This document shows, one piece after another, positions 1 through 64,000 of a stretch of DNA of 64,000 nucleotides. The first letter of the stretch is position 1. Every line of letters starts with the position of its first letter. The notes below the pieces were generated by a model. It saw nothing but the letters and a program-made list of their open reading frames with translations. It was not told where the DNA came from and did not search any database. Position numbers and translations under genes: made by a program. This stretch comes from Winogradskyella helgolandensis (GTDB lineage: Bacteria > Bacteroidota > Bacteroidia > Flavobacteriales > Flavobacteriaceae): contig NZ_JABFHO010000001.1 in NCBI RefSeq assembly GCF_013404085.1, positions 4,167,501 to 4,231,500 of the forward strand, in the 5' to 3' direction.

Positions 1-84
1 CTTCGGAATTTTCTCGCGTTCGTTTTTGTTTACTAAATTAGTTGCTTAAACACGCAACTAACCATACACAAACACGTCGTGCAT
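1..84 (+). repeat. Structured cassette-boundary repeat E1 (attC-like), left part cut by window edge
   Basis: First of seven related repeats. Only the right part is present: the 3' arm of hairpin A (GGAATTTTC), then hairpin B (TTAGTTGC/GCAACTAA), the outer-stem strand ATACAC and the terminal arm GTCGTGCAT at 76-84. That arm is complementary, with one mismatch, to ATGCACAAC at 751-759, the far end of the same gene unit. The C in GTC departs from the GTT seen in all other copies. Confidence 0.8.
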
Positions 85-103
85 AATTAAAAAAAAACGC
101 GAA

Positions 104-748
104 TTGAAAAAAATATTACTGTTTGGATTTATAATAGTATCTATCAATCTACACTCTCAAATAATGACTAGATACTTTATTGAAGGAGTTGAAATTGTAG
201 ATTACGTGACACTCGAAATTTGTGCTGATAGTATAAATGGAATAAACAATGTTGAATTGATTGCGAAAAAAACAACCCATAAAAATCAAGCTAATATTGA
301 CCAACTTGTAGATTACATTAAGAGTTTTGACTATCCTAAAGATGGTCCTTTAATTGGGAGATGCGGAAATCTAACCTTTTCATTTATGAATCCTGAATTT
401 GAAAACTTGAAATTAAATGAAAATGAAATAGAAGAATGCTCAAAATTTAGATTTGGGAATTATAGCTATCATCATATAAATCATCAAGACACAAAAATTA
501 AGCGGAGAAAAAAAATACAAAAAGAAAAAAGCTATAAAAGTAGACAGATTTATAGTATTAACTGGACATCGAATTCTACATATACTTTGACTTACAAAAG
601 AATGTCTGATGACAACCTAAAAAATTTAATTGGAGAAAAAATAGAGGTTGAAATTCTAAAACTTTTAGATAACGACGGATACGTTTACAGGTCGACAAGT
701 CCGAAAGGAATTGTTTACTATGGAGCGATATACAAATCAAAAAAATAA
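104..748 (+). CDS. Secreted hypothetical protein, cassette A cargo
   Basis: 214 residues, no family recognised. Residues 1-19 (MKKILLFGFIIVSINLHSQ) are a typical Flavobacteriia signal peptide with a lysine pair and a hydrophobic core, so the product is probably exported. This signal is why the TTG at 104 is taken as start; the next ATG lies inside the mature part. The rest is a mixed alpha/beta-looking protein with a very basic stretch near residues 127-150 (KIKRRKKIQKEK). It lies alone between repeats E1 and E2: its start is 20 nt after the E1 arm and its stop is 2 nt before the E2 arm, the tight packing expected of a single-gene cassette. Function unknown. Confidence 0.7.
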   Translation: MKKILLFGFIIVSINLHSQIMTRYFIEGVEIVDYVTLEICADSINGINNVELIAKKTTHKNQANIDQLVDYIKSFDYPKDGPLIGRCGNLTFSFMNPEFENLKLNENEIEECSKFRFGNYSYHHINHQDTKIKRRKKIQKEKSYKSRQIYSINWTSNSTYTLTYKRMSDDNLKNLIGEKIEVEILKLLDNDGYVYRSTSPKGIVYYGAIYKSKK

Positions 749-750
749 CT

Positions 751-890
751 ATGCACAACACCGTGTATAATTAATTGCTTTGTTCTTGCCTACTTGAGAA
801 TATTCCTGCGGAATATTCTCAGGTCCGTAAATGTTTATTAACTTAGTTGCTTAACCACGCAACTAACCATACACAATCACGTTAGCATAC
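751..890 (+). repeat. Structured cassette-boundary repeat E2 (attC-like)
   Basis: Full 140 bp copy. Order: left arm ATGCACAAC; outer-stem strand GTGTAT; hairpin A with arms GAGAATATTCC/GGAATATTCTC and a 3 nt loop; hairpin B TTAGTTGC/GCAACTAA; outer-stem partner ATACAC; right arm GTTAGCATAC (881-890). The left arm matches the start of the preceding gene unit. The right arm matches the end of the following one (GTATGCTAAC, 1698-1707). Confidence 0.85.
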
Positions 891-915
891 ATTTAAACCA
901 CTCATAATCTGACAA

Positions 916-1692
916 ATGCAAATACTTCTTTTTCTATTAATCTTTATAATTGGATTAGGTTCACTAATTACATCTTTCGTCGCTATTATTCAAATTTTGA
1001 GTAATGATTTTAAAGAATCGAAAATTCAATGGATTTTGATTTCAATGATTGCTTTTATTGGACCAATATTATGGTTAACAAAAGGTCGTAAACTAATAAT
1101 TAAAAATGGACAATCCCTAAGAAATGAAAATACCGAAAAAATAAGCCTGTCTGAACATTACACTCAGCTGATAAAGAATATTGGAACACCATTAAAAATC
1201 TTGACTTTAATAGCGTTAGCTCTTATTCTTTATGGATATTTAGCCAGAGCGTTAAACATCTACTTCTTTTGGGAAAGTAAATCCATCGGATTTGGATTAT
1301 TACTATTTGCAATTGCGAAATTCATACTTGATGACATAAATGCCAGACGAGAAAATAAAATGCACCGAATTGTTTTCTATATAGTATTCGGAATTTTATG
1401 TTTAACCATTTTTATAAAAGGTTTAATCGCGATAATTATCCCAAATTCCAGAGCATATAGTTCAGCTACTGAGCTTTTAAAAACTGATTCTGAATTAATA
1501 GCCGAAGTTGGAGAAATTACTTCTTTCTCTTATCTGCCTTCTGGGAGTATGGGAACTCATAAAGACAAATATGGAACAACTGGTAATGCAAATTTGACAT
1601 TAATAGTAAAAGGAAATAAAAAATACATTGAGAAGAATGTAGTCTTGGTAAAAGAATTAGAAGAAGATTGGAAAATAATATCTCTGAAATAA
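916..1692 (+). CDS. Membrane protein with a C-terminal Coa1-like region, cassette B cargo
   Basis: 258 residues. Hydrophobic segments lie near residues 1-28, 36-55, 92-112, 120-140 and 150-175. The first two, with WILISMIAFIGPILWL between them, resemble the PLDc_N-type two-helix module. The last ~75 residues (from about SATELLKTDSELIAEVGEIT) form a soluble domain resembling the Coa1/Tim21-like fold seen at the end of many small bacterial membrane proteins; that assignment is by pattern only. The gene sits alone between E2 and E3, with the start 26 nt after the E2 arm and the stop a few nt before the E3 arm. Role unknown; probably an inner-membrane protein. Confidence 0.75.
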   Translation: MQILLFLLIFIIGLGSLITSFVAIIQILSNDFKESKIQWILISMIAFIGPILWLTKGRKLIIKNGQSLRNENTEKISLSEHYTQLIKNIGTPLKILTLIALALILYGYLARALNIYFFWESKSIGFGLLLFAIAKFILDDINARRENKMHRIVFYIVFGILCLTIFIKGLIAIIIPNSRAYSSATELLKTDSELIAEVGEITSFSYLPSGSMGTHKDKYGTTGNANLTLIVKGNKKYIEKNVVLVKELEEDWKIISLK

Positions 1693-1697
1693 AAAAC

Positions 1698-1837
1698 GTA
1701 TGCTAACAACGTGTATAATTAATTGCTTTGGCAAGTGCTTATTTGGAAAATTCCTTCGGAATTTTCTCGCGTTCGTTTTTGTTTACTAAATTAGTTGCTT
1801 AAACACGCAACTAACCATACACAACAAAGTTGGCATT
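1698..1837 (+). repeat. Structured cassette-boundary repeat E3 (attC-like)
   Basis: 140 bp copy. Left arm GTATGCTAAC (1698-1707) is the exact reverse complement of the arm that opens the same unit (GTTAGCATAC, 881-890). Outer stem GTGTAT/ATACAC, hairpin A GAAAATTCC/GGAATTTTC, hairpin B TTAGTTGC/GCAACTAA. Right arm GTTGGCATT (1829-1837) opens the next unit. Confidence 0.85.
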
Positions 1838-1848
1838 AATTTGAGCGA

Positions 1849-2511
1849 ATGAACTTTTTAAGAAAAATCAGAGACATATTTGAAAGAAAAGTTTTTCTAA
1901 ATGAATTCTATGAAGACGTTCAAAATTTAGATGAAGTTTTACTTGAAAAGCGAATTGAAATTTTAAGAGATATTGCAAATCCTAAATTTGAAAAAATTGG
2001 TTTAAAAAACTGGAATGGAAAATATTTATGGTTTAGTGATTTTAACAAAGAAGGAATTAAGCACGTAGTTGAATACAATGTTTTGAAAGGATTTTCTGGT
2101 GCATTTACATTTGGAAATTGTTTCGATTTTGTTCCAACATTTTCTGGAAAAAAATTAATAAATCATAGAACTGAAAAGTCAACGAAAATTATTTATTTAA
2201 AAAAAACTGAAAGTTGGCAGAAAAGTATTGAAACTCAAAGACACATAAATCCTGATAAGGTTAGTACAATAAACGAGAAAAAGTTTAGAGAAAGTTTGGA
2301 AAAAGTGTTGAATAGAAACTTAATCAAAATTGAGAATTGGTTTAAAGAAAATGAAACAATTGAAAAAAATATTTATTCTTTAAAAAAAGATGCAGAAAAT
2401 CCGCCTTTTGAAATTGGAACAAGAATAATATCATTTGAATATATTTTAGCTTTTTTAAATAGAGAAAAATCTGAATTTAAAACCGCTGAATTTTGGTTAA
2501 ATGAGCATTAA
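1849..2511 (+). CDS. Hypothetical protein, cassette C cargo, possibly shortened by an in-frame stop
   Basis: 220 residues, soluble, charged, no family recognised with confidence. The central part (WNGKYLWFSDF to HRTEKSTKIIYL) has the look of small uncharacterised DUF4304-type proteins, but this is only a resemblance. The start is 11 nt after the E3 arm. After the TAA at 2509-2511 the same reading frame stays open for 19 further sense codons to a second TAA at 2569-2571 that touches the E4 arm. Since the other cassettes end within a few nt of the repeat, the longer frame may be ancestral and the first stop a nonsense mutation. Confidence 0.65.
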   Translation: MNFLRKIRDIFERKVFLNEFYEDVQNLDEVLLEKRIEILRDIANPKFEKIGLKNWNGKYLWFSDFNKEGIKHVVEYNVLKGFSGAFTFGNCFDFVPTFSGKKLINHRTEKSTKIIYLKKTESWQKSIETQRHINPDKVSTINEKKFRESLEKVLNRNLIKIENWFKENETIEKNIYSLKKDAENPPFEIGTRIISFEYILAFLNREKSEFKTAEFWLNEH

Positions 2512-2569
2512 AAAAAAGAAATAAATTCAGAATCAGAAATTGAAATTCTGAAGAAAAAAATAAAAAACT

Positions 2570-2707
2570 AATGCCAACACCATATATAATTTATTGCTGG
2601 CTTCTAACCTACTTGCGAAAATCCTCGCGGATTTTCTTTGTCGGTAATTATTTACTAAATTAGTTGCTTAAAACACGCAACAAACCATATATAAACACGT
2701 TGGCAAC
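2570..2707 (+). repeat. Structured cassette-boundary repeat E4 (attC-like), diverged copy
   Basis: 138 bp copy of the family with changed but still paired stems. The outer stem is ATATAT/ATATAT instead of GTGTAT/ATACAC. Hairpin A is GAAAATCC/GGATTTTC with loop TCGC. Hairpin B is TTAGTTGC/GCAACAAA with one mismatch. Left arm AATGCCAAC pairs with GTTGGCATT at 1829-1837; right arm GTTGGCAAC (2699-2707) opens the next unit. Confidence 0.85.
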
Positions 2708-2726
2708 AAGCTGAAAAAAATCCCGA

Positions 2727-3254
2727 ATGAATCAAAATCTGGAACAAATATTTGAATTAGAAACTGCCGAAAAATATAACGAGGCATATTCTGAATATCA
2801 AAAACTGATTTCGGAAAATAATCCGGAATTTGAAACGTGGAAATATTATTTCTTCTTTTTGTGGTCTATGCTTGAAGATGTTAATGGACAATTTAAGAAA
2901 GATATTGATTTACGAACTGAATTGGAATCTGAATTAAAAAATGGACTGAATAAATACTCGGAATTGGCTGAATTCAATTTTATTGCTGGATATACAATTT
3001 CAATTTTTCCTTACGAGTTTGGAGATTACGAGGAATTGGAAATTAAAGGGAAAGAAATGCTGAAAAAAGCGTTTGAATTGGAACAATCTAATCCGATTTA
3101 CAAAATGGTTTATTTAGGCTCAAAAAGTCTGAATGAAAAAGAGCAAAGTTTATATAAAAAGGCTTGTGCTGAATCAAAACTGATTTTAAAAACAAAATAT
3201 AACGGAAAAGGATTATTGAACGAATATTATAATCAAGTATTTAATCGTGAATAA
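2727..3254 (+). CDS. TPR-like helical protein, cassette D cargo
   Basis: 175 residues, acidic, no signal peptide or membrane segment. The pattern is alpha-helical with tetratricopeptide-like pairs: residues ~5-30 (AEKYNEAYSEYQKLISENN) and ~105-130 (EMLKKAFELEQSNPIYKMVYL). It is probably a protein-protein interaction module; no catalytic motif is visible. It lies alone between E4 and E5. Its leader, 23 bp starting with GTTGGCAACAAGCTG, is identical to that of the gene at 6020, although the two proteins are unrelated. Function unknown. Confidence 0.7.
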   Translation: MNQNLEQIFELETAEKYNEAYSEYQKLISENNPEFETWKYYFFFLWSMLEDVNGQFKKDIDLRTELESELKNGLNKYSELAEFNFIAGYTISIFPYEFGDYEELEIKGKEMLKKAFELEQSNPIYKMVYLGSKSLNEKEQSLYKKACAESKLILKTKYNGKGLLNEYYNQVFNRE

Positions 3255-3262
3255 AAAAGCCA

Positions 3263-3402
3263 GTTGCCAACACCGTGTATAATTAATTGCTTTGGCAAGT
3301 GCTTATTTGGAAAATTCCTTCGGAATTTTCTCTGGCAAGTTTTTGTTTACTAAATTAGTTGCTTAAACACGCAACTAACCATACACAACAACGTTGTACC
3401 CA
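3263..3402 (+). repeat. Structured cassette-boundary repeat E5 (attC-like)
   Basis: 140 bp copy. Left arm GTTGCCAAC (3263-3271) is the reverse complement of GTTGGCAAC at 2699-2707. Outer stem GTGTAT/ATACAC, hairpin A GAAAATTCC/GGAATTTTC, hairpin B TTAGTTGC/GCAACTAA. Right arm GTTGTACCCA (3393-3402) opens the large four-gene unit and pairs with TGGGTACAAC at 5872-5881. Confidence 0.85.
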
Positions 3403-3486
3403 ATTAACCCAAACCACAAATTCCCTACTCAAATTGAGCTAAATACTTTGAAATTCAAAAATATAAGTTAAAATATTTTTTTGTTT

Positions 3487-3507
3487 CTAATCGTTTGATT
3501 AGTTTTG
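3487..3507 (+). promoter_or_regulatory. TetR operator overlapping a Bacteroidota-type promoter
   Basis: CTAATC-GTTT-GATTAG (3487-3502) is a perfect 6 bp inverted repeat. Its right edge overlaps TAGTTTTG (3500-3507), which fits the Bacteroidota -7 element TAnnTTTG. A possible -33 TTG lies at 3481-3483, with slightly short spacing. The same palindrome recurs at 4107-4122. The placement predicts that the adjacent TetR protein represses its own promoter. Confidence 0.7.
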
Positions 3508-3524
3508 CAAAGTAATTTAGTTTT

Positions 3525-4088
3525 ATGCCTAGAGAAAAGAAATATAAGGAAGCTGAAGTAATAGAAAAGGCAATGGGTCTGTTCTGGAAAAACGGCTATA
3601 GAAATACATCATTAAGGATGCTATCTAAAGAAATGGGTATCAATCAATTTTCTATAAACGCTAGTTTTGGAAATAAACAAAAGCTTTTTCTAGAAAGCTT
3701 AAAATTGTATAGAAGCAAGTTGCAAAAGTTAATCAATGTATTTGAAAACTCTTCAAACGGCATTGAGAGTATTAAACACTTCTTCTATCAGTTTGCTGAA
3801 TTTGCTGACCAAAACAACTCAAAAAAAGGATGTTTAATGGTTAATACTATGTCAGAATTTGGTTTAGATGTAGATAAAAAAGTAGGTGTCATTATTTCAA
3901 ATTATGAGGAGCAATTAAGAACCTTGTTTAAACACAATCTGGAGTTAAATAGCACAAAGGACAACCAAACTATAGAAAGACACATAAATTATCTTGTTCT
4001 AGCATTAAGTGGTTTGGCTTTAGCAACAAAAATTCAAAATGAAATTACCATTAACGACTATATAGAAACCACATTTCAGCACTTATAA
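3525..4088 (+). CDS. TetR/AcrR family transcriptional regulator
   Basis: 187 residues. The N-terminal HTH spans about residues 8-55, with the TetR hallmark ...NGYRNTSLRMLSKEMGINQFSINASFGNKQKLFLESL, where an Asn-Ala pair replaces the more common Tyr-Asn/Tyr-His of helix 3. The rest is the ligand-binding helical domain. First gene of the four-gene unit between E5 and E6, with its own promoter and operator at 3487-3507. A second copy of the operator lies between it and the hydrolase gene, so it probably represses both itself and the downstream genes until an unknown small ligand binds. Confidence 0.88.
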   Translation: MPREKKYKEAEVIEKAMGLFWKNGYRNTSLRMLSKEMGINQFSINASFGNKQKLFLESLKLYRSKLQKLINVFENSSNGIESIKHFFYQFAEFADQNNSKKGCLMVNTMSEFGLDVDKKVGVIISNYEEQLRTLFKHNLELNSTKDNQTIERHINYLVLALSGLALATKIQNEITINDYIETTFQHL

Positions 4089-4106
4089 TATTTTTTTACC
4101 ATAAAA

Positions 4107-4122
4107 CTAATCAAATGATTAG
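4107..4122 (+). promoter_or_regulatory. Second TetR operator copy
   Basis: CTAATC-AAAT-GATTAG, the same inverted repeat as at 3487-3502 with a different 4 nt centre. It sits in the tetR-hydrolase gap, 22 nt before the hydrolase ATG at 4145. An upstream ATG at 4115 lies inside the palindrome, which argues against using it as the start. Confidence 0.7.
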
Positions 4123-4144
4123 AAATAAATTTAACAAAATACAA

Positions 4145-5128
4145 ATGAAAACAAAAAACACATTCAGAAAAACAATAGTACTAACCTTAATACTCGCACT
4201 AAGTATGGCTAATACTTCTCAAGCTCAAGAAATCTATAATAAAGATGAAACAAATCAAAAACAAAGACCATTTATAGTAGATAAAAAGGAATATCCTTTT
4301 AAAAGTAATTGGTTCACTAAAGACGAAATATCAATGCATTATATTGATGAAGGCGAAGGAATCCCGATTGTATTAACACATGGAAATCCTGATTGGTCAT
4401 TCTTAAATAGAAACATCATTAAAGAACTTTCAGGCGAAGCAAGAGTTATAGCTTATGATTTACCAGGATTTGGTTTTTCTGACACGCCAAAGGATTATGG
4501 TTTTACACCACAAGAACACGTTGAATGGATTAGTGCATTACTTTTTGAACATTTAAAATTAGAGAAATTCATAATTGTGGTTCAAGATTGGGGTGGACCA
4601 ACGGGTTTATCAGTAGCTACAAGTCATCCAGATAAAGTTTTAGGAGTTGTTATTAGTAATACTTGGGCTTGGAAACCAGAAGGGAAAGTGTTTGAATTGT
4701 CAATGATGATGAGATCTTCTGAAATGGAATCCAAAGTTATGGAAGAAAACTTTTTTGTAACAGGGATTATGCGAGGTTCTATCAAAAAGGAATCTAGCAG
4801 TAACAAAGCAATTATGGATGCCTATGAAATGCCATTCCCAACAAAGGAATCTAGAAAAGGTACAGCAGTTTTTCCACAACAGATTACATTGGCATCGGAT
4901 TGGCTAGGAGAATTAGAAAGCAAATTATCTACGCTACAGGAGAAGCCAGTAGAGCTTATTTTTGGATTAAAAGATGATGCCCTCGCTTCGCAAGATATTC
5001 AAGATAAATGGCGTTCGTATTTCCCGAAAGCACCTGTACAATTGTTGCCTGATGCTGGCCATTTTACACAAGAAGATAGTCCAGAGAGTTATGTGTTTTC
5101 ACTAAGACGACTGCTTAAGAATTTATAA
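4145..5128 (+). CDS. Exported alpha/beta hydrolase, haloalkane dehalogenase/epoxide hydrolase type
   Basis: 327 residues from the ATG at 4145, chosen because it directly precedes the signal peptide (MKTKNTFRKTIVLTLILALS ending ...TSQAQ). Motifs in order: oxyanion HGNPDWS (about 79-85), nucleophile elbow VVQDWGG with Asp (about 148), acid region FGLKDDAL, and catalytic His in PDAGHFTQ (about 306). An Asp nucleophile followed by Trp, together with HGNP, is characteristic of haloalkane dehalogenases and fits epoxide hydrolases less well; the substrate cannot be read from sequence. It acts in the periplasm or outside the cell. Controlled by the adjacent TetR operator and followed at 7 nt by the TfoX-like gene. 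Confidence 0.85.
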   Translation: MKTKNTFRKTIVLTLILALSMANTSQAQEIYNKDETNQKQRPFIVDKKEYPFKSNWFTKDEISMHYIDEGEGIPIVLTHGNPDWSFLNRNIIKELSGEARVIAYDLPGFGFSDTPKDYGFTPQEHVEWISALLFEHLKLEKFIIVVQDWGGPTGLSVATSHPDKVLGVVISNTWAWKPEGKVFELSMMMRSSEMESKVMEENFFVTGIMRGSIKKESSSNKAIMDAYEMPFPTKESRKGTAVFPQQITLASDWLGELESKLSTLQEKPVELIFGLKDDALASQDIQDKWRSYFPKAPVQLLPDAGHFTQEDSPESYVFSLRRLLKNL

Positions 5129-5135
5129 CAAAAAA

Positions 5136-5465
5136 ATGGAACCTTCAACAGATTTTAAAGATTTTATTTTTGACCAATTACAAAGTTGGAGAAGAGTACG
5201 AATCAAAAGAATGTTTGGTTGTGTTGGTTTGTATGCAGACGATTTAATGTTTGGAATTATAGCCAAAGAAGTCATTTTTTTTAAAGTAGATAAAAGTAAT
5301 ATTTCTAATTATTTAGAAGCTGATTCTCAACCTTTAAAGTTATTCAAAAATGAAAGTAAAGTTCTGTCATTTTATGAAGTTCCTATTGAAGTTTTAGAAG
5401 ATGCTAATCAATTTGTCCTTTGGGCAGAAGAATCATTAAATATTCAAAAAAATAAATCAAAATGA
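5136..5465 (+). CDS. TfoX N-terminal domain protein
   Basis: 109 residues. It consists of a TfoX_N domain: the core RMFGCVGLYADDLMFGIIAKEVIFFKVD (residues ~23-50) is the family signature. Stand-alone TfoX_N proteins are common in small regulated operons and their biochemical role is unclear. The C-terminal TfoX half known from competence regulators is missing, so a competence role should not be assumed. It lies 7 nt after the hydrolase gene and overlaps the next gene by 4 nt (ATGA), consistent with cotranslation in the TetR-controlled unit. Confidence 0.85.
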   Translation: MEPSTDFKDFIFDQLQSWRRVRIKRMFGCVGLYADDLMFGIIAKEVIFFKVDKSNISNYLEADSQPLKLFKNESKVLSFYEVPIEVLEDANQFVLWAEESLNIQKNKSK

Positions 5466-5866
5466 AAAAATCAACAAACATATTTAACAAAATAGTATTA
5501 ATAGCTGGTATTTTAAATTTTCCAATTGGACTTGGAACTGTGTATCAAGCAGTTTCAACAAAAACAGGTGAAGATTTAATTCACAGTGCAGTAGTTGGCT
5601 TATTTATAATGTTCGCAGGAGCAGCAATAATTTGGGCTACTAAAAAACTAAACACAAGAGCTTCGCTAATTGTTTGGAATGGTTTAGTTCGCTTAATTAA
5701 CGTGTTTATTGTAGCCTATGCAGCTTTGGGTGATGGAGTTTCGCAAATGACATTAACCATAACAGGAATGGATTTAATGCTAGCTATAATCTTTACGATA
5801 GGAACGGTAAAAGTTACTGAAATTCCATTTTCAAAATTAATAGTAGGAAAAACAAATAATTTATAA
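5462..5866 (+). CDS. Small four-helix membrane protein
   Basis: 134 residues with four predicted membrane segments, about residues 8-28, 40-60, 66-90 and 98-118. No charged catalytic motif is visible and no family is recognised. The start codon overlaps the TfoX stop (ATGA at 5462-5465). It is the last gene of the four-gene unit: its stop lies 5 nt before the E6 arm, so the whole operon is closed exactly by the repeat. The link to an exported hydrolase and a TetR repressor suggests a role in uptake of or response to the same compound, but this is inference. Confidence 0.75.
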   Translation: MKKSTNIFNKIVLIAGILNFPIGLGTVYQAVSTKTGEDLIHSAVVGLFIMFAGAAIIWATKKLNTRASLIVWNGLVRLINVFIVAYAALGDGVSQMTLTITGMDLMLAIIFTIGTVKVTEIPFSKLIVGKTNNL

Positions 5867-5871
5867 TTAAC

Positions 5872-6007
5872 TGGGTACAACAACGTATATAATTAATGGC
5901 TAGTTTTAGCTTGCTTACGAAAATCTTTGCAGATTTTCTATTCGGTTTTTATTTGCTAAATTACGTGCTAAACCACGCCACTAATCATATACAAACACGT
6001 TGGCAAC
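5872..6007 (+). repeat. Structured cassette-boundary repeat E6 (attC-like), most diverged full copy
   Basis: 136 bp copy. Left arm TGGGTACAAC is the exact complement of the arm at 3393-3402. The outer stem is GTATAT/ATATAC, a third base-paired version. Hairpin A is GAAAATCT/AGATTTTC with loop TTGC. Hairpin B is altered (around TTACGTGC and GCCACTAA) and pairs less well. Right arm GTTGGCAAC (5999-6007). Confidence 0.85.
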
Positions 6008-6019
6008 AAGCTGAAAAAA

Positions 6020-6709
6020 ATGACGATAAACATCAAAAAAACTCTTGAAATTGGAAAAGTCCGAGAACTTTTAAATGAAAACGAGACTTTATTGTTTGTT
6101 GTGACTGATGAGAAATTAACTAGAAGTTATGTATTAGAATTACAAAAAGAATTGCCTAATTATGTCGTGACTCGAATTGAATGGCTGAATAAACTGAATA
6201 TTGTTCCAAGTATATCAACAAAAGTAGTTTTGGAAAATATACTTGAATTTCATAATTGTATTGAATTGTTTGATAAAACAGCTCATTCTCTAATGAATGA
6301 AATGGCTGAAACGTTCGATATTAATCTGAATAACTCTAATGAGATTTACGAATTAAAAACCAAAAGAAGCGAAAATCAAAGAGGAGAAATAAATAATGAA
6401 TGGAAATATCATTTTCACGGAAAAGGTTGCTCATTTACAAATACAAATACCGAACAATTTTTAGATGTTCAAATTAACAACGGAATTGAATTTGGAGAAT
6501 TAGATACTTATTATTTAATGAAATTTATTCAAACAACGGAATCTCTGAAAAAAGCAAGTCAAATTTTAAACAATAAGACTGAAAATATGCGCAAAGTAAT
6601 CGAGACATTATGGAGTTCTGATTATCTAATAGAATTACCAGATGGAATAAATAATGAATTAATATTAAACCGGAACAAAAAGCCAATTGCCAACACCGTG
6701 TATAATTAA
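6020..6709 (+). CDS. Hypothetical protein, cassette F cargo (HGxGCxF-type, possibly DUF6896-like)
   Basis: 229 residues, soluble. Residues ~125-165 contain WKYHFHGKGCSFTN followed by a region ending FGELDTYYLMKF. This resembles the small W-x-Y-x-F-H-G-x-G-C-x-F domain of uncharacterised DUF6896-type proteins often found near toxin/immunity genes; the match is by eye only. The start is 12 nt after the E6 arm. The reading frame runs into repeat E7 and takes its TAA (6707-6709) from within the repeat, so the last residues (ANTVYN) are encoded by repeat DNA. Its 23 bp leader is identical to that of the gene at 2727. Confidence 0.65.
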   Translation: MTINIKKTLEIGKVRELLNENETLLFVVTDEKLTRSYVLELQKELPNYVVTRIEWLNKLNIVPSISTKVVLENILEFHNCIELFDKTAHSLMNEMAETFDINLNNSNEIYELKTKRSENQRGEINNEWKYHFHGKGCSFTNTNTEQFLDVQINNGIEFGELDTYYLMKFIQTTESLKKASQILNNKTENMRKVIETLWSSDYLIELPDGINNELILNRNKKPIANTVYN

Positions 6710-6824
6710 TTGCTTTGTTCTTCTCTACTTGCGAATATTCCTGCGGAATATTCACGGGTTCGTAAATGTTTACTAACTTAGTTGCTTAACCACGCAACTA
6801 ACCATACACAATCACGTTGGCAAC
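6686..6824 (+). repeat. Structured cassette-boundary repeat E7 (attC-like)
   Basis: 139 bp copy. Left arm ATTGCCAAC pairs with GTTGGCAAC at 5999-6007, with one end mismatch. Outer stem GTGTAT/ATACAC, hairpin A GAATATTCC/GGAATATTC (same subtype as E2), hairpin B TTAGTTGC/GCAACTAA. Right arm GTTGGCAAC (6816-6824) opens a further unit whose closing partner is not found before the integrative element; a degraded repeat lies beyond that element at 12374. Confidence 0.85.
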
Positions 6825-6923
6825 AAGCTTGACCCGTCCTGAAACATGGCTACAAGTTAAAATTAAATCAGTATCTAAAATAATTAATCAAGCTATTCTC
6901 TTGGTTGCTAAACACCCCTTTTT

Positions 6924-7000
6924 CGGTTGCTTTTCGGTTGCTTTTCGGTTGCTTTTCGGTTGCTTTTCGGTTGCTTTTCGGTTGCTTTTCGGTTGCTATG
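6924..7000 (+). repeat. Tandem 11 bp repeat (CGGTTGCTTTT, about 6.6 copies)
   Basis: Six complete head-to-tail copies starting at 6924, 6935, 6946, 6957, 6968 and 6979, plus a seventh partial copy at 6990. They lie in the gene-free stretch 6825-7124 after E7. An open frame runs through the repeat but has no convincing start and its sequence is only the repeat read in frame. Nothing else recognisable is in this stretch. Confidence 0.9.
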
Positions 7001-7124
7001 GTTGTCATTTTTGGTCACAACCAGCAAAAAAACAAACTAAAAACCTATAAATGAGATAATTAACAAATTAAAACCAAACAACAACCAGTTTCAATTTTGG
7101 TTACTACTTAATTGTTAAAAAAAC

Positions 7125-7643
7125 TCAACTACTATTATAATCATTTAAAAAATTAGAGAACTGACTTCTAAGATTAAATTCAACTTCGATGCAACTCCAA
7201 TATTGACCAAATAAAATATTTCTATTTTGATCATCTTTTATAGATTCAATTAACTTACTTACTTCTATATTATTTACATCTTTTGTTATTAAACAAGGAT
7301 AGGATTTACTCAAATTTAAATTATTAAATAATTCAGACTGCTCTTTATTATTTAGATCTGAACAAAACGTATTAATATGATAATCTATTGGCATATTTAA
7401 ATACTTATGCAGTTCCCTTATAGCTATCTGATCGTAAATGGATGTTTTATATATATTTACAAAGTTCATAACAGATAAGATATAAAGTTTAAATGAAAGC
7501 TGCTGCCTATCAAGTTGTTTTATCTCCTTTTTTATTATATAATCCGCTAAAATATTATAAGCAGTAATTCTAAAGTCATCTTCAGGAAGTCCTTTTTGCT
7601 CAATCATATTTTGAATTATATTCATTGCTCTTTCTATGGTCAT
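7125..7643 (-). CDS. Hypothetical protein of the integrative element
   Basis: 172 residues, soluble, no family recognised. Mostly helical and rich in Ile, Asn and Lys like its neighbours. It is the last gene of the element, separated by about 215 bp from the DUF3987 gene; that gap holds no gene and contains no clear terminator. Nothing in the sequence shows a function. Confidence 0.55.
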   Translation of the reverse strand: MTIERAMNIIQNMIEQKGLPEDDFRITAYNILADYIIKKEIKQLDRQQLSFKLYILSVMNFVNIYKTSIYDQIAIRELHKYLNMPIDYHINTFCSDLNNKEQSELFNNLNLSKSYPCLITKDVNNIEVSKLIESIKDDQNRNILFGQYWSCIEVEFNLRSQFSNFLNDYNSS

Positions 7644-7859
7644 TACTATTTTGTTTTATGAAACCGGAAACTAACAGGTGAATTAAGTAAAAACACCACG
7701 TATACAAGCTATAAGCGTGAAACAGATTATTTTAAAAAGTTTCATACTATTTACATATTGATTCTTTAAAGAAACTTTTCAATTGATTCACGAGTAATTA
7801 CACTCCTTGGATTTAAAAGCATTAACAAAGATTCAACATCAAGTTTCTAGTTTCCTCTT

Positions 7860-9213
7860 TTACTTATTGTAAGTTTTACTATTCCAAATTTTAGATATAT
7901 AACCAGCAGAATAACCAGTTATATTAGCCACATCTTTTGCTTGGGCTTTATTTAATTTTGCAGAATCTATTACTTTCCTAAGAAAGTCCTGATTCTTCTC
8001 AGGATTATTGATATAATTTAAGGTTAACTGAAAGTTTGTATAATAAAAGTCATTAATCTGAATTGCTAATTCTACAGTATCAAGAGTTACTTTATCTTGA
8101 AAACTATCATTGAAAGATTTTTTTATTAAATGGATTAGTAAGACTAATTTATGAATGCTTATCATCATTTTAGAAATATACCCTCTAATATTCTCAGGTA
8201 GTTTTTTTTTTGGAGTTCAACAAAATCTGAGAGTATTCATGCAATTTCTCATCAACCCCTTTATCTAGAATAACATTACATTCTCTCTTTTCATTTTCAA
8301 TGTGTTTTCTATAATTGATCAAGCCTTTTAATAGAACATGATAATTATTTAAAATTTCTTCTGATAATTTTTCTTTTGATATTTTAGAGTTATCTACGAG
8401 CAGATTAGAGAATAACATCCTATCTATGAACCCACTTTCTAAATTACCATTAGCAAAATTTTTTTTTAAAAATTGGTGTTGTGTAGAGCCTATAAGTGTG
8501 GGGTAAGAATTTTCTAACCTATAACTATCTGTTGTTTTTCTTCCTATATCAATGAATAAATTAGTATAACCCTGCAACAAAAAATTACGCCATGCAGGCC
8601 CTTCGTTACCTCTTTCATTTGCCATTTTTTGTACTAAAAAATAAATCTCATCAAGATTCACACCTATTGAATAGGGATTATGAAAATGAACGTGCTTCGC
8701 TGCTTCTATTGTAGCGTCTTGAAGTAGAAACTGTTTACGCACAGGCTCATCTTTATTAGAAGTAATTTCTTGTTTTTTATGATCTTTAAGCTCCTTACGA
8801 TACGATTTGTAATTTTCGCTATCAGACTTATTTAGTGGTTTACAAGCTATATTTATTGCTTCTGATTTAGTATCTCCCCTACTTCCAATGATTGTAAAGT
8901 ATAGGTTCGCATAGTTAGTATACCCCATGCAATTTATTTTAAAAGCTAAACCAGTTCCGCTGCTGAAAGCAAATAATATTGAACTTAAAAGATACTCTTT
9001 TGGTATTCTTTTATAAACGAAAGCCTCATTAATAAGTGCTCTTATATCACTTGGCATTGAACTAACAATTCCATCTAATTGCTGAATTGCAGTATCTTTA
9101 ATATTTGATAATTTAGTGTTCTTGGATTCCTGGTTAATTAAATTAATTTTATCAACTTTCATATTGCTAGAGTTATTATTTTGACAAAAAATTCTATTAC
9201 ATGTATAATGCAT
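7860..9213 (-). pseudogene. DUF3987 family protein, frameshifted in an A10 run
   Basis: Two frames together make one DUF3987-type protein of about 445 residues. The upstream part (9213-8194) has a P-loop-like GSRGDTKSEAI (about residues 110-120) and an acidic VNLDEI (Walker-B-like, about 185). The downstream part (to 7860) continues as ...LPENIRGYISKMMISIHKLVLLIHLI, the usual C-terminal helical region. The frames meet at ten A residues (T10 in the plus strand near 8201-8211); removing one A joins them without loss. The family is found with integrases and primases in Bacteroidota islands and is thought to be replication-associated. It could be a true pseudogene, a transcriptional-slippage gene or a homopolymer error. 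Confidence 0.75.
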
Positions 9214-9226
9214 TAAGTATTCTTTT

Positions 9227-9514
9227 TTATTTTCGTTTGTATTTTAGTGATTTAACCTCTTTTAGAGCGTCATCTAAATCAACGCGTTTAATAAATACTC
9301 TTCGCCCAATTTTAAAAGCTGGCAGAACTCCTTTTTTTATGTAATTATGAACAGTAAGATTTGTAACTCCTAACTCATCAGAAACTTCTTGTATAGATAG
9401 TTTTGAATTGTTATTGATTGCAGTAAATGGTGCTAGTTTTCGGTCTATTAAATTTTCAAAATCTTCAAGTAGCTCTGATTTAGAAAAATTTTGGACTTGG
9501 ATTAAATGTGACAT
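9227..9514 (-). CDS. Excisionase-like helix-turn-helix protein
   Basis: 95 residues. From about residue 40, SIQEVSDELGVTNLTVHNYIKKGVLPAFKIGRRVFIKRVDLDDAL is the winged helix of the MerR-like excisionase (HTH_17) family, used by Bacteroidota islands as Xis or as a regulator of the element's genes. It lies 13 nt upstream of the DUF3987 gene and just downstream of a large palindrome (9571-9606), which is a candidate binding site. The gene looks intact. Confidence 0.85.
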   Translation of the reverse strand: MSHLIQVQNFSKSELLEDFENLIDRKLAPFTAINNNSKLSIQEVSDELGVTNLTVHNYIKKGVLPAFKIGRRVFIKRVDLDDALKEVKSLKYKRK

Positions 9515-9570
9515 ACGATATTGTTTTAATTAAACGATACCGCAAGTTTAGGATAATATTAAAAAGAGTT

Positions 9571-9606
9571 GTTTGACCGTGTTTGACTGGTCAAACACGG
9601 TCAAAC
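9571..9606. repeat. Perfect 17 bp-arm palindrome built of GTTTGAC units
   Basis: Left arm GTTTGACCGTGTTTGAC (9571-9587), centre TG, right arm its exact reverse complement (9590-9606). Each arm contains two GTTTGAC words 10 bp apart, so four half-sites are arranged as two nested inverted pairs. It lies in the 105 bp gap upstream of the xis-like gene. It could be an operator, an origin-like cruciform or a terminator; on the minus strand it is followed after four nt by a T-rich stretch. Confidence 0.9.
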
Positions 9607-9619
9607 AGTAAAGATTATT

Positions 9620-10683
9620 TTATAAGAAGTCTGTATATTTCAAATATTTATCTAATTGATTTGACTTCAACGCATAATCATAGTTTTGTTTAGTTATTTT
9701 TGTGCCGAAACACTCATTTAATGCATAAACTATATCCGTTTTATCGCAAAATTTCAAATACTCTTTATTACTTAGCTGAATCCCTATCGAACAAATAAAC
9801 GTTTCAGCCCCTCTTTTTTTAAATTCATCTGGAATCAATATTGAATATTCATCTTGAATTAGTTGTATAATTCCTTTCTCTAGTAATTTGTCAATAATTA
9901 CACTAAAATTTGTTTTTGGGGTTTCTAGTAGATTTTCTAAGCTCAGCTTAGCTTTAATTTCCTTTTTATTACACTTCTTAGAAGTCTCTTGTAAGCTAAG
10001 TATATGATTTTTTATCGTCTCTAAAATAACTTTAGCCTCATAAAATGAGCTCCATTCCTCTAAGAGATCAAAAAAACCGGATAAACCATCATCAGCAAGA
10101 TTTATTTTGTTTTCAATAGCTAAATTCATAAAAGATTTTGGCTTGTTTTTAAGATAAAGCCTGAGGAAATTTGGTGAGTACGATATATTCAATTTCACAT
10201 ATTCATACCATGACATTACTCCATTCACACCAGTACTTGAAATTAAATTATCATCATAGATGGTATACCACTCTGATTTTGGGTAGTACTCATTGTACTT
10301 CTCTTTTAAAAAAGACACTTTTTCGTTTATATCAAAAAAAGATCTCATTTCAAATAAAATTTGTGTAATCACTAATTGTGGATCAGATAATGCAGCAGTA
10401 ACATGAAATTCTAGAATCTCATACACTTCCATTACAAAATCTTTAGTGAAGTCAAAATCTTTACCCTTATAAATTAATGGAAAATGATAGAAGTTGCATT
10501 CTTCAAACAGCTTTTCTAAATTGCATTCTTTTTCTTCAATTGATGAAAATGAAACCTCATAAATATCTTTAGGAACAGAGGTTTTTAACACATTTTTTTT
10601 ACTAAAAAATTCAAGGTTTCTTCATTAAAGCAACTAAAATCACAATTTTGAGCAATACCAAGATATTCAGTCCTTTTTATCAT
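9620..10683 (-). pseudogene. Hypothetical protein of the integrative element, frameshifted in an A8 run
   Basis: The long frame (10591-9620, 323 codons) opens only with a GTG. Upstream, an ATG at 10683-10681 overlaps the integrase stop (ATGA) and encodes about 30 residues (MIKRTEYLGIAQNCDFSCFN...) before a stop. Adding one base to the eight A residues at 10600-10593 joins the two into a single protein of about 354 residues. The ATGA coupling makes 10683 the likely true start. No domain recognised; it is helical, with repeated acidic clusters. Usual companions are the integrase upstream and the xis-like gene downstream. Confidence 0.6.
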
Positions 10684-11954
10684 GCTTTTTTAAGTTTAGG
10701 TAATTCCATACTTCCAAATGCCAAATTAATTGCATCAACTTTAGCTTCAGTATCTACTTTGTAATAACTATTAAACGTTTTCAAGTCACGATGGCCTGTC
10801 ATTTTCATAATAGTTTTATCTGCAATTCCTTTTTTCTTCATTATTGTTATGAAAGTTCGCCGAGCACTATGAGTAGAAATTCTATCATAAAATGGTTTAA
10901 CGATAACTTCTTTTTGCTTATTCTTATTTCTTGTATACTCTACATCAAAATCAAATTCAGCACTTTTAAATACCTTTTTTATTAATTCATTTTGCTTTTG
11001 ATTTGTTATAAGTGGTAATAAATTATCATACTTTTTTAAAATGTACTTAGTAATATCAAATAATGGAATTTCTCTAGCATCCTTAGTTACGTCTTTATCC
11101 TCTTTTATCAAAAGCACACCATCTCTTATCGTTCTATTATTTATTAATCTAAGTTCTCCAAACCGCAATCCTGTTAAACATTGAAACACAAATACATCTC
11201 TTACTTTTTCTAACGATTTCGATTTTGTATCAAATTCAAAAATAGTTTTTACTTGGTCCAAATTTAACGCTACCTCTTGAGTAATTACACGATCTGGTTT
11301 TTTAAAACCTCTAAAGGCATCATTATAAGTATACTTCTCCTTTATTGCCCAAAACATAAAAGTTTTAAACAACCCAATATTTCTCGCAAATGTATTGGTA
11401 CCATGATCTGAAGTCGTATAACAATAATCCGTGAAATCAGTATAAAATTTTTCATTTATATTACTGAAAGTTAAATTATATTTTGTGCTTTTATCAAACT
11501 GAACTAAGTGATTTTTGATGTTATTATATCGCTTAATAGTGGAAGGTTTCCATTCTCTTCTTTTCACTTTTTCTTCAATAAAACTATCATACGCTTCATA
11601 AAAAACACTTTTACTTGGATCTATTTTTTTAAATTCTCTATTAAAATTTTCTTTCAATATTTTTGAAGTTAAATCCTAATTAATTCTAGAGTACACACCA
11701 ATCAATTCTTCAAATTTATTCGAATATCTATCTAATTGCTGTTTAATTGATGATGCTTCTTTCAACCTATTGGATCCTCTTAATTTTGGAGCTCTATTCT
11801 CAAAACTCCAACCAATAGGAGCTATTCTTTCTCCAGTTGAGTAAACGAACTTCTTTTTCTCTTTATTAAAATGACAAGTAAATAAAATTAATGATGGTTT
11901 AGAACCTTTTTCTGCTTGAGGTTCTTTTAAGTAAAAAGAATGTTTCATAATCAT
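10680..11954 (-). pseudogene. Tyrosine recombinase (phage-integrase family) with an internal amber codon
   Basis: Same-frame protein of about 424 residues if the TAG at codon 93 (11678-11676) is ignored. Codons 1-92 are the arm-binding N-terminal domain; after the stop the frame continues DLTSKILKENFN into the SAM-like core-binding domain and the catalytic domain. Catalytic signatures are present: Arg in GLRFGELRLI, HSARR with His and Arg, TGHRD, and the Tyr nucleophile in FNSYYKV. It is a Bacteroidota island integrase, not an IntI. Codon usage and similarity run through the stop, so it is a recent nonsense mutation or read through. Translation could restart at the TTG near 11657, leaving the arm-binding domain off. 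Confidence 0.85.
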
Positions 11955-12095
11955 TGAGTTGACAAAAGAGTTGACAATATTTATATATTCAAATATAACT
12001 CAATTATATAAAAGCATCTACATCATCATCTAAATAACAGTAAATATGTGGATTTCACATATAAAATTACTCATTAAAGCATAAAAGATTCAATA

Positions 12096-12221
12096 CTCTC
12101 CGACTCCACAATTAAGCACAACTTTGTTGTTTAAAAGCGCTTGGGCTGAAAGCACAAAAAGTTGTATTTACAGGATGGGATTCACTAGAGAACAACGACG
12201 TTAATCTCTCTAACTCCACAA
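12096..12221 (+). repeat. Two near-identical 16 bp direct repeats resembling a tRNA 3' end
   Basis: CTCTCCGACTCCACAA (12096-12111) and CTCTCTAACTCCACAA (12206-12221), 110 bp apart, in the gene-free stretch 11955-12451 upstream of the integrase. The words look like the 3' part of an acceptor stem, the usual target of such integrases, but no complete tRNA or tmRNA can be folded around either copy and no third copy was seen at the other end of the element. Possible att-site remnants; low certainty. Confidence 0.35.
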
Positions 12222-12251
12222 CACTCACAACTGTATTGTGAATGAAAATAT

Positions 12252-12284
12252 AAAAATCCATCAAGTTTACTTGAATGGATTTTT
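12252..12284. terminator. Hairpin with A/T tails (terminator-like)
   Basis: Arms AAAAATCCAT (12252-12261) and ATGGATTTTT (12275-12284), with an inner CAAGT/ACTTG stem. It could end transcription from either side. It lies between the att-like repeats and the DUF922 gene and has no obvious gene of its own, so it may be left over from a lost RNA or protein gene. Confidence 0.6.
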
Positions 12285-12373
12285 GTGTTTAATTATCGTG
12301 CTAATTAAAGCAAAACAAATAAAATTGTTCTTCATTAAAGAAAATAAAAATCACCAGCCATTTCCTATATATA

Positions 12374-12395
12374 TTTTGTTTACTAAATTAGTTGC
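12374..12395 (+). repeat. Remnant of the E-family structured repeat (E8)
   Basis: 22 bp identical to the segment that precedes and includes the 5' arm of hairpin B in repeats E1, E3 and E5 (TTTACTAAATTAGTTGC at its core). The following ~45 bp (CTCATCACACC...AACACATAACGACC) weakly follow the rest of the repeat. Same orientation as E1-E7. This is the decayed distal end of the cassette array, now cut off from it by the integrative element. Confidence 0.75.
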
Positions 12396-12451
12396 CTCAT
12401 CACACCTAAACATCTTTTAAGTCATTCAACACATAACGACCTCAACTCCAC

Positions 12452-12997
12452 ATGAAACTAACAGTAGCGCTATGTTTTATATTGATATCTCTATTTCTTT
12501 CAACACAGTTAAACGCCCAGGACACAGTAGAGTGGTCAAAAGACAGAAAATTAAACTGGTCGGATTTTAAAGCAGCTCCTAATTTAGATATTGTGGCTTA
12601 TGCCCTCACTTCTTACAAAATAGAAATCCTACCAATTGATATTATGGTTGATGCAGATGAGAATATTCAGGATTATGAAGCATTAACAGTTGTAGCTAAT
12701 TTTTATACGGAACATTCTTGGGTTTATGAAAAAAGCGCCTATTTACTTTTACATGAACAATTACACTTTGATATCGCTGCCTTATATGCTTTTAAAATCC
12801 GTAAAGCGTTTGAAAAATTAAAAGCACAGAAGAATGCTAATTACAATTCTTATGTAAGTGTCTATCAAGAATTATGGAAGGAATGTCTCGAAACACAAAA
12901 ATCTTACGATAAGGAAACACAGCATGGGCAATTAGTTACTATAAACGATACTTGGATCGATAAAATTACCGAGCAAATAAATGTTTTTGAACAATAA
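12452..12997 (+). CDS. DUF922 family exported zinc-protease-like protein
   Basis: 181 residues. Signal peptide 1-22 (ends LNAQ). The domain begins WSKDRKLNWSDFKAAP and carries LLLHEQLHFDI (about residues 107-117), whose HEQLH fits the HExxH zinc-binding motif; DUF922 members are predicted secreted zinc-dependent proteases. Later conserved aromatic and acidic residues (YQELWKECLETQKSYDKETQHG) complete the domain. Short enough to be just the single domain. It stands alone between the array remnant and the convergent EEP gene. Confidence 0.85.
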   Translation: MKLTVALCFILISLFLSTQLNAQDTVEWSKDRKLNWSDFKAAPNLDIVAYALTSYKIEILPIDIMVDADENIQDYEALTVVANFYTEHSWVYEKSAYLLLHEQLHFDIAALYAFKIRKAFEKLKAQKNANYNSYVSVYQELWKECLETQKSYDKETQHGQLVTINDTWIDKITEQINVFEQ

Positions 12998-13049
12998 AGA
13001 AAAGCTAAGAATCTATAAGCGTAGTTTTAATTTTATTGATCACATAAAA

Positions 13050-13913
13050 TCATTTTAACTCAATTTCTATATAAACAGGAAAATGGTCGGAAGGAAACTT
13101 AAAATCTATTGCACTTGAAAACACAGCATATTTAGGTACAAGAACATTGGGTGATTTTGAAACGAATATATAATCGATTCGACGTGTTGCGGATTCATTA
13201 TATTGAAAGGCATTAAATGTTCCCTCTGGCCCAAACTTTAACGTGGCTATTTGTCTTGAATCAGACATAGTTGGTAAAATTTCTGCGACAACCTTACTAT
13301 TAGGTTCTACATTAAAATCCCCCATTAAAAGTACAGGATAGTTTTCGGTATTTTCTAACGCCATCTTTTTTAAAATGAGCTTCATGCCTTCTTTTTGTGC
13401 TTCTTCACCAACATGATCTAAATGTGTATTGAACACCCAGAACTTTTGACCATTGTCTTTTAAAGTAAATAAGCCGTAAGTGCAGACTCTCGGATAAGCC
13501 GCATCCCAACCTTTTGACACTACTGTTGGAGAATCTGATAACCAAAAGGTATGTTGTTTTTCGACTTTCAGTTTTTTTGAATTGTAGTAAATCGCAGAAA
13601 ACTCGCCTTCTCCATTACCATCTCTTCCTTCACCTATAAATTTATAATCTAGCAAAGCAGAATTTAAATCTTCTATTTGATTTGGTCTTGCTTCTTGAAT
13701 GCCAAAAACATCTGGACTCAAAAATAAGATTTGAGAACTTAAAAAGTCTTTTCGATTTGACCATGCATTCTCACCGTCTGATGCAATATCCAAACGAATA
13801 TTATAAGTCATTGCCTTAAGGCTGACCTTACTTCTTTTAACCTCAGGCTTATTAATTTTAGAACTACAACCTAAAACGATAAGGCTAATAAAACATAATG
13901 CAATTCGTTTCAT
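13050..13913 (-). CDS. Endonuclease/exonuclease/phosphatase (EEP) family lipoprotein
   Basis: 287 residues. Lipoprotein signal with lipobox LIVLGC (Cys about 16). The EEP fold motifs are in order: YNIRLD, catalytic Glu in GIQEARPNQ (about residue 74), NTHLDHVG, MGDFNVEPNS, RRIDYIFVS and the final SDHFPV. The family cleaves phosphodiesters or phosphomonoesters with Mg2+; substrates range from DNA to phospholipids. Its position after the glycerophosphodiesterase gene (63 nt apart, same strand) and next to SusC/SusD suggests a surface or periplasmic phosphoesterase acting on the same nutrient. Confidence 0.88.
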   Translation of the reverse strand: MKRIALCFISLIVLGCSSKINKPEVKRSKVSLKAMTYNIRLDIASDGENAWSNRKDFLSSQILFLSPDVFGIQEARPNQIEDLNSALLDYKFIGEGRDGNGEGEFSAIYYNSKKLKVEKQHTFWLSDSPTVVSKGWDAAYPRVCTYGLFTLKDNGQKFWVFNTHLDHVGEEAQKEGMKLILKKMALENTENYPVLLMGDFNVEPNSKVVAEILPTMSDSRQIATLKFGPEGTFNAFQYNESATRRIDYIFVSKSPNVLVPKYAVFSSAIDFKFPSDHFPVYIEIELK

Positions 13914-13976
13914 GTATTAAATGTTTCTAGCTTAAAAAATTATAACAAGCACTTACATATAAAGTAATATTAATAC

Positions 13977-14783
13977 TTAATCATTATGCTCTGAAGCGAC
14001 TTTTATCCTTTCAAACGTCAATTCTGGTTCATCGGTAGTAATGTAATCAAAATCATGAGCTAATAACCAATCTATATCTTCTTCTTTATTTGCTGTCCAA
14101 CCATTTAATTTGAGACCTAAATCTTTAGCTTCTTTAATCCAATGCTCTTTATTTTTTAACTTCCAGACTAAATAATCTAAACCTGTAATACCATCGTTTT
14201 TTAATTCTTCTGGAGATTTTGAACCATCGAGATATAAAACTTTTGCGTTAGCATCTATATCTTTAATACGTTTAATAACATCGTAACTAAAACTGATATA
14301 ATAAGAGATATACGCTTCAGCTTTTAATTCTTTAACCAAGGCTACCGTTTTGTTAGCCATTTCAATATTTCGACCTTCGATTTTGGAAGGCTTTATTTCG
14401 CACACCAAACCCGTTGTAGTATTATTAATCATACCTGCACTAATAAAATCTCTTAGTGTAGGAAGTGTTTCACCATTTGGTAACTTATGTTTTGCTAATT
14501 CTTCATACGTTGACGTTTCTATATCGACACCTTGATAATCGGCATCATGTGTTACGATTAAAACGTGATCGGATGTCATTCGAACATCAAACTCAGAACC
14601 TGTACAGTTTAAGCGGATCGCCTCATGTAATGCAGCGATAGAATTTTTAGGAAAACCTTTAGCTTTCCATGCACCTCTGTGGGCAATTACAGGATTATCA
14701 GCAAAAACAATTCCTGGTTCAGTTGTAGTTGAATTGCATGATGCTAATCCAATACATAAAAATAAAACGATAAAACAACGCAT
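13977..14783 (-). CDS. Glycerophosphodiester phosphodiesterase lipoprotein
   Basis: 268 residues from the ATG at 14783, preferred over an in-frame upstream ATG because it starts the lipoprotein signal MRCFIVLFLCIGLASC. GDPD TIM-barrel motifs follow: IAHRGAWKAKGFPKNS (catalytic His-Arg), GSEFDVRMTSDHVLIVTHD (metal Glu and Asp, catalytic His), CEIKPS, and DEPELTFE near the end. It hydrolyses glycerophosphodiesters to glycerol-3-phosphate plus an alcohol, here probably at the outer membrane or in the periplasm. It lies between the SusCD terminator and the EEP gene; the glpFKD genes 8 kb away would use the products. Confidence 0.92.
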   Translation of the reverse strand: MRCFIVLFLCIGLASCNSTTTEPGIVFADNPVIAHRGAWKAKGFPKNSIAALHEAIRLNCTGSEFDVRMTSDHVLIVTHDADYQGVDIETSTYEELAKHKLPNGETLPTLRDFISAGMINNTTTGLVCEIKPSKIEGRNIEMANKTVALVKELKAEAYISYYISFSYDVIKRIKDIDANAKVLYLDGSKSPEELKNDGITGLDYLVWKLKNKEHWIKEAKDLGLKLNGWTANKEEDIDWLLAHDFDYITTDEPELTFERIKVASEHND

Positions 14784-14838
14784 AAGTAAAAGTATTAAAT
14801 AAAAAATGTGTAAAAATCGTAAATTAAAAACACAAAAG

Positions 14839-14856
14839 GGCAAGTGAACTTGCCCA
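14839..14856 (-). terminator. Terminator after susD
   Basis: Perfect inverted repeat GGGCAAGT (14839-14846) / ACTTGCCC (14849-14856), followed on the minus strand by TTTTGTGTTTTTA. It lies 33 nt past the susD stop and separates susCD from the GDPD gene, so readthrough or a separate promoter would be needed for the latter. Confidence 0.75.
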
Positions 14857-14888
14857 ATATGTTTCTATAGAATGACTAATTCAAATAA

Positions 14889-16502
14889 TTAATTGTAACC
14901 ATTATTCTGAGGATAATCTGGGCCTAATAAATCTAAATCGTTTTGAGAAATTGGCCAATTAATAAAATGTGATCTCCAATTGTCTCGTGGATCCTTAGAT
15001 CCTAAATTAGCTGGAAAATACTCACCATCACCAGCATAGTTGGTCATCTGAAAATCCATAACATTTTGTCCCATTCGCTTTAATGTAAACCAACGTTGCC
15101 CCTCAAATGCCAATTCTCTTGCACGTTCATCTAAAATGGTTTGTTGATCTACAAACGTCACAGGCGCGGCACCAGCCCTAGTTCTCACAGCATTAATATA
15201 TGGTAAAGGATCACCTGAAGATCTCATTATCGCTTCTGCAGCTATTAAATACGTCTCTGCTAATCTGTAAACCATAATATTACCTCTAATGGTGTAAGAC
15301 GCTTCATTACCATCTTCTTGTGCAAATTTGATACAAGAAGGATGCATCCTTTGGTAATACAAACTGTAGTTGTCGCTTGGATTATCTAAATCTGTAATAG
15401 GCGCGTAATTATCGACCTCTTCACCAATTCTATCACCTGAAGTATAATAATATTTTAATCTAAAATAAGTATTATCATCTCTTGTATCGTTTGGATCTTC
15501 AGCTAAAAGATTTAATAAATATAAATTCGGAACAACTCTAGAGAAACCTCTACCTCCTTGTTCATTATTATAATCTACTCCAGAAATCTGAAAAAATTGA
15601 GCTACATAATTCGCATTCATCATGGTGGCATCACCTCCTCCAAGTACATCATCTTTAGACTGTATTACAAATAAAGCTTCTGAATTATTTCTATCTCCAG
15701 CAAATACAGCTGCAGTATTAGACACTAAACTATGAGGACTATCTGGTCCTTCTATAACATCTAATGCTTGAGTTTTCGCTTCTGTCCAATCCCCTTGCCA
15801 CATCGCTACTTTCGCTTTCACATGCTTCGCTGTTCCTTTTGTAACACGGCCAAAAGTATCTGACCAGTTTAAATTTTCGATAGCAAAGTTTAAATCACTA
15901 TTGATAAGTGCAAAAATTTCTTGTTCTGACGATTTATCATTTATAACATCAAAAGCATTATCTAAAGTTATGGTTTCTGTAGTGACATAAATATTATTAT
16001 ACATTCTGTACAAATAGAAATAAGCATGTGCTCTAAAAAACTTTGCTTCTGATAAAATTTGAGCTCTTGCTCCTTCATCAATACCTTCTAAAGTTTCAGC
16101 TGCATTGATTATTGCTGTTGCTTTATTAGCGATATTGTAATAATGTTTCCAAAATAATGACGATGCAAAAGTGGCCCCTAAATCTACTGGAGAAATACCT
16201 CTTTCGTATCTTCCTAATAAGCCTGTATAACCCGATCTTGAAAATGTTAAATCAGCTCTAGAAGACATAAGTACTGAGCCCATGTAATCTTCAGTACTGT
16301 TATCGTAGCGATCTCTTTCAAATTTATATAAACTTACAACACCAGACTTTAAACCACCTTCTGTTGTGTAAATATAATCCGCATCAATTAGCGTACTTGG
16401 TTGTTCTTCTAAGTAGTCTTCACATGAAGCAACTACAAAAAATAACGCCATGGCTAGCAGAAGGCCACCTTTTATTTTTGAATTAAAAAACTTCGTTTTC
16501 AT
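14889..16502 (-). CDS. SusD/RagB family outer-membrane nutrient-binding lipoprotein
   Basis: 537 residues. Lipoprotein signal ending VVASC (Cys about 27), followed by the usual EDYLEEQPST start. The helical TPR-like N-terminal part (SEAKFFRAHAYFYLYRMY) and the C-terminal RagB/SusD part (ETYLIAAEAIMRS, INAVRTRAGA, ERARELAFEGQRWFTLKRMG) are complete. It forms the lid of a SusCD transporter on the cell surface. The partner susC lies 19 nt upstream on the same strand. The ligand cannot be read from sequence; neighbouring GDPD and EEP enzymes point to a phosphodiester rather than a polysaccharide. Confidence 0.95.
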   Translation of the reverse strand: MKTKFFNSKIKGGLLLAMALFFVVASCEDYLEEQPSTLIDADYIYTTEGGLKSGVVSLYKFERDRYDNSTEDYMGSVLMSSRADLTFSRSGYTGLLGRYERGISPVDLGATFASSLFWKHYYNIANKATAIINAAETLEGIDEGARAQILSEAKFFRAHAYFYLYRMYNNIYVTTETITLDNAFDVINDKSSEQEIFALINSDLNFAIENLNWSDTFGRVTKGTAKHVKAKVAMWQGDWTEAKTQALDVIEGPDSPHSLVSNTAAVFAGDRNNSEALFVIQSKDDVLGGGDATMMNANYVAQFFQISGVDYNNEQGGRGFSRVVPNLYLLNLLAEDPNDTRDDNTYFRLKYYYTSGDRIGEEVDNYAPITDLDNPSDNYSLYYQRMHPSCIKFAQEDGNEASYTIRGNIMVYRLAETYLIAAEAIMRSSGDPLPYINAVRTRAGAAPVTFVDQQTILDERARELAFEGQRWFTLKRMGQNVMDFQMTNYAGDGEYFPANLGSKDPRDNWRSHFINWPISQNDLDLLGPDYPQNNGYN

Positions 16503-16521
16503 AATATTATTCTTTTTTTAA

Positions 16522-19500
16522 TTAAAATTTAACTCTTACACCAAAAGTGAATGATTTCGCATCTGGATAACCTGTATCTGCACTAGAATAAGTATCTCTG
16601 ATATTTACTTCTGGACTGTAACCTAAATAATCTGTTTTTGTAAATACATTTGTTGCAGTCACATAGAATCTAATCTGCTCAAATTTTAATTTAGATGTAA
16701 ACTTTTCTGCTAAAGTGTAACCTAAGCTTACTGTTCTTAACCTAACATAAGAAGCATCTTTAACTGCTAATGCATTTAAATATTGATCAGCAGCATCTTT
16801 ATTAGGACGCGGAAAAGATGTTGATGGATTTTCTGGGGTGTAGTAATCTACTTTAATACCATTGATATCCCCTCTTAGTGTACCACCATTATTGTACTGA
16901 TTTAAAAATGGATTTATCTTTGTAGCTCCTTCTACAACATAGAAATCAACAAATAAATCAAACCCTTTATAAGCAATTGATGTGGATATTGAACCAAACC
17001 AGTCTGGATTAGGATCAGTAAACACACGATCTTCTTGTGTGATTTTTCCATCAGGACCAGATATTATATTACCTTCTTCATCTACTCCATTAACATCCTT
17101 AATTCTAATATCACCTGGTGCTAAAGTTTCTTGTGGGTTTGCAGATTCTGGATTAGCTTGAGGTGAATTTGCATAATCCTCACCTTCTTGCCATATGCCA
17201 TCAAATGCATATTGATAAATAACACCAACGGGTTGACCAACATAATAATTAAATGAATTATCTTCAGTGATCGCATCACCATTTCCATCATTATAAAGTT
17301 CTAATAGTTCGTTTCTGTTATTAGACCAATTGGTAGACACAGACCATTTAAAATCTTCTGTATTAAAGATGTTTGCTGTTAAACCTAATTCAAGACCCGT
17401 ATTCTGCATTTCACCAGCATTAAAATATGTTGATGTATAACCTGTTACTGGAGGCACACCTCTTTTTAATAATAAATCTGTAGTTCTAGCGTCGTACCAG
17501 TTAATATTACCTGCTAACACTCTGTTGAAGATTGAAAAATCTAAACCTAAGTTTAAGGTTGTGATTCTTTCAAATTTTAAATCTGGATTAGGTAAAATAG
17601 TTGATGGTGAGAATCCTGACCCAGTTTCCTCATCATAAATATAAGGTTGGAAATCAGCTGTAAAAAGCGATGTATAAGCACGACCTAAATCATTAACCAA
17701 TGAACCATAACTTGCTCTAAATTTCAATTCTTGGATTGCATTTACATCTTCTAGGAAGCTTTCATTATGAATTTTCCAAGCAAATGAACCTGCTGGATTA
17801 TAACTCCATTTATTACCTTCTCCGTTTAATGAAGCTCCATCAGCTCTAATAATCCCTTCAAACGTATATTTATTTGCAAAGCTATATCGCGCTCTCGCTA
17901 AATAGCCTAAATAGCGAAATTTATCTCCATCGCGCTCAACGGTTACATTACCGATAGCACTAGAAATACCATTGTAGCCTAAATCTTCATTAGCAAATCC
18001 CTGACCTTCAGTAAATGTTCTAGAAAACGCATTTTCTTGAGTTGACTGAACTAAAGTAAGATTTAAGTTATGATCGTTGTTAATAGCTTTGTCATAAGTC
18101 AATATATTTTCAACTAAATAAGACTCTCTTAATTGATTATCAATTCTTGCAATACCTCTAACATCATCACCTGCGCTACTTAAAGATGATTGATACTGAC
18201 CTCTTTCTGATGTTCTTCTCGTTAAATTAGCTTTTAATTGGTATTGTAAATCTTTAGTAATCTGCCATATTGGAGTCACATTGATAACGTAATCATTTCC
18301 TTTTTCATTGTGATCTTGCTCACGTAAATTCCACAAAGGGTTTACCGCTGAACCTTCTTCGCCACTTGGAAATTGTGTAATACTACCATCTTCATTATAA
18401 GCAGTACCAAATGGAGAGTTAGTAATTACATTCACTGCAGCTGCTCTACTTGTATCATCGTTTAATAAGTTTAAATCAAAATTTACAGAAAATTTATCTG
18501 ATATTTTCTGATCAACATTTAAACGCAATGTTTTTCTAGTATAACTAGATGTTGGTATAAGACCGTCTTCTTTAAAATAGTTAATACTACCAAAAACCTT
18601 AGTCATTTCTGTACCACCACTTACACTAATAGCTTGGCTATTCACCAATCCATTTCTCATTAATTCATCTTCCCAATCTACAAAACGATTGTTTATAATA
18701 TTGTCATATTCAGTTGGTGTGAATACTTCATCAATAACATCATCAGCATAACTATCGTCATTTCTAGTTGACCTCCATGCTTCTCTCCGTAATTGTGCTA
18801 ATTCTTGACCGCTATAAACATCAAAATTACGTTCAATTGTTTTTGTTGTAAGAAAACCGTGATAGCTCACACTAACTTTTCCTGTTGCCCCACGCTTAGT
18901 CGTAATTAAAACCACACCATTTGCACCTCTAGAACCGTAAATCGCCTGAGCCGATGCATCCTTTAAAAACTCAACAGACTTTATATCATCTGAATCGATA
19001 TCTTCAATACCTCCTTCTCTAACAATACCGTCAACCACATAAATAGCACTTACATTACCTTCTATAGATCCTTGTCCTCTAAAAATAATGTCAGAAGTTC
19101 CACCTGGTCGTAACGTTCCACCACCAACATTGACTTGTAAACCTGCGATTCTACCACGTAACATTTCATTAACATCTGATGTTGGTGATAAAGTAGCCTC
19201 TTCAATATCTACAGTAGCGACAGCGTTTACAATATCACTTTTCTTTTGTGTACCATAACCAATTACTACTACTTCAGCCAAAGCAGTGTCATCTTCTAAC
19301 ATCACTGTAATTTCGTCAGAACTATAAACAACGTCTTTAGATTTAAAACCTACATAAGACACTACTATTATAGAAGCCTCATTTGTAACCTCTAAAATAA
19401 ATGCACCGTCAAAATCTGTTTGTGTACCGTTAGTTGTTCCTTTCTCTATAACAGATGCACCTGGCAGTGGCATATTATCTGCTGAAGAAAGCACTTTTCC

Positions 19501-19596
19501 TTTTATTTTGGTCTGCGCGATAAGCGAAAACGAACTGCACAATAAAAAGAGACAGAAGAATATTTCAATTCTCGATTTTTGAAATTTTAATTTCAT
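16522..19596 (-). CDS. SusC/RagA family TonB-dependent outer-membrane transporter
   Basis: 1024 residues, full length. Signal peptide to about residue 28, then the carboxypeptidase-regulatory-like domain (IKGKVLSSADNMPLPGASV, about 32-110), TonB-box region (EVVVIGYGTQKKSDI), plug domain with RGQGSIEGNVSAIYVVDGI and the SusC signature SVEFLKDASAQAIYGSRGANGVVLITTKRG, and the C-terminal beta-barrel ending in FTFGVRVKF. It forms the energised import channel with the downstream susD. A promoter with the -7 element TAGTTTTG lies at 19634-19627. No glycoside hydrolase is nearby, unlike most polysaccharide loci. Confidence 0.95.
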   Translation of the reverse strand: MKLKFQKSRIEIFFCLFLLCSSFSLIAQTKIKGKVLSSADNMPLPGASVIEKGTTNGTQTDFDGAFILEVTNEASIIVVSYVGFKSKDVVYSSDEITVMLEDDTALAEVVVIGYGTQKKSDIVNAVATVDIEEATLSPTSDVNEMLRGRIAGLQVNVGGGTLRPGGTSDIIFRGQGSIEGNVSAIYVVDGIVREGGIEDIDSDDIKSVEFLKDASAQAIYGSRGANGVVLITTKRGATGKVSVSYHGFLTTKTIERNFDVYSGQELAQLRREAWRSTRNDDSYADDVIDEVFTPTEYDNIINNRFVDWEDELMRNGLVNSQAISVSGGTEMTKVFGSINYFKEDGLIPTSSYTRKTLRLNVDQKISDKFSVNFDLNLLNDDTSRAAAVNVITNSPFGTAYNEDGSITQFPSGEEGSAVNPLWNLREQDHNEKGNDYVINVTPIWQITKDLQYQLKANLTRRTSERGQYQSSLSSAGDDVRGIARIDNQLRESYLVENILTYDKAINNDHNLNLTLVQSTQENAFSRTFTEGQGFANEDLGYNGISSAIGNVTVERDGDKFRYLGYLARARYSFANKYTFEGIIRADGASLNGEGNKWSYNPAGSFAWKIHNESFLEDVNAIQELKFRASYGSLVNDLGRAYTSLFTADFQPYIYDEETGSGFSPSTILPNPDLKFERITTLNLGLDFSIFNRVLAGNINWYDARTTDLLLKRGVPPVTGYTSTYFNAGEMQNTGLELGLTANIFNTEDFKWSVSTNWSNNRNELLELYNDGNGDAITEDNSFNYYVGQPVGVIYQYAFDGIWQEGEDYANSPQANPESANPQETLAPGDIRIKDVNGVDEEGNIISGPDGKITQEDRVFTDPNPDWFGSISTSIAYKGFDLFVDFYVVEGATKINPFLNQYNNGGTLRGDINGIKVDYYTPENPSTSFPRPNKDAADQYLNALAVKDASYVRLRTVSLGYTLAEKFTSKLKFEQIRFYVTATNVFTKTDYLGYSPEVNIRDTYSSADTGYPDAKSFTFGVRVKF

Positions 19597-19626
19597 GAAT
19601 GATTGATTTAGTTAAAAATTAAAGCC

Positions 19627-19634
19627 CAAAACTA
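19627..19634 (-). promoter_or_regulatory. Candidate -7 promoter element for susC
   Basis: Minus-strand TAGTTTTG fits TAnnTTTG, 31 nt before the susC ATG. No good TTTG lies at the -33 distance, as expected for a promoter that needs an activator. The rest of the 302 bp gap (19597-19898) is AT-rich with no gene; its far end carries the direct repeats at 19852-19897. Confidence 0.45.
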
Positions 19635-19851
19635 TCATTTCAAAAGATGTGTAAATGAGATGTAATGTTAAGCTTTTGTAAATTTAACCTCAAATTATTG
19701 CAGAATTAATAATAGATACCTCGATTAAAAACGAACATCGCAAAAATCAAGAAAATCAAAGGTTTAAAAAACTACCTGAAGTACCGTAAACACTAACCTC
19801 ATTATAAATTGAAGATTTCATAAAAAAAATCGCAAAAATCAACATAAATAC

Positions 19852-19897
19852 ACACTTGTCGGGGTAAAGTCTAGGTAAAAAACACAATTGTCGAGGT
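19852..19897. promoter_or_regulatory. Direct repeat ACAC-TTGTCGnGGT, candidate regulator sites
   Basis: ACACTTGTCGGGGT (19852-19865) and ACACAATTGTCGAGGT (19882-19897) share ACAC...TTGTCG-n-GGT with the TTGTCG words 32 bp apart, about three helical turns. They lie between the regulator's stop and susC, about 255-300 bp upstream of the susC start. Candidate binding sites for the Y_Y_Y/LuxR-type regulator; distance to the promoter is a weakness. Confidence 0.4.
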
Positions 19898-19898
19898 G

Positions 19899-22676
19899 TT
19901 AGAATTTTAAGATATAGTTAACTAAACTGTCATCGTGATCTAATTGTAACCTTTTGCGTAATCTGTAACGTTTAGTCTCCACACTTTTTATAGATATATT
20001 AAGTAACGGAGCCATTTCTTTAGAGGATAAATTCAACCTTAAATAGGCACAAAATTTCAAATCATTAGGTGTTAAATCTGGATGTGCAGCCTTAATTTTA
20101 TCCATAAAATCTTTATCAGCATTGTTAAAAGCTTCTTTAAAGAATTTCCAATCTTTATTATTGTTTAAATTGGTATCAATTAGATCAATGGCACTTTCAA
20201 TGTCTTTATTGTTTCTTGTTCGTTTTAACTCTTTCTTTATTTTATTGAGTAGTTCATTTTTTTTAATAATACTCATTGTGGAGATCACTAACTCTCTATT
20301 TTTTCCTTCGATATCTTGATTTAGTTTTTCATTCTTTATCTGAATAAGTGCACGTTCATTTTTTATATGTTCATGCTTAAGAATTCGTTCGTAATAGAAT
20401 TTATAGACTTTATTTACTAAAAATGCAATTCCAATTAGAATTAACACATACAGTAAAATTGCTACATTTGAAATATACCAGGGTCTGTTAACTTCAAAAT
20501 CATAACTAATGGAATTCTCAGTCAATTGATTTCCTACTCTCCCTCTAACCTCTAAAGTATAGTCTCCAAATGATAAATTTTCAAATTGAACACTTGACAC
20601 ATGAGACCATTCACTCCACTTATCAGAAAGTCCACTAAGTTTATAACTATAGCTAACATCCAAGAATTTATTATACTCTGGAACGGAAAAACCAAATGAC
20701 ACAATACCTTTTTCGTGTTGAAACGAACCATTTTCTGCTAATGGCAAATAATTTTTACTTCCATTAACATCCTTTTTCATTATAGAGTTCAAATGAATTG
20801 AATGTGTACTACTACTATAAGTTTCAATATTCGCTAAATCGAGCGTTAAATAACCATTTACAGTTCCTAGAATATATTTTTCACCCTCTATATGTTGTAA
20901 ATTTTCAAATCCCAAAACTCCTTTTCTAAGATCAGAAGGAATTGCGATGTCCGTAATTTGAGGAATATTCGTAATATTATCATTCGTTATATAACTAATA
21001 TTATTTTTAAAAAACAACCATAACTTACCTGTTTGATCCACTACAATCTTACCAGAAGTAAATTTCTTGGATGCCATTAAATCAGTTAAAACATTATTTT
21101 TAACAAACTTGTTTTCAGCGTCACTATAATTATAAATGCCATTTTCTGAAGTATACAGAATATCGCCTTGATAGCTTTCTAAACTAGAACTATTACCAAT
21201 CGTTAATTCTGAAACTTCTTCAACCTTTATGGTTTTGGTAAAATCAGAGTTCATGTTTAATATAAAAACTCCTTTGTACTCATGATTTACAAAGATTTGA
21301 TTGGTATTATTTATTTCAAAAAAGCGTGAAGAGTTTTTAAAGTTTTCTATTTTATTTCTTAATCCCCAAGTATTGTCTTTATACTCTAAAACATATAAAC
21401 CATCATAATTTCCTTGAAGCAATAGATTGTCGTGATTTGGAATTTTCTTAAAGTTCCAAGCACCTAGTTCTGAACTAATTTTTTCTACTCCGTTTTTAGC
21501 CACTATAAAAGTCCCCAAATGATGTCCACAGATGAGTCTTTCATTATTATCATTAAACAGACTCCAAACCTGACCTGCAGTACCTTCTACAAAACGAAAT
21601 GTTTCATCAACAGTAATTAACGGCCTATAAAATAAACCTTGATTTGTACCCACATAAAGTAAATCCTTAAAAATAATAGTCGAGTATACTGTTCCTAAAA
21701 CACCATCGTAATCAATAAATGTTTGTATGGGCGAGGTCATATTTATACAATTAATTCCGTTATCCAAACCTGCCCAAACATTTTGATTGGAGTCTTCAAA
21801 CAATGCCAAAACCGTATTGTTACTTAATCCTAATTTCTGATTTATAGCATAATCCAATTCTCCTTTATTGTTAATTTTAATAACACCATTAGAAATAGTA
21901 CCAATCACAAAACTATAATCTTCAAGTCGTATACTATTAAATATATTTAACTTTTTCACACGGTTGTTTGCCGAAATTTCCCATGGTTCTAATTTGTTAT
22001 TTTTCAATTGAAAAAATCCAGTGTTTCGAGTAAGAATCGTAAGCACTTCATCTACAAGCCATATATTAATAACCCGATCTTCAATAACGACAGCATCATT
22101 AATTATTAGTTTAGGTTGACCATCTTTTAATAGGTAAATGCCTTCATTTGCCACATGATAATAAATATGACCATTGATATTAAAAACCTTATAAATAATC
22201 TGTTCTGAATTTATAATTTTAAACTGTTCTGTTTCCTTATTAAAAAAGTACAACGTATGACCAGATTGAAAAAGCACCCACTCATTAAAGTCTAAAATGT
22301 TCCAGATTTGATCATCATTAATAGCATTTTCGTTTAGTTTTGGAAGTAAGGACGTATAATTTAGTACTCCTTTCTTATCCTTTAACCAATATCCAAATTC
22401 CTCATAACAGCCAGTATAAATCCGATCATCAATAACGTTTACAGCTCTCAATATCGTATTATTTGGAGATGGGTACGCTACCCAACTAGAACCATTATAT
22501 TCTAAAAGTCCTTTGTTATTTGCGGCATAAATATAATTATCCTCATTTTGAGAAATCATCCAGTTTTGATTGTCACCTCCATAATCAGAGGCTGTAAATT
22601 TCTCAATAGGTGGTAATTCTTGAGCAGGAATCACCAAGAATACATGTAGAAATAATATAAATATGAAGTGTCTCAT
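19899..22676 (-). CDS. Membrane sensor-regulator: beta-propeller, Y_Y_Y domain, LuxR-type HTH
   Basis: 925 residues. Signal peptide 1-18; periplasmic part built of two-component-regulator-propeller blades (e.g. ALFEDSNQNVWAGLDNGIN); Y_Y_Y domain (about 660-725, SYSYKLSGLSDKWSEW...LSFGDYTLEVRGR); one membrane helix (about 733-755, VAILLYVLILIGIAFLV); a coiled coil (about 760-835); and a C-terminal LuxR-type HTH (DLKFCAYLRLNLSSKEMAPLLNISIKSVETKRYRLRKRL). There is no kinase or receiver domain, so it probably binds DNA while held in the membrane, like other SpoIIE-less Y_Y_Y regulators of SusCD loci. It lies directly upstream of susC, which it most likely activates on sensing the imported ligand. 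Confidence 0.88.
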   Translation of the reverse strand: MRHFIFILFLHVFLVIPAQELPPIEKFTASDYGGDNQNWMISQNEDNYIYAANNKGLLEYNGSSWVAYPSPNNTILRAVNVIDDRIYTGCYEEFGYWLKDKKGVLNYTSLLPKLNENAINDDQIWNILDFNEWVLFQSGHTLYFFNKETEQFKIINSEQIIYKVFNINGHIYYHVANEGIYLLKDGQPKLIINDAVVIEDRVINIWLVDEVLTILTRNTGFFQLKNNKLEPWEISANNRVKKLNIFNSIRLEDYSFVIGTISNGVIKINNKGELDYAINQKLGLSNNTVLALFEDSNQNVWAGLDNGINCINMTSPIQTFIDYDGVLGTVYSTIIFKDLLYVGTNQGLFYRPLITVDETFRFVEGTAGQVWSLFNDNNERLICGHHLGTFIVAKNGVEKISSELGAWNFKKIPNHDNLLLQGNYDGLYVLEYKDNTWGLRNKIENFKNSSRFFEINNTNQIFVNHEYKGVFILNMNSDFTKTIKVEEVSELTIGNSSSLESYQGDILYTSENGIYNYSDAENKFVKNNVLTDLMASKKFTSGKIVVDQTGKLWLFFKNNISYITNDNITNIPQITDIAIPSDLRKGVLGFENLQHIEGEKYILGTVNGYLTLDLANIETYSSSTHSIHLNSIMKKDVNGSKNYLPLAENGSFQHEKGIVSFGFSVPEYNKFLDVSYSYKLSGLSDKWSEWSHVSSVQFENLSFGDYTLEVRGRVGNQLTENSISYDFEVNRPWYISNVAILLYVLILIGIAFLVNKVYKFYYERILKHEHIKNERALIQIKNEKLNQDIEGKNRELVISTMSIIKKNELLNKIKKELKRTRNNKDIESAIDLIDTNLNNNKDWKFFKEAFNNADKDFMDKIKAAHPDLTPNDLKFCAYLRLNLSSKEMAPLLNISIKSVETKRYRLRKRLQLDHDDSLVNYILKF

Positions 22677-22714
22677 CTGTTTTGTAAAGATAGTTTTAGA
22701 TAATGAACAAACAA

Positions 22715-22741
22715 AATGCCAGCTCTTTACGAACTGACATT
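22715..22741 (-). terminator. Terminator after the glpDKF operon
   Basis: Inverted repeat AATGCCAG (22715-22722) / CTGACATT (22734-22741) with one G-U type pair, followed on the minus strand by TTGTTTGTTC. It lies 27 nt past the glpF stop and before the regulator gene. Confidence 0.6.
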
Positions 22742-22767
22742 AAAATAATAAACTTGAAAATAGTAAT

Positions 22768-23496
22768 CTATGACAATGCAAGCATTAAAAAAGCTGCTAA
22801 CGCTCCTCCAGTTAATGGGCCAAAAATAGGAATCCAAGCATAAGACCAATCACTTTTTGCTTTATTTTTTATAGGTAAAATAGCATGTATAATTCGCGGA
22901 CCTAAATCTCTAGCAGGATTAATTGCATAACCTGTTGTTCCTCCTAAAGACAAACCAATAGACCACACCAAAAAGGCAACAGGCAAAGCGCCTAAAGACC
23001 CCATACCGATAACAGTTTCTGCCTCTGTAAGGCTTGCGTCGGTAAAGTAAAATATGGTAAACAATAAGACAAATGTCCCTATCATTTCACTAAAAAAGTT
23101 AGAAAACGTATTTCTAATAGCTGGTGCTGTACAGAAAACTGCTTTTTTAGAATCTGCATTCTCTGTTTCGTCAAAATGATTTTTATACGTTAACCAAACT
23201 GCAGAAGCCCCTATCATAGCTCCAATCATTTGTGCTAAAACATACATTGGCACATCTGCCCATGGAAATTTACCTGCTATGGCTACAGCAATGGTCACTG
23301 CCGGATTAATATGCGCTCCGCTATATGGACCAGCAATAACAACTGCGACATAAACAGCCAAAGCCCAACCCGTTGTAATCACTATCCAACCACTATTATT
23401 ACCAATGGTTTTATTAAGGACGACATTGGCTACTACGCCTCCACCGAGTAAAATTAAAATCGCTGTACCTATAATCTCTGCTATAAATGGTGTCAT
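22768..23496 (-). CDS. glpF: Aquaglyceroporin, glycerol uptake facilitator
   Basis: 242 residues, six membrane helices of the MIP family. Both pore loops are present: GAHINPAVTIA (first NPA, about residue 64) and GYAINPARDLGPR (second NPA). The Asp after the second NPA-Arg (NPARD) is the mark of glycerol-conducting members as opposed to water-only aquaporins. It lies 15 nt downstream of glpK on the minus strand, and cotranscription with glpK and glpD is expected. It lets glycerol into the cytoplasm, where the kinase traps it. Confidence 0.95.
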   Translation of the reverse strand: MTPFIAEIIGTAILILLGGGVVANVVLNKTIGNNSGWIVITTGWALAVYVAVVIAGPYSGAHINPAVTIAVAIAGKFPWADVPMYVLAQMIGAMIGASAVWLTYKNHFDETENADSKKAVFCTAPAIRNTFSNFFSEMIGTFVLLFTIFYFTDASLTEAETVIGMGSLGALPVAFLVWSIGLSLGGTTGYAINPARDLGPRIIHAILPIKNKAKSDWSYAWIPIFGPLTGGALAAFLMLALS

Positions 23497-23511
23497 ACTA
23501 TAAATACGTTT

Positions 23512-25008
23512 TTAATTGTTTTTAGTCCAATACTCTAAAGCATCAATAGCCCTGTACCAACCTTTAATATTCGTTTCAATTTCAGTCCTATCTTCTTTTG
23601 GACTGAATATTTTGTCCGTTTGCCAAATATCTTGAATTTCCTCTGGACTTTCCCAATAACCAACAGCCAAACCTGCTAAAAACGCTGCTCCCATAGCCGT
23701 TGTTTCTACCACATTTGGTCTCACCGTTGTAGTGTTTAAAACATCAGATTGAAACTGCATTAGCATATTATTAATGGTTGCACCTCCATCTACTCGCAAC
23801 TCTTGTATAGATAGATCAGCATCAGCTTCCATAGCCTTTAAAATATCCATCGTTTGAAAAGCAATAGACTCTATAGCTGCTCTTGCGATATGCGCATCTG
23901 TACTTCCTCTTGTTAATCCAAATATGGTACCTTTGGCGTGTTGATTCCAATGCGGAGCACCTAAACCAGCGAAAGCTGGCACAAAATAAACTCCGTCTGA
24001 ACTTTCTACAGATGATGCTAATCTTTCGACATCTGAAGAATTTCTTATAATTTTTAAACTATCGCGTAGCCATTGTACAACAGCTCCTGCAATAAAAACG
24101 CTACCTTCTAAGGCATAAGTTGTTTTTCCATTAATTTTCCAAGCGACAGTAGTCAATAAGTTATTTTTGGAAACAATTGGCTTCTCTCCAATATTCATTA
24201 ACATAAAGCAACCTGTACCATAGGTGTTTTTAACCATACCTGGTTTTGTACACATTTGGCCAAATAACGCAGCTTGTTGATCTCCTGCGATGCCTGCAAT
24301 CGGAATTTTAGTATCATAAAACGTAGATGTCGTATGGCCATACACTTCACTCGACGCTTTTACTTCTGGCAACATACTTTTAGGAATGGTCAATAACCCC
24401 AATAATTCATCATCCCAATCCATGGTATTGATGTTAAACATTAAAGTTCTTGAGGCGTTAGTGACGTCTGTAACGTGTTGTTTTCCTTTAGTGAAATTCC
24501 AAACTAACCAACAATCAATAGTTCCTAAAATTAAATCTCCTGCTTCGGCTTTTGCTCGTGCTCCATCAACATTATCGAGAATCCACTTCACTTTGGTTCC
24601 AGAAAAATACGAATCAATCACTAATCCTGTTTTTTGCTTTATGAGTTCTGATTTACCGTCTTTTTTTAGCTGATCGCAATAGTCAGATGTTCTTTTATCT
24701 TGCCATACTATGGCGTTATAAACGGGCTCTCCTGTATTTTTATCCCAAACCACAACGGTTTCACGCTGGTTCGTAATACCAATTGCCGCTATATGTTCTA
24801 CATCTAATCCTTTTTTGGCAATAGCTTCTGTAGCCACTCCTGCTTGAGATGACCAAATTTCTCTTGGATCGTGTTCTACCCAACCTGGTTTAGGAAAATA
24901 TTGTGTAAACTCTTTTTGAGCTGTAGATATAATGTGACCTTTTTTATCAAAAACAATCGCCCTAGAACTCGTTGTCCCTTGATCTAGGGATAAAATGTAT
25001 TTACCCAT
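23512..25008 (-). CDS. glpK: Glycerol kinase
   Basis: 498 residues, full length for the FGGY family. N-terminal ATP-binding loop [41 protein letters not shown]; the family signature around [21 protein letters not shown]; and [20 protein letters not shown] with the second phosphate-binding motif [11 protein letters not shown]. It phosphorylates glycerol to glycerol-3-phosphate in the cytoplasm. Middle gene of glpD-glpK-glpF; 54 nt downstream of glpD. Confidence 0.97.
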
Positions 25009-25062
25009 AATTTATTGTTTATTTAGTAGTTTAACCGAAGTAGAGTTCGGAATAAATTCTTA

Positions 25063-26628
25063 TTAATTTAAAATATATTGATCTGCAATCTGCACAAATT
25101 CTGATATCTGCTGAGCACGCCAGTCTTCAGTTTCATTTAATTCTGCTCGTACTAATTCACCAACCAATGGTGCAATCTCAATAGCTGCTTTTGCATCTAA
25201 AAATAGTATTCGCACACGTCTTGCTAAAACATCTTCAATGCCTCTAGCCATTTCATGTCGTACAGCCCAAACGACTTCTGCTTTTGTGAATTCTAATCTT
25301 GGATGTAGACGCTCACTTAAAACAGGATTTTCCTCAATAAGCTGCGCAATACCTTTTTGATCGGTTCCATAAATATAAAGATGATTGGCGCGATCTACAG
25401 TTCCGTTGGAACCATGAATCCTTATATTTTGTGTTTTGCATTTTGCGCTTGGTAACTTTTTTAATTCTATAACCTTATCCACGGTATCTTGAGCCATCCT
25501 TCTATAGGTAGTCCATTTTCCACCTGTGATTGTAATCAATTCAGAATCTGAAACTATTATTTTATGACTTCTAGAAATTTCTTTAGTTTTTTCAGATTTA
25601 TCTTTTGGGGCTGCCAAAGGTCTCAGCCCTGCATAAATACTTAATACATCGGCTTTGCTCGCTTTTTTATTAAGATATCTATTAGCTGTCTCTAAAACAA
25701 AATCAACCTCTTTATCTAAAGCTTTTGGCTCTAAACTATGACTATCCAATAAAGTATCTGTTGTACCGACCACAACTCTATTATGCCATGGTACCAAAAA
25801 CAACACACGACCATCATCCGTTTTCGGAATCATTATAGCATCGGTTCCTGGCAAGAATGATTTATCAAATACCAAATGAATACCTTGACTTGGACGAATA
25901 CTATTCTCTGCCGATTTATTATCCATTTGCAAGACCTCATCAGAAAAGACTCCTGTAGCATTAATAACTGTTTTAGCATTTAAGGTATATTCGGTTTGAG
26001 TTTCGGTATCTACAGCAACGACACCATTAACTAATCCGTTGTCGTCCTTTTGAAGATTCTTAACCCTAACATGATTCAACACTGTTGCACCTTCTTCAAT
26101 ACAACTCTGTGCAATGTTTATTGCCAATCTAGAATCATCAAATTGGCCATCGTGATAAACAACACCACCTTTTAAGTTTTTCGTTTTTAAAGTGGCTAAT
26201 CTTGAAATGGTTTCTGTTTTCTTTATTCTAATAGATTTACCAAAACTTAATTTACCAGCCAAGAAATCATAAACTTTTAATCCTACAGTATAAAAGAAAT
26301 TATCCCACCACTTATAATTTGGAATAATAAACGACTGATTACTGACTAAGTGTGACGCATTTTTAAGCATCAAACCTCTTTCGTACAAAGCTTCACGAAC
26401 CAAATCAATATTTCCCTGTGCTAAATAACGCACTCCTCCATGAACTAATTTTGTGCTTCTACTCGATGTGCCTTTAGCAAAATCAACTTGCTCTAGCAAT
26501 AAGGTTTTATAACCACGAGTTGCACAATCTAAGGCAACCCCCAATCCTGTAGCTCCACCTCCAATGATAATAACATCCCAATTTTTGGTGGTATTTAACT
26601 GATTTACTAAAGCTTCTCTTTTGAACAA
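25063..26628 (-). CDS. glpD: Aerobic glycerol-3-phosphate dehydrogenase (FAD)
   Basis: 521 residues. N-terminal dinucleotide-binding motif DVIIIGGGATGLGVALDCATRG; GTSSRSTKLVHGGVRYLAQG, typical of GlpD; INATGVFSDEV; GGKWTTYRRMAQDTVD; and the C-terminal DAO_C cap domain (EVVWAVRHEMARGIEDVLARRVRILFLD). It oxidises glycerol-3-phosphate to dihydroxyacetone phosphate at the inner membrane, feeding quinones. First gene of the minus-strand operon, divergent from glpR with 199 bp between them. Confidence 0.96.
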   Translation of the reverse strand: MFKREALVNQLNTTKNWDVIIIGGGATGLGVALDCATRGYKTLLLEQVDFAKGTSSRSTKLVHGGVRYLAQGNIDLVREALYERGLMLKNASHLVSNQSFIIPNYKWWDNFFYTVGLKVYDFLAGKLSFGKSIRIKKTETISRLATLKTKNLKGGVVYHDGQFDDSRLAINIAQSCIEEGATVLNHVRVKNLQKDDNGLVNGVVAVDTETQTEYTLNAKTVINATGVFSDEVLQMDNKSAENSIRPSQGIHLVFDKSFLPGTDAIMIPKTDDGRVLFLVPWHNRVVVGTTDTLLDSHSLEPKALDKEVDFVLETANRYLNKKASKADVLSIYAGLRPLAAPKDKSEKTKEISRSHKIIVSDSELITITGGKWTTYRRMAQDTVDKVIELKKLPSAKCKTQNIRIHGSNGTVDRANHLYIYGTDQKGIAQLIEENPVLSERLHPRLEFTKAEVVWAVRHEMARGIEDVLARRVRILFLDAKAAIEIAPLVGELVRAELNETEDWRAQQISEFVQIADQYILN

Positions 26629-26672
26629 AATATTTTATTTGTATTACAATTAGTTTCAAATGTAAACAAATT

Positions 26673-26766
26673 ATTTCAAAATGAAATAAAACGAAACTAT
26701 AATTTGATCAATAATGAAGATTTACGAAAAAAACAAACTTCATTTTCTTTCGTTTTACTATATTTG
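26673..26766. promoter_or_regulatory. glpD-glpR divergent control region with candidate GlpR sites
   Basis: Holds a palindrome ATTTCA-AAA-TGAAAT (26673-26687), and the word TAAAACGAAA (26687-26696) facing its exact inverse TTTCGTTTTA (26748-26757). The latter overlaps the spacer just before TATATTTG (26759-26766), a Bacteroidota -7 element for glpR. CGAAA/TTTCG half-sites are usual for DeoR/GlpR-type repressors, so autorepression plus control of glpDKF is likely. Confidence 0.55.
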
Positions 26767-26827
26767 TTCTTTCCCAGCTTAAAACAACCATTCATTGCAA
26801 AAAGAATAAAAACACATCACATATTAC

Positions 26828-27583
26828 ATGAAGAGACATCAAGACATTCTAGACAAACTAACAAAAGAGAAACATCTTGAGGTATTAGAACTGTGTGAGA
26901 TGCTAAATGTTTCCGCAGTTACCATAAGAAAAGATTTAAAATTTCTTGAACAAAAAGGATTACTTCACAGAACACATGGTGGAGCTTCTATTGAAAACCC
27001 ATACATTAATGAACGTACGGTTTTAGATAAAGAGAAAATCTCGGTAGAGGAAAAAAATGGTATTGCCCAAATGGCTGCCACCCGTATTGTTGAAAACGAC
27101 TCTATTTTAATTGCTTCGGGAACTACAGTGCAGGCACTTTCTAAGTTTATAATAGCAAAAAATAAATTAACGGTCATTACGTCTTCGCTCAACGTAGTAT
27201 TACATTTAATTCACGATAAGAATATTGAAATCCTTCAACTTGGTGGTTATATAAGACACAGTTCTGCTTCTGTCATCGGAAATTATGCCGAATATATTTT
27301 ACAAAATGTGTCTTGTAGTAAGTTATTTTTAGGTGTTGATGGCATTGATTTAGAATATGGACTTTCTACAACCAACTTAGAAGAAGCTGAATTAAACAAG
27401 AAAATGCTTAATGCAGCTCAAAAAGTAATTGTCTTAGCAGATTCTTCTAAATTTGGAAAAAAGAGTTTTGCTAGAATCTGTGACCTATCACTTGTGGATG
27501 AAATTATAACGGATAAAGGCATATCTAATTCAGTTAGAAAAAAACTGGAAGAAAAGGAAATAAAAGTCACTATTGTAAATTAA
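26828..27583 (+). CDS. glpR: DeoR family repressor, probable GlpR
   Basis: 251 residues. N-terminal DeoR HTH (about 1-57: RHQDILDKLTKEKHLEVLELCEMLNVSAVTIRKDLKFLEQKGLLHRTHGGAS) and C-terminal sugar-phosphate-isomerase-like sensor domain (IASGTTVQALSKFI, FLGVDGIDLEYGLSTTNLEEAELNKKM, LADSSKFGKKSFARI). DeoR proteins with this domain bind sugar phosphates; the divergent glpD operon makes glycerol-3-phosphate the likely inducer. The sulfatase gene follows by 27 nt on the same strand and may be cotranscribed. Confidence 0.88.
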   Translation: MKRHQDILDKLTKEKHLEVLELCEMLNVSAVTIRKDLKFLEQKGLLHRTHGGASIENPYINERTVLDKEKISVEEKNGIAQMAATRIVENDSILIASGTTVQALSKFIIAKNKLTVITSSLNVVLHLIHDKNIEILQLGGYIRHSSASVIGNYAEYILQNVSCSKLFLGVDGIDLEYGLSTTNLEEAELNKKMLNAAQKVIVLADSSKFGKKSFARICDLSLVDEIITDKGISNSVRKKLEEKEIKVTIVN

Positions 27584-27610
27584 TTAGAAATAACCTAAGC
27601 CACTTTCAAA

Positions 27611-29119
27611 ATGAAAAAAATCGCATTCCTATTGATTTTATCACTCTTTATATCTTGTGATTCAGATAAAAAGAAAAACGAAACAACGGAACAAAATAGT
27701 GAACAAAAAAATGAACAACCAAATATTCTATTAATTGTTATCGATGATCAAGGTTATGCAGATTTTTCGCCTTTTGATAATTATGATACTTATGATACTA
27801 CCGTTTCTAGTCCAAATATTGCACGATTAGGAAAATCAGGTACGGTTTACTCACAAGCTTACGTTACAGCACCAGTTTGTAGTCCTTCTAGAGCGGGAAT
27901 CATTACTGGAAAAAATCAATTCCGTTGGGATAAACCCGCAAGTTGGGGACCAGGTTTACCAGACGATATAAAAACATTACCAGAATATTTAAAAGAAGCG
28001 GGTTACCATACCGCACGAATAGGCAAAAATGATTTAGGTCAAAATTTTCACAAAAATGATGTTAGAGAATATCCTTTACAACATGGTTACGATGAGTTTT
28101 TAGGATTTTCAGCACACGCTCACGATTATTGGTTAAATTCTCAAAGCATCAAAGATCGCACACCAGACCCTTATGGTACAAGCGCTTTATTAGGTCCTTT
28201 GATGCATAATATGAGTGAAAAAAGTTACGACAAAGGTTATCTTACTGATATTTTAACAGACGAATCTATTGATTACTTAAAGCGCGAACACGATAAGCCA
28301 TTCTTTTTAACGTTAGCTTACAGTGCTGTACATCACTTAATTCACGAGGTTCCAAAAAAGTATTTGGATAAATATAATGTGAAAGAAATCGCGAATTACG
28401 ATCCAGATAGTTTAGTCACTTTTGGTAATCACAAACCAGGAAGTTACTCTGCTTACTACGATAAATACTCTAGAGTCGGAGCTATAAACACAGATGATCT
28501 ACGAAAATATTATTTAGCGAATCTAAATTGCTTAGATGATAATATTGGTCGTGTTTTAGATGCTTTGAGTGAAACCGGATTAGACAAAAACACCTTAGTT
28601 GTATTTATATCCGATAATGGCGGCTCTCCGCTTACAGGTGCTAATAATGCGCCATTAACGGGTGGAAAATATTCACTTTGGGAAGGTGGTATTAGAGTAC
28701 CAATGGCCGTAAGTTGGCCAGGACATGTTGATGCTGGAAAAATTGAAAAACGCTATGTATCTGCATTAGACATTTTACCAACCTTAACAAAAGCTGCTGG
28801 CATTGCAACCACCGACAAAGATTTGGATGGCATTAGCCTACTTGATCCTAAAGAAGAACGCTTATTGGTTTGGAAATGGCAAAAAACTTGGGCTGCACGA
28901 CAAGGCAAATGGAAAATAACAAACGCCAAGGAAAATCATTGGAAGAGTGAACCATCCGCACAGTATATCGCTCCAATTAGAGATGATTTAACTCTGAAAT
29001 TATTTGATATTGAAGCTGATCCAGGAGAACGCCATGATGTTTCAGCGCAACATCCTGAAATTGTAAAAAAATTGCAAACTGAATACGATGCATGGTGTGA
29101 TGCCAACATCATAAAATAA
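27611..29119 (+). CDS. Sulfatase lipoprotein (formylglycine-type)
   Basis: 502 residues. Lipoprotein signal MKKIAFLLILSLFISC with the Cys at about 16, followed by a charged low-complexity linker. Sulfatase motifs: NILLIVIDDQGYAD (metal Asp pair), and the Cys-type maturation motif VCSPSRAGIITGKN (C-x-P-S-R, about residue 94), which must be converted to formylglycine by an anaerobic or aerobic maturase not seen here; then GKNDLGQ, FISDNGG and GGKYSLWEGGIRVP. It removes sulfate esters at the cell surface or in the periplasm. Sharing a transcript with glpR hints at a sulfated glycerol- or glyceroglycoside-type substrate, which is inference. Confidence 0.93.
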   Translation: MKKIAFLLILSLFISCDSDKKKNETTEQNSEQKNEQPNILLIVIDDQGYADFSPFDNYDTYDTTVSSPNIARLGKSGTVYSQAYVTAPVCSPSRAGIITGKNQFRWDKPASWGPGLPDDIKTLPEYLKEAGYHTARIGKNDLGQNFHKNDVREYPLQHGYDEFLGFSAHAHDYWLNSQSIKDRTPDPYGTSALLGPLMHNMSEKSYDKGYLTDILTDESIDYLKREHDKPFFLTLAYSAVHHLIHEVPKKYLDKYNVKEIANYDPDSLVTFGNHKPGSYSAYYDKYSRVGAINTDDLRKYYLANLNCLDDNIGRVLDALSETGLDKNTLVVFISDNGGSPLTGANNAPLTGGKYSLWEGGIRVPMAVSWPGHVDAGKIEKRYVSALDILPTLTKAAGIATTDKDLDGISLLDPKEERLLVWKWQKTWAARQGKWKITNAKENHWKSEPSAQYIAPIRDDLTLKLFDIEADPGERHDVSAQHPEIVKKLQTEYDAWCDANIIK

Positions 29120-29148
29120 ATAGCCTTTTTGACCTTGTTTTATATAAT

Positions 29149-29186
29149 TAAAAAAAACTTGTGAAATTCTACTTTGCAGGTTTTTT
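29149..29186 (+). terminator. Weak terminator after the sulfatase gene
   Basis: Arms AAAAAACTTG and CAGGTTTTTT with a G-U pair and a long loop, 30 nt after the sulfatase stop. A second small hairpin, AGGTC-ATTGC-GACCT followed by TTTTT (29265-29283), lies further on. The 267 bp gap to 29387 holds no gene. Confidence 0.5.
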
Positions 29187-29386
29187 CTTATGTATAACGA
29201 CCTCTACGAAATCCTAAATACAACTCTCAAATCAAACAAAATTTTATCAATACGAGAATATTATAGGTCATTGCGACCTTTTTGAATATCATCATAATTA
29301 CTTAAATTAAGTATTTTATTTTTAAGCTCATCATTATAAATTTGTAGGGATATACATCCTTTTACTTAATTAAAAATGATCTACTT

Positions 29387-32341
29387 ATGAAAAAAAAATT
29401 ACTATGCCTTGCTATACTTGCTAATTCTATCATTAGTTATGGTACAACGGAAAACTTCCACTCAATTAAAAGCAGTAATTATTTAGCGGTTACGCCAGAC
29501 TCACAAACCTACGTCCCAGATGATAATTTTGAACAAGCCTTAATCGACTTAGGTTACGATAATGTTTTAGATGATTATGTGCTTACTGCAAGTATAGATA
29601 CTGTTACAAATCTTGATGTCTCAGATTTAAACATTTCGGATTTAACCGGTATTGAAGACTTCAGTGCTTTAGAAACCTTATTAGCTAGCACTAATGCATT
29701 AACTTCAATTGATATTTCTAACAATCTTGCTTTAGTAGAATTAGCTCTAAGCTATAATCAACTTTCTTCTCTAGACATTTCTAACAACACCGCATTAACA
29801 TCACTGTTTATTAATGATAATTTATTAACCACCATAGACGTTTCTAACAATGCCGCTCTAACACGTTTTGGCATCATGAGAAACCAATTTACAAGTATAG
29901 ATGTAAGTGCTTTAGTTAATATCGAAGAATTATTTTTACACGAAAACGAAATTTCATCCGTGACTTTTCCAACAACGTCACCGTTATGGAAATTATATAT
30001 TTATAATAATGTACTGACCGAATTAGACGTATCTCCACTAACAAACTTAGTAGACTTAAGAGCCTACAGCAATCAACTTACAGATTTAGACGTATCCATG
30101 TTATCTGCTTTAACCAATTTTAGCGCCAATGATAATCAACTGACGAGTTTAAATATGGCCAATGGAAATAATTCTAATTTTAACTATTTCAATACTTATG
30201 ACAATCCTGACTTAAGCTGTATAAAAGTGGATGACGCAGCCTATTCTACTGCTAACTGGACTTTGGTTGATAGCACCTCTAGCTTTAGTGAAGTTTGCGA
30301 ACCACAAACCTACATCCCAGATGATAATTTTGAACAAGCCTTAATCGACTTAGGTTACGATGATGTTTTGGATGATTATGTGCTTACAGCAAGTATAGAT
30401 ACTGTTACAAATCTTGATGTCTCAGATTTAAGCATTTCAGATTTATCCGGTATTGAAGACTTCAGTGCTTTAGAAACCTTATTAGCTAGCACTAATGCAT
30501 TAACTTCAATTGATATTTCTAACAATCTTGCTTTAGTTGAATTAGCTCTAAGCTATAATCAACTTTCTTCTCTAGACATTTCTAACAACACCGCATTAAC
30601 ATCACTGTTTATTAATGATAATTTATTAACCACCATAGACGTTTCTAACAATGCCGCTCTAACACGTTTTGGTATCATGAGAAACCAATTTACCAGTATA
30701 GATGTAAGTGCTTTAGTTAATATCGAAGAATTATTTTTACACGAAAACGAAATTTCATCCGTGACTTTTCCAACAGCGTCACCTTTATGGAAATTGTATA
30801 TTTATAATAATGCACTGACAGAATTAGACGTATCTCCACTAACAAACTTAGTAGACTTAAGAGCTTACACCAATCTACTTGCAGATTTAGACGTATCCAT
30901 GTTATCTACTTTAACCAATTTTAGCGCCAATGATAATCAACTGACAAGTTTAAATATGGCCAATGGAAATAATTCTAATTTTAACTATTTCAATACTTAT
31001 GATAATCCTGACCTAAGCTGTATAAAAGTGGATGACGCAGCGTATTCTATTGCTAACTGGACTTTGGTTGATAGCACCTCTAGCTTTAGTGAAAACTGTG
31101 AACAAATGACCTACGTCCCAGATGATAATTTTGAACAAGCCTTAATTGACTTAGGTTACGATGATATTTTAGATGATTATGTGCTTACAGCAAGTATAGA
31201 TACTGCTACAAGTCTTAATGTTGAAGGCCTTGGCATCTCAGATTTAACCGGAATTGAAGATTTTAGAACTTTAACCGTTTTGTTAGCTGGTTATAATAGT
31301 TTAACCTCAATTGATGTTTCTAATAATCTTGCTTTAATAGAATTAGGTTTAAGTGAGAATCAGCTTTCTACTCTAGATTTGTCTACAAATACAGCATTAA
31401 CTTCACTTTTTGCAAATGACAATTTATTAACTGCCCTCGATGTTTCTAATAATATAGCTTTAACAAGGTTTGGAGTAATGAGAAACCAACTTACTAGTAT
31501 TGATGTGAGCGCCTTAGAAAATATTGAAGAGTTATTTTTACATCAAAATTACATGTCATCAGTGACATTTCCTTCTTCTGCACCTTTATGGAAATTACAT
31601 ATCTACGATAATTTTCTTTCGACCTTAAATGTATCTCAATTTACGGATTTAATAGAACTAAGAGCTTATCAAAATCAAATAACAAGCTTAGATTTGAGCA
31701 CTTTAGTAAATCTTGAAGAATTACTAATAAATGATAATCAAATTTCTGATATTACATTTACTTCATCACCAATATCTCTAATTTATATTTATAATAATGC
31801 ATTAACTGAGTTAGATTTATCTCCATTAACAAGTTTAGTTGAATTAAGAGCCTATCAAAATCAGTTAGTCAGCTTAGACGTATCTATGTTGCCTTTACTA
31901 TCTAACTTTAGTGTTAATTATAATGCACTAACGATTTTAAACATGGCGAACGGAAATAACTCTAATTTTGAATATTATAATAGTTCAGATAATGAATATT
32001 TAAGCTGTATTCAAGTTGATGATGCTACATATTCTACAGCAAACTGGACTCTAATAGATGACGCATCTTCTTTTAGTGAGGATTGTGAATACTTATCTTT
32101 AGATGATAATATAAATTCTACTACGTTTAGTATATACCCAAATCCTGCTGATAATTATATCACCATTGAAACCAATCAAGATATTGCAAAATATACTATA
32201 ACTAATATCACGGGACAAATCGTATACCAAGATAATTTTACGTCAAATAGAATTGAGGTGTCTCAGTTAAAGACTGGTATTTATTTTATACTATTTGAAA
32301 GTGATCAATCTATAATTACTAAAAAATTAATTATCAAATAG
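29387..32341 (+). CDS. Leucine-rich repeat surface protein with three 267-residue modules and a T9SS sorting tail
   Basis: 984 residues. Signal peptide about 1-19. Three tandem modules each begin with YVPDDNFEQALIDLGYD or YIPDDNFEQ..., at nucleotides 29509, 30310 and 31111 (exactly 801 bp apart), and each holds a run of ~21-residue leucine-rich repeats (LTSIDVSNNLAL-type) ending in a conserved SCIKVDDAAYSTANWTLV block. Modules 1 and 2 are almost identical at the DNA level; module 3 is diverged and longer. The last ~75 residues (SIYPNPADNYITIET...LKTGIYFILFESDQSIITKKLIIK) are the type A secretion tail, so the protein is exported by the type IX system and attached outside. Probable binding or adhesion role. 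Confidence 0.93.
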   Translation: MKKKLLCLAILANSIISYGTTENFHSIKSSNYLAVTPDSQTYVPDDNFEQALIDLGYDNVLDDYVLTASIDTVTNLDVSDLNISDLTGIEDFSALETLLASTNALTSIDISNNLALVELALSYNQLSSLDISNNTALTSLFINDNLLTTIDVSNNAALTRFGIMRNQFTSIDVSALVNIEELFLHENEISSVTFPTTSPLWKLYIYNNVLTELDVSPLTNLVDLRAYSNQLTDLDVSMLSALTNFSANDNQLTSLNMANGNNSNFNYFNTYDNPDLSCIKVDDAAYSTANWTLVDSTSSFSEVCEPQTYIPDDNFEQALIDLGYDDVLDDYVLTASIDTVTNLDVSDLSISDLSGIEDFSALETLLASTNALTSIDISNNLALVELALSYNQLSSLDISNNTALTSLFINDNLLTTIDVSNNAALTRFGIMRNQFTSIDVSALVNIEELFLHENEISSVTFPTASPLWKLYIYNNALTELDVSPLTNLVDLRAYTNLLADLDVSMLSTLTNFSANDNQLTSLNMANGNNSNFNYFNTYDNPDLSCIKVDDAAYSIANWTLVDSTSSFSENCEQMTYVPDDNFEQALIDLGYDDILDDYVLTASIDTATSLNVEGLGISDLTGIEDFRTLTVLLAGYNSLTSIDVSNNLALIELGLSENQLSTLDLSTNTALTSLFANDNLLTALDVSNNIALTRFGVMRNQLTSIDVSALENIEELFLHQNYMSSVTFPSSAPLWKLHIYDNFLSTLNVSQFTDLIELRAYQNQITSLDLSTLVNLEELLINDNQISDITFTSSPISLIYIYNNALTELDLSPLTSLVELRAYQNQLVSLDVSMLPLLSNFSVNYNALTILNMANGNNSNFEYYNSSDNEYLSCIQVDDATYSTANWTLIDDASSFSEDCEYLSLDDNINSTTFSIYPNPADNYITIETNQDIAKYTITNITGQIVYQDNFTSNRIEVSQLKTGIYFILFESDQSIITKKLIIK

Positions 32342-32360
32342 AACTATTGCTATTCTAAAC

Positions 32361-32395
32361 AAAAAGACCCGTGAATTTAATTCACAGGTCTTTTT
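32361..32395. terminator. Bidirectional terminator between convergent genes
   Basis: AAAAAGACC, then GTGAATT/AATTCAC, then GGTCTTTTT: a strong hairpin with A and T tails, 20 nt after the LRR gene stop and 22 nt from the 3' end of the FKBP gene on the opposite strand. It serves both. Confidence 0.9.
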
Positions 32396-32416
32396 ATATT
32401 TTAAGCAAAAATGGTC

Positions 32417-32845
32417 TTACTTAATCTCTACCAATTCAAGATCAAATACTAATTCTTGTCCTGCTAAAGGATGATTTCCATCTACAACAATATGGTCTTC
32501 ATTCACCTCTACAATTTTAAAAGGATGCTCATTACCTTGTGCATCTTTAGACACTAAACCTAAACCAACTTCTGGCTTTACTTCTTCAGGAAGTTGTGCG
32601 TTTTCCACTTTATGAAATAATTCTTGTCTTACTTCACCATAAGCTTCAGTTACAGGAATATCCACTGTTTTTTTATCGTTCACTTTCATATCGATAACTG
32701 CTTTTTCAAAACCAGGAATCAACATCCCTTGACCTAATGTAAACTCTAAAGGCTCGCGCTCTAAAGAACTATCAAAGACTTGTCCATTTTTTAATTTTCC
32801 TGTATAATGTACTTTTACAGTATCATTTTCTTTTACTTGACTCAT
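32417..32845 (-). CDS. FKBP-type peptidyl-prolyl isomerase, SlpA/SlyD-like
   Basis: 142 residues from the ATG at 32845, which begins the conserved MSQVKENDTVKVHYTGKL; an upstream in-frame start would add 28 unrelated residues. FKBP domain VHYTGKLKNGQVFDSS...FTLGQGMLIPGFEKAVIDM, interrupted by the IF (insert-in-flap) domain (about 65-120: AYGEVRQELFHKVENAQLP...VEVNEDHIVVDGNHPLAGQELVFDLELVEI). This arrangement marks the SlpA/SlyD group. Acts as a cytoplasmic prolyl isomerase and chaperone. No His-rich metal tail, unlike SlyD of enterics. Confidence 0.92.
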   Translation of the reverse strand: MSQVKENDTVKVHYTGKLKNGQVFDSSLEREPLEFTLGQGMLIPGFEKAVIDMKVNDKKTVDIPVTEAYGEVRQELFHKVENAQLPEEVKPEVGLGLVSKDAQGNEHPFKIVEVNEDHIVVDGNHPLAGQELVFDLELVEIK

Positions 32846-32949
32846 AAATTTCTTGTTTTCATTATAATAAGCTGCAAAATTATTGTTTCTCATACAGAAT
32901 AAAGAATCATACGAAGGTTTTCTGCCCATTTAAGAAAAACTTAACGTCT

Positions 32950-33045
32950 TTAAACCGCTTTTAAATCATCTAAAACAATCCAAGTTCTAGAATTGAATTG
33001 ATCTAACTTAGGAATAAAATCAAGAGTTTTAGTTGTACCTTCACA
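32950..33045 (-). pseudogene. Possible C-terminal gene fragment
   Basis: Minus-strand reading gives about 31 codons of protein-like sequence (EGTTKTLDFIPKLDQF, then NSRTWIVLDDLKAV) ending in TAA, opened by a stop with no start codon. It may be the tail of a deleted gene. The remainder of the gap 32846-33155 holds nothing recognisable. Confidence 0.25.
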
Positions 33046-33155
33046 TCACAAACCTTAATAACTGATGTTTTAACTCCGTTAAATTTTCTAGCAATCGGAT
33101 TAAAACATATTACATTTAATTCAGAACTTATAATTCAACTTTTAAATGAAAAGAT

Positions 33156-33395
33156 ATGGAACGTTCAAGAATTAAAAATGAAGAACAATATGAAGCCTTA
33201 CGAGATAAAGGTTACAGTAAAGAAAAATCAGCACGGATTGCGAACACCCCAAATGCTGGTAAAAAAGGAGGCAAAGCAAAACCTTATGAAGACTGGACTA
33301 AAGATGAATTATACGAACAAGCTAAGAATGTCGGTATTGAAGGAAGATCCAAAATGAAAAAGGATGAGCTGATTCAATCTTTAAGAACGAATTAA
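33156..33395 (+). CDS. Small Rho-N/SAP-like protein (DUF7218 type)
   Basis: 79 residues, strongly basic. The N-terminal half (EEQYEALRDKGYSKEKSARIANTPNAGKKGG) is the short helix pair found in DUF7218-type proteins; the C-terminal half (WTKDELYEQAKNVGIEGRSKMKKDELIQSLR) is a Rho N-terminal or SAP-like nucleic-acid-binding helix-extended-loop-helix. Such small proteins are common in aerobic bacteria and probably bind DNA or RNA; the role is unknown. It stands alone, upstream of msrB. Confidence 0.85.
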   Translation: MERSRIKNEEQYEALRDKGYSKEKSARIANTPNAGKKGGKAKPYEDWTKDELYEQAKNVGIEGRSKMKKDELIQSLRTN

Positions 33396-33472
33396 AATCC
33401 TGAAGCGCAACATAGGGATACTATGTAAGTATTTCCATAAGTTTGCGACTATTTTTATCTAAAAATACATTT

Positions 33473-33925
33473 ATGTTAACTTGGAAAGACATCATTAATT
33501 TTTCAGTAAATGGAAATCCAACTCCAGATCGTCGTGTTGAAAAATCAGAAGCCGAATGGAGAGCTCAATTAACAACTGAGCAATTCAGAATCACAAGACA
33601 AAAAGGAACAGAACGCGCTCACAGTGGTGAGCTTTGCACAGCTTATGACGCAGGCAAATACAATTGCGTTTGCTGCAATACTCCATTGTTTGATTCTACT
33701 ATAAAATTTAGCTCTGGCACGGGTTGGCCAAGCTTTACACAGCCTATAAAAGAGAATGCTATTAAATATGAAAAAGATACTGCATTTGGTATGGTACGCG
33801 TAGAAGTAATGTGCAATACTTGCGATGGTCATTTAGGCCATGTTTTTCCAGATGGCCCAGAACCTAGTGGATTGCGTTATTGCGTAAATTCAGAATCCAT
33901 GATTTTAGATACAGAAACTGCTTAA
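33473..33925 (+). CDS. msrB: Peptide-methionine (R)-S-oxide reductase
   Basis: 150 residues from the ATG at 33473, chosen since the conserved part starts WKDIINFSVNG; an upstream in-frame start adds 10 unlikely residues. MsrB motifs: zinc-binding CVCC and CNTCDGHLGHVF (two CxxC pairs), FSSGTGWPSF, and the catalytic Cys in RYCVNSES (about residue 140). It repairs the R isomer of oxidised methionine. Its TAA overlaps the msrA start (TAATG at 33923-33927), so the two are translationally coupled and act as a pair. Confidence 0.95.
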   Translation: MLTWKDIINFSVNGNPTPDRRVEKSEAEWRAQLTTEQFRITRQKGTERAHSGELCTAYDAGKYNCVCCNTPLFDSTIKFSSGTGWPSFTQPIKENAIKYEKDTAFGMVRVEVMCNTCDGHLGHVFPDGPEPSGLRYCVNSESMILDTETA

Positions 33926-34464
33926 TGAATACAAATAATTTACAAATTGCCACTGTTGGCGGAGGCTGCTTTTGGTGTACAGAAGCTGTGTTTCAGGAAG
34001 TAAAAGGTGTAGAACAGGTGATATCAGGCTATTCTGGTGGAAATGTACCTGGAAAACCAACATATAGAGAAATCTGTTCTGGTTTAACTGGCCATGCAGA
34101 AGTTATTCAAATTACGTTTGATACTAACGTGATTAGTTACGAAGATATTTTAGTTATTTTCATGACCACGCACGATCCAACAACACTCAATAGACAAGGT
34201 GCTGATCGTGGTACGCAGTATCGTTCTGTAATCTTTTATCATGATGAAAAACAGAAAGAAATTGCAGAAGTAGTGCTTAAGGAAATGATACCATATTACA
34301 ACGATCCTATAGTTACAGAATTATCTGAAGCTCCAACGTTTTACGAAGCAGAAAAAGAGCACCAAGATTTTTATGAAAACAATCCCGATTATGGGTATTG
34401 TAGTTTTGTTATTGATCCAAAATTGGCAAAACTCAGAAAATTGCATTCAGATAAATTGAAGTAA
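33925..34464 (+). CDS. msrA: Peptide-methionine (S)-S-oxide reductase
   Basis: 179 residues from the ATG overlapping the msrB stop. Catalytic motif GGGCFWCTEAVFQEVKGV (Cys about residue 13), followed by SGYSGG, EVIQITFDTNVISYEDIL, the characteristic HDPTTLNRQGADRGTQYRSVIFYH, and the C-terminal F-x-x-AEKEHQDF. CWCTE replaces the enteric CFWGTE, common in Flavobacteriia. It reduces the S isomer. A second, diverged msrA copy follows. Confidence 0.95.
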   Translation: MNTNNLQIATVGGGCFWCTEAVFQEVKGVEQVISGYSGGNVPGKPTYREICSGLTGHAEVIQITFDTNVISYEDILVIFMTTHDPTTLNRQGADRGTQYRSVIFYHDEKQKEIAEVVLKEMIPYYNDPIVTELSEAPTFYEAEKEHQDFYENNPDYGYCSFVIDPKLAKLRKLHSDKLK

Positions 34465-34504
34465 TTAAAAAAACACCAAAACCTTCTAATCCTGAATTAA
34501 TTAA

Positions 34505-35029
34505 ATGGACAAATTCACAAAAATAGCATTTGGTGGAGGTTGTCATTGGTGTACAGAAGCTGTATTCCAAGCCCTAAACGGTGTTAAAAAAGTAGAACAA
34601 GGTTATGTTTCTGCTGGAGAGAACACTATGTTTTCAGAGGCCGTTATTGTTCATTTTAATGTGGAAGAGATTTCATTACAAACATTAATTGAGATTCATT
34701 TACGCACACACAAAAGTACCTCTGCGCATTCTATGCGAGGAAAATACCGTTCTGCAATTTATTCGTTTTCAAACGTGCAGAAACTAGAAGCAGAGATTTT
34801 ACTAAAAGCTTTTCAACCCGAATTTGAACATCAATTAATCACTCGAGTATATCCTTTTTCAGAATTTAAAGCTTCACGTGAAGCGATTCAAAATTACTAC
34901 CAAAAAAATCCTAAAAAACCCTTTTGTGAACGCTTTATAAATCCTAAATTGAGGCTATTATTAAATGATTTTTCAAATGATGTGAATTCAGACTTTATTC
35001 AAGAAACATTGAAATCCACGTTAGAATAG
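34505..35029 (+). CDS. Diverged MsrA paralogue
   Basis: 174 residues. The catalytic start is kept (FGGGCHWCTEAVFQALNGV, Cys about 13), but the middle block HDPTTLNRQGADRGTQYRS of true MsrA is replaced by RTHKSTSAHSMRGKYRSAIYSF, so the Asp/Gln/Gly positions that shape the active site differ. The C-terminal FASREAIQNYYQKNPKKPFCERFINPKL keeps an extra Cys (about 140), which could serve as resolving Cys. 41 nt after msrA and 8 nt before the aldo/keto reductase gene. It may act on a different sulfoxide; that is inference. Confidence 0.85.
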   Translation: MDKFTKIAFGGGCHWCTEAVFQALNGVKKVEQGYVSAGENTMFSEAVIVHFNVEEISLQTLIEIHLRTHKSTSAHSMRGKYRSAIYSFSNVQKLEAEILLKAFQPEFEHQLITRVYPFSEFKASREAIQNYYQKNPKKPFCERFINPKLRLLLNDFSNDVNSDFIQETLKSTLE

Positions 35030-35036
35030 ATAACAA

Positions 35037-35993
35037 ATGAGCCAGACAAAAATTGGATTAGGCCTAGCCGCATTGGGCAGACCAGATTATATAAATATTA
35101 GGCCAGAAACCTCAATTGACAAATCAGTTGAAGCCTTCAGAAACACAGCTTTTAGCACCTTAGATGAAGCTTACCATCTTGGTATTAGAGATTTCGATGT
35201 AGCACCTTCGTATGGTTTGGGTGAGCAATTTTTACAGGAATGGAATGACACTAGAAATTATAAAGATGTTAATCTCTCAACAAAATTTGGCTATACCTAT
35301 GTCGCTGATTGGGAGATAGGTTATTCAGGCAAACACGAAATTAAAGAACATTCTATTGATAAGCTCAATGAGCAATGGGACATTTCAAAAGCATTATTAC
35401 CCAACTTAAAAATCTATCAAATTCACTCAGCCACACTTGATAGTGGTGTTTTAACAAACAATGCTGTCCTATCTAGATTACACGAATTAAAAGAAAAACA
35501 CGAACTGAAAATTGGCATTTCCTCGAGTGGAACTGAACAATCAAAAATCATTAATGAAGCTCAAAAAATTAAATTTGATGGTATCGATTTATTTGATAGC
35601 TATCAAGTAACCTATAACATCTTTGAACAATCCACGTATTCAGTTTTAAAAGAATTAATAGCTGAAGGAAAAACTATAATTATCAAAGAAGCTTTGGCTA
35701 ATGGCCGCATATTTAGAAGTGATAAATTTAAAGTTTACCGACCTGCTTATAATTATCTCGAATTACTGTCTAATAAATACCAAGTTGAAAGTGATGCCAT
35801 TGCACTACGGTTTATTATAGATTACTTAGAGCCAAAACTCGTTTTAAGCGGAGCTTCAAATACACTTCAATTAAAACAAAACTTAAAAGCTTTCCACTTT
35901 AAACTCAATGACGAAGAGATTACAATTCTAAAATCTTTTGCCATATCACCACAGCATTATTGGCAAGAACGTAGTGATTTACAGTGGAATTAA
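35037..35993 (+). CDS. Aldo/keto reductase
   Basis: 318 residues. AKR TIM-barrel landmarks: G-I-R-D-F-D-V-A-P-S-YG-LGEQ (Asp and Tyr of the catalytic tetrad, about 50-63), LSTKFGY (Lys), KIYQIHSA (His), and IALRFIIDYLEPKLVLSGAS followed by NLKAFHFKLNDEEITILKSF near the NADPH site. The fold is complete. The nearest functional types by pattern are sugar or polyol dehydrogenases such as D-threo-aldose dehydrogenase, but the substrate cannot be assigned. Shares an operon with the msr genes (8 nt gap), which suggests a link to redox repair. Confidence 0.88.
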   Translation: MSQTKIGLGLAALGRPDYINIRPETSIDKSVEAFRNTAFSTLDEAYHLGIRDFDVAPSYGLGEQFLQEWNDTRNYKDVNLSTKFGYTYVADWEIGYSGKHEIKEHSIDKLNEQWDISKALLPNLKIYQIHSATLDSGVLTNNAVLSRLHELKEKHELKIGISSSGTEQSKIINEAQKIKFDGIDLFDSYQVTYNIFEQSTYSVLKELIAEGKTIIIKEALANGRIFRSDKFKVYRPAYNYLELLSNKYQVESDAIALRFIIDYLEPKLVLSGASNTLQLKQNLKAFHFKLNDEEITILKSFAISPQHYWQERSDLQWN

Positions 35994-36176
35994 TTAGCTA
36001 GGTCATTATACTTTTAACCAAGTGAAATTGATACTTAGAATTCTCTAATTTCAAAAACAACCAAGAGTTAAAATTTAATTTTGATTAATACAGTTATCAT
36101 AATAAGTATATGTGTTAAGAATTTTGAATAAAAAGGAAGAGATTAGAATTCGAAATTTTCAATTATAAATAACACT

Positions 36177-37409
36177 ATGGATACCTATTTTATTGTATTG
36201 TTAATTATAGGTATAACTTCTCTTTTAGCCAGTTTTTTACCCGTGATAATGAAGCGATTTAAAATTAGCTTTACAATTCCAATACTATTATTTGGTGGAA
36301 TTCTATATTATATTAGTGCACCGTTACCTTGGCCTAATCCTATTTGGCAGATTGATTTAACCTTACGATTTTCAGAACTCGTTGTAATTATTAGCATAAT
36401 GGTAGCTGGTCTAAAAATCGGTCTAAATTATTCATGGAAGGAATGGCGAAATCCAATAAGGTTGCTAAGTATAACGATGCCTATGTTTATGATTGTGGTG
36501 TTTTTAATATCCTATTACTTGCTCAATTTTGATGGGCCAATAGCGTTACTTTTAGCTGCTGTATTAGCACCTACAGATCCTGCACTCGCCTCAGAAATTC
36601 AATTAAACCAAAAACAAACGGTTGCTAAAAAGAATGTTGGTGTACAATATAATCTTACTGCTGAAGCAGGACTAAATGATGGTTTGGCATTTCCTTTTGT
36701 ATTCTTGGCGATTCTATGGTCTAAGAATGATACTTTGGAATTTGATGAATGGAAGGAATGGCTAAGTTATTATGTGCTTTACAAAGTAATTGTTGGAACG
36801 TTAATTGGGATTATTATTGGCTTTTTGTACAGTTATTTGACCAAGAAAATGTCTAGAGAATATGAACGAAAAATTCATTTAGCTTTTGTTGCTCTTTCTT
36901 TAACCCTTATTTCTTATGGATTAGCTGAAGTACTGAGTTCATATGGTTTTATAAGTGTATTTTTTGCAGGTTTATTCGCCCATTACCACAAACATACCAG
37001 TAATGAAACTACAGAGAGTGAACCGAGTTTAGGATTTATAACAGACACCGAAAAATTTTTAATTGTCTTTTGGATGATTTTCTTTGGTGGTTCGGTAATG
37101 GCAGGCATTTTAAACTTTATAACACTTCCCACATTCATATTTGCTATTGCTTTAGTTTTAGTCGTTAGACCTATTTTAGGTTACATTAGTTTAAAGACAA
37201 CGTCCTTAAGTAAAAAGGAACGATTCGCTATTTCATTTTTAGGAATTCGAGGAATTGGCTCGGTATTTTACCTAACTTACGCTATAAGACATGGTCAATT
37301 TAATGATTATAATCAGGTGTTTTCAATCGTGGCTTTAGTTATTTTAACTTCAATTTTAATCCATGGTTTTACAGCAAAACGCATCCTATTTAATTTAGAT
37401 AAGAAATAA
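36177..37409 (+). CDS. Cation:proton antiporter, NhaP/CPA1 type
   Basis: 410 residues with about 12 membrane helices. CPA motifs: LAAVLAPTDPALASEI (about 125-140, the TDP motif) and AEAGLNDGLAFPFVFLAI (about 160-178, the ND ion-binding site), plus the late Arg-rich KERFAISFLGIRGIGSVFYLTYA. It exchanges Na+ or K+ for H+ at the inner membrane, as needed in a marine habitat. No regulatory C-terminal domain. It is a single gene; the 183 bp upstream gap shows no other gene. Confidence 0.92.
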   Translation: MDTYFIVLLIIGITSLLASFLPVIMKRFKISFTIPILLFGGILYYISAPLPWPNPIWQIDLTLRFSELVVIISIMVAGLKIGLNYSWKEWRNPIRLLSITMPMFMIVVFLISYYLLNFDGPIALLLAAVLAPTDPALASEIQLNQKQTVAKKNVGVQYNLTAEAGLNDGLAFPFVFLAILWSKNDTLEFDEWKEWLSYYVLYKVIVGTLIGIIIGFLYSYLTKKMSREYERKIHLAFVALSLTLISYGLAEVLSSYGFISVFFAGLFAHYHKHTSNETTESEPSLGFITDTEKFLIVFWMIFFGGSVMAGILNFITLPTFIFAIALVLVVRPILGYISLKTTSLSKKERFAISFLGIRGIGSVFYLTYAIRHGQFNDYNQVFSIVALVILTSILIHGFTAKRILFNLDKK

Positions 37410-37454
37410 AACCCTTATGTCTTCTCGCGATAAATTTCTATTAACTTTTAAAAG

Positions 37455-37568
37455 TCAAACCATGCACGCCAGTACGATTTCCTTAGCTAATTTACGTTTA
37501 CGAATATATTGACCAATAACTCGACGCATATATTCTAAGGTATCTTCTTTAATATTAAAAGGATTAAC
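37455..37568 (-). pseudogene. Possible C-terminal gene fragment
   Basis: About 37 minus-strand codons of protein-like sequence (VNPFNIKEDTLEYMRRVIG, then QYIRKRKLAKEIVLACMV) bounded by stops and without a start codon. It could be the tail of a lost gene; no family is recognised. The rest of the gap 37410-37612 shows nothing else. Confidence 0.25.
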
Positions 37569-37612
37569 TCAAAAGTGATTATACGTACTGAAATCTGTTA
37601 AAAAAAATAGTT

Positions 37613-39046
37613 TTATTCAATAATAGACACGTCTACTCCTCTGTAATAATCTAAAACTTTTACACGTAATAAGTATTCGTATTTGGCATTGGCTAAATTT
37701 ACTTTTGCATTATCTAAATTATTTTTACTGGTAATATAGTTTAAGAAATTAGACACACCATTTTTAAAACGTATATCATTAATACGATAAGATTCTTCAT
37801 AAGCTTCCACTTGTTTTACTAAACTTAAATGACGATTATAAACTGCTTCCATATCAAAATGAACTTGAGCAATCGCATTTTTTATGTCTGTATGAGTTCG
37901 TTCTAATTCTATGATAGACTCCTCCACTCTAATTTTTTCTAAGGCTACATTATTTTTAGCTCTAAACCCATTGAATAATGGCACAAAAACTTGAACACCA
38001 ACAACCGTATTTAAATTGTTATCTAATTGATCTTTATAATCAATACGTTTTGAAGCAAAATTGGTTTGCTCTGTCATAATTGGTAAATCTAGACCATCGA
38101 CCGTTACAAAATCCCCAGTTTCAACAATGCTTGCTCCTGATGAAGTAAACAATTCTGCAGCACTAGAATAATTGGTATTGACACCCCCAAAAAGGGATAT
38201 TTCTGGTGTAAACTGAGACTTAGCTACACTCACACCTTTTTTTGCAGCTTCAACACGTAATTCTTTAGCTTTAAATGTCGCTAAGTTTTGTAAGGCTTCT
38301 TTATAAACGGCATCTGCAGATAATTTATATATTTTAAAATCTAAGATTAATCCTTCTGTGTCTACATTAACGCTTTTCTCTAAATTCAATAAACGCATTA
38401 AGCTTAATTTCGCATTATTTAGGCTACTTTTAGAAGATAGAACACTAGTTTCGTCACTTGCTACTTGTCCTAAAATATCTGCATAATCCGCTGGATTCCC
38501 AGATTCATTCTCATAAAACCCTTGTTGAATTTCAAGCTGTTGTTTCGTTGTTTCTAATCGTGACTTAGTCAATTCTAAAACATCTCTCGCATTTAAAACT
38601 TGAAGATAAGCTAACGTAACATTCAAAATTAAATCTTGCTTTGCTGCATCAATTTCTAAATCTGAAGCTTTTTTATTGAGTCGGCTTTGCTTCGCTGAAT
38701 TTAATAATCTAAAACCATTAAAGATCGTCATATCCAAGCTTAATCCTAAGTTTGAAAATGTCAATTCCTGATTAATATAAGCGTTGGTAAAAGGATTGAT
38801 ACTTCTACCATCATTAACACCTAAACTAAAATCTCCGTTAATGCTAGGTAATATATTCGCTTTGGATTGCTGATAATTTACTTTCGCAGAATTGGCTTGT
38901 AAATTGGTGGATTTTAAATCGAGATTATGCTCTAAAGCGACTGCAATGCATTCGTCTAAAGTATAACTTTTCTCAGTGTCATTTTGAGCAACACCAGACC
39001 AGCTCATCACTAAAATGAGGATTAATATTACAAGTTTATGTGTCAT
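37613..39046 (-). CDS. TolC family outer-membrane efflux channel
   Basis: 477 residues from the ATG at 39046, which starts the signal peptide MTHKLVILILILVMSWSGVAQ; an upstream in-frame start would put 35 odd residues ahead of it. Two TolC-type repeats of long coiled helices are visible (e.g. SYTLDECIAVALEHNLDLK at the start of the mature part, LNNVVGVQVFVPLFNGFRAKNNVALEKI in the second half). It forms the outer-membrane duct for export. Last gene of the minus-strand operon led by the permease at 45447; its neighbours supply ATPase and permeases. Confidence 0.92.
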   Translation of the reverse strand: MTHKLVILILILVMSWSGVAQNDTEKSYTLDECIAVALEHNLDLKSTNLQANSAKVNYQQSKANILPSINGDFSLGVNDGRSINPFTNAYINQELTFSNLGLSLDMTIFNGFRLLNSAKQSRLNKKASDLEIDAAKQDLILNVTLAYLQVLNARDVLELTKSRLETTKQQLEIQQGFYENESGNPADYADILGQVASDETSVLSSKSSLNNAKLSLMRLLNLEKSVNVDTEGLILDFKIYKLSADAVYKEALQNLATFKAKELRVEAAKKGVSVAKSQFTPEISLFGGVNTNYSSAAELFTSSGASIVETGDFVTVDGLDLPIMTEQTNFASKRIDYKDQLDNNLNTVVGVQVFVPLFNGFRAKNNVALEKIRVEESIIELERTHTDIKNAIAQVHFDMEAVYNRHLSLVKQVEAYEESYRINDIRFKNGVSNFLNYITSKNNLDNAKVNLANAKYEYLLRVKVLDYYRGVDVSIIE

Positions 39047-39094
39047 GATTTGTTTCTTTAAATTATTTAGGTATCGAAAGACTAATCCTACAGT

Positions 39095-39236
39095 ATCGTC
39101 AATTCGAGTATTTCGAGTGAGCGAGAAATGTATCGAGAATCTTATATTCATCTATTACTTCTCGGTACAAAATTTTCTGAAAAACAAAAATTCCACTCGA
39201 AGTGACGAAATGTTATCGAGATGCCATTTTTATTTA
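39095..39236. repeat. Intergenic imperfect palindromic repeat
   Basis: Words GTATCGAGAA and TTCTCGGTAC, and CGAGTGAGCGAG and CCACTCGAAGTGACG, face each other across about 50 bp between tolC and the ATPase gene. The pattern (TCGAGAA...TTCTCG, CACTCGAAGTGAC) is of the kind repeated many times in Flavobacteriia intergenic regions. No gene is encoded. Confidence 0.5.
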
Positions 39237-39242
39237 TGATGA

Positions 39243-39914
39243 TTAGACTATTTTTCCGTCTAGCAAATTAATAATTCGAGAGCCATAAGCAGCATTACTT
39301 TCAGAATGTGTCGCTTGGATTATGGTGACTCCTTCTTTATTTAACTGCGCAAAGAGCTCCATGATTTCTTCACTTTGTTTAGAGTTTAAATTCCCTGTTG
39401 GCTCGTCTGCTAAAATTAGCTTTGGTTTTCCTATTAATGCTCTAGCAATACCAACTAATTGTTGTTGTCCTCCACTTAATTGAACTGGGAATAAATCTTT
39501 TTTACCAACGATATTAAATCGATCTAACATATCTGCTACCATCGCTTTGCGTTCCGATGATTTTACATTTTTATAGAGCAACGGGGTTTCAATATTTTCA
39601 TAAACGGTGAGTTCATCAATAAGATGATAAGCCTGAAACACAAATCCGATATACTCTTTATACAATTTGGATCTGTTTTTTTCCTTCATGCTATGCACAG
39701 GTTCTCCTAGAAAGGTATAGCCTCCATCTGTAAAATTATCTAACATGCCAATGCAATTCAACAAAGTAGATTTTCCAGAACCAGAAGGTCCCATTAGTGA
39801 GATGAATTCTCCCTCTTCAACATTTAAATTAATATTATCTAGTAGCGTAACTTTATTACTTCCTGAGTTTACAGTTCTGGTGGCTTCGTTTAGACTTAAT
39901 AGTGTGTTTTTCAT
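39243..39914 (-). CDS. ABC transporter ATP-binding protein, MacB/LolD type
   Basis: 223 residues. Walker A GPSGSGKST (about 41-49), Q-loop FVFQAYHLIDELTVYENIE, signature LSGGQQQLVGIARAL, Walker B LILADEPTGNL, and the switch His in QATHSES. The ELTVYENIE region and spacing place it in the MacB/LolD/FtsE subfamily that powers FtsX-type permeases. The signature reads LSGGQQQL rather than LSGGQQQR, a mild departure. 29 nt downstream of the DUF2807 gene and 196 bp before tolC; it probably drives the two permeases at 40697-45447. Confidence 0.92.
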   Translation of the reverse strand: MKNTLLSLNEATRTVNSGSNKVTLLDNINLNVEEGEFISLMGPSGSGKSTLLNCIGMLDNFTDGGYTFLGEPVHSMKEKNRSKLYKEYIGFVFQAYHLIDELTVYENIETPLLYKNVKSSERKAMVADMLDRFNIVGKKDLFPVQLSGGQQQLVGIARALIGKPKLILADEPTGNLNSKQSEEIMELFAQLNKEGVTIIQATHSESNAAYGSRIINLLDGKIV

Positions 39915-39935
39915 TTTATTTGTCTTTTATATAAT

Positions 39936-40679
39936 TTAGTCTATTCGTTTAATTTCATAGTCTCCAAAACTCAGTCCTTTATTGACCTCAGCCTTTCCTT
40001 TATGGCGTAATGTGGCTTCACCATAAGCTGTAAATTTGATGCTTTTTGAAGCTTGAATTTTAAACACGGCTTCTCCATAGGCTTTAAGTTTCGACGATTT
40101 ATTATCAACGTCTACAAGATTGATAATTCCTGCCCCATACGCTGTAATATTCTGCTTAACTGTAGTTCCTTTTTTAATTATCAATTCACTTTCACCGTAA
40201 ATATCCACGTTAAATGTGTCGAAATTAACATGATTAAAAGTTACTTGAGATTCACCATAAATATTAAGTGTAAACTTTTTTTCATCCATCAAACTCTTAC
40301 ACAGCGTGCGTTGTTCTCCTCTTAAAGACAATGCATTAATATTTTTGTAGGTAACTAGAATGGTTAGTACTTTTCCTTTATAGATTGGCACTTTCATCTT
40401 CATACCATCTTTTGTAATACTTTCGTTTTTAGTAGTTTCTTTCGCATCATCTAAGTACACGCGAAGTGTTCCCCCTTTAACTTCAATATTTATTTTGTCT
40501 TCTGGTTCTGTGCTCTCTATTATGGTTACAGATTCTTCATCTCCTTGAACAAATGTGGTTTCTATATGTGGACTTATAATAACCTTATCAAAAGCTTCAA
40601 CAGGCTTCTTTGTTTGCGCTAATGCAATTTGGCTCATACAAACCAATAGTATGACTAAGCTATATTTTAAATTTCTCAT
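39936..40679 (-). CDS. DUF2807 (head GIN domain) exported protein
   Basis: 247 residues. Signal peptide 1-21 (ends QIALAQ). The domain shows the DUF2807 beta-helix pattern: VEAFDKVIISPHIETTFVQG, then repeated strands each ending YGES or YGEA (NIYGESQ, DIYGESE, AYGAG, AYGEA, AYGEA). DUF2807 proteins are putative surface or periplasmic beta-solenoids of unknown function, frequently near ABC exporters. It lies between the permease at 40697 and the ATPase within one operon. Confidence 0.88.
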   Translation of the reverse strand: MRNLKYSLVILLVCMSQIALAQTKKPVEAFDKVIISPHIETTFVQGDEESVTIIESTEPEDKINIEVKGGTLRVYLDDAKETTKNESITKDGMKMKVPIYKGKVLTILVTYKNINALSLRGEQRTLCKSLMDEKKFTLNIYGESQVTFNHVNFDTFNVDIYGESELIIKKGTTVKQNITAYGAGIINLVDVDNKSSKLKAYGEAVFKIQASKSIKFTAYGEATLRHKGKAEVNKGLSFGDYEIKRID

Positions 40680-40696
40680 AAATTATTTTTATAAAT

Positions 40697-43081
40697 TTAT
40701 TCTGTTCTTAAACTTTTTATAGGATTTGCCACTGCAGCTTTAACCGCTTGGTAGCCGACCGTAACAAATGTGATCACCAACGCTAATGCACCAGCAATCG
40801 CAAAAACGGTCCAACTAATAGTAATACGATAAGCAAAATCTTGTAACCATTGATTCATAAAATAGAATGCTAACGGGAAACTAATCGCTAAAGAAATTAA
40901 TACCAATCTCATAAAATCCATAGAGAGTAACTGTACGATTCTTGGAACGCTTGCTCCAAAAACTTTCCTTATTCCAATTTCTTTATGACGTTGTTCTGCC
41001 ATGTAAGCTGCTAAACCAAATAAACCTAAACAAGCTACAATGACTGCCAAAATTGAAAATAACAAACCGACATTTGCTGTGCGTTGTTCTTTCTCATATA
41101 GTAATTCTAGATTCTTATCTAAAAAGGTATACTCAAAGGCAGAATTTGGTGCTATGTTTTTAAATGTGTTTTCAAAATTTGAAATCGTTTCAGATAAGAC
41201 TTCATTTGTAAATCGAATTAACAAGTACGATTTTGGTTCTCTGCTTGAGTTATGAAACGCATAAGCACCAATTGGATTATGCAACGAAGCAAAATTAAAA
41301 TCCTCTACAACTCCATGTATATAAGCATTATTACCTAATTGCATCGCTACTTTTTTTCCAATAGCTTCCTCTGGAGATAAGCCTAAAAAATTCACAGTAG
41401 TTTTGTTCACCACAACCTCAACCAAGGTATCACCTACTTGTTTGTTTTTAGGTAGCAACTGACCTGCCAAGAGCTTAAGTTGTAATACATCAGCCACTTC
41501 GCGCTCTGAATTATTTGTTGAAATCCCCATGGTTTCGTCTGTATTTGGTTTATTAATACTTCTTCCACTAACTCCCATACCAGGATAACCTTGAGATCGT
41601 CCTACAACTGAGACATTTGGTAATTTCTCAAAGGCATTTACTAAAGCCTGATTAGCCTGTCCACCGCGAATTGCAGACGTTGATATCGCCATTACATTTT
41701 CGGGATTATAGCCTAAACTTTTATTCTGAATATACTCTAGTTGCTGATGAATCACAATGACTCCAATAATCAGAACAACGGATGCTGAAAACTGAACCAC
41801 AACCAATCCCTTTCTTATAACACTTGCGACACCTCCTTTATTAGTAGAAGGTTTGAGGGCTTCTTTAGGCGAGAATCGTGATAAATATAATGCAGGATAG
41901 GATCCTGAAATAAGACTTGTTACGAACCAAATTAAGATTAAGAAAACGATGATTTCAATAGAAAAAAGTGACGAAATATCGAGTTCTTTTCCTGCAATAT
42001 CATTAAACATCGGCAATGCTACAACAGCAAGCACACCTCCTAAAACCATAGCAATTGCAGTAATTAAACCTGTTTCAATATAGAATCTAACAACGATATC
42101 TCTAACAGATGCTCCAAGCGTTTTATTAATACCTACATCTGTGGCGCGTTTTTGAGATCGCGCTGTAATTAAATTCATATAATTAATACAAGCAATTACT
42201 AAAATTAAAATCGCTAAAGCCGTTAAATTTCTAATTTGATTGATATCACCATTTCGCTCAATGTAACTATCCTTATAAGTCGAAGAATATAAATGGATTT
42301 GTTCTAAAGGTTGAAGCGAGAAGTTATACCATTGCTCATCTTTCTTAACATTTTTATCTAGAATATCTTGAATCTTAGCTTCAACATTTGCCACATTTGG
42401 CGACGCCGTATTAAAGAGCAAAAAGGTTTCAAAACTCGCATTATCCCATGTAGGATTTTTTGCTGCATTTTGCATTAAAAACGGAGCCACCATATTGAAG
42501 TCTAACGAACTATTTTCAGGAAAATCCTTAAAAACACCTTTCACCTCAACAACATCCACATCATCTATGGTTAAGGTCTTTCCTATTGGATTTTCATTTC
42601 CAAAATACCGTTTCGCAGTACGTTCTGAAAGTAAAACTGTATTTGGAATATTGAGAACTTCTGAACCTTCTCCTTTAACAATTTCAACATCAAACATATC
42701 TAATACAGAAGCATCAGACCAGAATAGTTTTTTCTCAGTAAACACCTCGTTACCTGCTTTAATAAAAGCAGTCCCTCCAAAATCATGTTTGAGTAGTCGT
42801 CCTGCTTCTGCAATATCAGGAATATTAGCTTCTAACTCTAGTGCGACTGCAGAAGGAGAACCAGTCCAAGTTTCAAGATCATCTTCTGTTGTATTAAGAA
42901 GTACACGGTAGATCTTATCCTTGTTGGCGTACATAGAATCAAAACTACGTTCGTGTAAAATAAATAAAAACAGAACCAATGTTGTGGCTAAACCAATGGA
43001 TAGCCCTAAAATATTTACAATTGAAAATAAACGATTCGTCTTTAAACTTCTCCAAGCAATTTTTATATAACTACGTATCAT
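40697..43081 (-). CDS. FtsX/MacB-type ABC transporter permease
   Basis: 794 residues. Two MacB periplasmic-core domains and two FtsX permease domains, eight membrane helices in the usual 1+3+1+3 arrangement. Landmarks: N-terminal MIRSYIKIAWRSLKTNRLFSIVNILGLSIGLA, first FtsX block RSQKRATDVGINKTLGAS, and second block EQRHKEIGIRKVFGASV followed by a last helix and the terminal NPIKSLRTE. These are mechanotransmitting permeases that move substrates through the periplasm rather than the membrane. 15 nt downstream of a paralogue (43096-45447). Confidence 0.93.
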   Translation of the reverse strand: MIRSYIKIAWRSLKTNRLFSIVNILGLSIGLATTLVLFLFILHERSFDSMYANKDKIYRVLLNTTEDDLETWTGSPSAVALELEANIPDIAEAGRLLKHDFGGTAFIKAGNEVFTEKKLFWSDASVLDMFDVEIVKGEGSEVLNIPNTVLLSERTAKRYFGNENPIGKTLTIDDVDVVEVKGVFKDFPENSSLDFNMVAPFLMQNAAKNPTWDNASFETFLLFNTASPNVANVEAKIQDILDKNVKKDEQWYNFSLQPLEQIHLYSSTYKDSYIERNGDINQIRNLTALAILILVIACINYMNLITARSQKRATDVGINKTLGASVRDIVVRFYIETGLITAIAMVLGGVLAVVALPMFNDIAGKELDISSLFSIEIIVFLILIWFVTSLISGSYPALYLSRFSPKEALKPSTNKGGVASVIRKGLVVVQFSASVVLIIGVIVIHQQLEYIQNKSLGYNPENVMAISTSAIRGGQANQALVNAFEKLPNVSVVGRSQGYPGMGVSGRSINKPNTDETMGISTNNSEREVADVLQLKLLAGQLLPKNKQVGDTLVEVVVNKTTVNFLGLSPEEAIGKKVAMQLGNNAYIHGVVEDFNFASLHNPIGAYAFHNSSREPKSYLLIRFTNEVLSETISNFENTFKNIAPNSAFEYTFLDKNLELLYEKEQRTANVGLLFSILAVIVACLGLFGLAAYMAEQRHKEIGIRKVFGASVPRIVQLLSMDFMRLVLISLAISFPLAFYFMNQWLQDFAYRITISWTVFAIAGALALVITFVTVGYQAVKAAVANPIKSLRTE

Positions 43082-43095
43082 AATACTTGTTTTTT

Positions 43096-45447
43096 TTATT
43101 CGGTTTTTAAACTATCTACAGGATTTGCCAATGCTGCTTTTATCGCTTGAAAGCTTACCGTAATCATCGCAATTACAATAGCAACAACTCCTGCTATTAC
43201 AAAAATCCACCAATTAATTTCTATGCGATACGCATAATTCTGAAGCCAATTATCCATAACATACCAAGCCATAGGAATTGCGATAACAATGGAAAGACCA
43301 ACCAACTTCAAAAAGTCTTTAGATAATAATTTCACAATACCTGCAACACTAGCACCTAATACTTTTCTTACTCCAATTTCTTTACTACGTTGTTCTGCAG
43401 TATAAGCGGCCAATCCAAAAAGCCCAAGGCAAGAAATAAGAATTGCTAGTAAGGCAAATAGTTGAGAGAGTTTTCCAATGAGTTGTTCACTTCTAAATTT
43501 GGCATTAAAAGCATCATCTACAAAGCTGTACTCAAAAGGAAAGGCAGGATTATGTTTTTTCATTACCGCTTCAACTTTAGACAGCATCTCATTTGGTTCA
43601 ATATTAGGATTCGTTTTTAGATACATGTAACTAGATTCACCCAGATAATTAAAAAATAACACAGGATCACTTTGTCCATACATATCTTCGAACAGATAAT
43701 CTTTTACAACACCTATTACTGTGTAAGTGTCGTCTCGTATTACTTTTTTACCAATAGCACTGCCAGTTCCCATAAGCTTAGCAAACGATTCGGTAATTAA
43801 AACACTACTACTATCTTTTGCTACATTTTCGCTAAAACCACGACCTTCGGCAAGTTTCATACCTGCTGTTTCTAAAAAATCTGAACTGATATATCTAAAG
43901 AAAATCAATACATCTTCTGTATCTGTTCCGCCCGTCCATGTTAAGTTAGAACCATTGTTGCCTCCATTTAAAATACCTGAATTATTTAAACCTACGCTTG
44001 AAACAGCTCCTGTATGTATTAAATCTTGTTTGATGACATCAAATTTTTCAATCATAGTACCATTGACATTCAATGAAATCAACTGGTCTTTATCAAAACC
44101 TAAGTCTCTGTTTTTTACATGTTGGATTTGTTGATAAACCAAAATGGTACAAATGATAAAAACAATTGAAATTGTAAACTGACCAACAACTAATCCTTTT
44201 CTAATAAATGTTGCAGATCCTTGAGTGACTTTTAAACCTTTTAAAACCTCAACAGGATTAAACGAAGACAAGTAGAATGCTGGATAAAGGCCAGCGAAGA
44301 CTCCACAAACAAGCGTAATTCCTAATAAAAAGATAATATGTAGTGGTTGCGCTAATCCTAAAACTAAATTCTTCTCAATAAGCAAGTTAAATTGCGGTAA
44401 TAAAATAAAGAGCAATAACACACTTACCAAAGTCGCGATAAAAGAAAGGATTAAAGCTTCCGATATAAATTGAAAAATTAATCGTGAACGACCAGAACCC
44501 ATGGCTTTTCTTACTCCAACTTCATTCGCACGTTTCTCACTTCGTGCAGTCGATAAATTCATGAAGTTAATACAAGCTATAAGTAAAATAATTAAAGCAA
44601 TAATTGTAAATAATCTAACCGAATCTATGCGTCCTCCAACTTGCTTTCCATTTTCAAAATTACCTCTTAAATGCCAATCTTTTATAGAATGTAAAAATGC
44701 TTTTGAGTCACTATCTCCTGTTTTTTTCTCAAGTAATCCAAGGACTTGATCATTTACATAATTAAAATCAGCTTCTGGTGACAACTCAACAAATGTATCT
44801 GCGAAAAAACTACCATAACCATTGGTCCATTCTTTATCTCCACTCCAACGCTCAAATGGCGCAATCCAATTAATAGGAAACGTTACGTTCTTTGGTAAAT
44901 TCTCAATAACTCCTGTAATCAGGTAATTATCTGTATTGTCTACTTTAAGTACTTTGCCTAATACTTTTATGTTTTTGCCATAAAGCTGCTCTGCCGTTTC
45001 TTGAGTAATAACGATTGCTTCAGGATTATTAAAAGCCTCTTTTGCATTTCCTTCTACAAACTTTAAACTAAAAATTTCTATAAAATCTTCATCTACAAAA
45101 CGTCCACCACTATTAATGGCATTATCATTAACCGCAAATAAAAAGTCTCTATGTTTGGTACGCGATGCTTTAACAATTCCTGGAATTTCCGTTTTCATAG
45201 CTTCCGCGAATGGTCCTGGTGTAGAATTGAACGTTCGCCATTCTCCATCATATTCTTGATGCGTTGGCACGTAATACACTTGATCTTGTTTTTCAAATTC
45301 CGAATCGAAACTTACCTCATCCTCAACCCAAAGAAAAATTAAACTAGCACACGTAATTCCTATGGCTAATCCAAAAATGTTTAGAAAGCTATACCCTTTA
45401 TTTTTACGTAAAGTCCGGAATGCTATTTTTATATAATTTAAAATCAT
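43096..45447 (-). CDS. FtsX/MacB-type ABC transporter permease, first gene of operon 1
   Basis: 783 residues with the same double MacB-core/FtsX build as its three paralogues. Landmarks: MILNYIKIAFRTLRKNKGYSFLNIFGLAIGITCASLI, SEKRANEVGVRKAMGSGRSRL, EQRSKEIGVRKVLGASV, and the end NPVDSLKTE. The first gene of the operon that continues with a second permease, DUF2807, ATPase and tolC. A sigma-54-like promoter lies 36-59 nt before its ATG (45483-45506), preceded by two palindromes; an almost identical set lies before operon 2. Confidence 0.93.
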   Translation of the reverse strand: MILNYIKIAFRTLRKNKGYSFLNIFGLAIGITCASLIFLWVEDEVSFDSEFEKQDQVYYVPTHQEYDGEWRTFNSTPGPFAEAMKTEIPGIVKASRTKHRDFLFAVNDNAINSGGRFVDEDFIEIFSLKFVEGNAKEAFNNPEAIVITQETAEQLYGKNIKVLGKVLKVDNTDNYLITGVIENLPKNVTFPINWIAPFERWSGDKEWTNGYGSFFADTFVELSPEADFNYVNDQVLGLLEKKTGDSDSKAFLHSIKDWHLRGNFENGKQVGGRIDSVRLFTIIALIILLIACINFMNLSTARSEKRANEVGVRKAMGSGRSRLIFQFISEALILSFIATLVSVLLLFILLPQFNLLIEKNLVLGLAQPLHIIFLLGITLVCGVFAGLYPAFYLSSFNPVEVLKGLKVTQGSATFIRKGLVVGQFTISIVFIICTILVYQQIQHVKNRDLGFDKDQLISLNVNGTMIEKFDVIKQDLIHTGAVSSVGLNNSGILNGGNNGSNLTWTGGTDTEDVLIFFRYISSDFLETAGMKLAEGRGFSENVAKDSSSVLITESFAKLMGTGSAIGKKVIRDDTYTVIGVVKDYLFEDMYGQSDPVLFFNYLGESSYMYLKTNPNIEPNEMLSKVEAVMKKHNPAFPFEYSFVDDAFNAKFRSEQLIGKLSQLFALLAILISCLGLFGLAAYTAEQRSKEIGVRKVLGASVAGIVKLLSKDFLKLVGLSIVIAIPMAWYVMDNWLQNYAYRIEINWWIFVIAGVVAIVIAMITVSFQAIKAALANPVDSLKTE

Positions 45448-45482
45448 ACTGTTTTTTGACTGAATTAATTACTTCTACTCAT

Positions 45483-45506
45483 TATATAGTGAAGATGATG
45501 CCAAAA
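45483..45506 (-). promoter_or_regulatory. Sigma-54-like promoter of export operon 1
   Basis: Minus strand reads TTTTGGCATCATCTTCACTA followed by TATA. TGGCA fits the -24 element; 10 nt after GG comes AC in place of the usual GC of the -12 element. The 24 bp stretch is identical to 52731-52754, the only other copy seen, which is placed the same way before operon 2. Confidence 0.7.
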
Positions 45507-45554
45507 CCACAAAACACTAAAAACCAATTAATTACTTTTTATTTTAAAATCCTT

Positions 45555-45594
45555 AGTGTTCGAATTTGATACACTTCTTGTTCGTAAATGAACA
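45555..45594. promoter_or_regulatory. Upstream activator palindromes for operon 1
   Basis: AGTGT-N11-ACACT (45555-45575) and TGTTCGTAAATGAACA (45579-45594), 50-110 bp upstream of the sigma-54-like promoter. Both recur with the same order and spacing at 52803-52842. Probable enhancer sites for the NtrC-type regulator at 52914. They abut the 3' end of the preceding permease gene. Confidence 0.65.
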
Positions 45595-45596
45595 GT

Positions 45597-48044
45597 TTAT
45601 TCTGAGCGTAATGAATCCACAGGATTGGCATTTGCCGCCTGAAGCGTCTTTACACTGATGACTAATAAGGCAAAGACGATCATCGCTAAACCACTCACTA
45701 AGAACACCCAAAAACTAATACTTGTTTTGTATGCAAAATCTTGCAACCAATTATTAATGCCGTAATATGCAATTGGTGCCGCAATGATAAAAGCAATTGC
45801 TACCAAGATTAAAAACTCTTTACATAAAAGTGCGTTAATTTGAAGTAATGACGCTCCTAGAACCTTACGCACTCCAATTTCTTTTACACGTCGGTTGGTG
45901 GTATAAATCACAAGTCCGAGCAATCCTAAACAACTAATTAATATTGATAAACCTGTTGCCCAATTTAAAAGTTTGGACATCTTTTGCTCCCGATTATAAA
46001 ACTTCTGGATGGTTTCATCTAAAAACTCGACCCTATAATCATCGGTCTCAGTATAGACTGTTTTATAAGCATTTTCAATTTTTGAAAGTGTTCCTTTAAA
46101 ATCTGCTGATGATTCATTTTGAAATGCGATATGAACGGCTTGAAACTGACTCCATTCTGGTTGATACCAATCTCCTCTATATGCCATGGGTTTAATAGCG
46201 CTTCGCAAGGAACGTTGGAAAAAATCTGACATAACTCCGACTATAGGCACACTTTGATCACCTAATAAAACCGTTTTCCCTATTGCTTCATCGGGACTTT
46301 TGAAACCAAGTCTTTTTCTACACGTCTCATTAATCACCAACTCTTTAACAGTATCATTTCGGATGGTTCGTCCTGCTATAAGATCTAACTCAAATACCTT
46401 AGCGTAATTGATGTCACCAAAAATAAATTGTAAGTCTAAATTAACCTCATTGTCACCATTATTATAAGTGACTGAAGAACTATTCGTAGAAATAGATGCA
46501 GGTGCATGGCCTCCAATACTAATTGATTTAATTTCTGGTATAGCTCTTAATTTTTCGGCATAAAGCTCTTTTTTAGAGATTTCGCGTTCCGCTCTAGGGC
46601 TATAAACAGACACAATAGCATCCGTTTTAAAACCCATATCTGTTTCTAAAAGAAAATTAATTTGTTGACCAACCAACAACGTAGCAATTACAAATACTTG
46701 AGCAATGGAAAACTGAAAAACCGTTAAGAATTTTCTGAGCTTCACTTTTTTATTTCCGACAGCTAAATGATTTTTTAAAACTGAAACGGTATTGAACTTT
46801 GAAAGTACTAATGCTGGATAAAAGCCAGATAAAAATGTCACTAAAAGTAATAGAATAGAAATACCAAGAATGATTAAAGGGGATTTCATCAGTTCATAAC
46901 TTAAACCTTCTGGTACAAAATCTGAAAACACATTAATCAACCATCTAGAAAGTAATAGCGATAATACTGCAGACATCAAAACCAATAAAAATGTTTCACC
47001 CATAAATTGGCCGATAAGCTGTTTTCTAGAACTTCCTAGAGTTTTACGGATTCCAATTTCTTTGGCACGCTGAGAAGCTTGCGCTGTATTAAGATTTATA
47101 AAGTTAATACAACCTAACACCAATAGAAATATGGCCACCAAAGCGAGATTAGTAAGTAGTGATTTACTGGCCTGGCCTTTAGACCAATCGTAAATACCAT
47201 ACTTTTCGTTGAAGTGAATATCGGCTAATGGTTGTAGTGTAAACTTTTGTTCATCACCATATTTTTTAGATTCCTCATCTTGGTGCTCCTTTGCTAAATT
47301 ATCCAAACGATTTTGTAGCGCTGATAAGTCGGCATTTGGCGTCACCTTCACAAATAGCTGAGATGCATCGTTGGTGTTATTCCAGTTTTTATTGAGGAAA
47401 TCGTCTCGCAATCGCGTTTGTAAAATGGTAGAATGCGAGATAAATTCTTCAAACACAAAATCTGTTCGTTCTTTAAAATTCTCAACAATTCCTGTAACTG
47501 TTATATGAAGTGAATCATTGTAAACTAAGGTTTTTCCAATAATATCTGAAGGTTTTGTATTTGGAAAATAATCAGCTGCTCGATTTTCAGTAAGAATAAC
47601 ATTATTTGGACTTGCTAAAATTTCAGATGTATTACCAGCTAAAAATTTATAGTCAAAAATCTTAAAATAATCAGCATCTGTAAAAATGACGAAGTTGGGC
47701 CATTTAAATTCTGAACTTAATTCTCTATTTTCAACTTTTGAAGGCCGTTCTATATAAAACCCACTAACGGTTTCAAAATTTGAATTCTCGGTAATGGCAT
47801 CCTCCAATGCTAAAGTGACTCCAGGAATAGAAAAAGTAGCCTCAGGACTAATTAAATCTGTAACGACTCTATAAATACGATCCTCATCTTTATGAAATGC
47901 ATCAAAGGTAGCATCGTAATAAATCATTAATCCAATCACAAAAGAGGCACTTAATCCAATGGTAAGACCAATAATATTAATTAGAGAAAACACCTTATGC
48001 TTCATGAGGTTCCTCCATGCTATTTTGAAATAATTTTTAATCAT
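45597..48044 (-). CDS. FtsX/MacB-type ABC transporter permease, last gene of operon 2
   Basis: 815 residues, double MacB-core/FtsX build. Landmarks: MIKNYFKIAWRNLMKHKVFSLINIIGLTIGLS, QRAKEIGIRKTLGSSRKQLIGQF, NRRVKEIGVRKVLGASL, and the end NPVDSLRSE. Separated by 59 nt from the permease at 48104. It belongs to the operon that starts with the HlyD adaptor. The low sequence identity between the four permeases by eye suggests old duplications and possibly hetero-pairing. Confidence 0.93.
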   Translation of the reverse strand: MIKNYFKIAWRNLMKHKVFSLINIIGLTIGLSASFVIGLMIYYDATFDAFHKDEDRIYRVVTDLISPEATFSIPGVTLALEDAITENSNFETVSGFYIERPSKVENRELSSEFKWPNFVIFTDADYFKIFDYKFLAGNTSEILASPNNVILTENRAADYFPNTKPSDIIGKTLVYNDSLHITVTGIVENFKERTDFVFEEFISHSTILQTRLRDDFLNKNWNNTNDASQLFVKVTPNADLSALQNRLDNLAKEHQDEESKKYGDEQKFTLQPLADIHFNEKYGIYDWSKGQASKSLLTNLALVAIFLLVLGCINFINLNTAQASQRAKEIGIRKTLGSSRKQLIGQFMGETFLLVLMSAVLSLLLSRWLINVFSDFVPEGLSYELMKSPLIILGISILLLLVTFLSGFYPALVLSKFNTVSVLKNHLAVGNKKVKLRKFLTVFQFSIAQVFVIATLLVGQQINFLLETDMGFKTDAIVSVYSPRAEREISKKELYAEKLRAIPEIKSISIGGHAPASISTNSSSVTYNNGDNEVNLDLQFIFGDINYAKVFELDLIAGRTIRNDTVKELVINETCRKRLGFKSPDEAIGKTVLLGDQSVPIVGVMSDFFQRSLRSAIKPMAYRGDWYQPEWSQFQAVHIAFQNESSADFKGTLSKIENAYKTVYTETDDYRVEFLDETIQKFYNREQKMSKLLNWATGLSILISCLGLLGLVIYTTNRRVKEIGVRKVLGASLLQINALLCKEFLILVAIAFIIAAPIAYYGINNWLQDFAYKTSISFWVFLVSGLAMIVFALLVISVKTLQAANANPVDSLRSE

Positions 48045-48103
48045 GATGTATTGTTTTATAGCAAAACTTACAAGGTTTCAAACACATTGCAGGTTGATGA
48101 TGA

Positions 48104-50521
48104 TTATTCCGTTCGTAATGCTTCTACAGGATTAGAGGTTGCGGCTTTTATTGTTTTTACAGCTATAGTTAGCATGGCTATGACTACTGCTATGCCGCCT
48201 GCCAATAAAAATATCCAAATATTAAGATCTATATGATACGCATAATTCTGTAACCAATTATGCATTGCCCACCATGCTATTGGCGACGCGATTAAAAAAG
48301 CGATAACTACTAATTTTAAAAAGTCTTTAGTCAGTAATATTGTAATGGCCGAGACACTCGCACCGACTATTTTACGAACTCCTATTTCCTTTTTACGTTG
48401 TGCTACAATGAGCAATGACATCGCAAACAAACCGATACAACTTAAGATAATAGCTAAAATTGAACCACTACCAATCATGGTAATCATAGTACGCTCATTT
48501 CGTAAGGTTCTATCAATATTTTCATTTAAAAAAGACCCTTGAAATTCGGCATTCGGCTCAATAGTATTCCAAGCTGCTTTTACATCGGTGTAGGCTTGTT
48601 CTAAATTTTGTGATGACACCTTAACGTATACGTTGCGTAAATTCCAGTTAGGAAGCGCAAATAAAGTCATTGGTGCAATCGTCTGGTCGAGTTCTTGAAA
48701 ATTGAAATCTTTAATAACACCTACAACAGAATATACTGCATCATCTAAATCTATCTGTGAGGCTAAAATATCATCTTCATTGAGTTGCTTTGCCATAGCT
48801 TCATTGATAATAACTGAAAGACTATCACTCGCTAAGTTTTTTCGAAATGAACGACCTTCAATAATATTCAAATCTAAAGTTTCAACGTAATCTGCATCAA
48901 CGACTAACATATGCGTATCCACGCCTCTACCTTTGTGTTCAAAACCTAAAATACTAGTCGAACGCGAGCCATCTTTTCCTAAACCTAAAATATTATTAGA
49001 TGCTGTAACACTTACAATATTAGGTTTATCTTGAAGCGTATTTCGAAGTAATTCTATAGCTTGTTGATCGTTAAGTTGACCATTCAGTGGAAAAGCAATC
49101 ACTTGATCTTTATTGAAACCTAAGTCTTTAGTCCTCATAAATTCCACCTGATCCCAAAGTACAAGCGTACCACTAACCAGTAAAATAGCAATACCGAATT
49201 GTAAGACCATTAAACTATTTCGCAAATGGTTTTTACCATTGACATCGAGTTTTCCTTTTAAACTTTGTAAAGTTCCAAGACGACTCATTAATAACGCAGG
49301 ATAACCTCCAGCAATTAATGTGATCAGCAAAACACTCAAAACAAGCACAACCAACAATGATGGGTTTAGTAAGGTTGCCAATGACGCTTGGGTTTTAAAT
49401 AAGGTTTGAAAGTATGGTAGTAAAAACACGGCTAATAAAATTCCTAGTCCGATGGAAATTAAAAACACTAAAATGCTTTCTCCCCAAAACTGAAAGAACA
49501 GCTGTTTTTTGTTTGCTCCTAGCGTTTTTCGCATGCCAATCTCACGCAAGCGTTGTGAACTTTTGGCAATACTCATATTTATAAAATTGACACAAGCTAT
49601 AAACAGAATTAAAAAAGAAATTCCCAAAACTAAATACGGCATGGTACGATTGACACTAACAACTCCTTGATTAAAATTCGCAAAGCGAACATCTGCCAAC
49701 GGCAATACTTTTATTTGTCTGTAAAGGCCATCTGCATTTGGGTGAAACCCATCACGCTTGGCATTATCAATCTCGTTTTTGTAATGTAATTGAGTAAAAT
49801 CTGTGGTACTTTTTTCAAATTGCTTAGGTTGTACACTTTCTGCAAGTTGCATATATACTTCATGGTTCTCCATGTCCCAACGACCGATAGTTCTGGCATA
49901 GGCATGTTCATTCTGGCTTTTAAAATTTAGAACGATATCAAAACCTATTGAACTTGTATTGGGAAAATCTTCAATAATCGCGGTGACATTAAAAGGCACT
50001 TCTACTTCATCTCTTAAAATCGTAACGGTTTGCCCTATAGGATTCTCATCACCAAATATGCGTTTTGCAGCCTGCTCTGTCATTGCAACTGAAGACTCTG
50101 ACGTTATTGGATTTGTCTTATCACCCTTTATAATTGGAAAGCTAAACATGTCGAAAAAATCGGGATCTACATACGCAGTGCCCATACCGAGTTGCTTATC
50201 CTGATAAGTTAATAAGACTCCAGAACCATTATAACGTGTAATTTTCTCAACTCCCGCAACCTCATCTTTCAAAGCGGCAGCAAAAGGTTCGGATTTTGAG
50301 ATGTTAGCTTCAATGCCATTTAACCCACTATCTTCTGTATACACTTGATAGATTTCATCTCCATGCTCATGAAAGCGATCAAAAGACAATTGAAAAACGG
50401 CATACATGCCTAATAATAGTGCTACTCCGAATGCCACTGTAAGACCTACGACATTGAGTGCCGTGAATGTTCTGTTTTTCCAGAGGTTTCTGATTGCTAT
50501 TTTGATATAATTTTTAAACAT
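48104..50521 (-). CDS. FtsX/MacB-type ABC transporter permease, operon 2
   Basis: 805 residues with two MacB-core and two FtsX domains. Landmarks: MFKNYIKIAIRNLWKNRTFTALNVVGLTVAFG, SSQRLREIGMRKTLGANKKQLFFQF, QRKKEIGVRKIVGASV, and NPVEALRTE at the end. Preceded by a 170 bp gap with repeats (50568-50684), so it may have extra control beyond the operon promoter. Works with the ATPase at 50692 and the adaptor at 51456. Confidence 0.93.
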   Translation of the reverse strand: MFKNYIKIAIRNLWKNRTFTALNVVGLTVAFGVALLLGMYAVFQLSFDRFHEHGDEIYQVYTEDSGLNGIEANISKSEPFAAALKDEVAGVEKITRYNGSGVLLTYQDKQLGMGTAYVDPDFFDMFSFPIIKGDKTNPITSESSVAMTEQAAKRIFGDENPIGQTVTILRDEVEVPFNVTAIIEDFPNTSSIGFDIVLNFKSQNEHAYARTIGRWDMENHEVYMQLAESVQPKQFEKSTTDFTQLHYKNEIDNAKRDGFHPNADGLYRQIKVLPLADVRFANFNQGVVSVNRTMPYLVLGISFLILFIACVNFINMSIAKSSQRLREIGMRKTLGANKKQLFFQFWGESILVFLISIGLGILLAVFLLPYFQTLFKTQASLATLLNPSLLVVLVLSVLLITLIAGGYPALLMSRLGTLQSLKGKLDVNGKNHLRNSLMVLQFGIAILLVSGTLVLWDQVEFMRTKDLGFNKDQVIAFPLNGQLNDQQAIELLRNTLQDKPNIVSVTASNNILGLGKDGSRSTSILGFEHKGRGVDTHMLVVDADYVETLDLNIIEGRSFRKNLASDSLSVIINEAMAKQLNEDDILASQIDLDDAVYSVVGVIKDFNFQELDQTIAPMTLFALPNWNLRNVYVKVSSQNLEQAYTDVKAAWNTIEPNAEFQGSFLNENIDRTLRNERTMITMIGSGSILAIILSCIGLFAMSLLIVAQRKKEIGVRKIVGASVSAITILLTKDFLKLVVIAFLIASPIAWWAMHNWLQNYAYHIDLNIWIFLLAGGIAVVIAMLTIAVKTIKAATSNPVEALRTE

Positions 50522-50567
50522 GATGTATTAGAATTACTGTTCGTTTTTTGATTGATTTGGCTTCGAC

Positions 50568-50684
50568 ACTTCAGTAGTAATTGATTGGTTGTTTTATGAT
50601 TTACTGAAGTGTTTTCGGCCTGATTGATTGATTGATTGATGATTATTTTTAAGACCTGTCAGGTTTTAAAAACCTGACAGGTCT
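50568..50684. repeat. Two palindromes and a GATT tandem repeat
   Basis: ACACTTCAGTA and TACTGAAGTGT form a long-loop inverted repeat (50569-50613), GATT is repeated about five times (50622-50643), and AGACCTGTCAGGTT/AACCTGACAGGTCT (50652-50684) is a near-perfect palindrome. The latter is of the CCTGTCAGG type often found dispersed in Bacteroidota genomes. It may act as a terminator or attenuator between ATPase and permease. Confidence 0.6.
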
Positions 50685-50691
50685 ATTCTTT

Positions 50692-51369
50692 CTATGCCAA
50701 AATATTTTCTGTTACTTTTTGTCCGTCTAACATTCTTATAATTCTGTGACTGTATTTTGCATCGTGCTCACTGTGTGTTACCATGATGATGGTTGTGCCT
50801 GCTTCATTGAGGTCTATTAATAAATCCATAACCTCATTACCATTAGTACTATCTAAATTTCCTGTGGGCTCATCGGCAAGAATTAGTTTAGGTTTGTTTA
50901 CAACGGCTCTTGCGACAGCTACACGTTGTTGCTGTCCACCAGAAAGTTGTTGCGGAAAGTGATTTCTTCGGTGCATAATTTGCATTTTCTCTAAAACCGC
51001 TTCTACTTGTATTTTTCGTTCTGCTGGTTTTACACCTGTGTAGATTAAGGGTAATTCTACATTTTCAAACACCGTTAGTTCATCGATGAGATTAAAGCTT
51101 TGAAATACAAAACCGATATTATGCTTTCTTAACTCAGAACGTTTACGCTCATTGTAACCAGCGACTTCTGTTCCGTTAAACATAAAACTACCTCCATCAG
51201 GATCGTCTAATAATCCCAAAATATTTAATAAGGTCGATTTCCCACATCCTGAAGGTCCCATGATCGCCACAAACTCACCTTCTTTAACATTAAATGATAA
51301 TTTGTTTAAGGCTATGGTTTGTACTTCTTCGGTTTTATAAAACTTTTCTAAGTCCGTAATTTGTATCAT
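50692..51369 (-). CDS. ABC transporter ATP-binding protein, MacB/LolD type
   Basis: 225 residues. Walker A GPSGCGKST (about 40-48), Q-loop FVFQSFNLIDELTVFENVELP, signature LSGGQQQRVAVARAV, Walker B LILADEPTGNLDS, switch His MVTHSEH. A canonical MacB-like ATPase. It is a paralogue of 39243-39914 and keeps the full signature. Second gene of operon 2, 86 nt after the HlyD adaptor gene; powers the permeases at 48104 and 45597. Confidence 0.95.
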   Translation of the reverse strand: MIQITDLEKFYKTEEVQTIALNKLSFNVKEGEFVAIMGPSGCGKSTLLNILGLLDDPDGGSFMFNGTEVAGYNERKRSELRKHNIGFVFQSFNLIDELTVFENVELPLIYTGVKPAERKIQVEAVLEKMQIMHRRNHFPQQLSGGQQQRVAVARAVVNKPKLILADEPTGNLDSTNGNEVMDLLIDLNEAGTTIIMVTHSEHDAKYSHRIIRMLDGQKVTENILA

Positions 51370-51455
51370 TGTATTTCTATTTTTTAGCTGTTGGCTTTTG
51401 GCTGTTAGCTCTTAGTTATTGGTTGTTTCTTGTTGGTTCTCTTGCTTCTTTTTTA

Positions 51456-52706
51456 TTATTTCAAAATCAATTCTTCCGTATCTCCAAAAGCATCATAACT
51501 CGAGGTGACTACTTTATCTCCAGGATTTAAACCATCAAGTACTTCATAATATTCTGTATTTTGGCTGCCAAGTCTAATGTTTACTTTATAAGCCGTATTT
51601 CCATCTTCACTCACTTTAAAAATCCAGTTGCCTCCTGTTTTTTGAAAGAATCCTCCTTTCGCAACTAACAAAGCCTCTTTCTCTGCACTTAAAGCCACTC
51701 TAATTTGAAGATTTTGACCTCTTCTAATACCTTCAGGCACATCTCCCTGAAATTTCATATCCACTTGAAAACGACCATTGGTAACTTGTGTAAATACCTT
51801 TTTAATTTCTAAAGTATAGGTTTTATTATTCAGCACGAAGGTTCCAGTTTGGCCATTATAGATTCTTGAAATATAATGCTCATCAATATCAACTCTTACT
51901 TTATAACCAGTAATCACATCAACTTGTCCTAAACGCGTGCCTTTATTAATGGACTGTCCGATTTCAGCATCTAGCGACGTTAACTGCCCATCGATTGGTG
52001 CTCTAACCACTAAATCTCCTACCTTTTTTCGCATTAATTCTAAGGCACTTTGTGTTCTAGCATAAGAATTACGAGCTTGATTAACTTCCAATTTTGAAGA
52101 AATGGTATCTTCAGATAATACTTGCTTAGATAGTTTCATACGTTCTTTCTGATAGTTGTAATTATTTTCAGAAGACTCGTAATCCATTCTTCCTATCGCT
52201 CCTTTTTCGTATAACCGTTTGTTTAAATTATAAACACGTTCTGCTTCAATGAGATTATTTTCAACATCGGTAAATTGATTTTGTCTGTTAATCGTATTTT
52301 GGCGCGCTGCATTTTGAGAAATTTGCATCTGTGTTAATAAATTATATACCGACGTTTCCTGGTTAATGAGACTCAATTCCAAATCGGTATTTGACAATCT
52401 TAAAATTGGTTCTCCTTTTTTAAGCATAGCACCATCTTCAACAAACTTCTCTTCTACTCGCCCACCTTCCAAAGCATCTAAATAAATGGTGGTAATCGGA
52501 AGCACAATACCGTTAACCGGAATGTTTTCTTGAAACACATCTTTAGAAACCGTATTTACTGAAATACGTTCTTTATCCACATTCAATTTAGAACCACCTG
52601 AGGTTTGAAAAATAACATACCCGATTAAAGCTATTATTGCTATAATCCCTATAGCTAATCCTATTTTTTGAGTTGAAAATTTCTTCTTTTGAATTGGAAC
52701 GTCCAT
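51456..52706 (-). CDS. HlyD/MacA family periplasmic adaptor
   Basis: 416 residues from the ATG at 52706, which starts MDVPIQKKKFSTQKIGLAIG; an earlier in-frame start overlaps the promoter. One N-terminal membrane anchor (about 15-32), a lipoyl-like half (LDALEGGRVEEKFVEDGAMLKKGEPILRLS), a long coiled-coil hairpin (about 95-210), the second lipoyl half (VVRAPIDGQLTSLDAEIGQSI), and a beta-barrel end. It joins the inner-membrane ABC complex to a TolC channel, probably the one at 37613. First gene of operon 2. Confidence 0.92.
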   Translation of the reverse strand: MDVPIQKKKFSTQKIGLAIGIIAIIALIGYVIFQTSGGSKLNVDKERISVNTVSKDVFQENIPVNGIVLPITTIYLDALEGGRVEEKFVEDGAMLKKGEPILRLSNTDLELSLINQETSVYNLLTQMQISQNAARQNTINRQNQFTDVENNLIEAERVYNLNKRLYEKGAIGRMDYESSENNYNYQKERMKLSKQVLSEDTISSKLEVNQARNSYARTQSALELMRKKVGDLVVRAPIDGQLTSLDAEIGQSINKGTRLGQVDVITGYKVRVDIDEHYISRIYNGQTGTFVLNNKTYTLEIKKVFTQVTNGRFQVDMKFQGDVPEGIRRGQNLQIRVALSAEKEALLVAKGGFFQKTGGNWIFKVSEDGNTAYKVNIRLGSQNTEYYEVLDGLNPGDKVVTSSYDAFGDTEELILK

Positions 52707-52730
52707 TATATATCTATTATTTATACTTTT

Positions 52731-52754
52731 TATATAGTGAAGATGATGCCAAAA
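52731..52754 (-). promoter_or_regulatory. Sigma-54-like promoter of export operon 2
   Basis: Identical 24 bp to 45483-45506 (minus strand TTTTGGCATCATCTTCACTA then TATA), 25 nt before the adaptor ATG. TGGCA at -24 is good; the -12 region TTCAC departs from TTGCA. Confidence 0.7.
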
Positions 52755-52802
52755 ACACAAAGCATTGATTTTTAACTGATTATTGTTTTTATCAAAACTA
52801 AA

Positions 52803-52842
52803 AGTGTCCGATTTTGATACACTTTATGTTCGAAAATGCACA
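52803..52842. promoter_or_regulatory. Upstream activator palindromes for operon 2 and the regulator gene
   Basis: AGTGT-N11-ACACT (52803-52823) and TGTTCGAAAATGCACA (52827-52842), matching 45555-45594 in sequence, order and spacing. They lie between the divergent operon 2 promoter and the NtrC-type gene at 52914, so they could serve both. Confidence 0.65.
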
Positions 52843-52913
52843 CTTTTAAACACTACTAAAATTTTACTTTTTGAATTTTTATAAGCTGAATTTAATATCG
52901 TAATATTGTATGG

Positions 52914-54266
52914 ATGGTATTAAAAAACGCTACAATATTAGTTATAGACGATGATGTTGATGTATTAACAGCATTGCGCTTGCTTTTAAAACCACTGGTT
53001 AAAGAGGTGGTTACCGAAAAGAATCCGAGTAATATTCTATCTCAAATTGAGAAGACTGCTTACGACATTATTGTTCTAGACATGAATTTTAATGGTTTAG
53101 TGAATACTGGTAATGAAGGTATTTTTTGGCTAAATAAAATTCGACAACAAAAACCTGAAACCTCAGTTATTTTAATGACCGCTTATGCCGATATTGATTT
53201 AGCGATACGCGGATTAAAAGAAGGAGCTTCCGACTTTTTAATGAAACCTTGGAAAAATGAAAAAATCGTAGAAACCATGACTACGATACTAAGTCAGAAG
53301 ACCTCTCAAAGCAGTACAAAGAACCAGCTTCAAAATAATTCTGTTGACATTATTGGTGATAGCGATGTGATGACTGATGTTTTTATGAAACTTAAAAAAG
53401 TGGCTCCAACAGATGCTAATGTTTTAATCCTTGGTGAAAATGGTACTGGAAAAGATTTAATTGCTCGTGCGCTTCATGATAACTCTAATAGAAAACACCA
53501 ACCGTTTGTAAAAGTAGATGTTGGTGCTTTAACAGAATCGCTATTTGAAAGTGAATTATTTGGGTATAAAAAAGGAGCTTTCACAGATGCTAGAGAAGAT
53601 AGAAAAGGCCGATTTGAAGCGGCTAATGGTGGCACTTTATTTTTAGATGAAATTGGAAATATTAGTTTAAGTCAGCAAGCCCGATTACTGACCGTCTTAC
53701 AAAACAGACAAGTGACTCCGTTGGGCTCTAATGAACCAATCCCTATTGATATTAGATTAATTTGCGCTACTAATATCAATCCTCAAATTTTAGCAGACGA
53801 AAAGAAATTTAGAAAAGATTTAATTTACAGAATAAATACCGTTGATATTATTGCTCCACCTCTTAGAGATCGTGGTACAGATATTACAGCATTAGCACAT
53901 CATTTTATAGCTTTATATGCTGAAAAATATAATAAAAGTCCGTTTTCTTTTGATTCCGGATTCATTTCAAAATTAAAAAAGCACGACTTCCCAGGTAATG
54001 TTAGGGAATTGCAATACGTTTTAGAGCGTGCTGTAATAATGACTGATGGTTCCGTTTTAAAACCTGAAGACTTAGTATTTTCATCGATAGAACGTTCATC
54101 GACCTCTACAAATATGAATACTCAGAGTTTAAACTTAGACGATTTAGAAAAGAACGCCATTTTAAATGTCCTTGAAAAGAATAAAGGTAATGTTTCAAAA
54201 TCAGCTAAAGATCTAGGGATTACAAGAGCTGCTTTATACAGAAGACTAGAAAAGTATGAACTATAG
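52914..54266 (+). CDS. NtrC family sigma-54-dependent response regulator
   Basis: 450 residues. Receiver domain (about 5-125) with acidic pair IDDDVD, phosphoacceptor Asp in IIVLDMNFN, Thr in LMTAYAD and Lys in LMKPWK; AAA+ domain (about 145-370) with Walker A GENGTGKD, the sigma-54 contact GAFTDAREDRKGRFEAA, Walker B TLFLDEIGN and the R-finger region; C-terminal Fis-type HTH ([28 protein letters not shown]). It activates sigma-54 promoters after phosphorylation by the adjacent kinase, with which it overlaps by 11 nt. Target promoters are probably 45483 and 52731. Confidence 0.95.
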   Translation: MVLKNATILVIDDDVDVLTALRLLLKPLVKEVVTEKNPSNILSQIEKTAYDIIVLDMNFNGLVNTGNEGIFWLNKIRQQKPETSVILMTAYADIDLAIRGLKEGASDFLMKPWKNEKIVETMTTILSQKTSQSSTKNQLQNNSVDIIGDSDVMTDVFMKLKKVAPTDANVLILGENGTGKDLIARALHDNSNRKHQPFVKVDVGALTESLFESELFGYKKGAFTDAREDRKGRFEAANGGTLFLDEIGNISLSQQARLLTVLQNRQVTPLGSNEPIPIDIRLICATNINPQILADEKKFRKDLIYRINTVDIIAPPLRDRGTDITALAHHFIALYAEKYNKSPFSFDSGFISKLKKHDFPGNVRELQYVLERAVIMTDGSVLKPEDLVFSSIERSSTSTNMNTQSLNLDDLEKNAILNVLEKNKGNVSKSAKDLGITRAALYRRLEKYEL

Positions 54267-55599
54267 AAGTTACATATTTTGGCTTTTTTTTAGAGTGCTT
54301 CTTTTAGTAGGTGCTATACTCGCATTAGTCTATTTCATTTACAACGATCACTCCACTTATATTGTTATTATTAGCATCGCGCTACTCTATTTACTCATAA
54401 ACACCTATACCTTTGTAAAACGTCGTTTTGTTGCTATAGATGATTTTTTTGAAGCTGTAAAATATCGTGATTTCTCACGTTGGTTTCCGGAAGATAGAGG
54501 CCCAAAAGACATCCGATTTTTATATACAGGTTTTAACGAAATTAATCGAACCATAAAGGAAATCAACTCACAAAACGAAGCACAATACGTCTACCTTCAG
54601 AAGATTTTAGAAATGGTAGATATTGGAATTATTGCTTATAATCTAGAATCCGGAGACGTCCTTTGGAGTAATGAACCTTTTGGAGACATTTTAGATGTCC
54701 CATCTTTTAAAAATATCCGCTTTGTTGAAAACAGAAAACCAGAACTCTTTAATACCGTTTTTGAAACCTATCATCGCGAACCGGATTCGATTTCTATTGC
54801 ACTTCAAAATGAAACTATAAAAATTTTAATTTCCGATACGGTATTTCAAGTAAAGGATGATGCATTTAAGTTGATTGTCATTCAGGATATTGATAATACC
54901 TTAAATAAAAATGAATCAGAATCTTGGAAGAAGCTTTTAAGTGTGATGACACACGAAATTATGAATTCTATAGCTCCAATTTCGTCCTTGGCAGATACAC
55001 TTCAACAAAACTTGCAATTAGCTATAGAACATCCTGAAGAAACGCGCCTTGAATTAGAGGATTTAAACGCTGGAGTTAAAACTATTAAAAACCGCAGTGA
55101 AGGCCTTTTAAAATTTGCGAAAACCTATAGAAGTTTGAGTAAAGTGACACACCTCAACCTACAACGTGTTAAAATTGAAGACTTATTTAGTAACATCCAG
55201 CTTTTAATGGAACCATCCATAAAAGCCAAAGCTATTGCCATTACATTCGAGGTTACCTCACCAAAATTAGAATTAGATATTGATGCACATCTTATAGAAC
55301 AAGTACTTATCAATCTTATTTTAAATGCTGTTGACGCTTGTAAAAGTAAAGACCATTCAGAAATTAAAGTATTAGCATCTCAAAACCCTAATAGAGATAT
55401 TGTTATAAAAGTCATTGATAATGGTTCTGGTATCCCAAAAGATATTTTAGAGAACATATTTGTGCCTTTCTTCACCAGTAAAACTACGGGAAGTGGCATT
55501 GGGCTTAGTCTTTGTAAGCAAATTATGTTGCTTCATAAAGGCAGAATCATCGTTAAAAGTGTGGAAAACGAAGGTTCTGTTTTTAGCTTGGTGTTCTAA
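54256..55599 (+). CDS. Membrane sensor histidine kinase
   Basis: 447 residues. Two N-terminal membrane helices (about 7-28 and 32-52) with almost no periplasmic loop, so it may sense the membrane or a partner protein such as the exporters. Then a HAMP-like linker, a PAS-like domain (about 115-215), the His box [22 protein letters not shown] (about 229-250), N box [15 protein letters not shown], and G boxes [37 protein letters not shown]. This is the NtrB-like group of kinases pairing with NtrC regulators. Start overlaps the regulator's end by 11 nt. Its 3' end overlaps the convergent dsbD-like gene by 4 nt. Confidence 0.95.
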
Positions 55600-58004
55600 T
55601 TCTTAAAATTCCCTATACCTTCTTTTAACCATGCCTCATATTCTTCAATATCTGGCGTATAAGCAACAGGCTCAATAAGGTTTTCTTCATTATGATCCAT
55701 CAACACATAATATGGCTGTGTATTCGTTTTATACGTTACCGTTTGGAATTCGCTCCACATCTGACCTTTGTTTCTTAGTTTTTTTCCTGGTCTTAATTTT
55801 GAATCTGGCGCTTCACCTTCAGGAAAATCTATTTGCTCATCGACATATAAAGAAATAAGCACAATGTCATTTTTAAGTTTAGATAACACTTGTGGATCAA
55901 CCCAAACATTTTGTTCCATTTTACGGCAATTCACACAAGCCCAACCTGTAAAATCTAACATCACAGGTTTCCCTACTTTTTTAGCATAAGCCAAACCGGT
56001 TTCATAATCATTAAATGCTAAAATATCATGCGGTGCTAATAAATGGGCGCCCTCAGGAATATCTGTTATACTTGCACCACCACCTTTAGAATTTCCAACT
56101 CCATACGGAGATTCAGAATAGTCTAACGGAGGCGGAAAGGCGCTAATAATTTTTAATGGCGCTCCCCAAAGTCCAGGAATCATATAAATCGTAAATGTTA
56201 AGGTCAGTAAACCAAATAATAAGCGTCCTACTGAAATATGCTTTAGTGGAGAATCGTGTGGTAATTGTATTTTTCCAAAAAGATATAAAGACAATGTTCC
56301 GAAAACAGCAATCCAAATGGCAATAAATACTTCGCGTTCTAAGAAGTGTAATTGTAATACTAAATCGGCTTGTGATAAGAATTTGAAAGCTAAAGCTAAT
56401 TCTAAAAATCCTAAAACGACTTTCACTGTGTTTAGCCATCCACCAGATTTTGGTAAAGAATTTAACCAACCCGGAAATGCTGCAAATAAAGCGAATGGCA
56501 AGGCGATTGCTGAAGAAAATCCTAGCATGCCAATAACTGGAGCGATGCCTCCTTCAGAAGCCGCTTCGACCAGAATAGTTCCTACTATTGGTCCTGTACA
56601 AGAAAACGATACAATAGCTAAAGCTAAAGCCATAAAAAAGATACCAACTAATCCGCCTCTATCGGCTTGTTTGTCTGCTTTATTTGCCCAAGAGTTCGGC
56701 AATACAATTTCAAAAGCTCCTAAAAATGAAATGGCAAAAACGACTAAGAGTAAAAAGAAAATAAGATTAAACCAAACATTTGTCGCTAATGCATTCAACG
56801 CATCTGCTCCGAAAATGGCTGTTATTATTGTTCCTAATAAAACATAGATGACAATAATTGATAATCCATATATTATAGCATTTCGGATGCCTTTCGCTTT
56901 AGATTGACTTTGTTTAATAAAGAAACTAACGGTCATTGGTATCATAGGAAACACGCATGGTGTTAATAAGGCGACAAATCCTGAAAAGAATGCTATAATA
57001 AAAATAGACCATAAACCTTTGCTAGAGTCATCATCACTTGAATCTGAATTTCCCGAAACATGTGAAGTCGCGGCAGTAGTCTTAGTTAAATCATATTCTA
57101 AATCGACATACGTTGGTGCTGTACATTGTGTATCATCACAAGACATAAAGCCAACTTCTGATTCTACTGAAGTAATTGTAGTATCTGAAACTTTAATTTT
57201 TTGTCTAAACCCTGTTTTATTTTTAAAGTATTTAATCTTCATATCGAAGACCTTATCCATACTTTCTTCTCCTTTTTCTTCAATTGTGTTACCAACTAGA
57301 GCAACACCTTCATTCAATGTGTATTCAAAACTTGTTGGAATTGGTCCACCGTCTTCAATATTTTGAGCATACAATTTCCATCCCTTATCTATGGTTGCAG
57401 TAGTTACTAAGATGAATTCTGTTTCGTTTATTTTTTCAACAGCAGTACTCCATTTAACAGGTTCGAGGATTTTAGTTGTGGCATCCATCAAATCTAAAGA
57501 TGGCAATCCGGCTGAATCTTTTTCAACCGTTTCTGTATCCTTCAAGTTAAATTTAAGATCAATATAATTTGGTGGTAAGCATTTTTCGTCATCACAGACC
57601 ATAAATTCCACTTCACCTTGAACTAATGATAACTCTTTGTTTAAAACTCTAATACGTTGAGTAAACTCCGCTTTGTTTTCAAAAAAAGTAATCCGCATTT
57701 GAAAAACAGGATCGTCAACCGTATGACCTACGTCTTCAGAGGTTTCGCCAACTAACTCAAAATTCTCATTTTCTGTAAACGAAAAACCAGTAGGAATTGG
57801 TCCATTATCTGGTACATTTTGAGAATATAAATGCCATCCAGAATCAATAGTCGCTATAGAAACTAAATCATATTCTGTATCTGAAATTTTTTCAACTTTA
57901 GTTTCCCATTTTACGGGATCAAAAACCTGTGAGAATAAATTGAATGAAAACGAAAATGCCAAAAGGCAAAGTAGAAGTACTTTTTTAAAGTTCATAAACG
58001 ACAT
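55596..58004 (-). CDS. DsbD-like protein-disulfide reductase with duplicated N-terminal domain
   Basis: About 802 residues from the ATG at 58004 (another ATG at 57995 is possible). Signal peptide, then two copies of the DsbD alpha-like domain ([19 protein letters not shown]... and [19 protein letters not shown]..., each ~130 residues, each ending with a CDDxxC pair: [11 protein letters not shown] and [11 protein letters not shown]), the eight-helix DsbD transmembrane domain with its conserved cysteines ([11 protein letters not shown] and FSCTGPIVG), and a C-terminal thioredoxin-like domain with ACVNC. It passes electrons from the cytoplasm to periplasmic thiols. The doubled alpha domain is longer than in enteric DsbD. 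Confidence 0.92.
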
Positions 58005-58100
58005 GTTAATTTGCAAATGTAACAGAAGTCTTTCTGTTCTCTGTTTACAGTCGTCTAATTTATAAAAATCTTAAGAATTCGAGAAGAGAATTAGGAGTAT

Positions 58101-58130
58101 AAAAAAACCGAACACTAAGTTCGGCTTTTT
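58101..58130 (-). terminator. Terminator after the rhodanese gene
   Basis: Minus strand AAAAAGCCGAAC - TTAGT - GTTCGGTTTTTTT: perfect GC-rich arms with a T tract, just after the rhodanese stop at 58134 and 97 nt before the dsbD-like start. Confidence 0.9.
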
Positions 58131-58133
58131 AGA

Positions 58134-58547
58134 TTATGATTTAACCTTAATATTAAGTTTGTCTGAGTGTTTCCATTTAGAAAGACCACCTTCTAAATCG
58201 TATATTTTCTCAAAGCCAGCATCTTCTAACTTCCTAGCGCATTTGGCGCTACTTCTTCCAGAATTACAATACAAAATAACAGGTTTATTTTTATCGAGTT
58301 TTAAAATATCCTCGTCAAAAGTTGGTGACTTAAAGTCTATATTTTGGGAATTTACGATATGCATTTCTTCATGCTCTTTCGGAGATCGAACGTCAATTAA
58401 TTGCACATCTTCTAGCTCTAAAATAGATTGCATTTCTGCTGCCGTCACTAGTTGCACTTCAGAATTATCCAACGTACTATTTAAGCAACTTGTTTGCAAG
58501 CTTAGCATTAGTAATAAACAACATATTCCGACTAGTTTTTTCATCAT
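58134..58547 (-). CDS. Rhodanese-domain lipoprotein
   Basis: 137 residues from the tandem ATG at 58547/58544. Lipoprotein-type signal MKKLVGICCLLLMLSLQTSC (Cys about 21). Rhodanese domain with VQLIDVRSPKEHEEMHI and the catalytic loop VILYCNSGRSSAKCARKL (Cys at about 94). It may move sulfane sulfur or reduce thiols in the periplasm. 13 nt after the cytoplasmic rhodanese gene in the same direction; next to the DsbD-like gene, fitting a sulfur/thiol cluster. Confidence 0.9.
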   Translation of the reverse strand: MMKKLVGICCLLLMLSLQTSCLNSTLDNSEVQLVTAAEMQSILELEDVQLIDVRSPKEHEEMHIVNSQNIDFKSPTFDEDILKLDKNKPVILYCNSGRSSAKCARKLEDAGFEKIYDLEGGLSKWKHSDKLNIKVKS

Positions 58548-58560
58548 TATAAGTATTGAA

Positions 58561-58878
58561 TTATTCAACATGAGCAACTTCACCTTGCCATTCATTGAAT
58601 CCACCTAAAAGGTTATAAGCATTTTTAATATCTAATTGATTCATAATAGCACAAGCTTGTCCGCTTCTATTACCTGATCTACAGTACACGTAAAAGTTTT
58701 TTGTTTTATCCAAATCTTCAACTTCATTAATAAAACCCTGTCCTTTAAATATATCTATATGAATTGCATTAGGAATTATTCCTTCGTCAACTTCATCTTG
58801 TGTTCTAACGTCTAAAACAATAGCATTCGTATCTGCTTCTAATTGTTTTGTCCATTCTTCTTGTGATAAATCAGCCAT
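58561..58878 (-). CDS. Single-domain rhodanese
   Basis: 105 residues, no signal peptide, so cytoplasmic. Rhodanese landmarks: IVLDVRTQDEVDEGIIPNAIHIDI and the active loop FYVYCRSGNRSGQACAIMNQL (Cys about 66). It transfers sulfane sulfur to acceptor thiols. The paired lipoprotein copy follows at 13 nt. Confidence 0.92.
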   Translation of the reverse strand: MADLSQEEWTKQLEADTNAIVLDVRTQDEVDEGIIPNAIHIDIFKGQGFINEVEDLDKTKNFYVYCRSGNRSGQACAIMNQLDIKNAYNLLGGFNEWQGEVAHVE

Positions 58879-59089
58879 TTCTTGTTCTTTATTTTTAGCA
58901 AAATTAACATTTCATTATGATATAGACGTAAAAAAAACCAAAGTGTTACATTTCGACATCATTTTTTTACATATTTCTATACGTGATATAATTTATTTTG
59001 TTGAAAATGCATTTTAAACTAGTGTTCTATTCAAAGCGTACTAATTATAATTTTAACAAAACATTAATTTCATGTTTCAAAAAAACCAA

Positions 59090-59106
59090 TACATTTGTAT
59101 ATACAA
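59090..59106 (+). promoter_or_regulatory. marR promoter with overlapping operator
   Basis: TACATTTG (59090-59097) fits TAnnTTTG. TTGTATATACAA (59095-59106) is a perfect 12 bp palindrome that overlaps it, 9 nt before the marR ATG at 59116. MarR proteins bind such palindromes, so autorepression is likely. The 237 bp gap upstream shows no other gene. Confidence 0.65.
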
Positions 59107-59115
59107 TTGTTGTAC

Positions 59116-59580
59116 ATGAAAGAATTAAACGACATCTTAAAAAATAAAGCAGATATGCCCTTATCACGTGCAACGGCTGTAAATATTTATTACACCGCGT
59201 CATGGATGAAAGAGGACTTTTTAGCTGCATTAAAACCATACGATTTATCTGTAGAACAATTTAATGTCCTTAGAATCCTTAGAGGTCAGAATGGAAATCC
59301 TATTAACTTACAAGATATACAAGAACGCATGATCAGTAAAATGAGCAACACAACGCGATTAGTAGATAAGTTGATTAAGAAACAATTTGTAAAACGTACG
59401 ATTTGCAAAAGCAATAGAAGAAAAGTTGAAATATTAATCACGGATCAAGGTTTACAAATATTAAAAACAATGGATCCTATTATTGATGCTACTGAAGAAA
59501 ACATGACCAAAAACTTAACTCAAGAAGAGTTGATACAATTAAACACCCTTTTAATAAAACTTAAAAACAAATCATTATGA
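59116..59580 (+). CDS. MarR family transcriptional regulator
   Basis: 154 residues from the ATG at 59116; an in-frame TTG upstream would start inside the operator. Winged HTH: NVLRILRGQNGNPINLQDIQERMISKMSNTTRLVDKLIKKQFVKR, with wing TICKSNRRKVEILITDQGLQIL. No Cys-based redox sensor is obvious (a single Cys in the wing region). It overlaps the yceI-like gene by 4 nt (ATGA at 59577), so it probably controls that gene through the palindrome at 59095. Confidence 0.92.
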   Translation: MKELNDILKNKADMPLSRATAVNIYYTASWMKEDFLAALKPYDLSVEQFNVLRILRGQNGNPINLQDIQERMISKMSNTTRLVDKLIKKQFVKRTICKSNRRKVEILITDQGLQILKTMDPIIDATEENMTKNLTQEELIQLNTLLIKLKNKSL

Positions 59581-60146
59581 AAAACAGAAATTCGAAACTT
59601 GCCATGCTATTCATTTTAGCATTATCATTTATGTCTTACACTACTTTAAAAGACAAAACCGTTAACATTGAAGAAAGTTCAGTCATCTGGAACGGCTACA
59701 AAGTTGGTGGCGAGCATACAGGTACAATAGCTTTAAAAAGTGGGACTTTAGCATTTGATGGAGCAAATTTAACAGGTGGAAATTTCACTATTGACATGAC
59801 TACTATTAACACAACAGATCTAAAAGGTGAATACAAAGGAAAATTAGATGGTCATTTAAAATCTGATGATTTCTTTGGAGTAGAAGAATTCCCTACAGCG
59901 ACTTTAAAAATTACATCGGTTACAGGTAAAGATGGAAACTTTAATGTAAAAGCTGATATTACTATTAAAGGTAAAACTGAAGCTATTTCTTTTCCAATGC
60001 TAATTAAAGATAATACAGCTACTGCAAATCTAAAGATTGATAGAACAAAGCATAACATCACATACAAATCACCTTCTTTATTAGAAACTTTAAAAGATAA
60101 AGCTATTTATGATGAATTTGATTTAAACGTAACACTTAAGTTTTAA
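59577..60146 (+). CDS. YceI family exported lipid-binding protein
   Basis: 189 residues. Signal peptide about 1-24. YceI lipocalin-like beta-barrel: SSVIWNGYKVGGEHTGTIALKSGTLAF, LTGGNFTIDMTTINTTDL, LDGHLKSDDFFGVEEFPTATLKITSV, and the C-terminal DEFDLNVTLKF. YceI proteins bind isoprenoid or fatty chains in the periplasm. Cotranslated with marR; a terminator follows at 60183. Confidence 0.93.
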   Translation: MKNRNSKLAMLFILALSFMSYTTLKDKTVNIEESSVIWNGYKVGGEHTGTIALKSGTLAFDGANLTGGNFTIDMTTINTTDLKGEYKGKLDGHLKSDDFFGVEEFPTATLKITSVTGKDGNFNVKADITIKGKTEAISFPMLIKDNTATANLKIDRTKHNITYKSPSLLETLKDKAIYDEFDLNVTLKF

Positions 60147-60182
60147 TCACTTAATAAATAGAACGCGTAATATTAAAATTTT

Positions 60183-60227
60183 GATTCCTGTTTTAGTATG
60201 AAAATACAATCACAGGAATCTTTTTTT
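60183..60227 (+). terminator. Terminator after yceI-like gene
   Basis: GATTCCTGT (60183-60191) / ACAGGAATC (60212-60220), with an inner GTAT/ATAC stem and seven T residues after it. Confidence 0.88.
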
Positions 60228-60236
60228 CCTAAAGTG

Positions 60237-60267
60237 TTTGAAATCCGAAATTTGATTTCTATATTTG
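60237..60267 (+). promoter_or_regulatory. trp operon promoter (Bacteroidota -33/-7)
   Basis: TTTG (60237-60240), 19 nt, TATATTTG (60260-60267): a full match to the Bacteroidota housekeeping promoter. Transcription would start about 60272-60275, only a few nt before the leader-peptide ATG at 60276. Confidence 0.75.
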
Positions 60268-60275
60268 ATGCTCAG

Positions 60276-60332
60276 ATGAAAATAAATACAAATCATACTT
60301 GGTGGTGGAATTTCTCAAACTTACGTTCGTGA
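60276..60332 (+). CDS. trpL: trp operon leader peptide with three consecutive Trp codons
   Basis: 18-residue frame MKINTNHTWWWNFSNLRS. Codons 9-11 (60300-60308) are TGG TGG TGG; Trp is otherwise rare. It is followed by a terminator at 60362-60393 and then trpE. When Trp-tRNA is scarce, a ribosome stalled on the Trp codons would leave TCGTGAA (60327-60333) free to pair with TTCACGA (60376-60382), opening the terminator; a ribosome reaching the TGA at 60330 would cover that segment. This is the classical attenuation design. The promoter spacing makes the peptide almost leaderless. Confidence 0.85.
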   Translation: MKINTNHTWWWNFSNLRS

Positions 60333-60361
60333 ACTAATCCTTGGTATGTAATACTTATATA

Positions 60362-60393
60362 AAAAAGGCTTGTCATTCACGACAAGCCTTTTT
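60362..60393 (+). terminator. trp attenuator terminator
   Basis: AAAAAGGCTTGTC (60362-60374), loop ATTCAC, GACAAGCCTTTTT (60381-60393): a 13 bp perfect stem with T tail, 80 nt before trpE. Its loop and first 3' bases can instead pair with 60327-60333. Confidence 0.9.
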
Positions 60394-60472
60394 CTATTTA
60401 ACATGGCTTCAGAAGCTATTATTTTGAAACGCGTCTCTGCTTAAAGAGATATCAAATTGAATTTGACATAAA

Positions 60473-61873
60473 ATGAAAACATTTAGTTTAAACACACATT
60501 ATAAAAAAATATTAGCAGACACGATTACTCCTGTGAGCATCTATCTAAAGATTAGAGATAAATTTCCAAATAGTATTCTCTTAGAAAGTAGTGATTACCA
60601 TGCTAACGACAATAATTTTTCTTATATCTGTTGTAATCCTATTGCTTCTATAAAAGTGGAAGGTGATACGATTTCGCAAACCTATCCTGATGGAAGCACT
60701 AAAAGTAATCTTGTTGAAACCGTAGGTGTTGTTGAAGAAATTCACAAATTCACACAGCGTTTTAAAGTCGATGCTAACGAAAACTTCAAATTTATAAATA
60801 ATGGTATTTTCGGTTATACAGCTTATGATGCTGTAAAGTATTTTGAAGATATTGACATTTCAAAAAAAGATAATTCGGTTACTATTCCTGAAATTTATTA
60901 TGCCGTTTACCAAAATATTATCGCTATCAATCATCAAAAAAATGAAGCTTATATTTTTGCACATTGCTTTCATAGCGACAATAACATTGACGACATTTTA
61001 CAATTAATTCAAACCAGGCAATATGCGTCTTACGATTTTAAACCAAAAGGAGATATTGAATCTAATCTTACCGATGAAGAATATAAAGAACATGTAGAAC
61101 TCGCAAAAAAACATTGTGGCAGAGGTGATGTATTTCAGTTGGTATTGTCTAAGCAATTTTCGCAAAAATTTAGTGGAGATGAATTTAATGTGTATCGTGC
61201 ATTAAGAAGTATAAACCCTTCCCCTTACCTCTTCTATTTTGATTATGGAAATTTTAAAATCTTTGGAAGCTCGCCAGAAGCACAATTGGTTGTAAGCGAA
61301 GGTAAAGCTGAAATTCATCCGATTGCTGGTACTTTTAAGCGAAGTGGAAACGACTTAAAAGACGCTCAATTAGCTGAAGAACTAATAAAAGATGATAAAG
61401 AAAACAGCGAGCATGTAATGTTAGTTGACTTGGCAAGAAACGACCTAAGCAGAAACGGAAGCAACGTTACTGTGGAGAATTACAGAGAAGTACAATTCTT
61501 CTCACATGTTATTCATTTGGTGAGTAAAGTTACAGGAACTATCCACGAAAATACAGACACCATGCAAGTGGTAGCAGACACATTTCCAGCCGGAACCTTA
61601 AGTGGTGCACCAAAACATAAAGCCATGCAATTAATAGAGAAATACGAAAAAACCAGCAGAGGTTATTATGGTGGAGCGATTGGCTTTATGGATTTTAATG
61701 GTAATTTTAACCATGCCATTATGATTAGGACTTTTTTAAGTCAGGACCATAAATTATTTTGGCAAGCAGGAGCAGGATTAGTTGCAAAATCAAATGCTGA
61801 AAGTGAATTACAAGAAGTTTATAATAAGCTTGGAGCATTGACGAAAGCCATTGAACAAGCTGAAGAGATTTAA
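60473..61873 (+). CDS. trpE: Anthranilate synthase component I
   Basis: 466 residues. N-terminal domain, then the chorismate-binding domain with GRGDVFQLVLSKQFSQKF, YLFYFDYGNFKIFGSSPEAQL, HPIAGTFKRSGNDLKD, VDLARNDLSRNG, FFSHVIHLVSKVTG, PAGTLSGAPKHKAMQLIEKYE and GGAIGFMDFNGNFNHAIMIRT. All are anthranilate-synthase landmarks; FPAGTLSGAPK distinguishes it from isochorismate synthases. It makes anthranilate from chorismate with TrpG. First structural gene of the trp operon, behind the attenuator. Confidence 0.97.
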   Translation: MKTFSLNTHYKKILADTITPVSIYLKIRDKFPNSILLESSDYHANDNNFSYICCNPIASIKVEGDTISQTYPDGSTKSNLVETVGVVEEIHKFTQRFKVDANENFKFINNGIFGYTAYDAVKYFEDIDISKKDNSVTIPEIYYAVYQNIIAINHQKNEAYIFAHCFHSDNNIDDILQLIQTRQYASYDFKPKGDIESNLTDEEYKEHVELAKKHCGRGDVFQLVLSKQFSQKFSGDEFNVYRALRSINPSPYLFYFDYGNFKIFGSSPEAQLVVSEGKAEIHPIAGTFKRSGNDLKDAQLAEELIKDDKENSEHVMLVDLARNDLSRNGSNVTVENYREVQFFSHVIHLVSKVTGTIHENTDTMQVVADTFPAGTLSGAPKHKAMQLIEKYEKTSRGYYGGAIGFMDFNGNFNHAIMIRTFLSQDHKLFWQAGAGLVAKSNAESELQEVYNKLGALTKAIEQAEEI

Positions 61874-61913
61874 AATATAATTAAAAAGATACCTGCTTTC
61901 GCAGGCATTTAAG

Positions 61914-62486
61914 ATGAAAAAAATATTAGTCATAGATAATTACGACAGTTTCACATACAATTTAGTTCATTACTTAGAGGATTTAGATTGTGAAGTCACC
62001 GTAAAACGAAACGATAAACTAACCCTAGAAGACGTCGAAGCTTTTAATAAAATCGTCTTATCTCCAGGCCCAGGGATTCCGGATGAAGCAGGTTTATTAA
62101 AACAGATTATAGCAACTTATGCACCAACCAAAAGTATCTTAGGAGTTTGTTTAGGGCAACAAGCTATCGGTGAAGTTTTTGGTGGTTCATTAGAAAATTT
62201 AGATAATGTGTATCATGGTGTGGCAACAAACATTACACTTTCAGTTGATGATGAATCTCTTTTTACAGGTTTAGGCAAAACATTTGAAGTGGGCAGATAT
62301 CATTCTTGGGTGGTTAATACCAATTTACCAGATTGTTTAGAAGCCACGTCTTTTGATGAAAACGGACAAATAATGTCTTTAAGACACAAGATATACGATG
62401 TAAAAGGTGTTCAATATCATCCTGAATCTGTGTTGACACCAAATGGAAAACAGATTTTAGAAAATTGGGTAAACAGTGAGAAGTGA
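61914..62486 (+). CDS. trpG: Anthranilate synthase component II (glutamine amidotransferase)
   Basis: 190 residues. Class I amidotransferase: [28 protein letters not shown], nucleophile Cys in [17 protein letters not shown] (about residue 81), RYHSW and the catalytic His/Glu in [14 protein letters not shown]. It supplies ammonia to TrpE. 40 nt after trpE. The last codons (NSEK, stop) are already made of the 7 bp tandem repeat that follows, so unit losses cannot change the frame before the stop but the C-terminus is formed by repeat DNA. Confidence 0.97.
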
Positions 62487-62622
62487 GAAGTGAGAAGTGA
62501 GAAGTGAGAAGTGAGAAGTGAGAAGTGAGAAGTGAGAAGTGAGAAGTGAGAAGTGAGAAGTGAGAAGTGAGAAGTGAGAAGTGAGAAGTGAGAAGTGAGA
62601 AGTGAGAAGTGAGAAGTGAGAA
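62476..62622 (+). repeat. Tandem 7 bp repeat (GTGAGAA) x21
   Basis: Twenty-one perfect copies, 147 bp, beginning inside the last codons of trpG. The remaining 62623-63000 between trpG and trpD holds no recognisable gene or terminator. Copy number is likely variable between strains. Confidence 0.95.
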
Positions 62623-63000
62623 AAAATTAAAATATAATTTGGGAAGAATACAATATTTAGTAAAAATTAATGTCCCAAACTTCGACATCGTCGGAAACAT
62701 CAAAAATCAGAAATAATGAACGAAAGAACGAAGATGCGAGGCGTAGCCTAAAGCACGAAGTTCTGAAAGTGAATGATGCTTTAGCAAATGTTTTGCATTC
62801 ACGAATTCCTTATTGAAAAAATATAAATCAATGAGTAATTCCTATTTTTGATTGTGATTTTTTGGTTCGTTTATTCGATGATGTTATTTTATGGAGCTCA
62901 TGATGTGCTTCGCAATTGCATCAAGGCAAATGAACAGTGAAAGAATATAATTTAGAAGAAAGTAATTAAAAACAGATTCCCACTGTAGTGGGAAATAAAC

Positions 63001-63993
63001 ATGAAACAATTATTAAACAGACTCATTAACCAAGAAAGCATCTCAAGCGATGAAGCTAAAAACGTCTTGGTTAACATATCCGAAGGAAAATATAACCAAA
63101 GTCAAATAGCTTCGTTCTTAACCGTTTACATGATGCGAAGTATCACCACGGAAGAACTTAGAGGTTTTAGAGACGCACTTTTAGAATTATGTATTCAAGT
63201 TGATTTAGACAATTACGACACTATTGATTTGTGTGGAACAGGAGGTGACGGCAAAGACACGTTTAACATTTCAACATTATCATCTTTCGTGACAGCAGGT
63301 GCCGGAATTCATGTTACAAAACACGGTAATTATGGAGTCTCTTCGGCCTGTGGCTCATCTAACGTCATGGAAAGCTTAGGTATCAAATTTACAAATGATA
63401 CGGAATTTCTAAAACGTAGTATAGATGAAGCCGGAATTTGTGTATTACACGCACCACTATTCCATCCTGCTATGAAAAACGTAGCACCAATCCGAAAAGA
63501 ATTAGGTGTAAAAACCTTTTTCAATATGTTAGGTCCAATGGTCAATCCTGCCTTTCCTAAAAACCAAATGGTCGGTGTTTTTAATCTTGAATTATTAAGA
63601 TTATACAGTTATTTATATCAAGAATCCGATAAAAATTATGCGATTGTTCATGCTTTAGATGGCTATGATGAAATCTCACTAACAGGAAAAACAAAAGTGA
63701 TTTCTAATACCTCTGAAACGTTATTCGAACCTAACGATTTAGGAGTTAACCAAATTGAACAATCAGAAATTTTTGGTGGTAATACAGTAGACCAAGCTGC
63801 AAAGTTATTCGTTAATATCATAGAAGGCAATGGTACTGAAGCACAAAATAATGTGGTTTTTGCCAATGCAGGATTAGCTATTGCAACTGCAAAACAAATT
63901 CCACACATCCAAGGTTTTGAATTGGCCAAAGAATCGCTAATGAGCGGAAAAGCAAAGCAAAGTCTAGATAAACTTATTGAACTAAGCAAATGA
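63001..63993 (+). CDS. trpD: Anthranilate phosphoribosyltransferase
   Basis: 330 residues. Landmarks: LRGFRDALLE, the phosphoribosyl-pyrophosphate loop DLCGTGGDGKDTFNIST (about 78-94), KHGNYGVSSACGSSNVMESLGI, HPAMKNVAPIRKELGVKTFFNMLGPMVNPA, and HALDGYDEIS. It joins anthranilate with PRPP. 514 bp after trpG, unusually far for the operon, because of the tandem repeat stretch. Its stop overlaps the next ATG. Confidence 0.96.
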   Translation: MKQLLNRLINQESISSDEAKNVLVNISEGKYNQSQIASFLTVYMMRSITTEELRGFRDALLELCIQVDLDNYDTIDLCGTGGDGKDTFNISTLSSFVTAGAGIHVTKHGNYGVSSACGSSNVMESLGIKFTNDTEFLKRSIDEAGICVLHAPLFHPAMKNVAPIRKELGVKTFFNMLGPMVNPAFPKNQMVGVFNLELLRLYSYLYQESDKNYAIVHALDGYDEISLTGKTKVISNTSETLFEPNDLGVNQIEQSEIFGGNTVDQAAKLFVNIIEGNGTEAQNNVVFANAGLAIATAKQIPHIQGFELAKESLMSGKAKQSLDKLIELSK

Positions 63994-64000
63994 ACATTTT
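63990..64000 (+). CDS. trpC: Start of trpC (indole-3-glycerol phosphate synthase), cut by window end
   Basis: ATGAACATTTT starts at 63990, overlapping the trpD stop (ATGA). MNI is a usual beginning of flavobacterial TrpC and the operon order trpE-G-D-C is expected, but only three codons are visible. Confidence 0.5.

What the first reader, a model, noticed from the sequence alone, without database searches (positions are those of the whole stretch)
1..6824. Array of gene cassettes bounded by ~137 bp structured repeats, integron-like but without a canonical attC
Seven same-orientation repeats alternate with units carrying one gene each (one unit has four), all read in the same direction and packed to within a few nt of the repeats. 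The cargo is mutually unrelated. This is the layout of an integron cassette array or of a cluster of attC sites lacking an integrase. The repeat family here is longer and more elaborate than most attC sites and the core words do not fit the standard consensus, so standard integron finders may miss it. It may be an undescribed cassette-capture system of Flavobacteriia.
Basis: partly seen in the sequence, partly recalled or inferred. Interest (0 to 1): 0.9.

Follow-up and report, generated by a model that had tools for sequence, protein, structure and literature searches.

The report
Flavobacterial integrons with an unusual recombinase
Many Flavobacteriaceae carry long rows of swappable gene cassettes that look cut and joined like those of integrons but sit next to a different recombinase, which suggests a large gene-exchange system that standard integron definitions would miss.

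Summary
The array is real. Its seven repeats belong to a family with 162 profile matches in the genome stretches fetched, and they look like attC sites. The two ends of each cassette are complementary to each other, not the arms of one repeat (mean 6.1 of 7 bases; at most 2.95 in 2000 shuffles; 140 pairs). Four full-length duplicate cassettes differ only beyond G|TT. The bottom strand folds better in 119 of 121 sites, with covariation and two invariant G.T wobbles.

A tyrosine recombinase 153 kb to the right heads another array, followed by an attI-like site. Of 26 related loci with at least 9 kb downstream, 25 have such sites there in the same orientation. The sites occur in 131 of 149 sampled genomes of the family.

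The recombinase is not IntI: it lacks the IntI insert (24-25 residues against 66), lies outside the IntI clade and has an extra N-terminal domain. So it works like an integron but fails the IntI test: a new variant of a known kind. Ten paper searches listed no description. Recombination itself is inferred, not seen.

The parts
1..78 (+). attC-like site 1 (core begins 48 bases left of the window; GTC instead of GTT at 76-78)
   Evidence: profile match 106.6 bits
77..881 (+). cassette 1, ORF 104-748 (TTG start, 214 aa, no Pfam match)
   Evidence: end complementary to start in 7 of 7 positions; ORF; Pfam
757..883 (+). attC-like site 2
   Evidence: 115.3 bits
882..1829 (+). cassette 2, ORF 916-1692 (258 aa, no Pfam match)
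   Evidence: 7 of 7 complementary
1705..1831 (+). attC-like site 3
   Evidence: 97.0 bits
1830..2699 (+). cassette 3, ORF 1849-2511; an 89% identical cassette of the same length lies in another genome (L189) between other neighbours, with the same G|TT ends
   Evidence: 7 of 7 complementary
2576..2701 (+). attC-like site 4
   Evidence: 98.0 bits
2700..3393 (+). cassette 4, ORF 2727-3254; second copy in the array at C1:2.22-2.25 Mb (98.3% over 591 nt, its site differs)
   Evidence: 6 of 7 complementary
3269..3395 (+). attC-like site 5
   Evidence: 100.4 bits
3394..5999 (+). cassette 5, four ORFs: TetR_N regulator 3525-4088, alpha/beta hydrolase 4115-5128, TfoX_N protein 5136-5465, small protein 5462-5866 (only a sub-threshold MerC match)
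   Evidence: 7 of 7 complementary across 2.6 kb; ORFs; Pfam
5879..6001 (+). attC-like site 6
   Evidence: 88.9 bits
6000..6816 (+). cassette 6, ORF 6020-6709 (DUF6896); related cassette in the C2 array (92.4% over 821 nt)
   Evidence: 5 of 7 complementary
6692..6818 (+). attC-like site 7, last site of this array
   Evidence: 119.3 bits

Best explanation
The repeats are attC-like recombination sites of a chromosomal integron-type system of Flavobacteriaceae. Each cassette runs from the TT of one GTT to the G of the next. Its two ends are complementary, so the excised circle would carry a long hairpin. Shown here by sequence: cassette-specific complementary ends, G|TT junctions of duplicates, bottom-strand folding bias, covariation, and linkage to a recombinase followed by an attI-like site. 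Inferred: the recombinase (375 aa, XerA-like, with an extra N-terminal domain) binds the folded bottom strand, cuts next to G|TT, inserts incoming cassettes at attI behind its own gene, and acts in trans on distant arrays such as this one. The enzyme is not an IntI. The window array is a cluster without its own recombinase of this type; the gene lies 153 kb away.
For: Cassette ends: mean 6.1 of 7 matching bases over 140 consecutive pairs (83 perfect); arms of the same repeat 2.70; shuffled partners mean 2.57, maximum 2.95 of 2000. Relatives: 71 pairs in 18 of 80 loci, 5.85 against a null maximum of 3.04. Duplicates: 6 pairs among 142 cassettes, of which 4 match over their whole 690-1257 nt at 99.6-100% and differ beyond G|TT. 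Strand: bottom more stable in 119 of 121 circular-form sites against 34 of 121 interior controls; 17 pairs, 95.6% of cells paired (0 of 500 shuffles), 8 pairs with changes on both sides (4 of 500 shuffles reach 8), G.T at 17-130 and 23-125 in 39 of 39. Linkage: 50 of 80 recombinase loci with sites downstream, 25 of 26 where at least 9 kb is held, upstream hits in 4 of 80; with a profile made from the own genome only, 41 of 80, none on the opposite strand downstream, upstream in 2. 17 of 20 divergent recombinases have an array, all 113 hits in the same orientation. attI-like palindrome with arms of 8 or more in 51 of 77 loci against 1.8% of mononucleotide shuffles. Own genome and Aquimarina longa (L085) share the first cassette behind different attI-like sequences.
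Against: No recombination was observed. 15 of 140 own pairs and 12 of 71 in relatives show 4 or fewer matches, read here as lost sites or decay. Six of 48 recombinase loci with at least 2 kb downstream have no model match; a de novo scan finds chains of more than one link in two of them (L062, L095) and not in L078, L079, L084, L109. 32 of the 39 rows of the model come from 19 of the same 80 loci, so its counts there are partly circular (the own-only profile is not). The 20 divergent recombinases were picked by hand, partly knowing that sites lay on the same contig. L199 has the N-terminal domain and an attI-like site but no array. 49 of 149 family genomes have no recombinase match at E<=1e-60, while 18 lack the sites. 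Sites also occur in genomes of other families, some with IntI, and in five such 20-kb stretches (L228-L232) no recombinase of either kind is near. Of the seven other recombinase genes of the genome, I tested the flanks of three (no sites); three of the other four lie 2-6 kb from a site. PMC8138268 (passages) says the IntI insert is not fully conserved in its integron-like subgroup.
Confidence: 0.85

Rival explanations
1. It is an ordinary integron or CALIN driven by a canonical IntI that was overlooked.
For: G|TT junctions, AAC/GTT cores and bottom-strand folding are those of integrons; IntI over the cut-off occurs in 105 of 395 genomes of the phylum.
Against: No protein of this 99.97% complete genome passes the IntI cut-off; the array-heading recombinase scores 193.4 bits against a cut-off of 265; no genome of the window's family is among the 108 of 395 with a match at E<=1e-45; insert absent and tree position outside IntI.
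Confidence: 0.04
2. The sites are real attC-like sites, but another recombinase (XerC/D-like or an element-borne one) does the work and the adjacent recombinase is a passenger.
For: The genome has 8 Phage_integrase matches; three of the seven others lie 2-6 kb from a site, one of them 3.9 kb beyond the end of the window array; related short recombinases without the N-terminal domain exist (L198, L202).
Against: Flanks of three other recombinase genes have no sites (L203-L208); L198 and L202 have no array; linkage of the N-terminal-domain type to arrays recurs across many genomes and is strict in orientation.
Confidence: 0.09
3. Cassettes are exchanged by homologous recombination between dispersed repeats (a REP-like or terminator-like family), with no site-specific enzyme.
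For: Copies are similar enough for homologous exchange, and most sit behind genes.
Against: Homologous exchange does not give each cassette its own complementary ends, nor junctions at G|TT. An RNA role would favour pairing in the transcript strand, but the conserved wobbles favour the bottom strand. Rfam has no match for 1-7200 at E up to 1.
Confidence: 0.02

Closest known systems
Chromosomal integrons with IntI and attC, including IntI-linked arrays of other Bacteroidota (L233-L236)
   Same: Array of mostly single-gene cassettes in one orientation, complementary cassette ends, G|TT boundary, bottom-strand hairpin, attI next to a tyrosine recombinase.
   Different: Recombinase lacks the IntI insert and lies outside the IntI clade; it has an extra N-terminal domain; the array is downstream of and co-directional with the recombinase, while in L233-L236 it is on the 5' side of intI; consensus inner stem without bulged bases; attI with a palindrome (class A) or ATATAACNAGTT (class B).
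Treponema integrons (PMC3607928, passages read)
   Different: That paper treats their integrase as IntI; here the enzyme is of another lineage.
XerA / XerC / XerD recombinases (NCBIfam NF040815 recomb_XerA_Arch)
   Same: Core-binding and catalytic domains; 239.5 bits against a cut-off of 220; best solved relatives 4a8e and 5hxy.
   Different: Linked to cassette arrays; extra N-terminal domain of about 85-100 residues; distinct from the two 310-aa Xer-like genes of the same genome, whose flanks have no sites.

Membership tests
Integron | Tyrosine recombinase gene next to the cassette array | tested here: met
   Own genome: recombinase C1:4327165-4328292, array behind it; relatives 25 of 26 with at least 9 kb downstream; 17 of 20 hand-picked divergent ones. 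The window's own array has none of this type beside it.
Integron | IntI-specific additional domain around patch III (called unique to IntI and defining in PMC9668308, passages read) | tested here: not met
   24-25 residues in the region in 33 of 33 class A and B proteins against 66 in 12 of 12 IntI; TIGR02249 193.4 bits, cut-off 265
Integron | Recombinase belongs to the IntI clade | tested here: not met
   12 IntI form one side of a branch, SH-aLRT 100; A plus B together support 44 only; whether IntI plus A plus B exclude the Xer rows is unresolved, p-AU 0.317 (quick tree of 52 rows)
Integron | attI with G|TT junction beside the recombinase gene | tested here: met
   Conserved kind of site, then a cassette start, after the stop codon in most class A loci and in 15 of the 20 divergent loci (by eye in 33 and 62); function not tested
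Integron | attC: inverse core AAC and core GTT with complementary arms in the cassette circle | tested here: met
   GTT in 145 of 157 scored 3' ends, AAC in 153 of 153 scored 5' ends (selected by the profile, which begins there); arms 6.1 of 7
Integron | Exact RYYYAAC / GTTRRRY cores | tested here: not met
   5 of 153 and 5 of 145 exact; but also only 3 of 20 in IntI-linked arrays, so not discriminating
Integron | attC folds as bottom strand | tested here: met
   119 of 121 more stable as bottom strand, by computation
[quoted passage not shown]
   Consensus inner stem of 17 pairs has no bulged base; a short bulge lies between core and inner stem in the four folds printed
Integron | Cassette excision and integration by the integrase | not testable with these tools
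   Only indirect: identical cassettes at different places with G|TT ends
Xer dimer-resolution recombinases | Housekeeping gene acting at dif, not linked to cassette arrays | tested here: not met
   Array linkage and N-terminal domain; own Xer-like genes are separate 310-aa proteins. A role at dif was not tested.

The most novel reading that the evidence does not exclude
A second, non-IntI lineage of cassette-capturing recombinases: a Xer-like enzyme that gained an N-terminal domain (faintly HARP-like; HARP is recalled as a domain of fork-remodelling helicases) for recognising folded single-stranded sites. It could have arisen independently of IntI or before IntI gained its insert, and may run one of the largest gene-exchange systems of Bacteroidota.
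Probability: 0.4. Interest if true: 0.95.

Novelty: new variant of a known kind. Interest (0 to 1): 0.87.

Why it matters
The IntI-specific domain is described as necessary for integron recombination (PMC9668308, passages read). A cassette system with the same junction but an enzyme lacking that domain would make the origin of integrons from Xer recombinases directly testable. [quoted passage not shown] The sites are in 131 of 149 sampled genomes of the family. A shortened relative of the recombinase with an attI-like sequence directly before tet(X3) suggests that the xerD gene noted beside tet(X) genes (PMC7473080, passages read) may be a remnant of such a platform.

Tried and rejected
Rfam scan of 1-7200: no match at E up to 1. 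Replication-strand orientation: all 113 copies at or above 3.59 Mb and on C2 are on the plus strand and all 49 at or below 2.79 Mb on the minus strand, dnaA is at 3.518 Mb, but GC skew in 39 stretches was too noisy to place the terminus, so no claim is made. HARP for the N-terminal domain: expected from memory; 1 of 26 sequences matched (23.0 bits, cut-off 25), a scan of 60 genomes gave 1 weak match in a short broken frame, L244 gave none, and the best chain in the solved structures, E 0.012, is a T-cell receptor; kept as a hint only. PF22823 appears in precomputed labels but in none of my own scans. GTTRRRY mismatch as a mark of novelty was rejected after the IntI control. Same-genus genome G226: no cassette shared with the window's genome in the five stretches fetched, not a strain-level test.

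Counts: one search printed 14 rows; 7 are overlapping fetches of one genome (L130/L188, L131/L184) and were dropped; of the other 7, 6 begin with the same bases after G|TT. Alignment A3 used 38 of the 41 selected sites (three of odd length dropped) plus one window site. One search kept pairs at most 5 kb apart with scorable ends (140); one search used the 121 with exact GTT at both ends. One search scored 77 of 80 loci (three skipped as short or broken). Searches scanned 92 of the 136 cassette ORFs found.

Papers: searches (ten, open-licence PMC papers only, no preprints) listed none describing these arrays; each listing shows only the best papers of its matches. Passages were read of PMC8618304, PMC9024848, PMC8138268, PMC8352920, PMC3607928, PMC3053210, PMC2426708, PMC9668308 and PMC7473080; all other papers were seen as search listings only.
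Full report
What is in the window. The window is C1:4167501-4231500 of a 4.6 Mb genome in two contigs. Its first 6.8 kb hold the last seven sites and six complete cassettes of an array that starts at C1:4157080. The 18-nt core of the repeat occurs 114 times in the genome with up to 2 mismatches, the reversed pattern never. A profile built from the window copies has 162 matches, some partial, in the stretches I fetched around those places: 44 at C2:2-43146, 30 at C1:4329933-4355341, 21 in the window's array, 20 around 2.22-2.25 Mb, 15 around 2.77-2.79 Mb, 11 around 4.29 Mb, and smaller groups. C1 ends and C2 begins inside an array, so these two are probably one array of about 70 kb broken by the assembly (inference). 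Twenty control stretches of the genome (400 kb) gave one marginal match of the covariance model. The family is taken as Flavobacteriaceae because the nearest named recombinases are from Winogradskyella and Psychroserpens (lineage), and G440, listed as same family, has a contig of the length of the Flaviramulus basaltis contig (inference).

Cassettes, not just repeats. In 142 units between successive sites (median 827 bp) the longest ORF runs with the array in 136, against it in 3, and 3 have no ORF of 60 aa. The decisive result is where the complementary arms lie. For 140 consecutive pairs, the seven bases after GTT at the start of a unit match the reverse complement of the bases before AAC at its end in 6.1 of 7 positions on average, 83 perfectly. 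The arms of one and the same repeat give 2.70, and shuffled partners at most 2.95 in 2000 shuffles. Fifteen of the 140 have 4 or fewer matches. Complementarity continues past a mismatch at position 11 (2% identity) to about 14 bases. In 71 pairs from 18 of 80 relatives the mean is 5.85 against a shuffle maximum of 3.04; 12 of 71 have 4 or fewer. Complementarity therefore belongs to the cassette, as expected if the unit was once a circle closed at G|TT. The 4-gene unit of the window (3394-5999) shows it across 2.6 kb: GTTGTACCC at its start, GGGTACAAC at its end.

Movement. Among the 142 own cassettes, 6 pairs are related (85% identity or more over 75% or more of the shorter). Four match over their whole length (690-1257 nt, 99.6-100%), for example C2:1991 and C2:12891; the next cassette differs right beyond G|TT, while the left flank is another site of the same family, so the left end is less sharp. 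In the other two pairs, which are window cassettes 4 and 6 with their relatives, the attC sites differ or have diverged. Between genomes, 7 of 14 printed rows are true cross-genome pairs and 6 of these begin with the same bases after G|TT. Window cassette 3 recurs at 89% identity over its whole length in another genome between other neighbours, and an own cassette recurs at 94.6% in Winogradskyella psychrotolerans. The first cassette behind the recombinase in the own genome also stands first in Aquimarina longa (L085), behind a different attI-like sequence (by eye).

Which strand. I folded 121 sites as they would look in a circle with DNA parameters. The bottom strand is more stable in 119 (mean -27.0 against -22.0 kcal/mol); control fragments from the cassette interior give 34 of 121. 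In a bottom-strand alignment of 39 diverse sites the inner stem of 17 pairs is 95.6% paired and 8 pairs have changes on both sides. No shuffle of 500 reaches the paired percentage or the covariation score, 4 of 500 reach 8 such pairs, and slid structures pair at most 45.7%. Two pairs are G.T in 39 of 39; on the top strand they would be A.C mismatches. This argues for selection on the bottom strand as DNA and against an RNA hairpin in the transcript. IntI-linked attCs are described with two extrahelical bases (PMC3053210, passages read); here the consensus inner stem has none, and the asymmetry lies in a short bulge between core and stem.

The recombinase. The best match of the genome to the integron-integrase model is at C1:4327165-4328292, 375 aa, in the direction of and directly before the array of C1:4.33 Mb, 153 kb right of the window array. 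It passes NCBIfam NF040815 (239.5 bits, cut-off 220), whose description reads site-specific tyrosine recombinase/integron integrase, and fails the integron model TIGR02249 (193.4 bits, cut-off 265). Its nearest solved relatives are XerA-like proteins; IntI4 (2a3v) aligns in two blocks around a gap. In the gapped region 33 of 33 array-type recombinases have 24-25 residues and 12 of 12 IntI have 66. In a quick tree of 52 rows the IntI form one group (support 100), the 16 class A proteins another (100), and class B with L244 a third (85); A and B together have support 44 only, and whether A, B and IntI share an ancestor to the exclusion of Xer is not resolved (p-AU 0.317). Both classes have an extra N-terminal domain without a Pfam family; one of 26 sequences matches HARP just below the cut-off, no more than a hint. 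PMC8138268 (passages read) calls the IntI insert essential for integron function but not fully conserved in its integron-like subgroup, so an enzyme without it is not unheard of at the level of sequence classes.

Linkage in other genomes. One scan of named genomes kept 80 loci, the best of 408, with 59-88% identical recombinases. With a profile made from the own genome only, 41 of 80 have sites downstream, none on the opposite strand there, and 2 have sites upstream. With the covariance model, 50 of 80 have sites downstream in the same orientation, 42 of 48 with at least 2 kb and 25 of 26 with at least 9 kb of downstream sequence; upstream matches occur in 4 of 80. The model includes 32 rows from 19 of these loci, so the second set of counts is partly circular. 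Contigs end within 300 bp downstream in 17 of 80 and upstream in none, as repeats that break assemblies would do. Twenty more divergent recombinases, picked by hand and partly with foreknowledge of sites on the same contig, have arrays downstream in 17, all 113 matches in the same orientation. Of the three without, L198 and L202 lack the N-terminal domain and L199 has it; L201, with an array, is a broken gene. Flanks of three other recombinase genes of the own genome have no sites; of the four not tested that way, three lie 2-6 kb from a site. The site model matches 131 of 149 genomes of the family, one per genus, and 66 of 395 genomes across the phylum. The recombinase profile at E<=1e-60 matches 100 of 149, including proteins without the N-terminal domain, so part of the genomes have sites without a close recombinase match.

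attI. After the recombinase stop codon most class A loci have a short AT-rich palindrome, then a few bases and GTT where the first cassette starts. Perfect arms of 8 or more bases within 75 nt occur in 51 of 77 scored loci, against 1.8% of mononucleotide shuffles. The palindrome's sequence differs between species. Of the 20 divergent loci, 10 have ATATAACNAGTT and 5 a close variant of it instead (by eye). In the own genome the first cassette starts at the GTT of this site (L025:10332), and its end is complementary to that start.

Contrast with true integrons of the phylum. IntI over the cut-off occurs in 105 of 395 phylum genomes, none in the window's family. Of ten IntI loci that I opened (L233-L241, L246), a de novo scan finds cassette chains of 4-6 in four (L233-L236), all on the 5' side of intI, a chain of 2 on the 3' side in L237, and none in the other five; the site model gives one weak match in the ten, in L241. 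Exact GTTRRRY cores are rare there too, 3 of 20. Conversely, sites of the flavobacterial type occur in some genomes of other families, including ones with IntI; in five such stretches (L228-L232) no recombinase of either kind is near, while L244 has a recombinase of the N-terminal-domain type before its array.

Cargo. For 92 of the 136 cassette ORFs, 56 Pfam families were matched, 5 by more than one protein and the rest by single ones, so the cargo is mutually unrelated. PADLOC lists matches to several candidate defence families, for example AbiJ, PD-T4-6, Old and GajA; these are names, not tested functions.

Verdict. It works like an integron: well supported by sequence. It is not a member of the integron family as defined by IntI: tested and not met. 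I therefore call it a new variant of a known kind. The ten paper searches named in Tried and rejected listed no description of it; preprints and subscription papers were not searchable, so prior description cannot be excluded. What is missing is any observation of recombination.

Noticed in passing
L249:4043-6064 (NZ_CP041297.1, Acinetobacter indicus plasmid): A shortened relative of the recombinase (53.6% over query residues 146-374) lies directly before tet(X3), with a class-A-attI-like palindrome and a GTT cassette-start-like sequence between them; no site-model match in the fetched stretch. PMC7473080 (passages read) notes an unexplained xerD gene beside tet(X) genes. Described only.
   Followed up: partly
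L250:4956-10582 (NZ_CP041688.1, Chryseobacterium plasmid): A plasmid-borne recombinase of the family, followed by an ATATAAACAAGTT attI-like site and three site-model matches in the same orientation.
   Followed up: partly
L251:669-6126 (CP116296.1, Tenacibaculum finnmarkense plasmid): Two strong site-model matches, each next to a pair of IS91-family transposase and another tyrosine recombinase gene, as if such an element targets these sites.
   Followed up: no
L248:4439-7674 (IMG/VR contig): Four site-model matches on a predicted viral contig; the phage collection gave no match to one window site.
   Followed up: no
The passages read of PMC9024848 name Salinibacter ruber for Bacteroidetes; the GTDB phylum may be wider than that group.
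   Followed up: partly
window 6909-7008: Tandem array of an 11-bp unit (TTTTCGGTTGC) just after the last site of the array.
   Followed up: no
window 7125-11657: Minus-strand ORFs right after the array end, including a tyrosine recombinase 10680-11657 (Phage_integrase plus Phage_int_SAM_5): looks like a separate integrative element.
   Followed up: no
G000:C2:44989-45786 and C2:69092-69904; C1:1008842-1009360: Other integrase-type genes lie 2 kb and 26 kb beyond the end of the C2 array and 6 kb from a lone site at C1:1015118.
   Followed up: no
G000 C1 and C2: Site orientation differs between copies at or below 2.79 Mb (minus) and at or above 3.59 Mb (plus), with dnaA at 3.518 Mb; possible replication-strand bias, not resolved.
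   Followed up: partly
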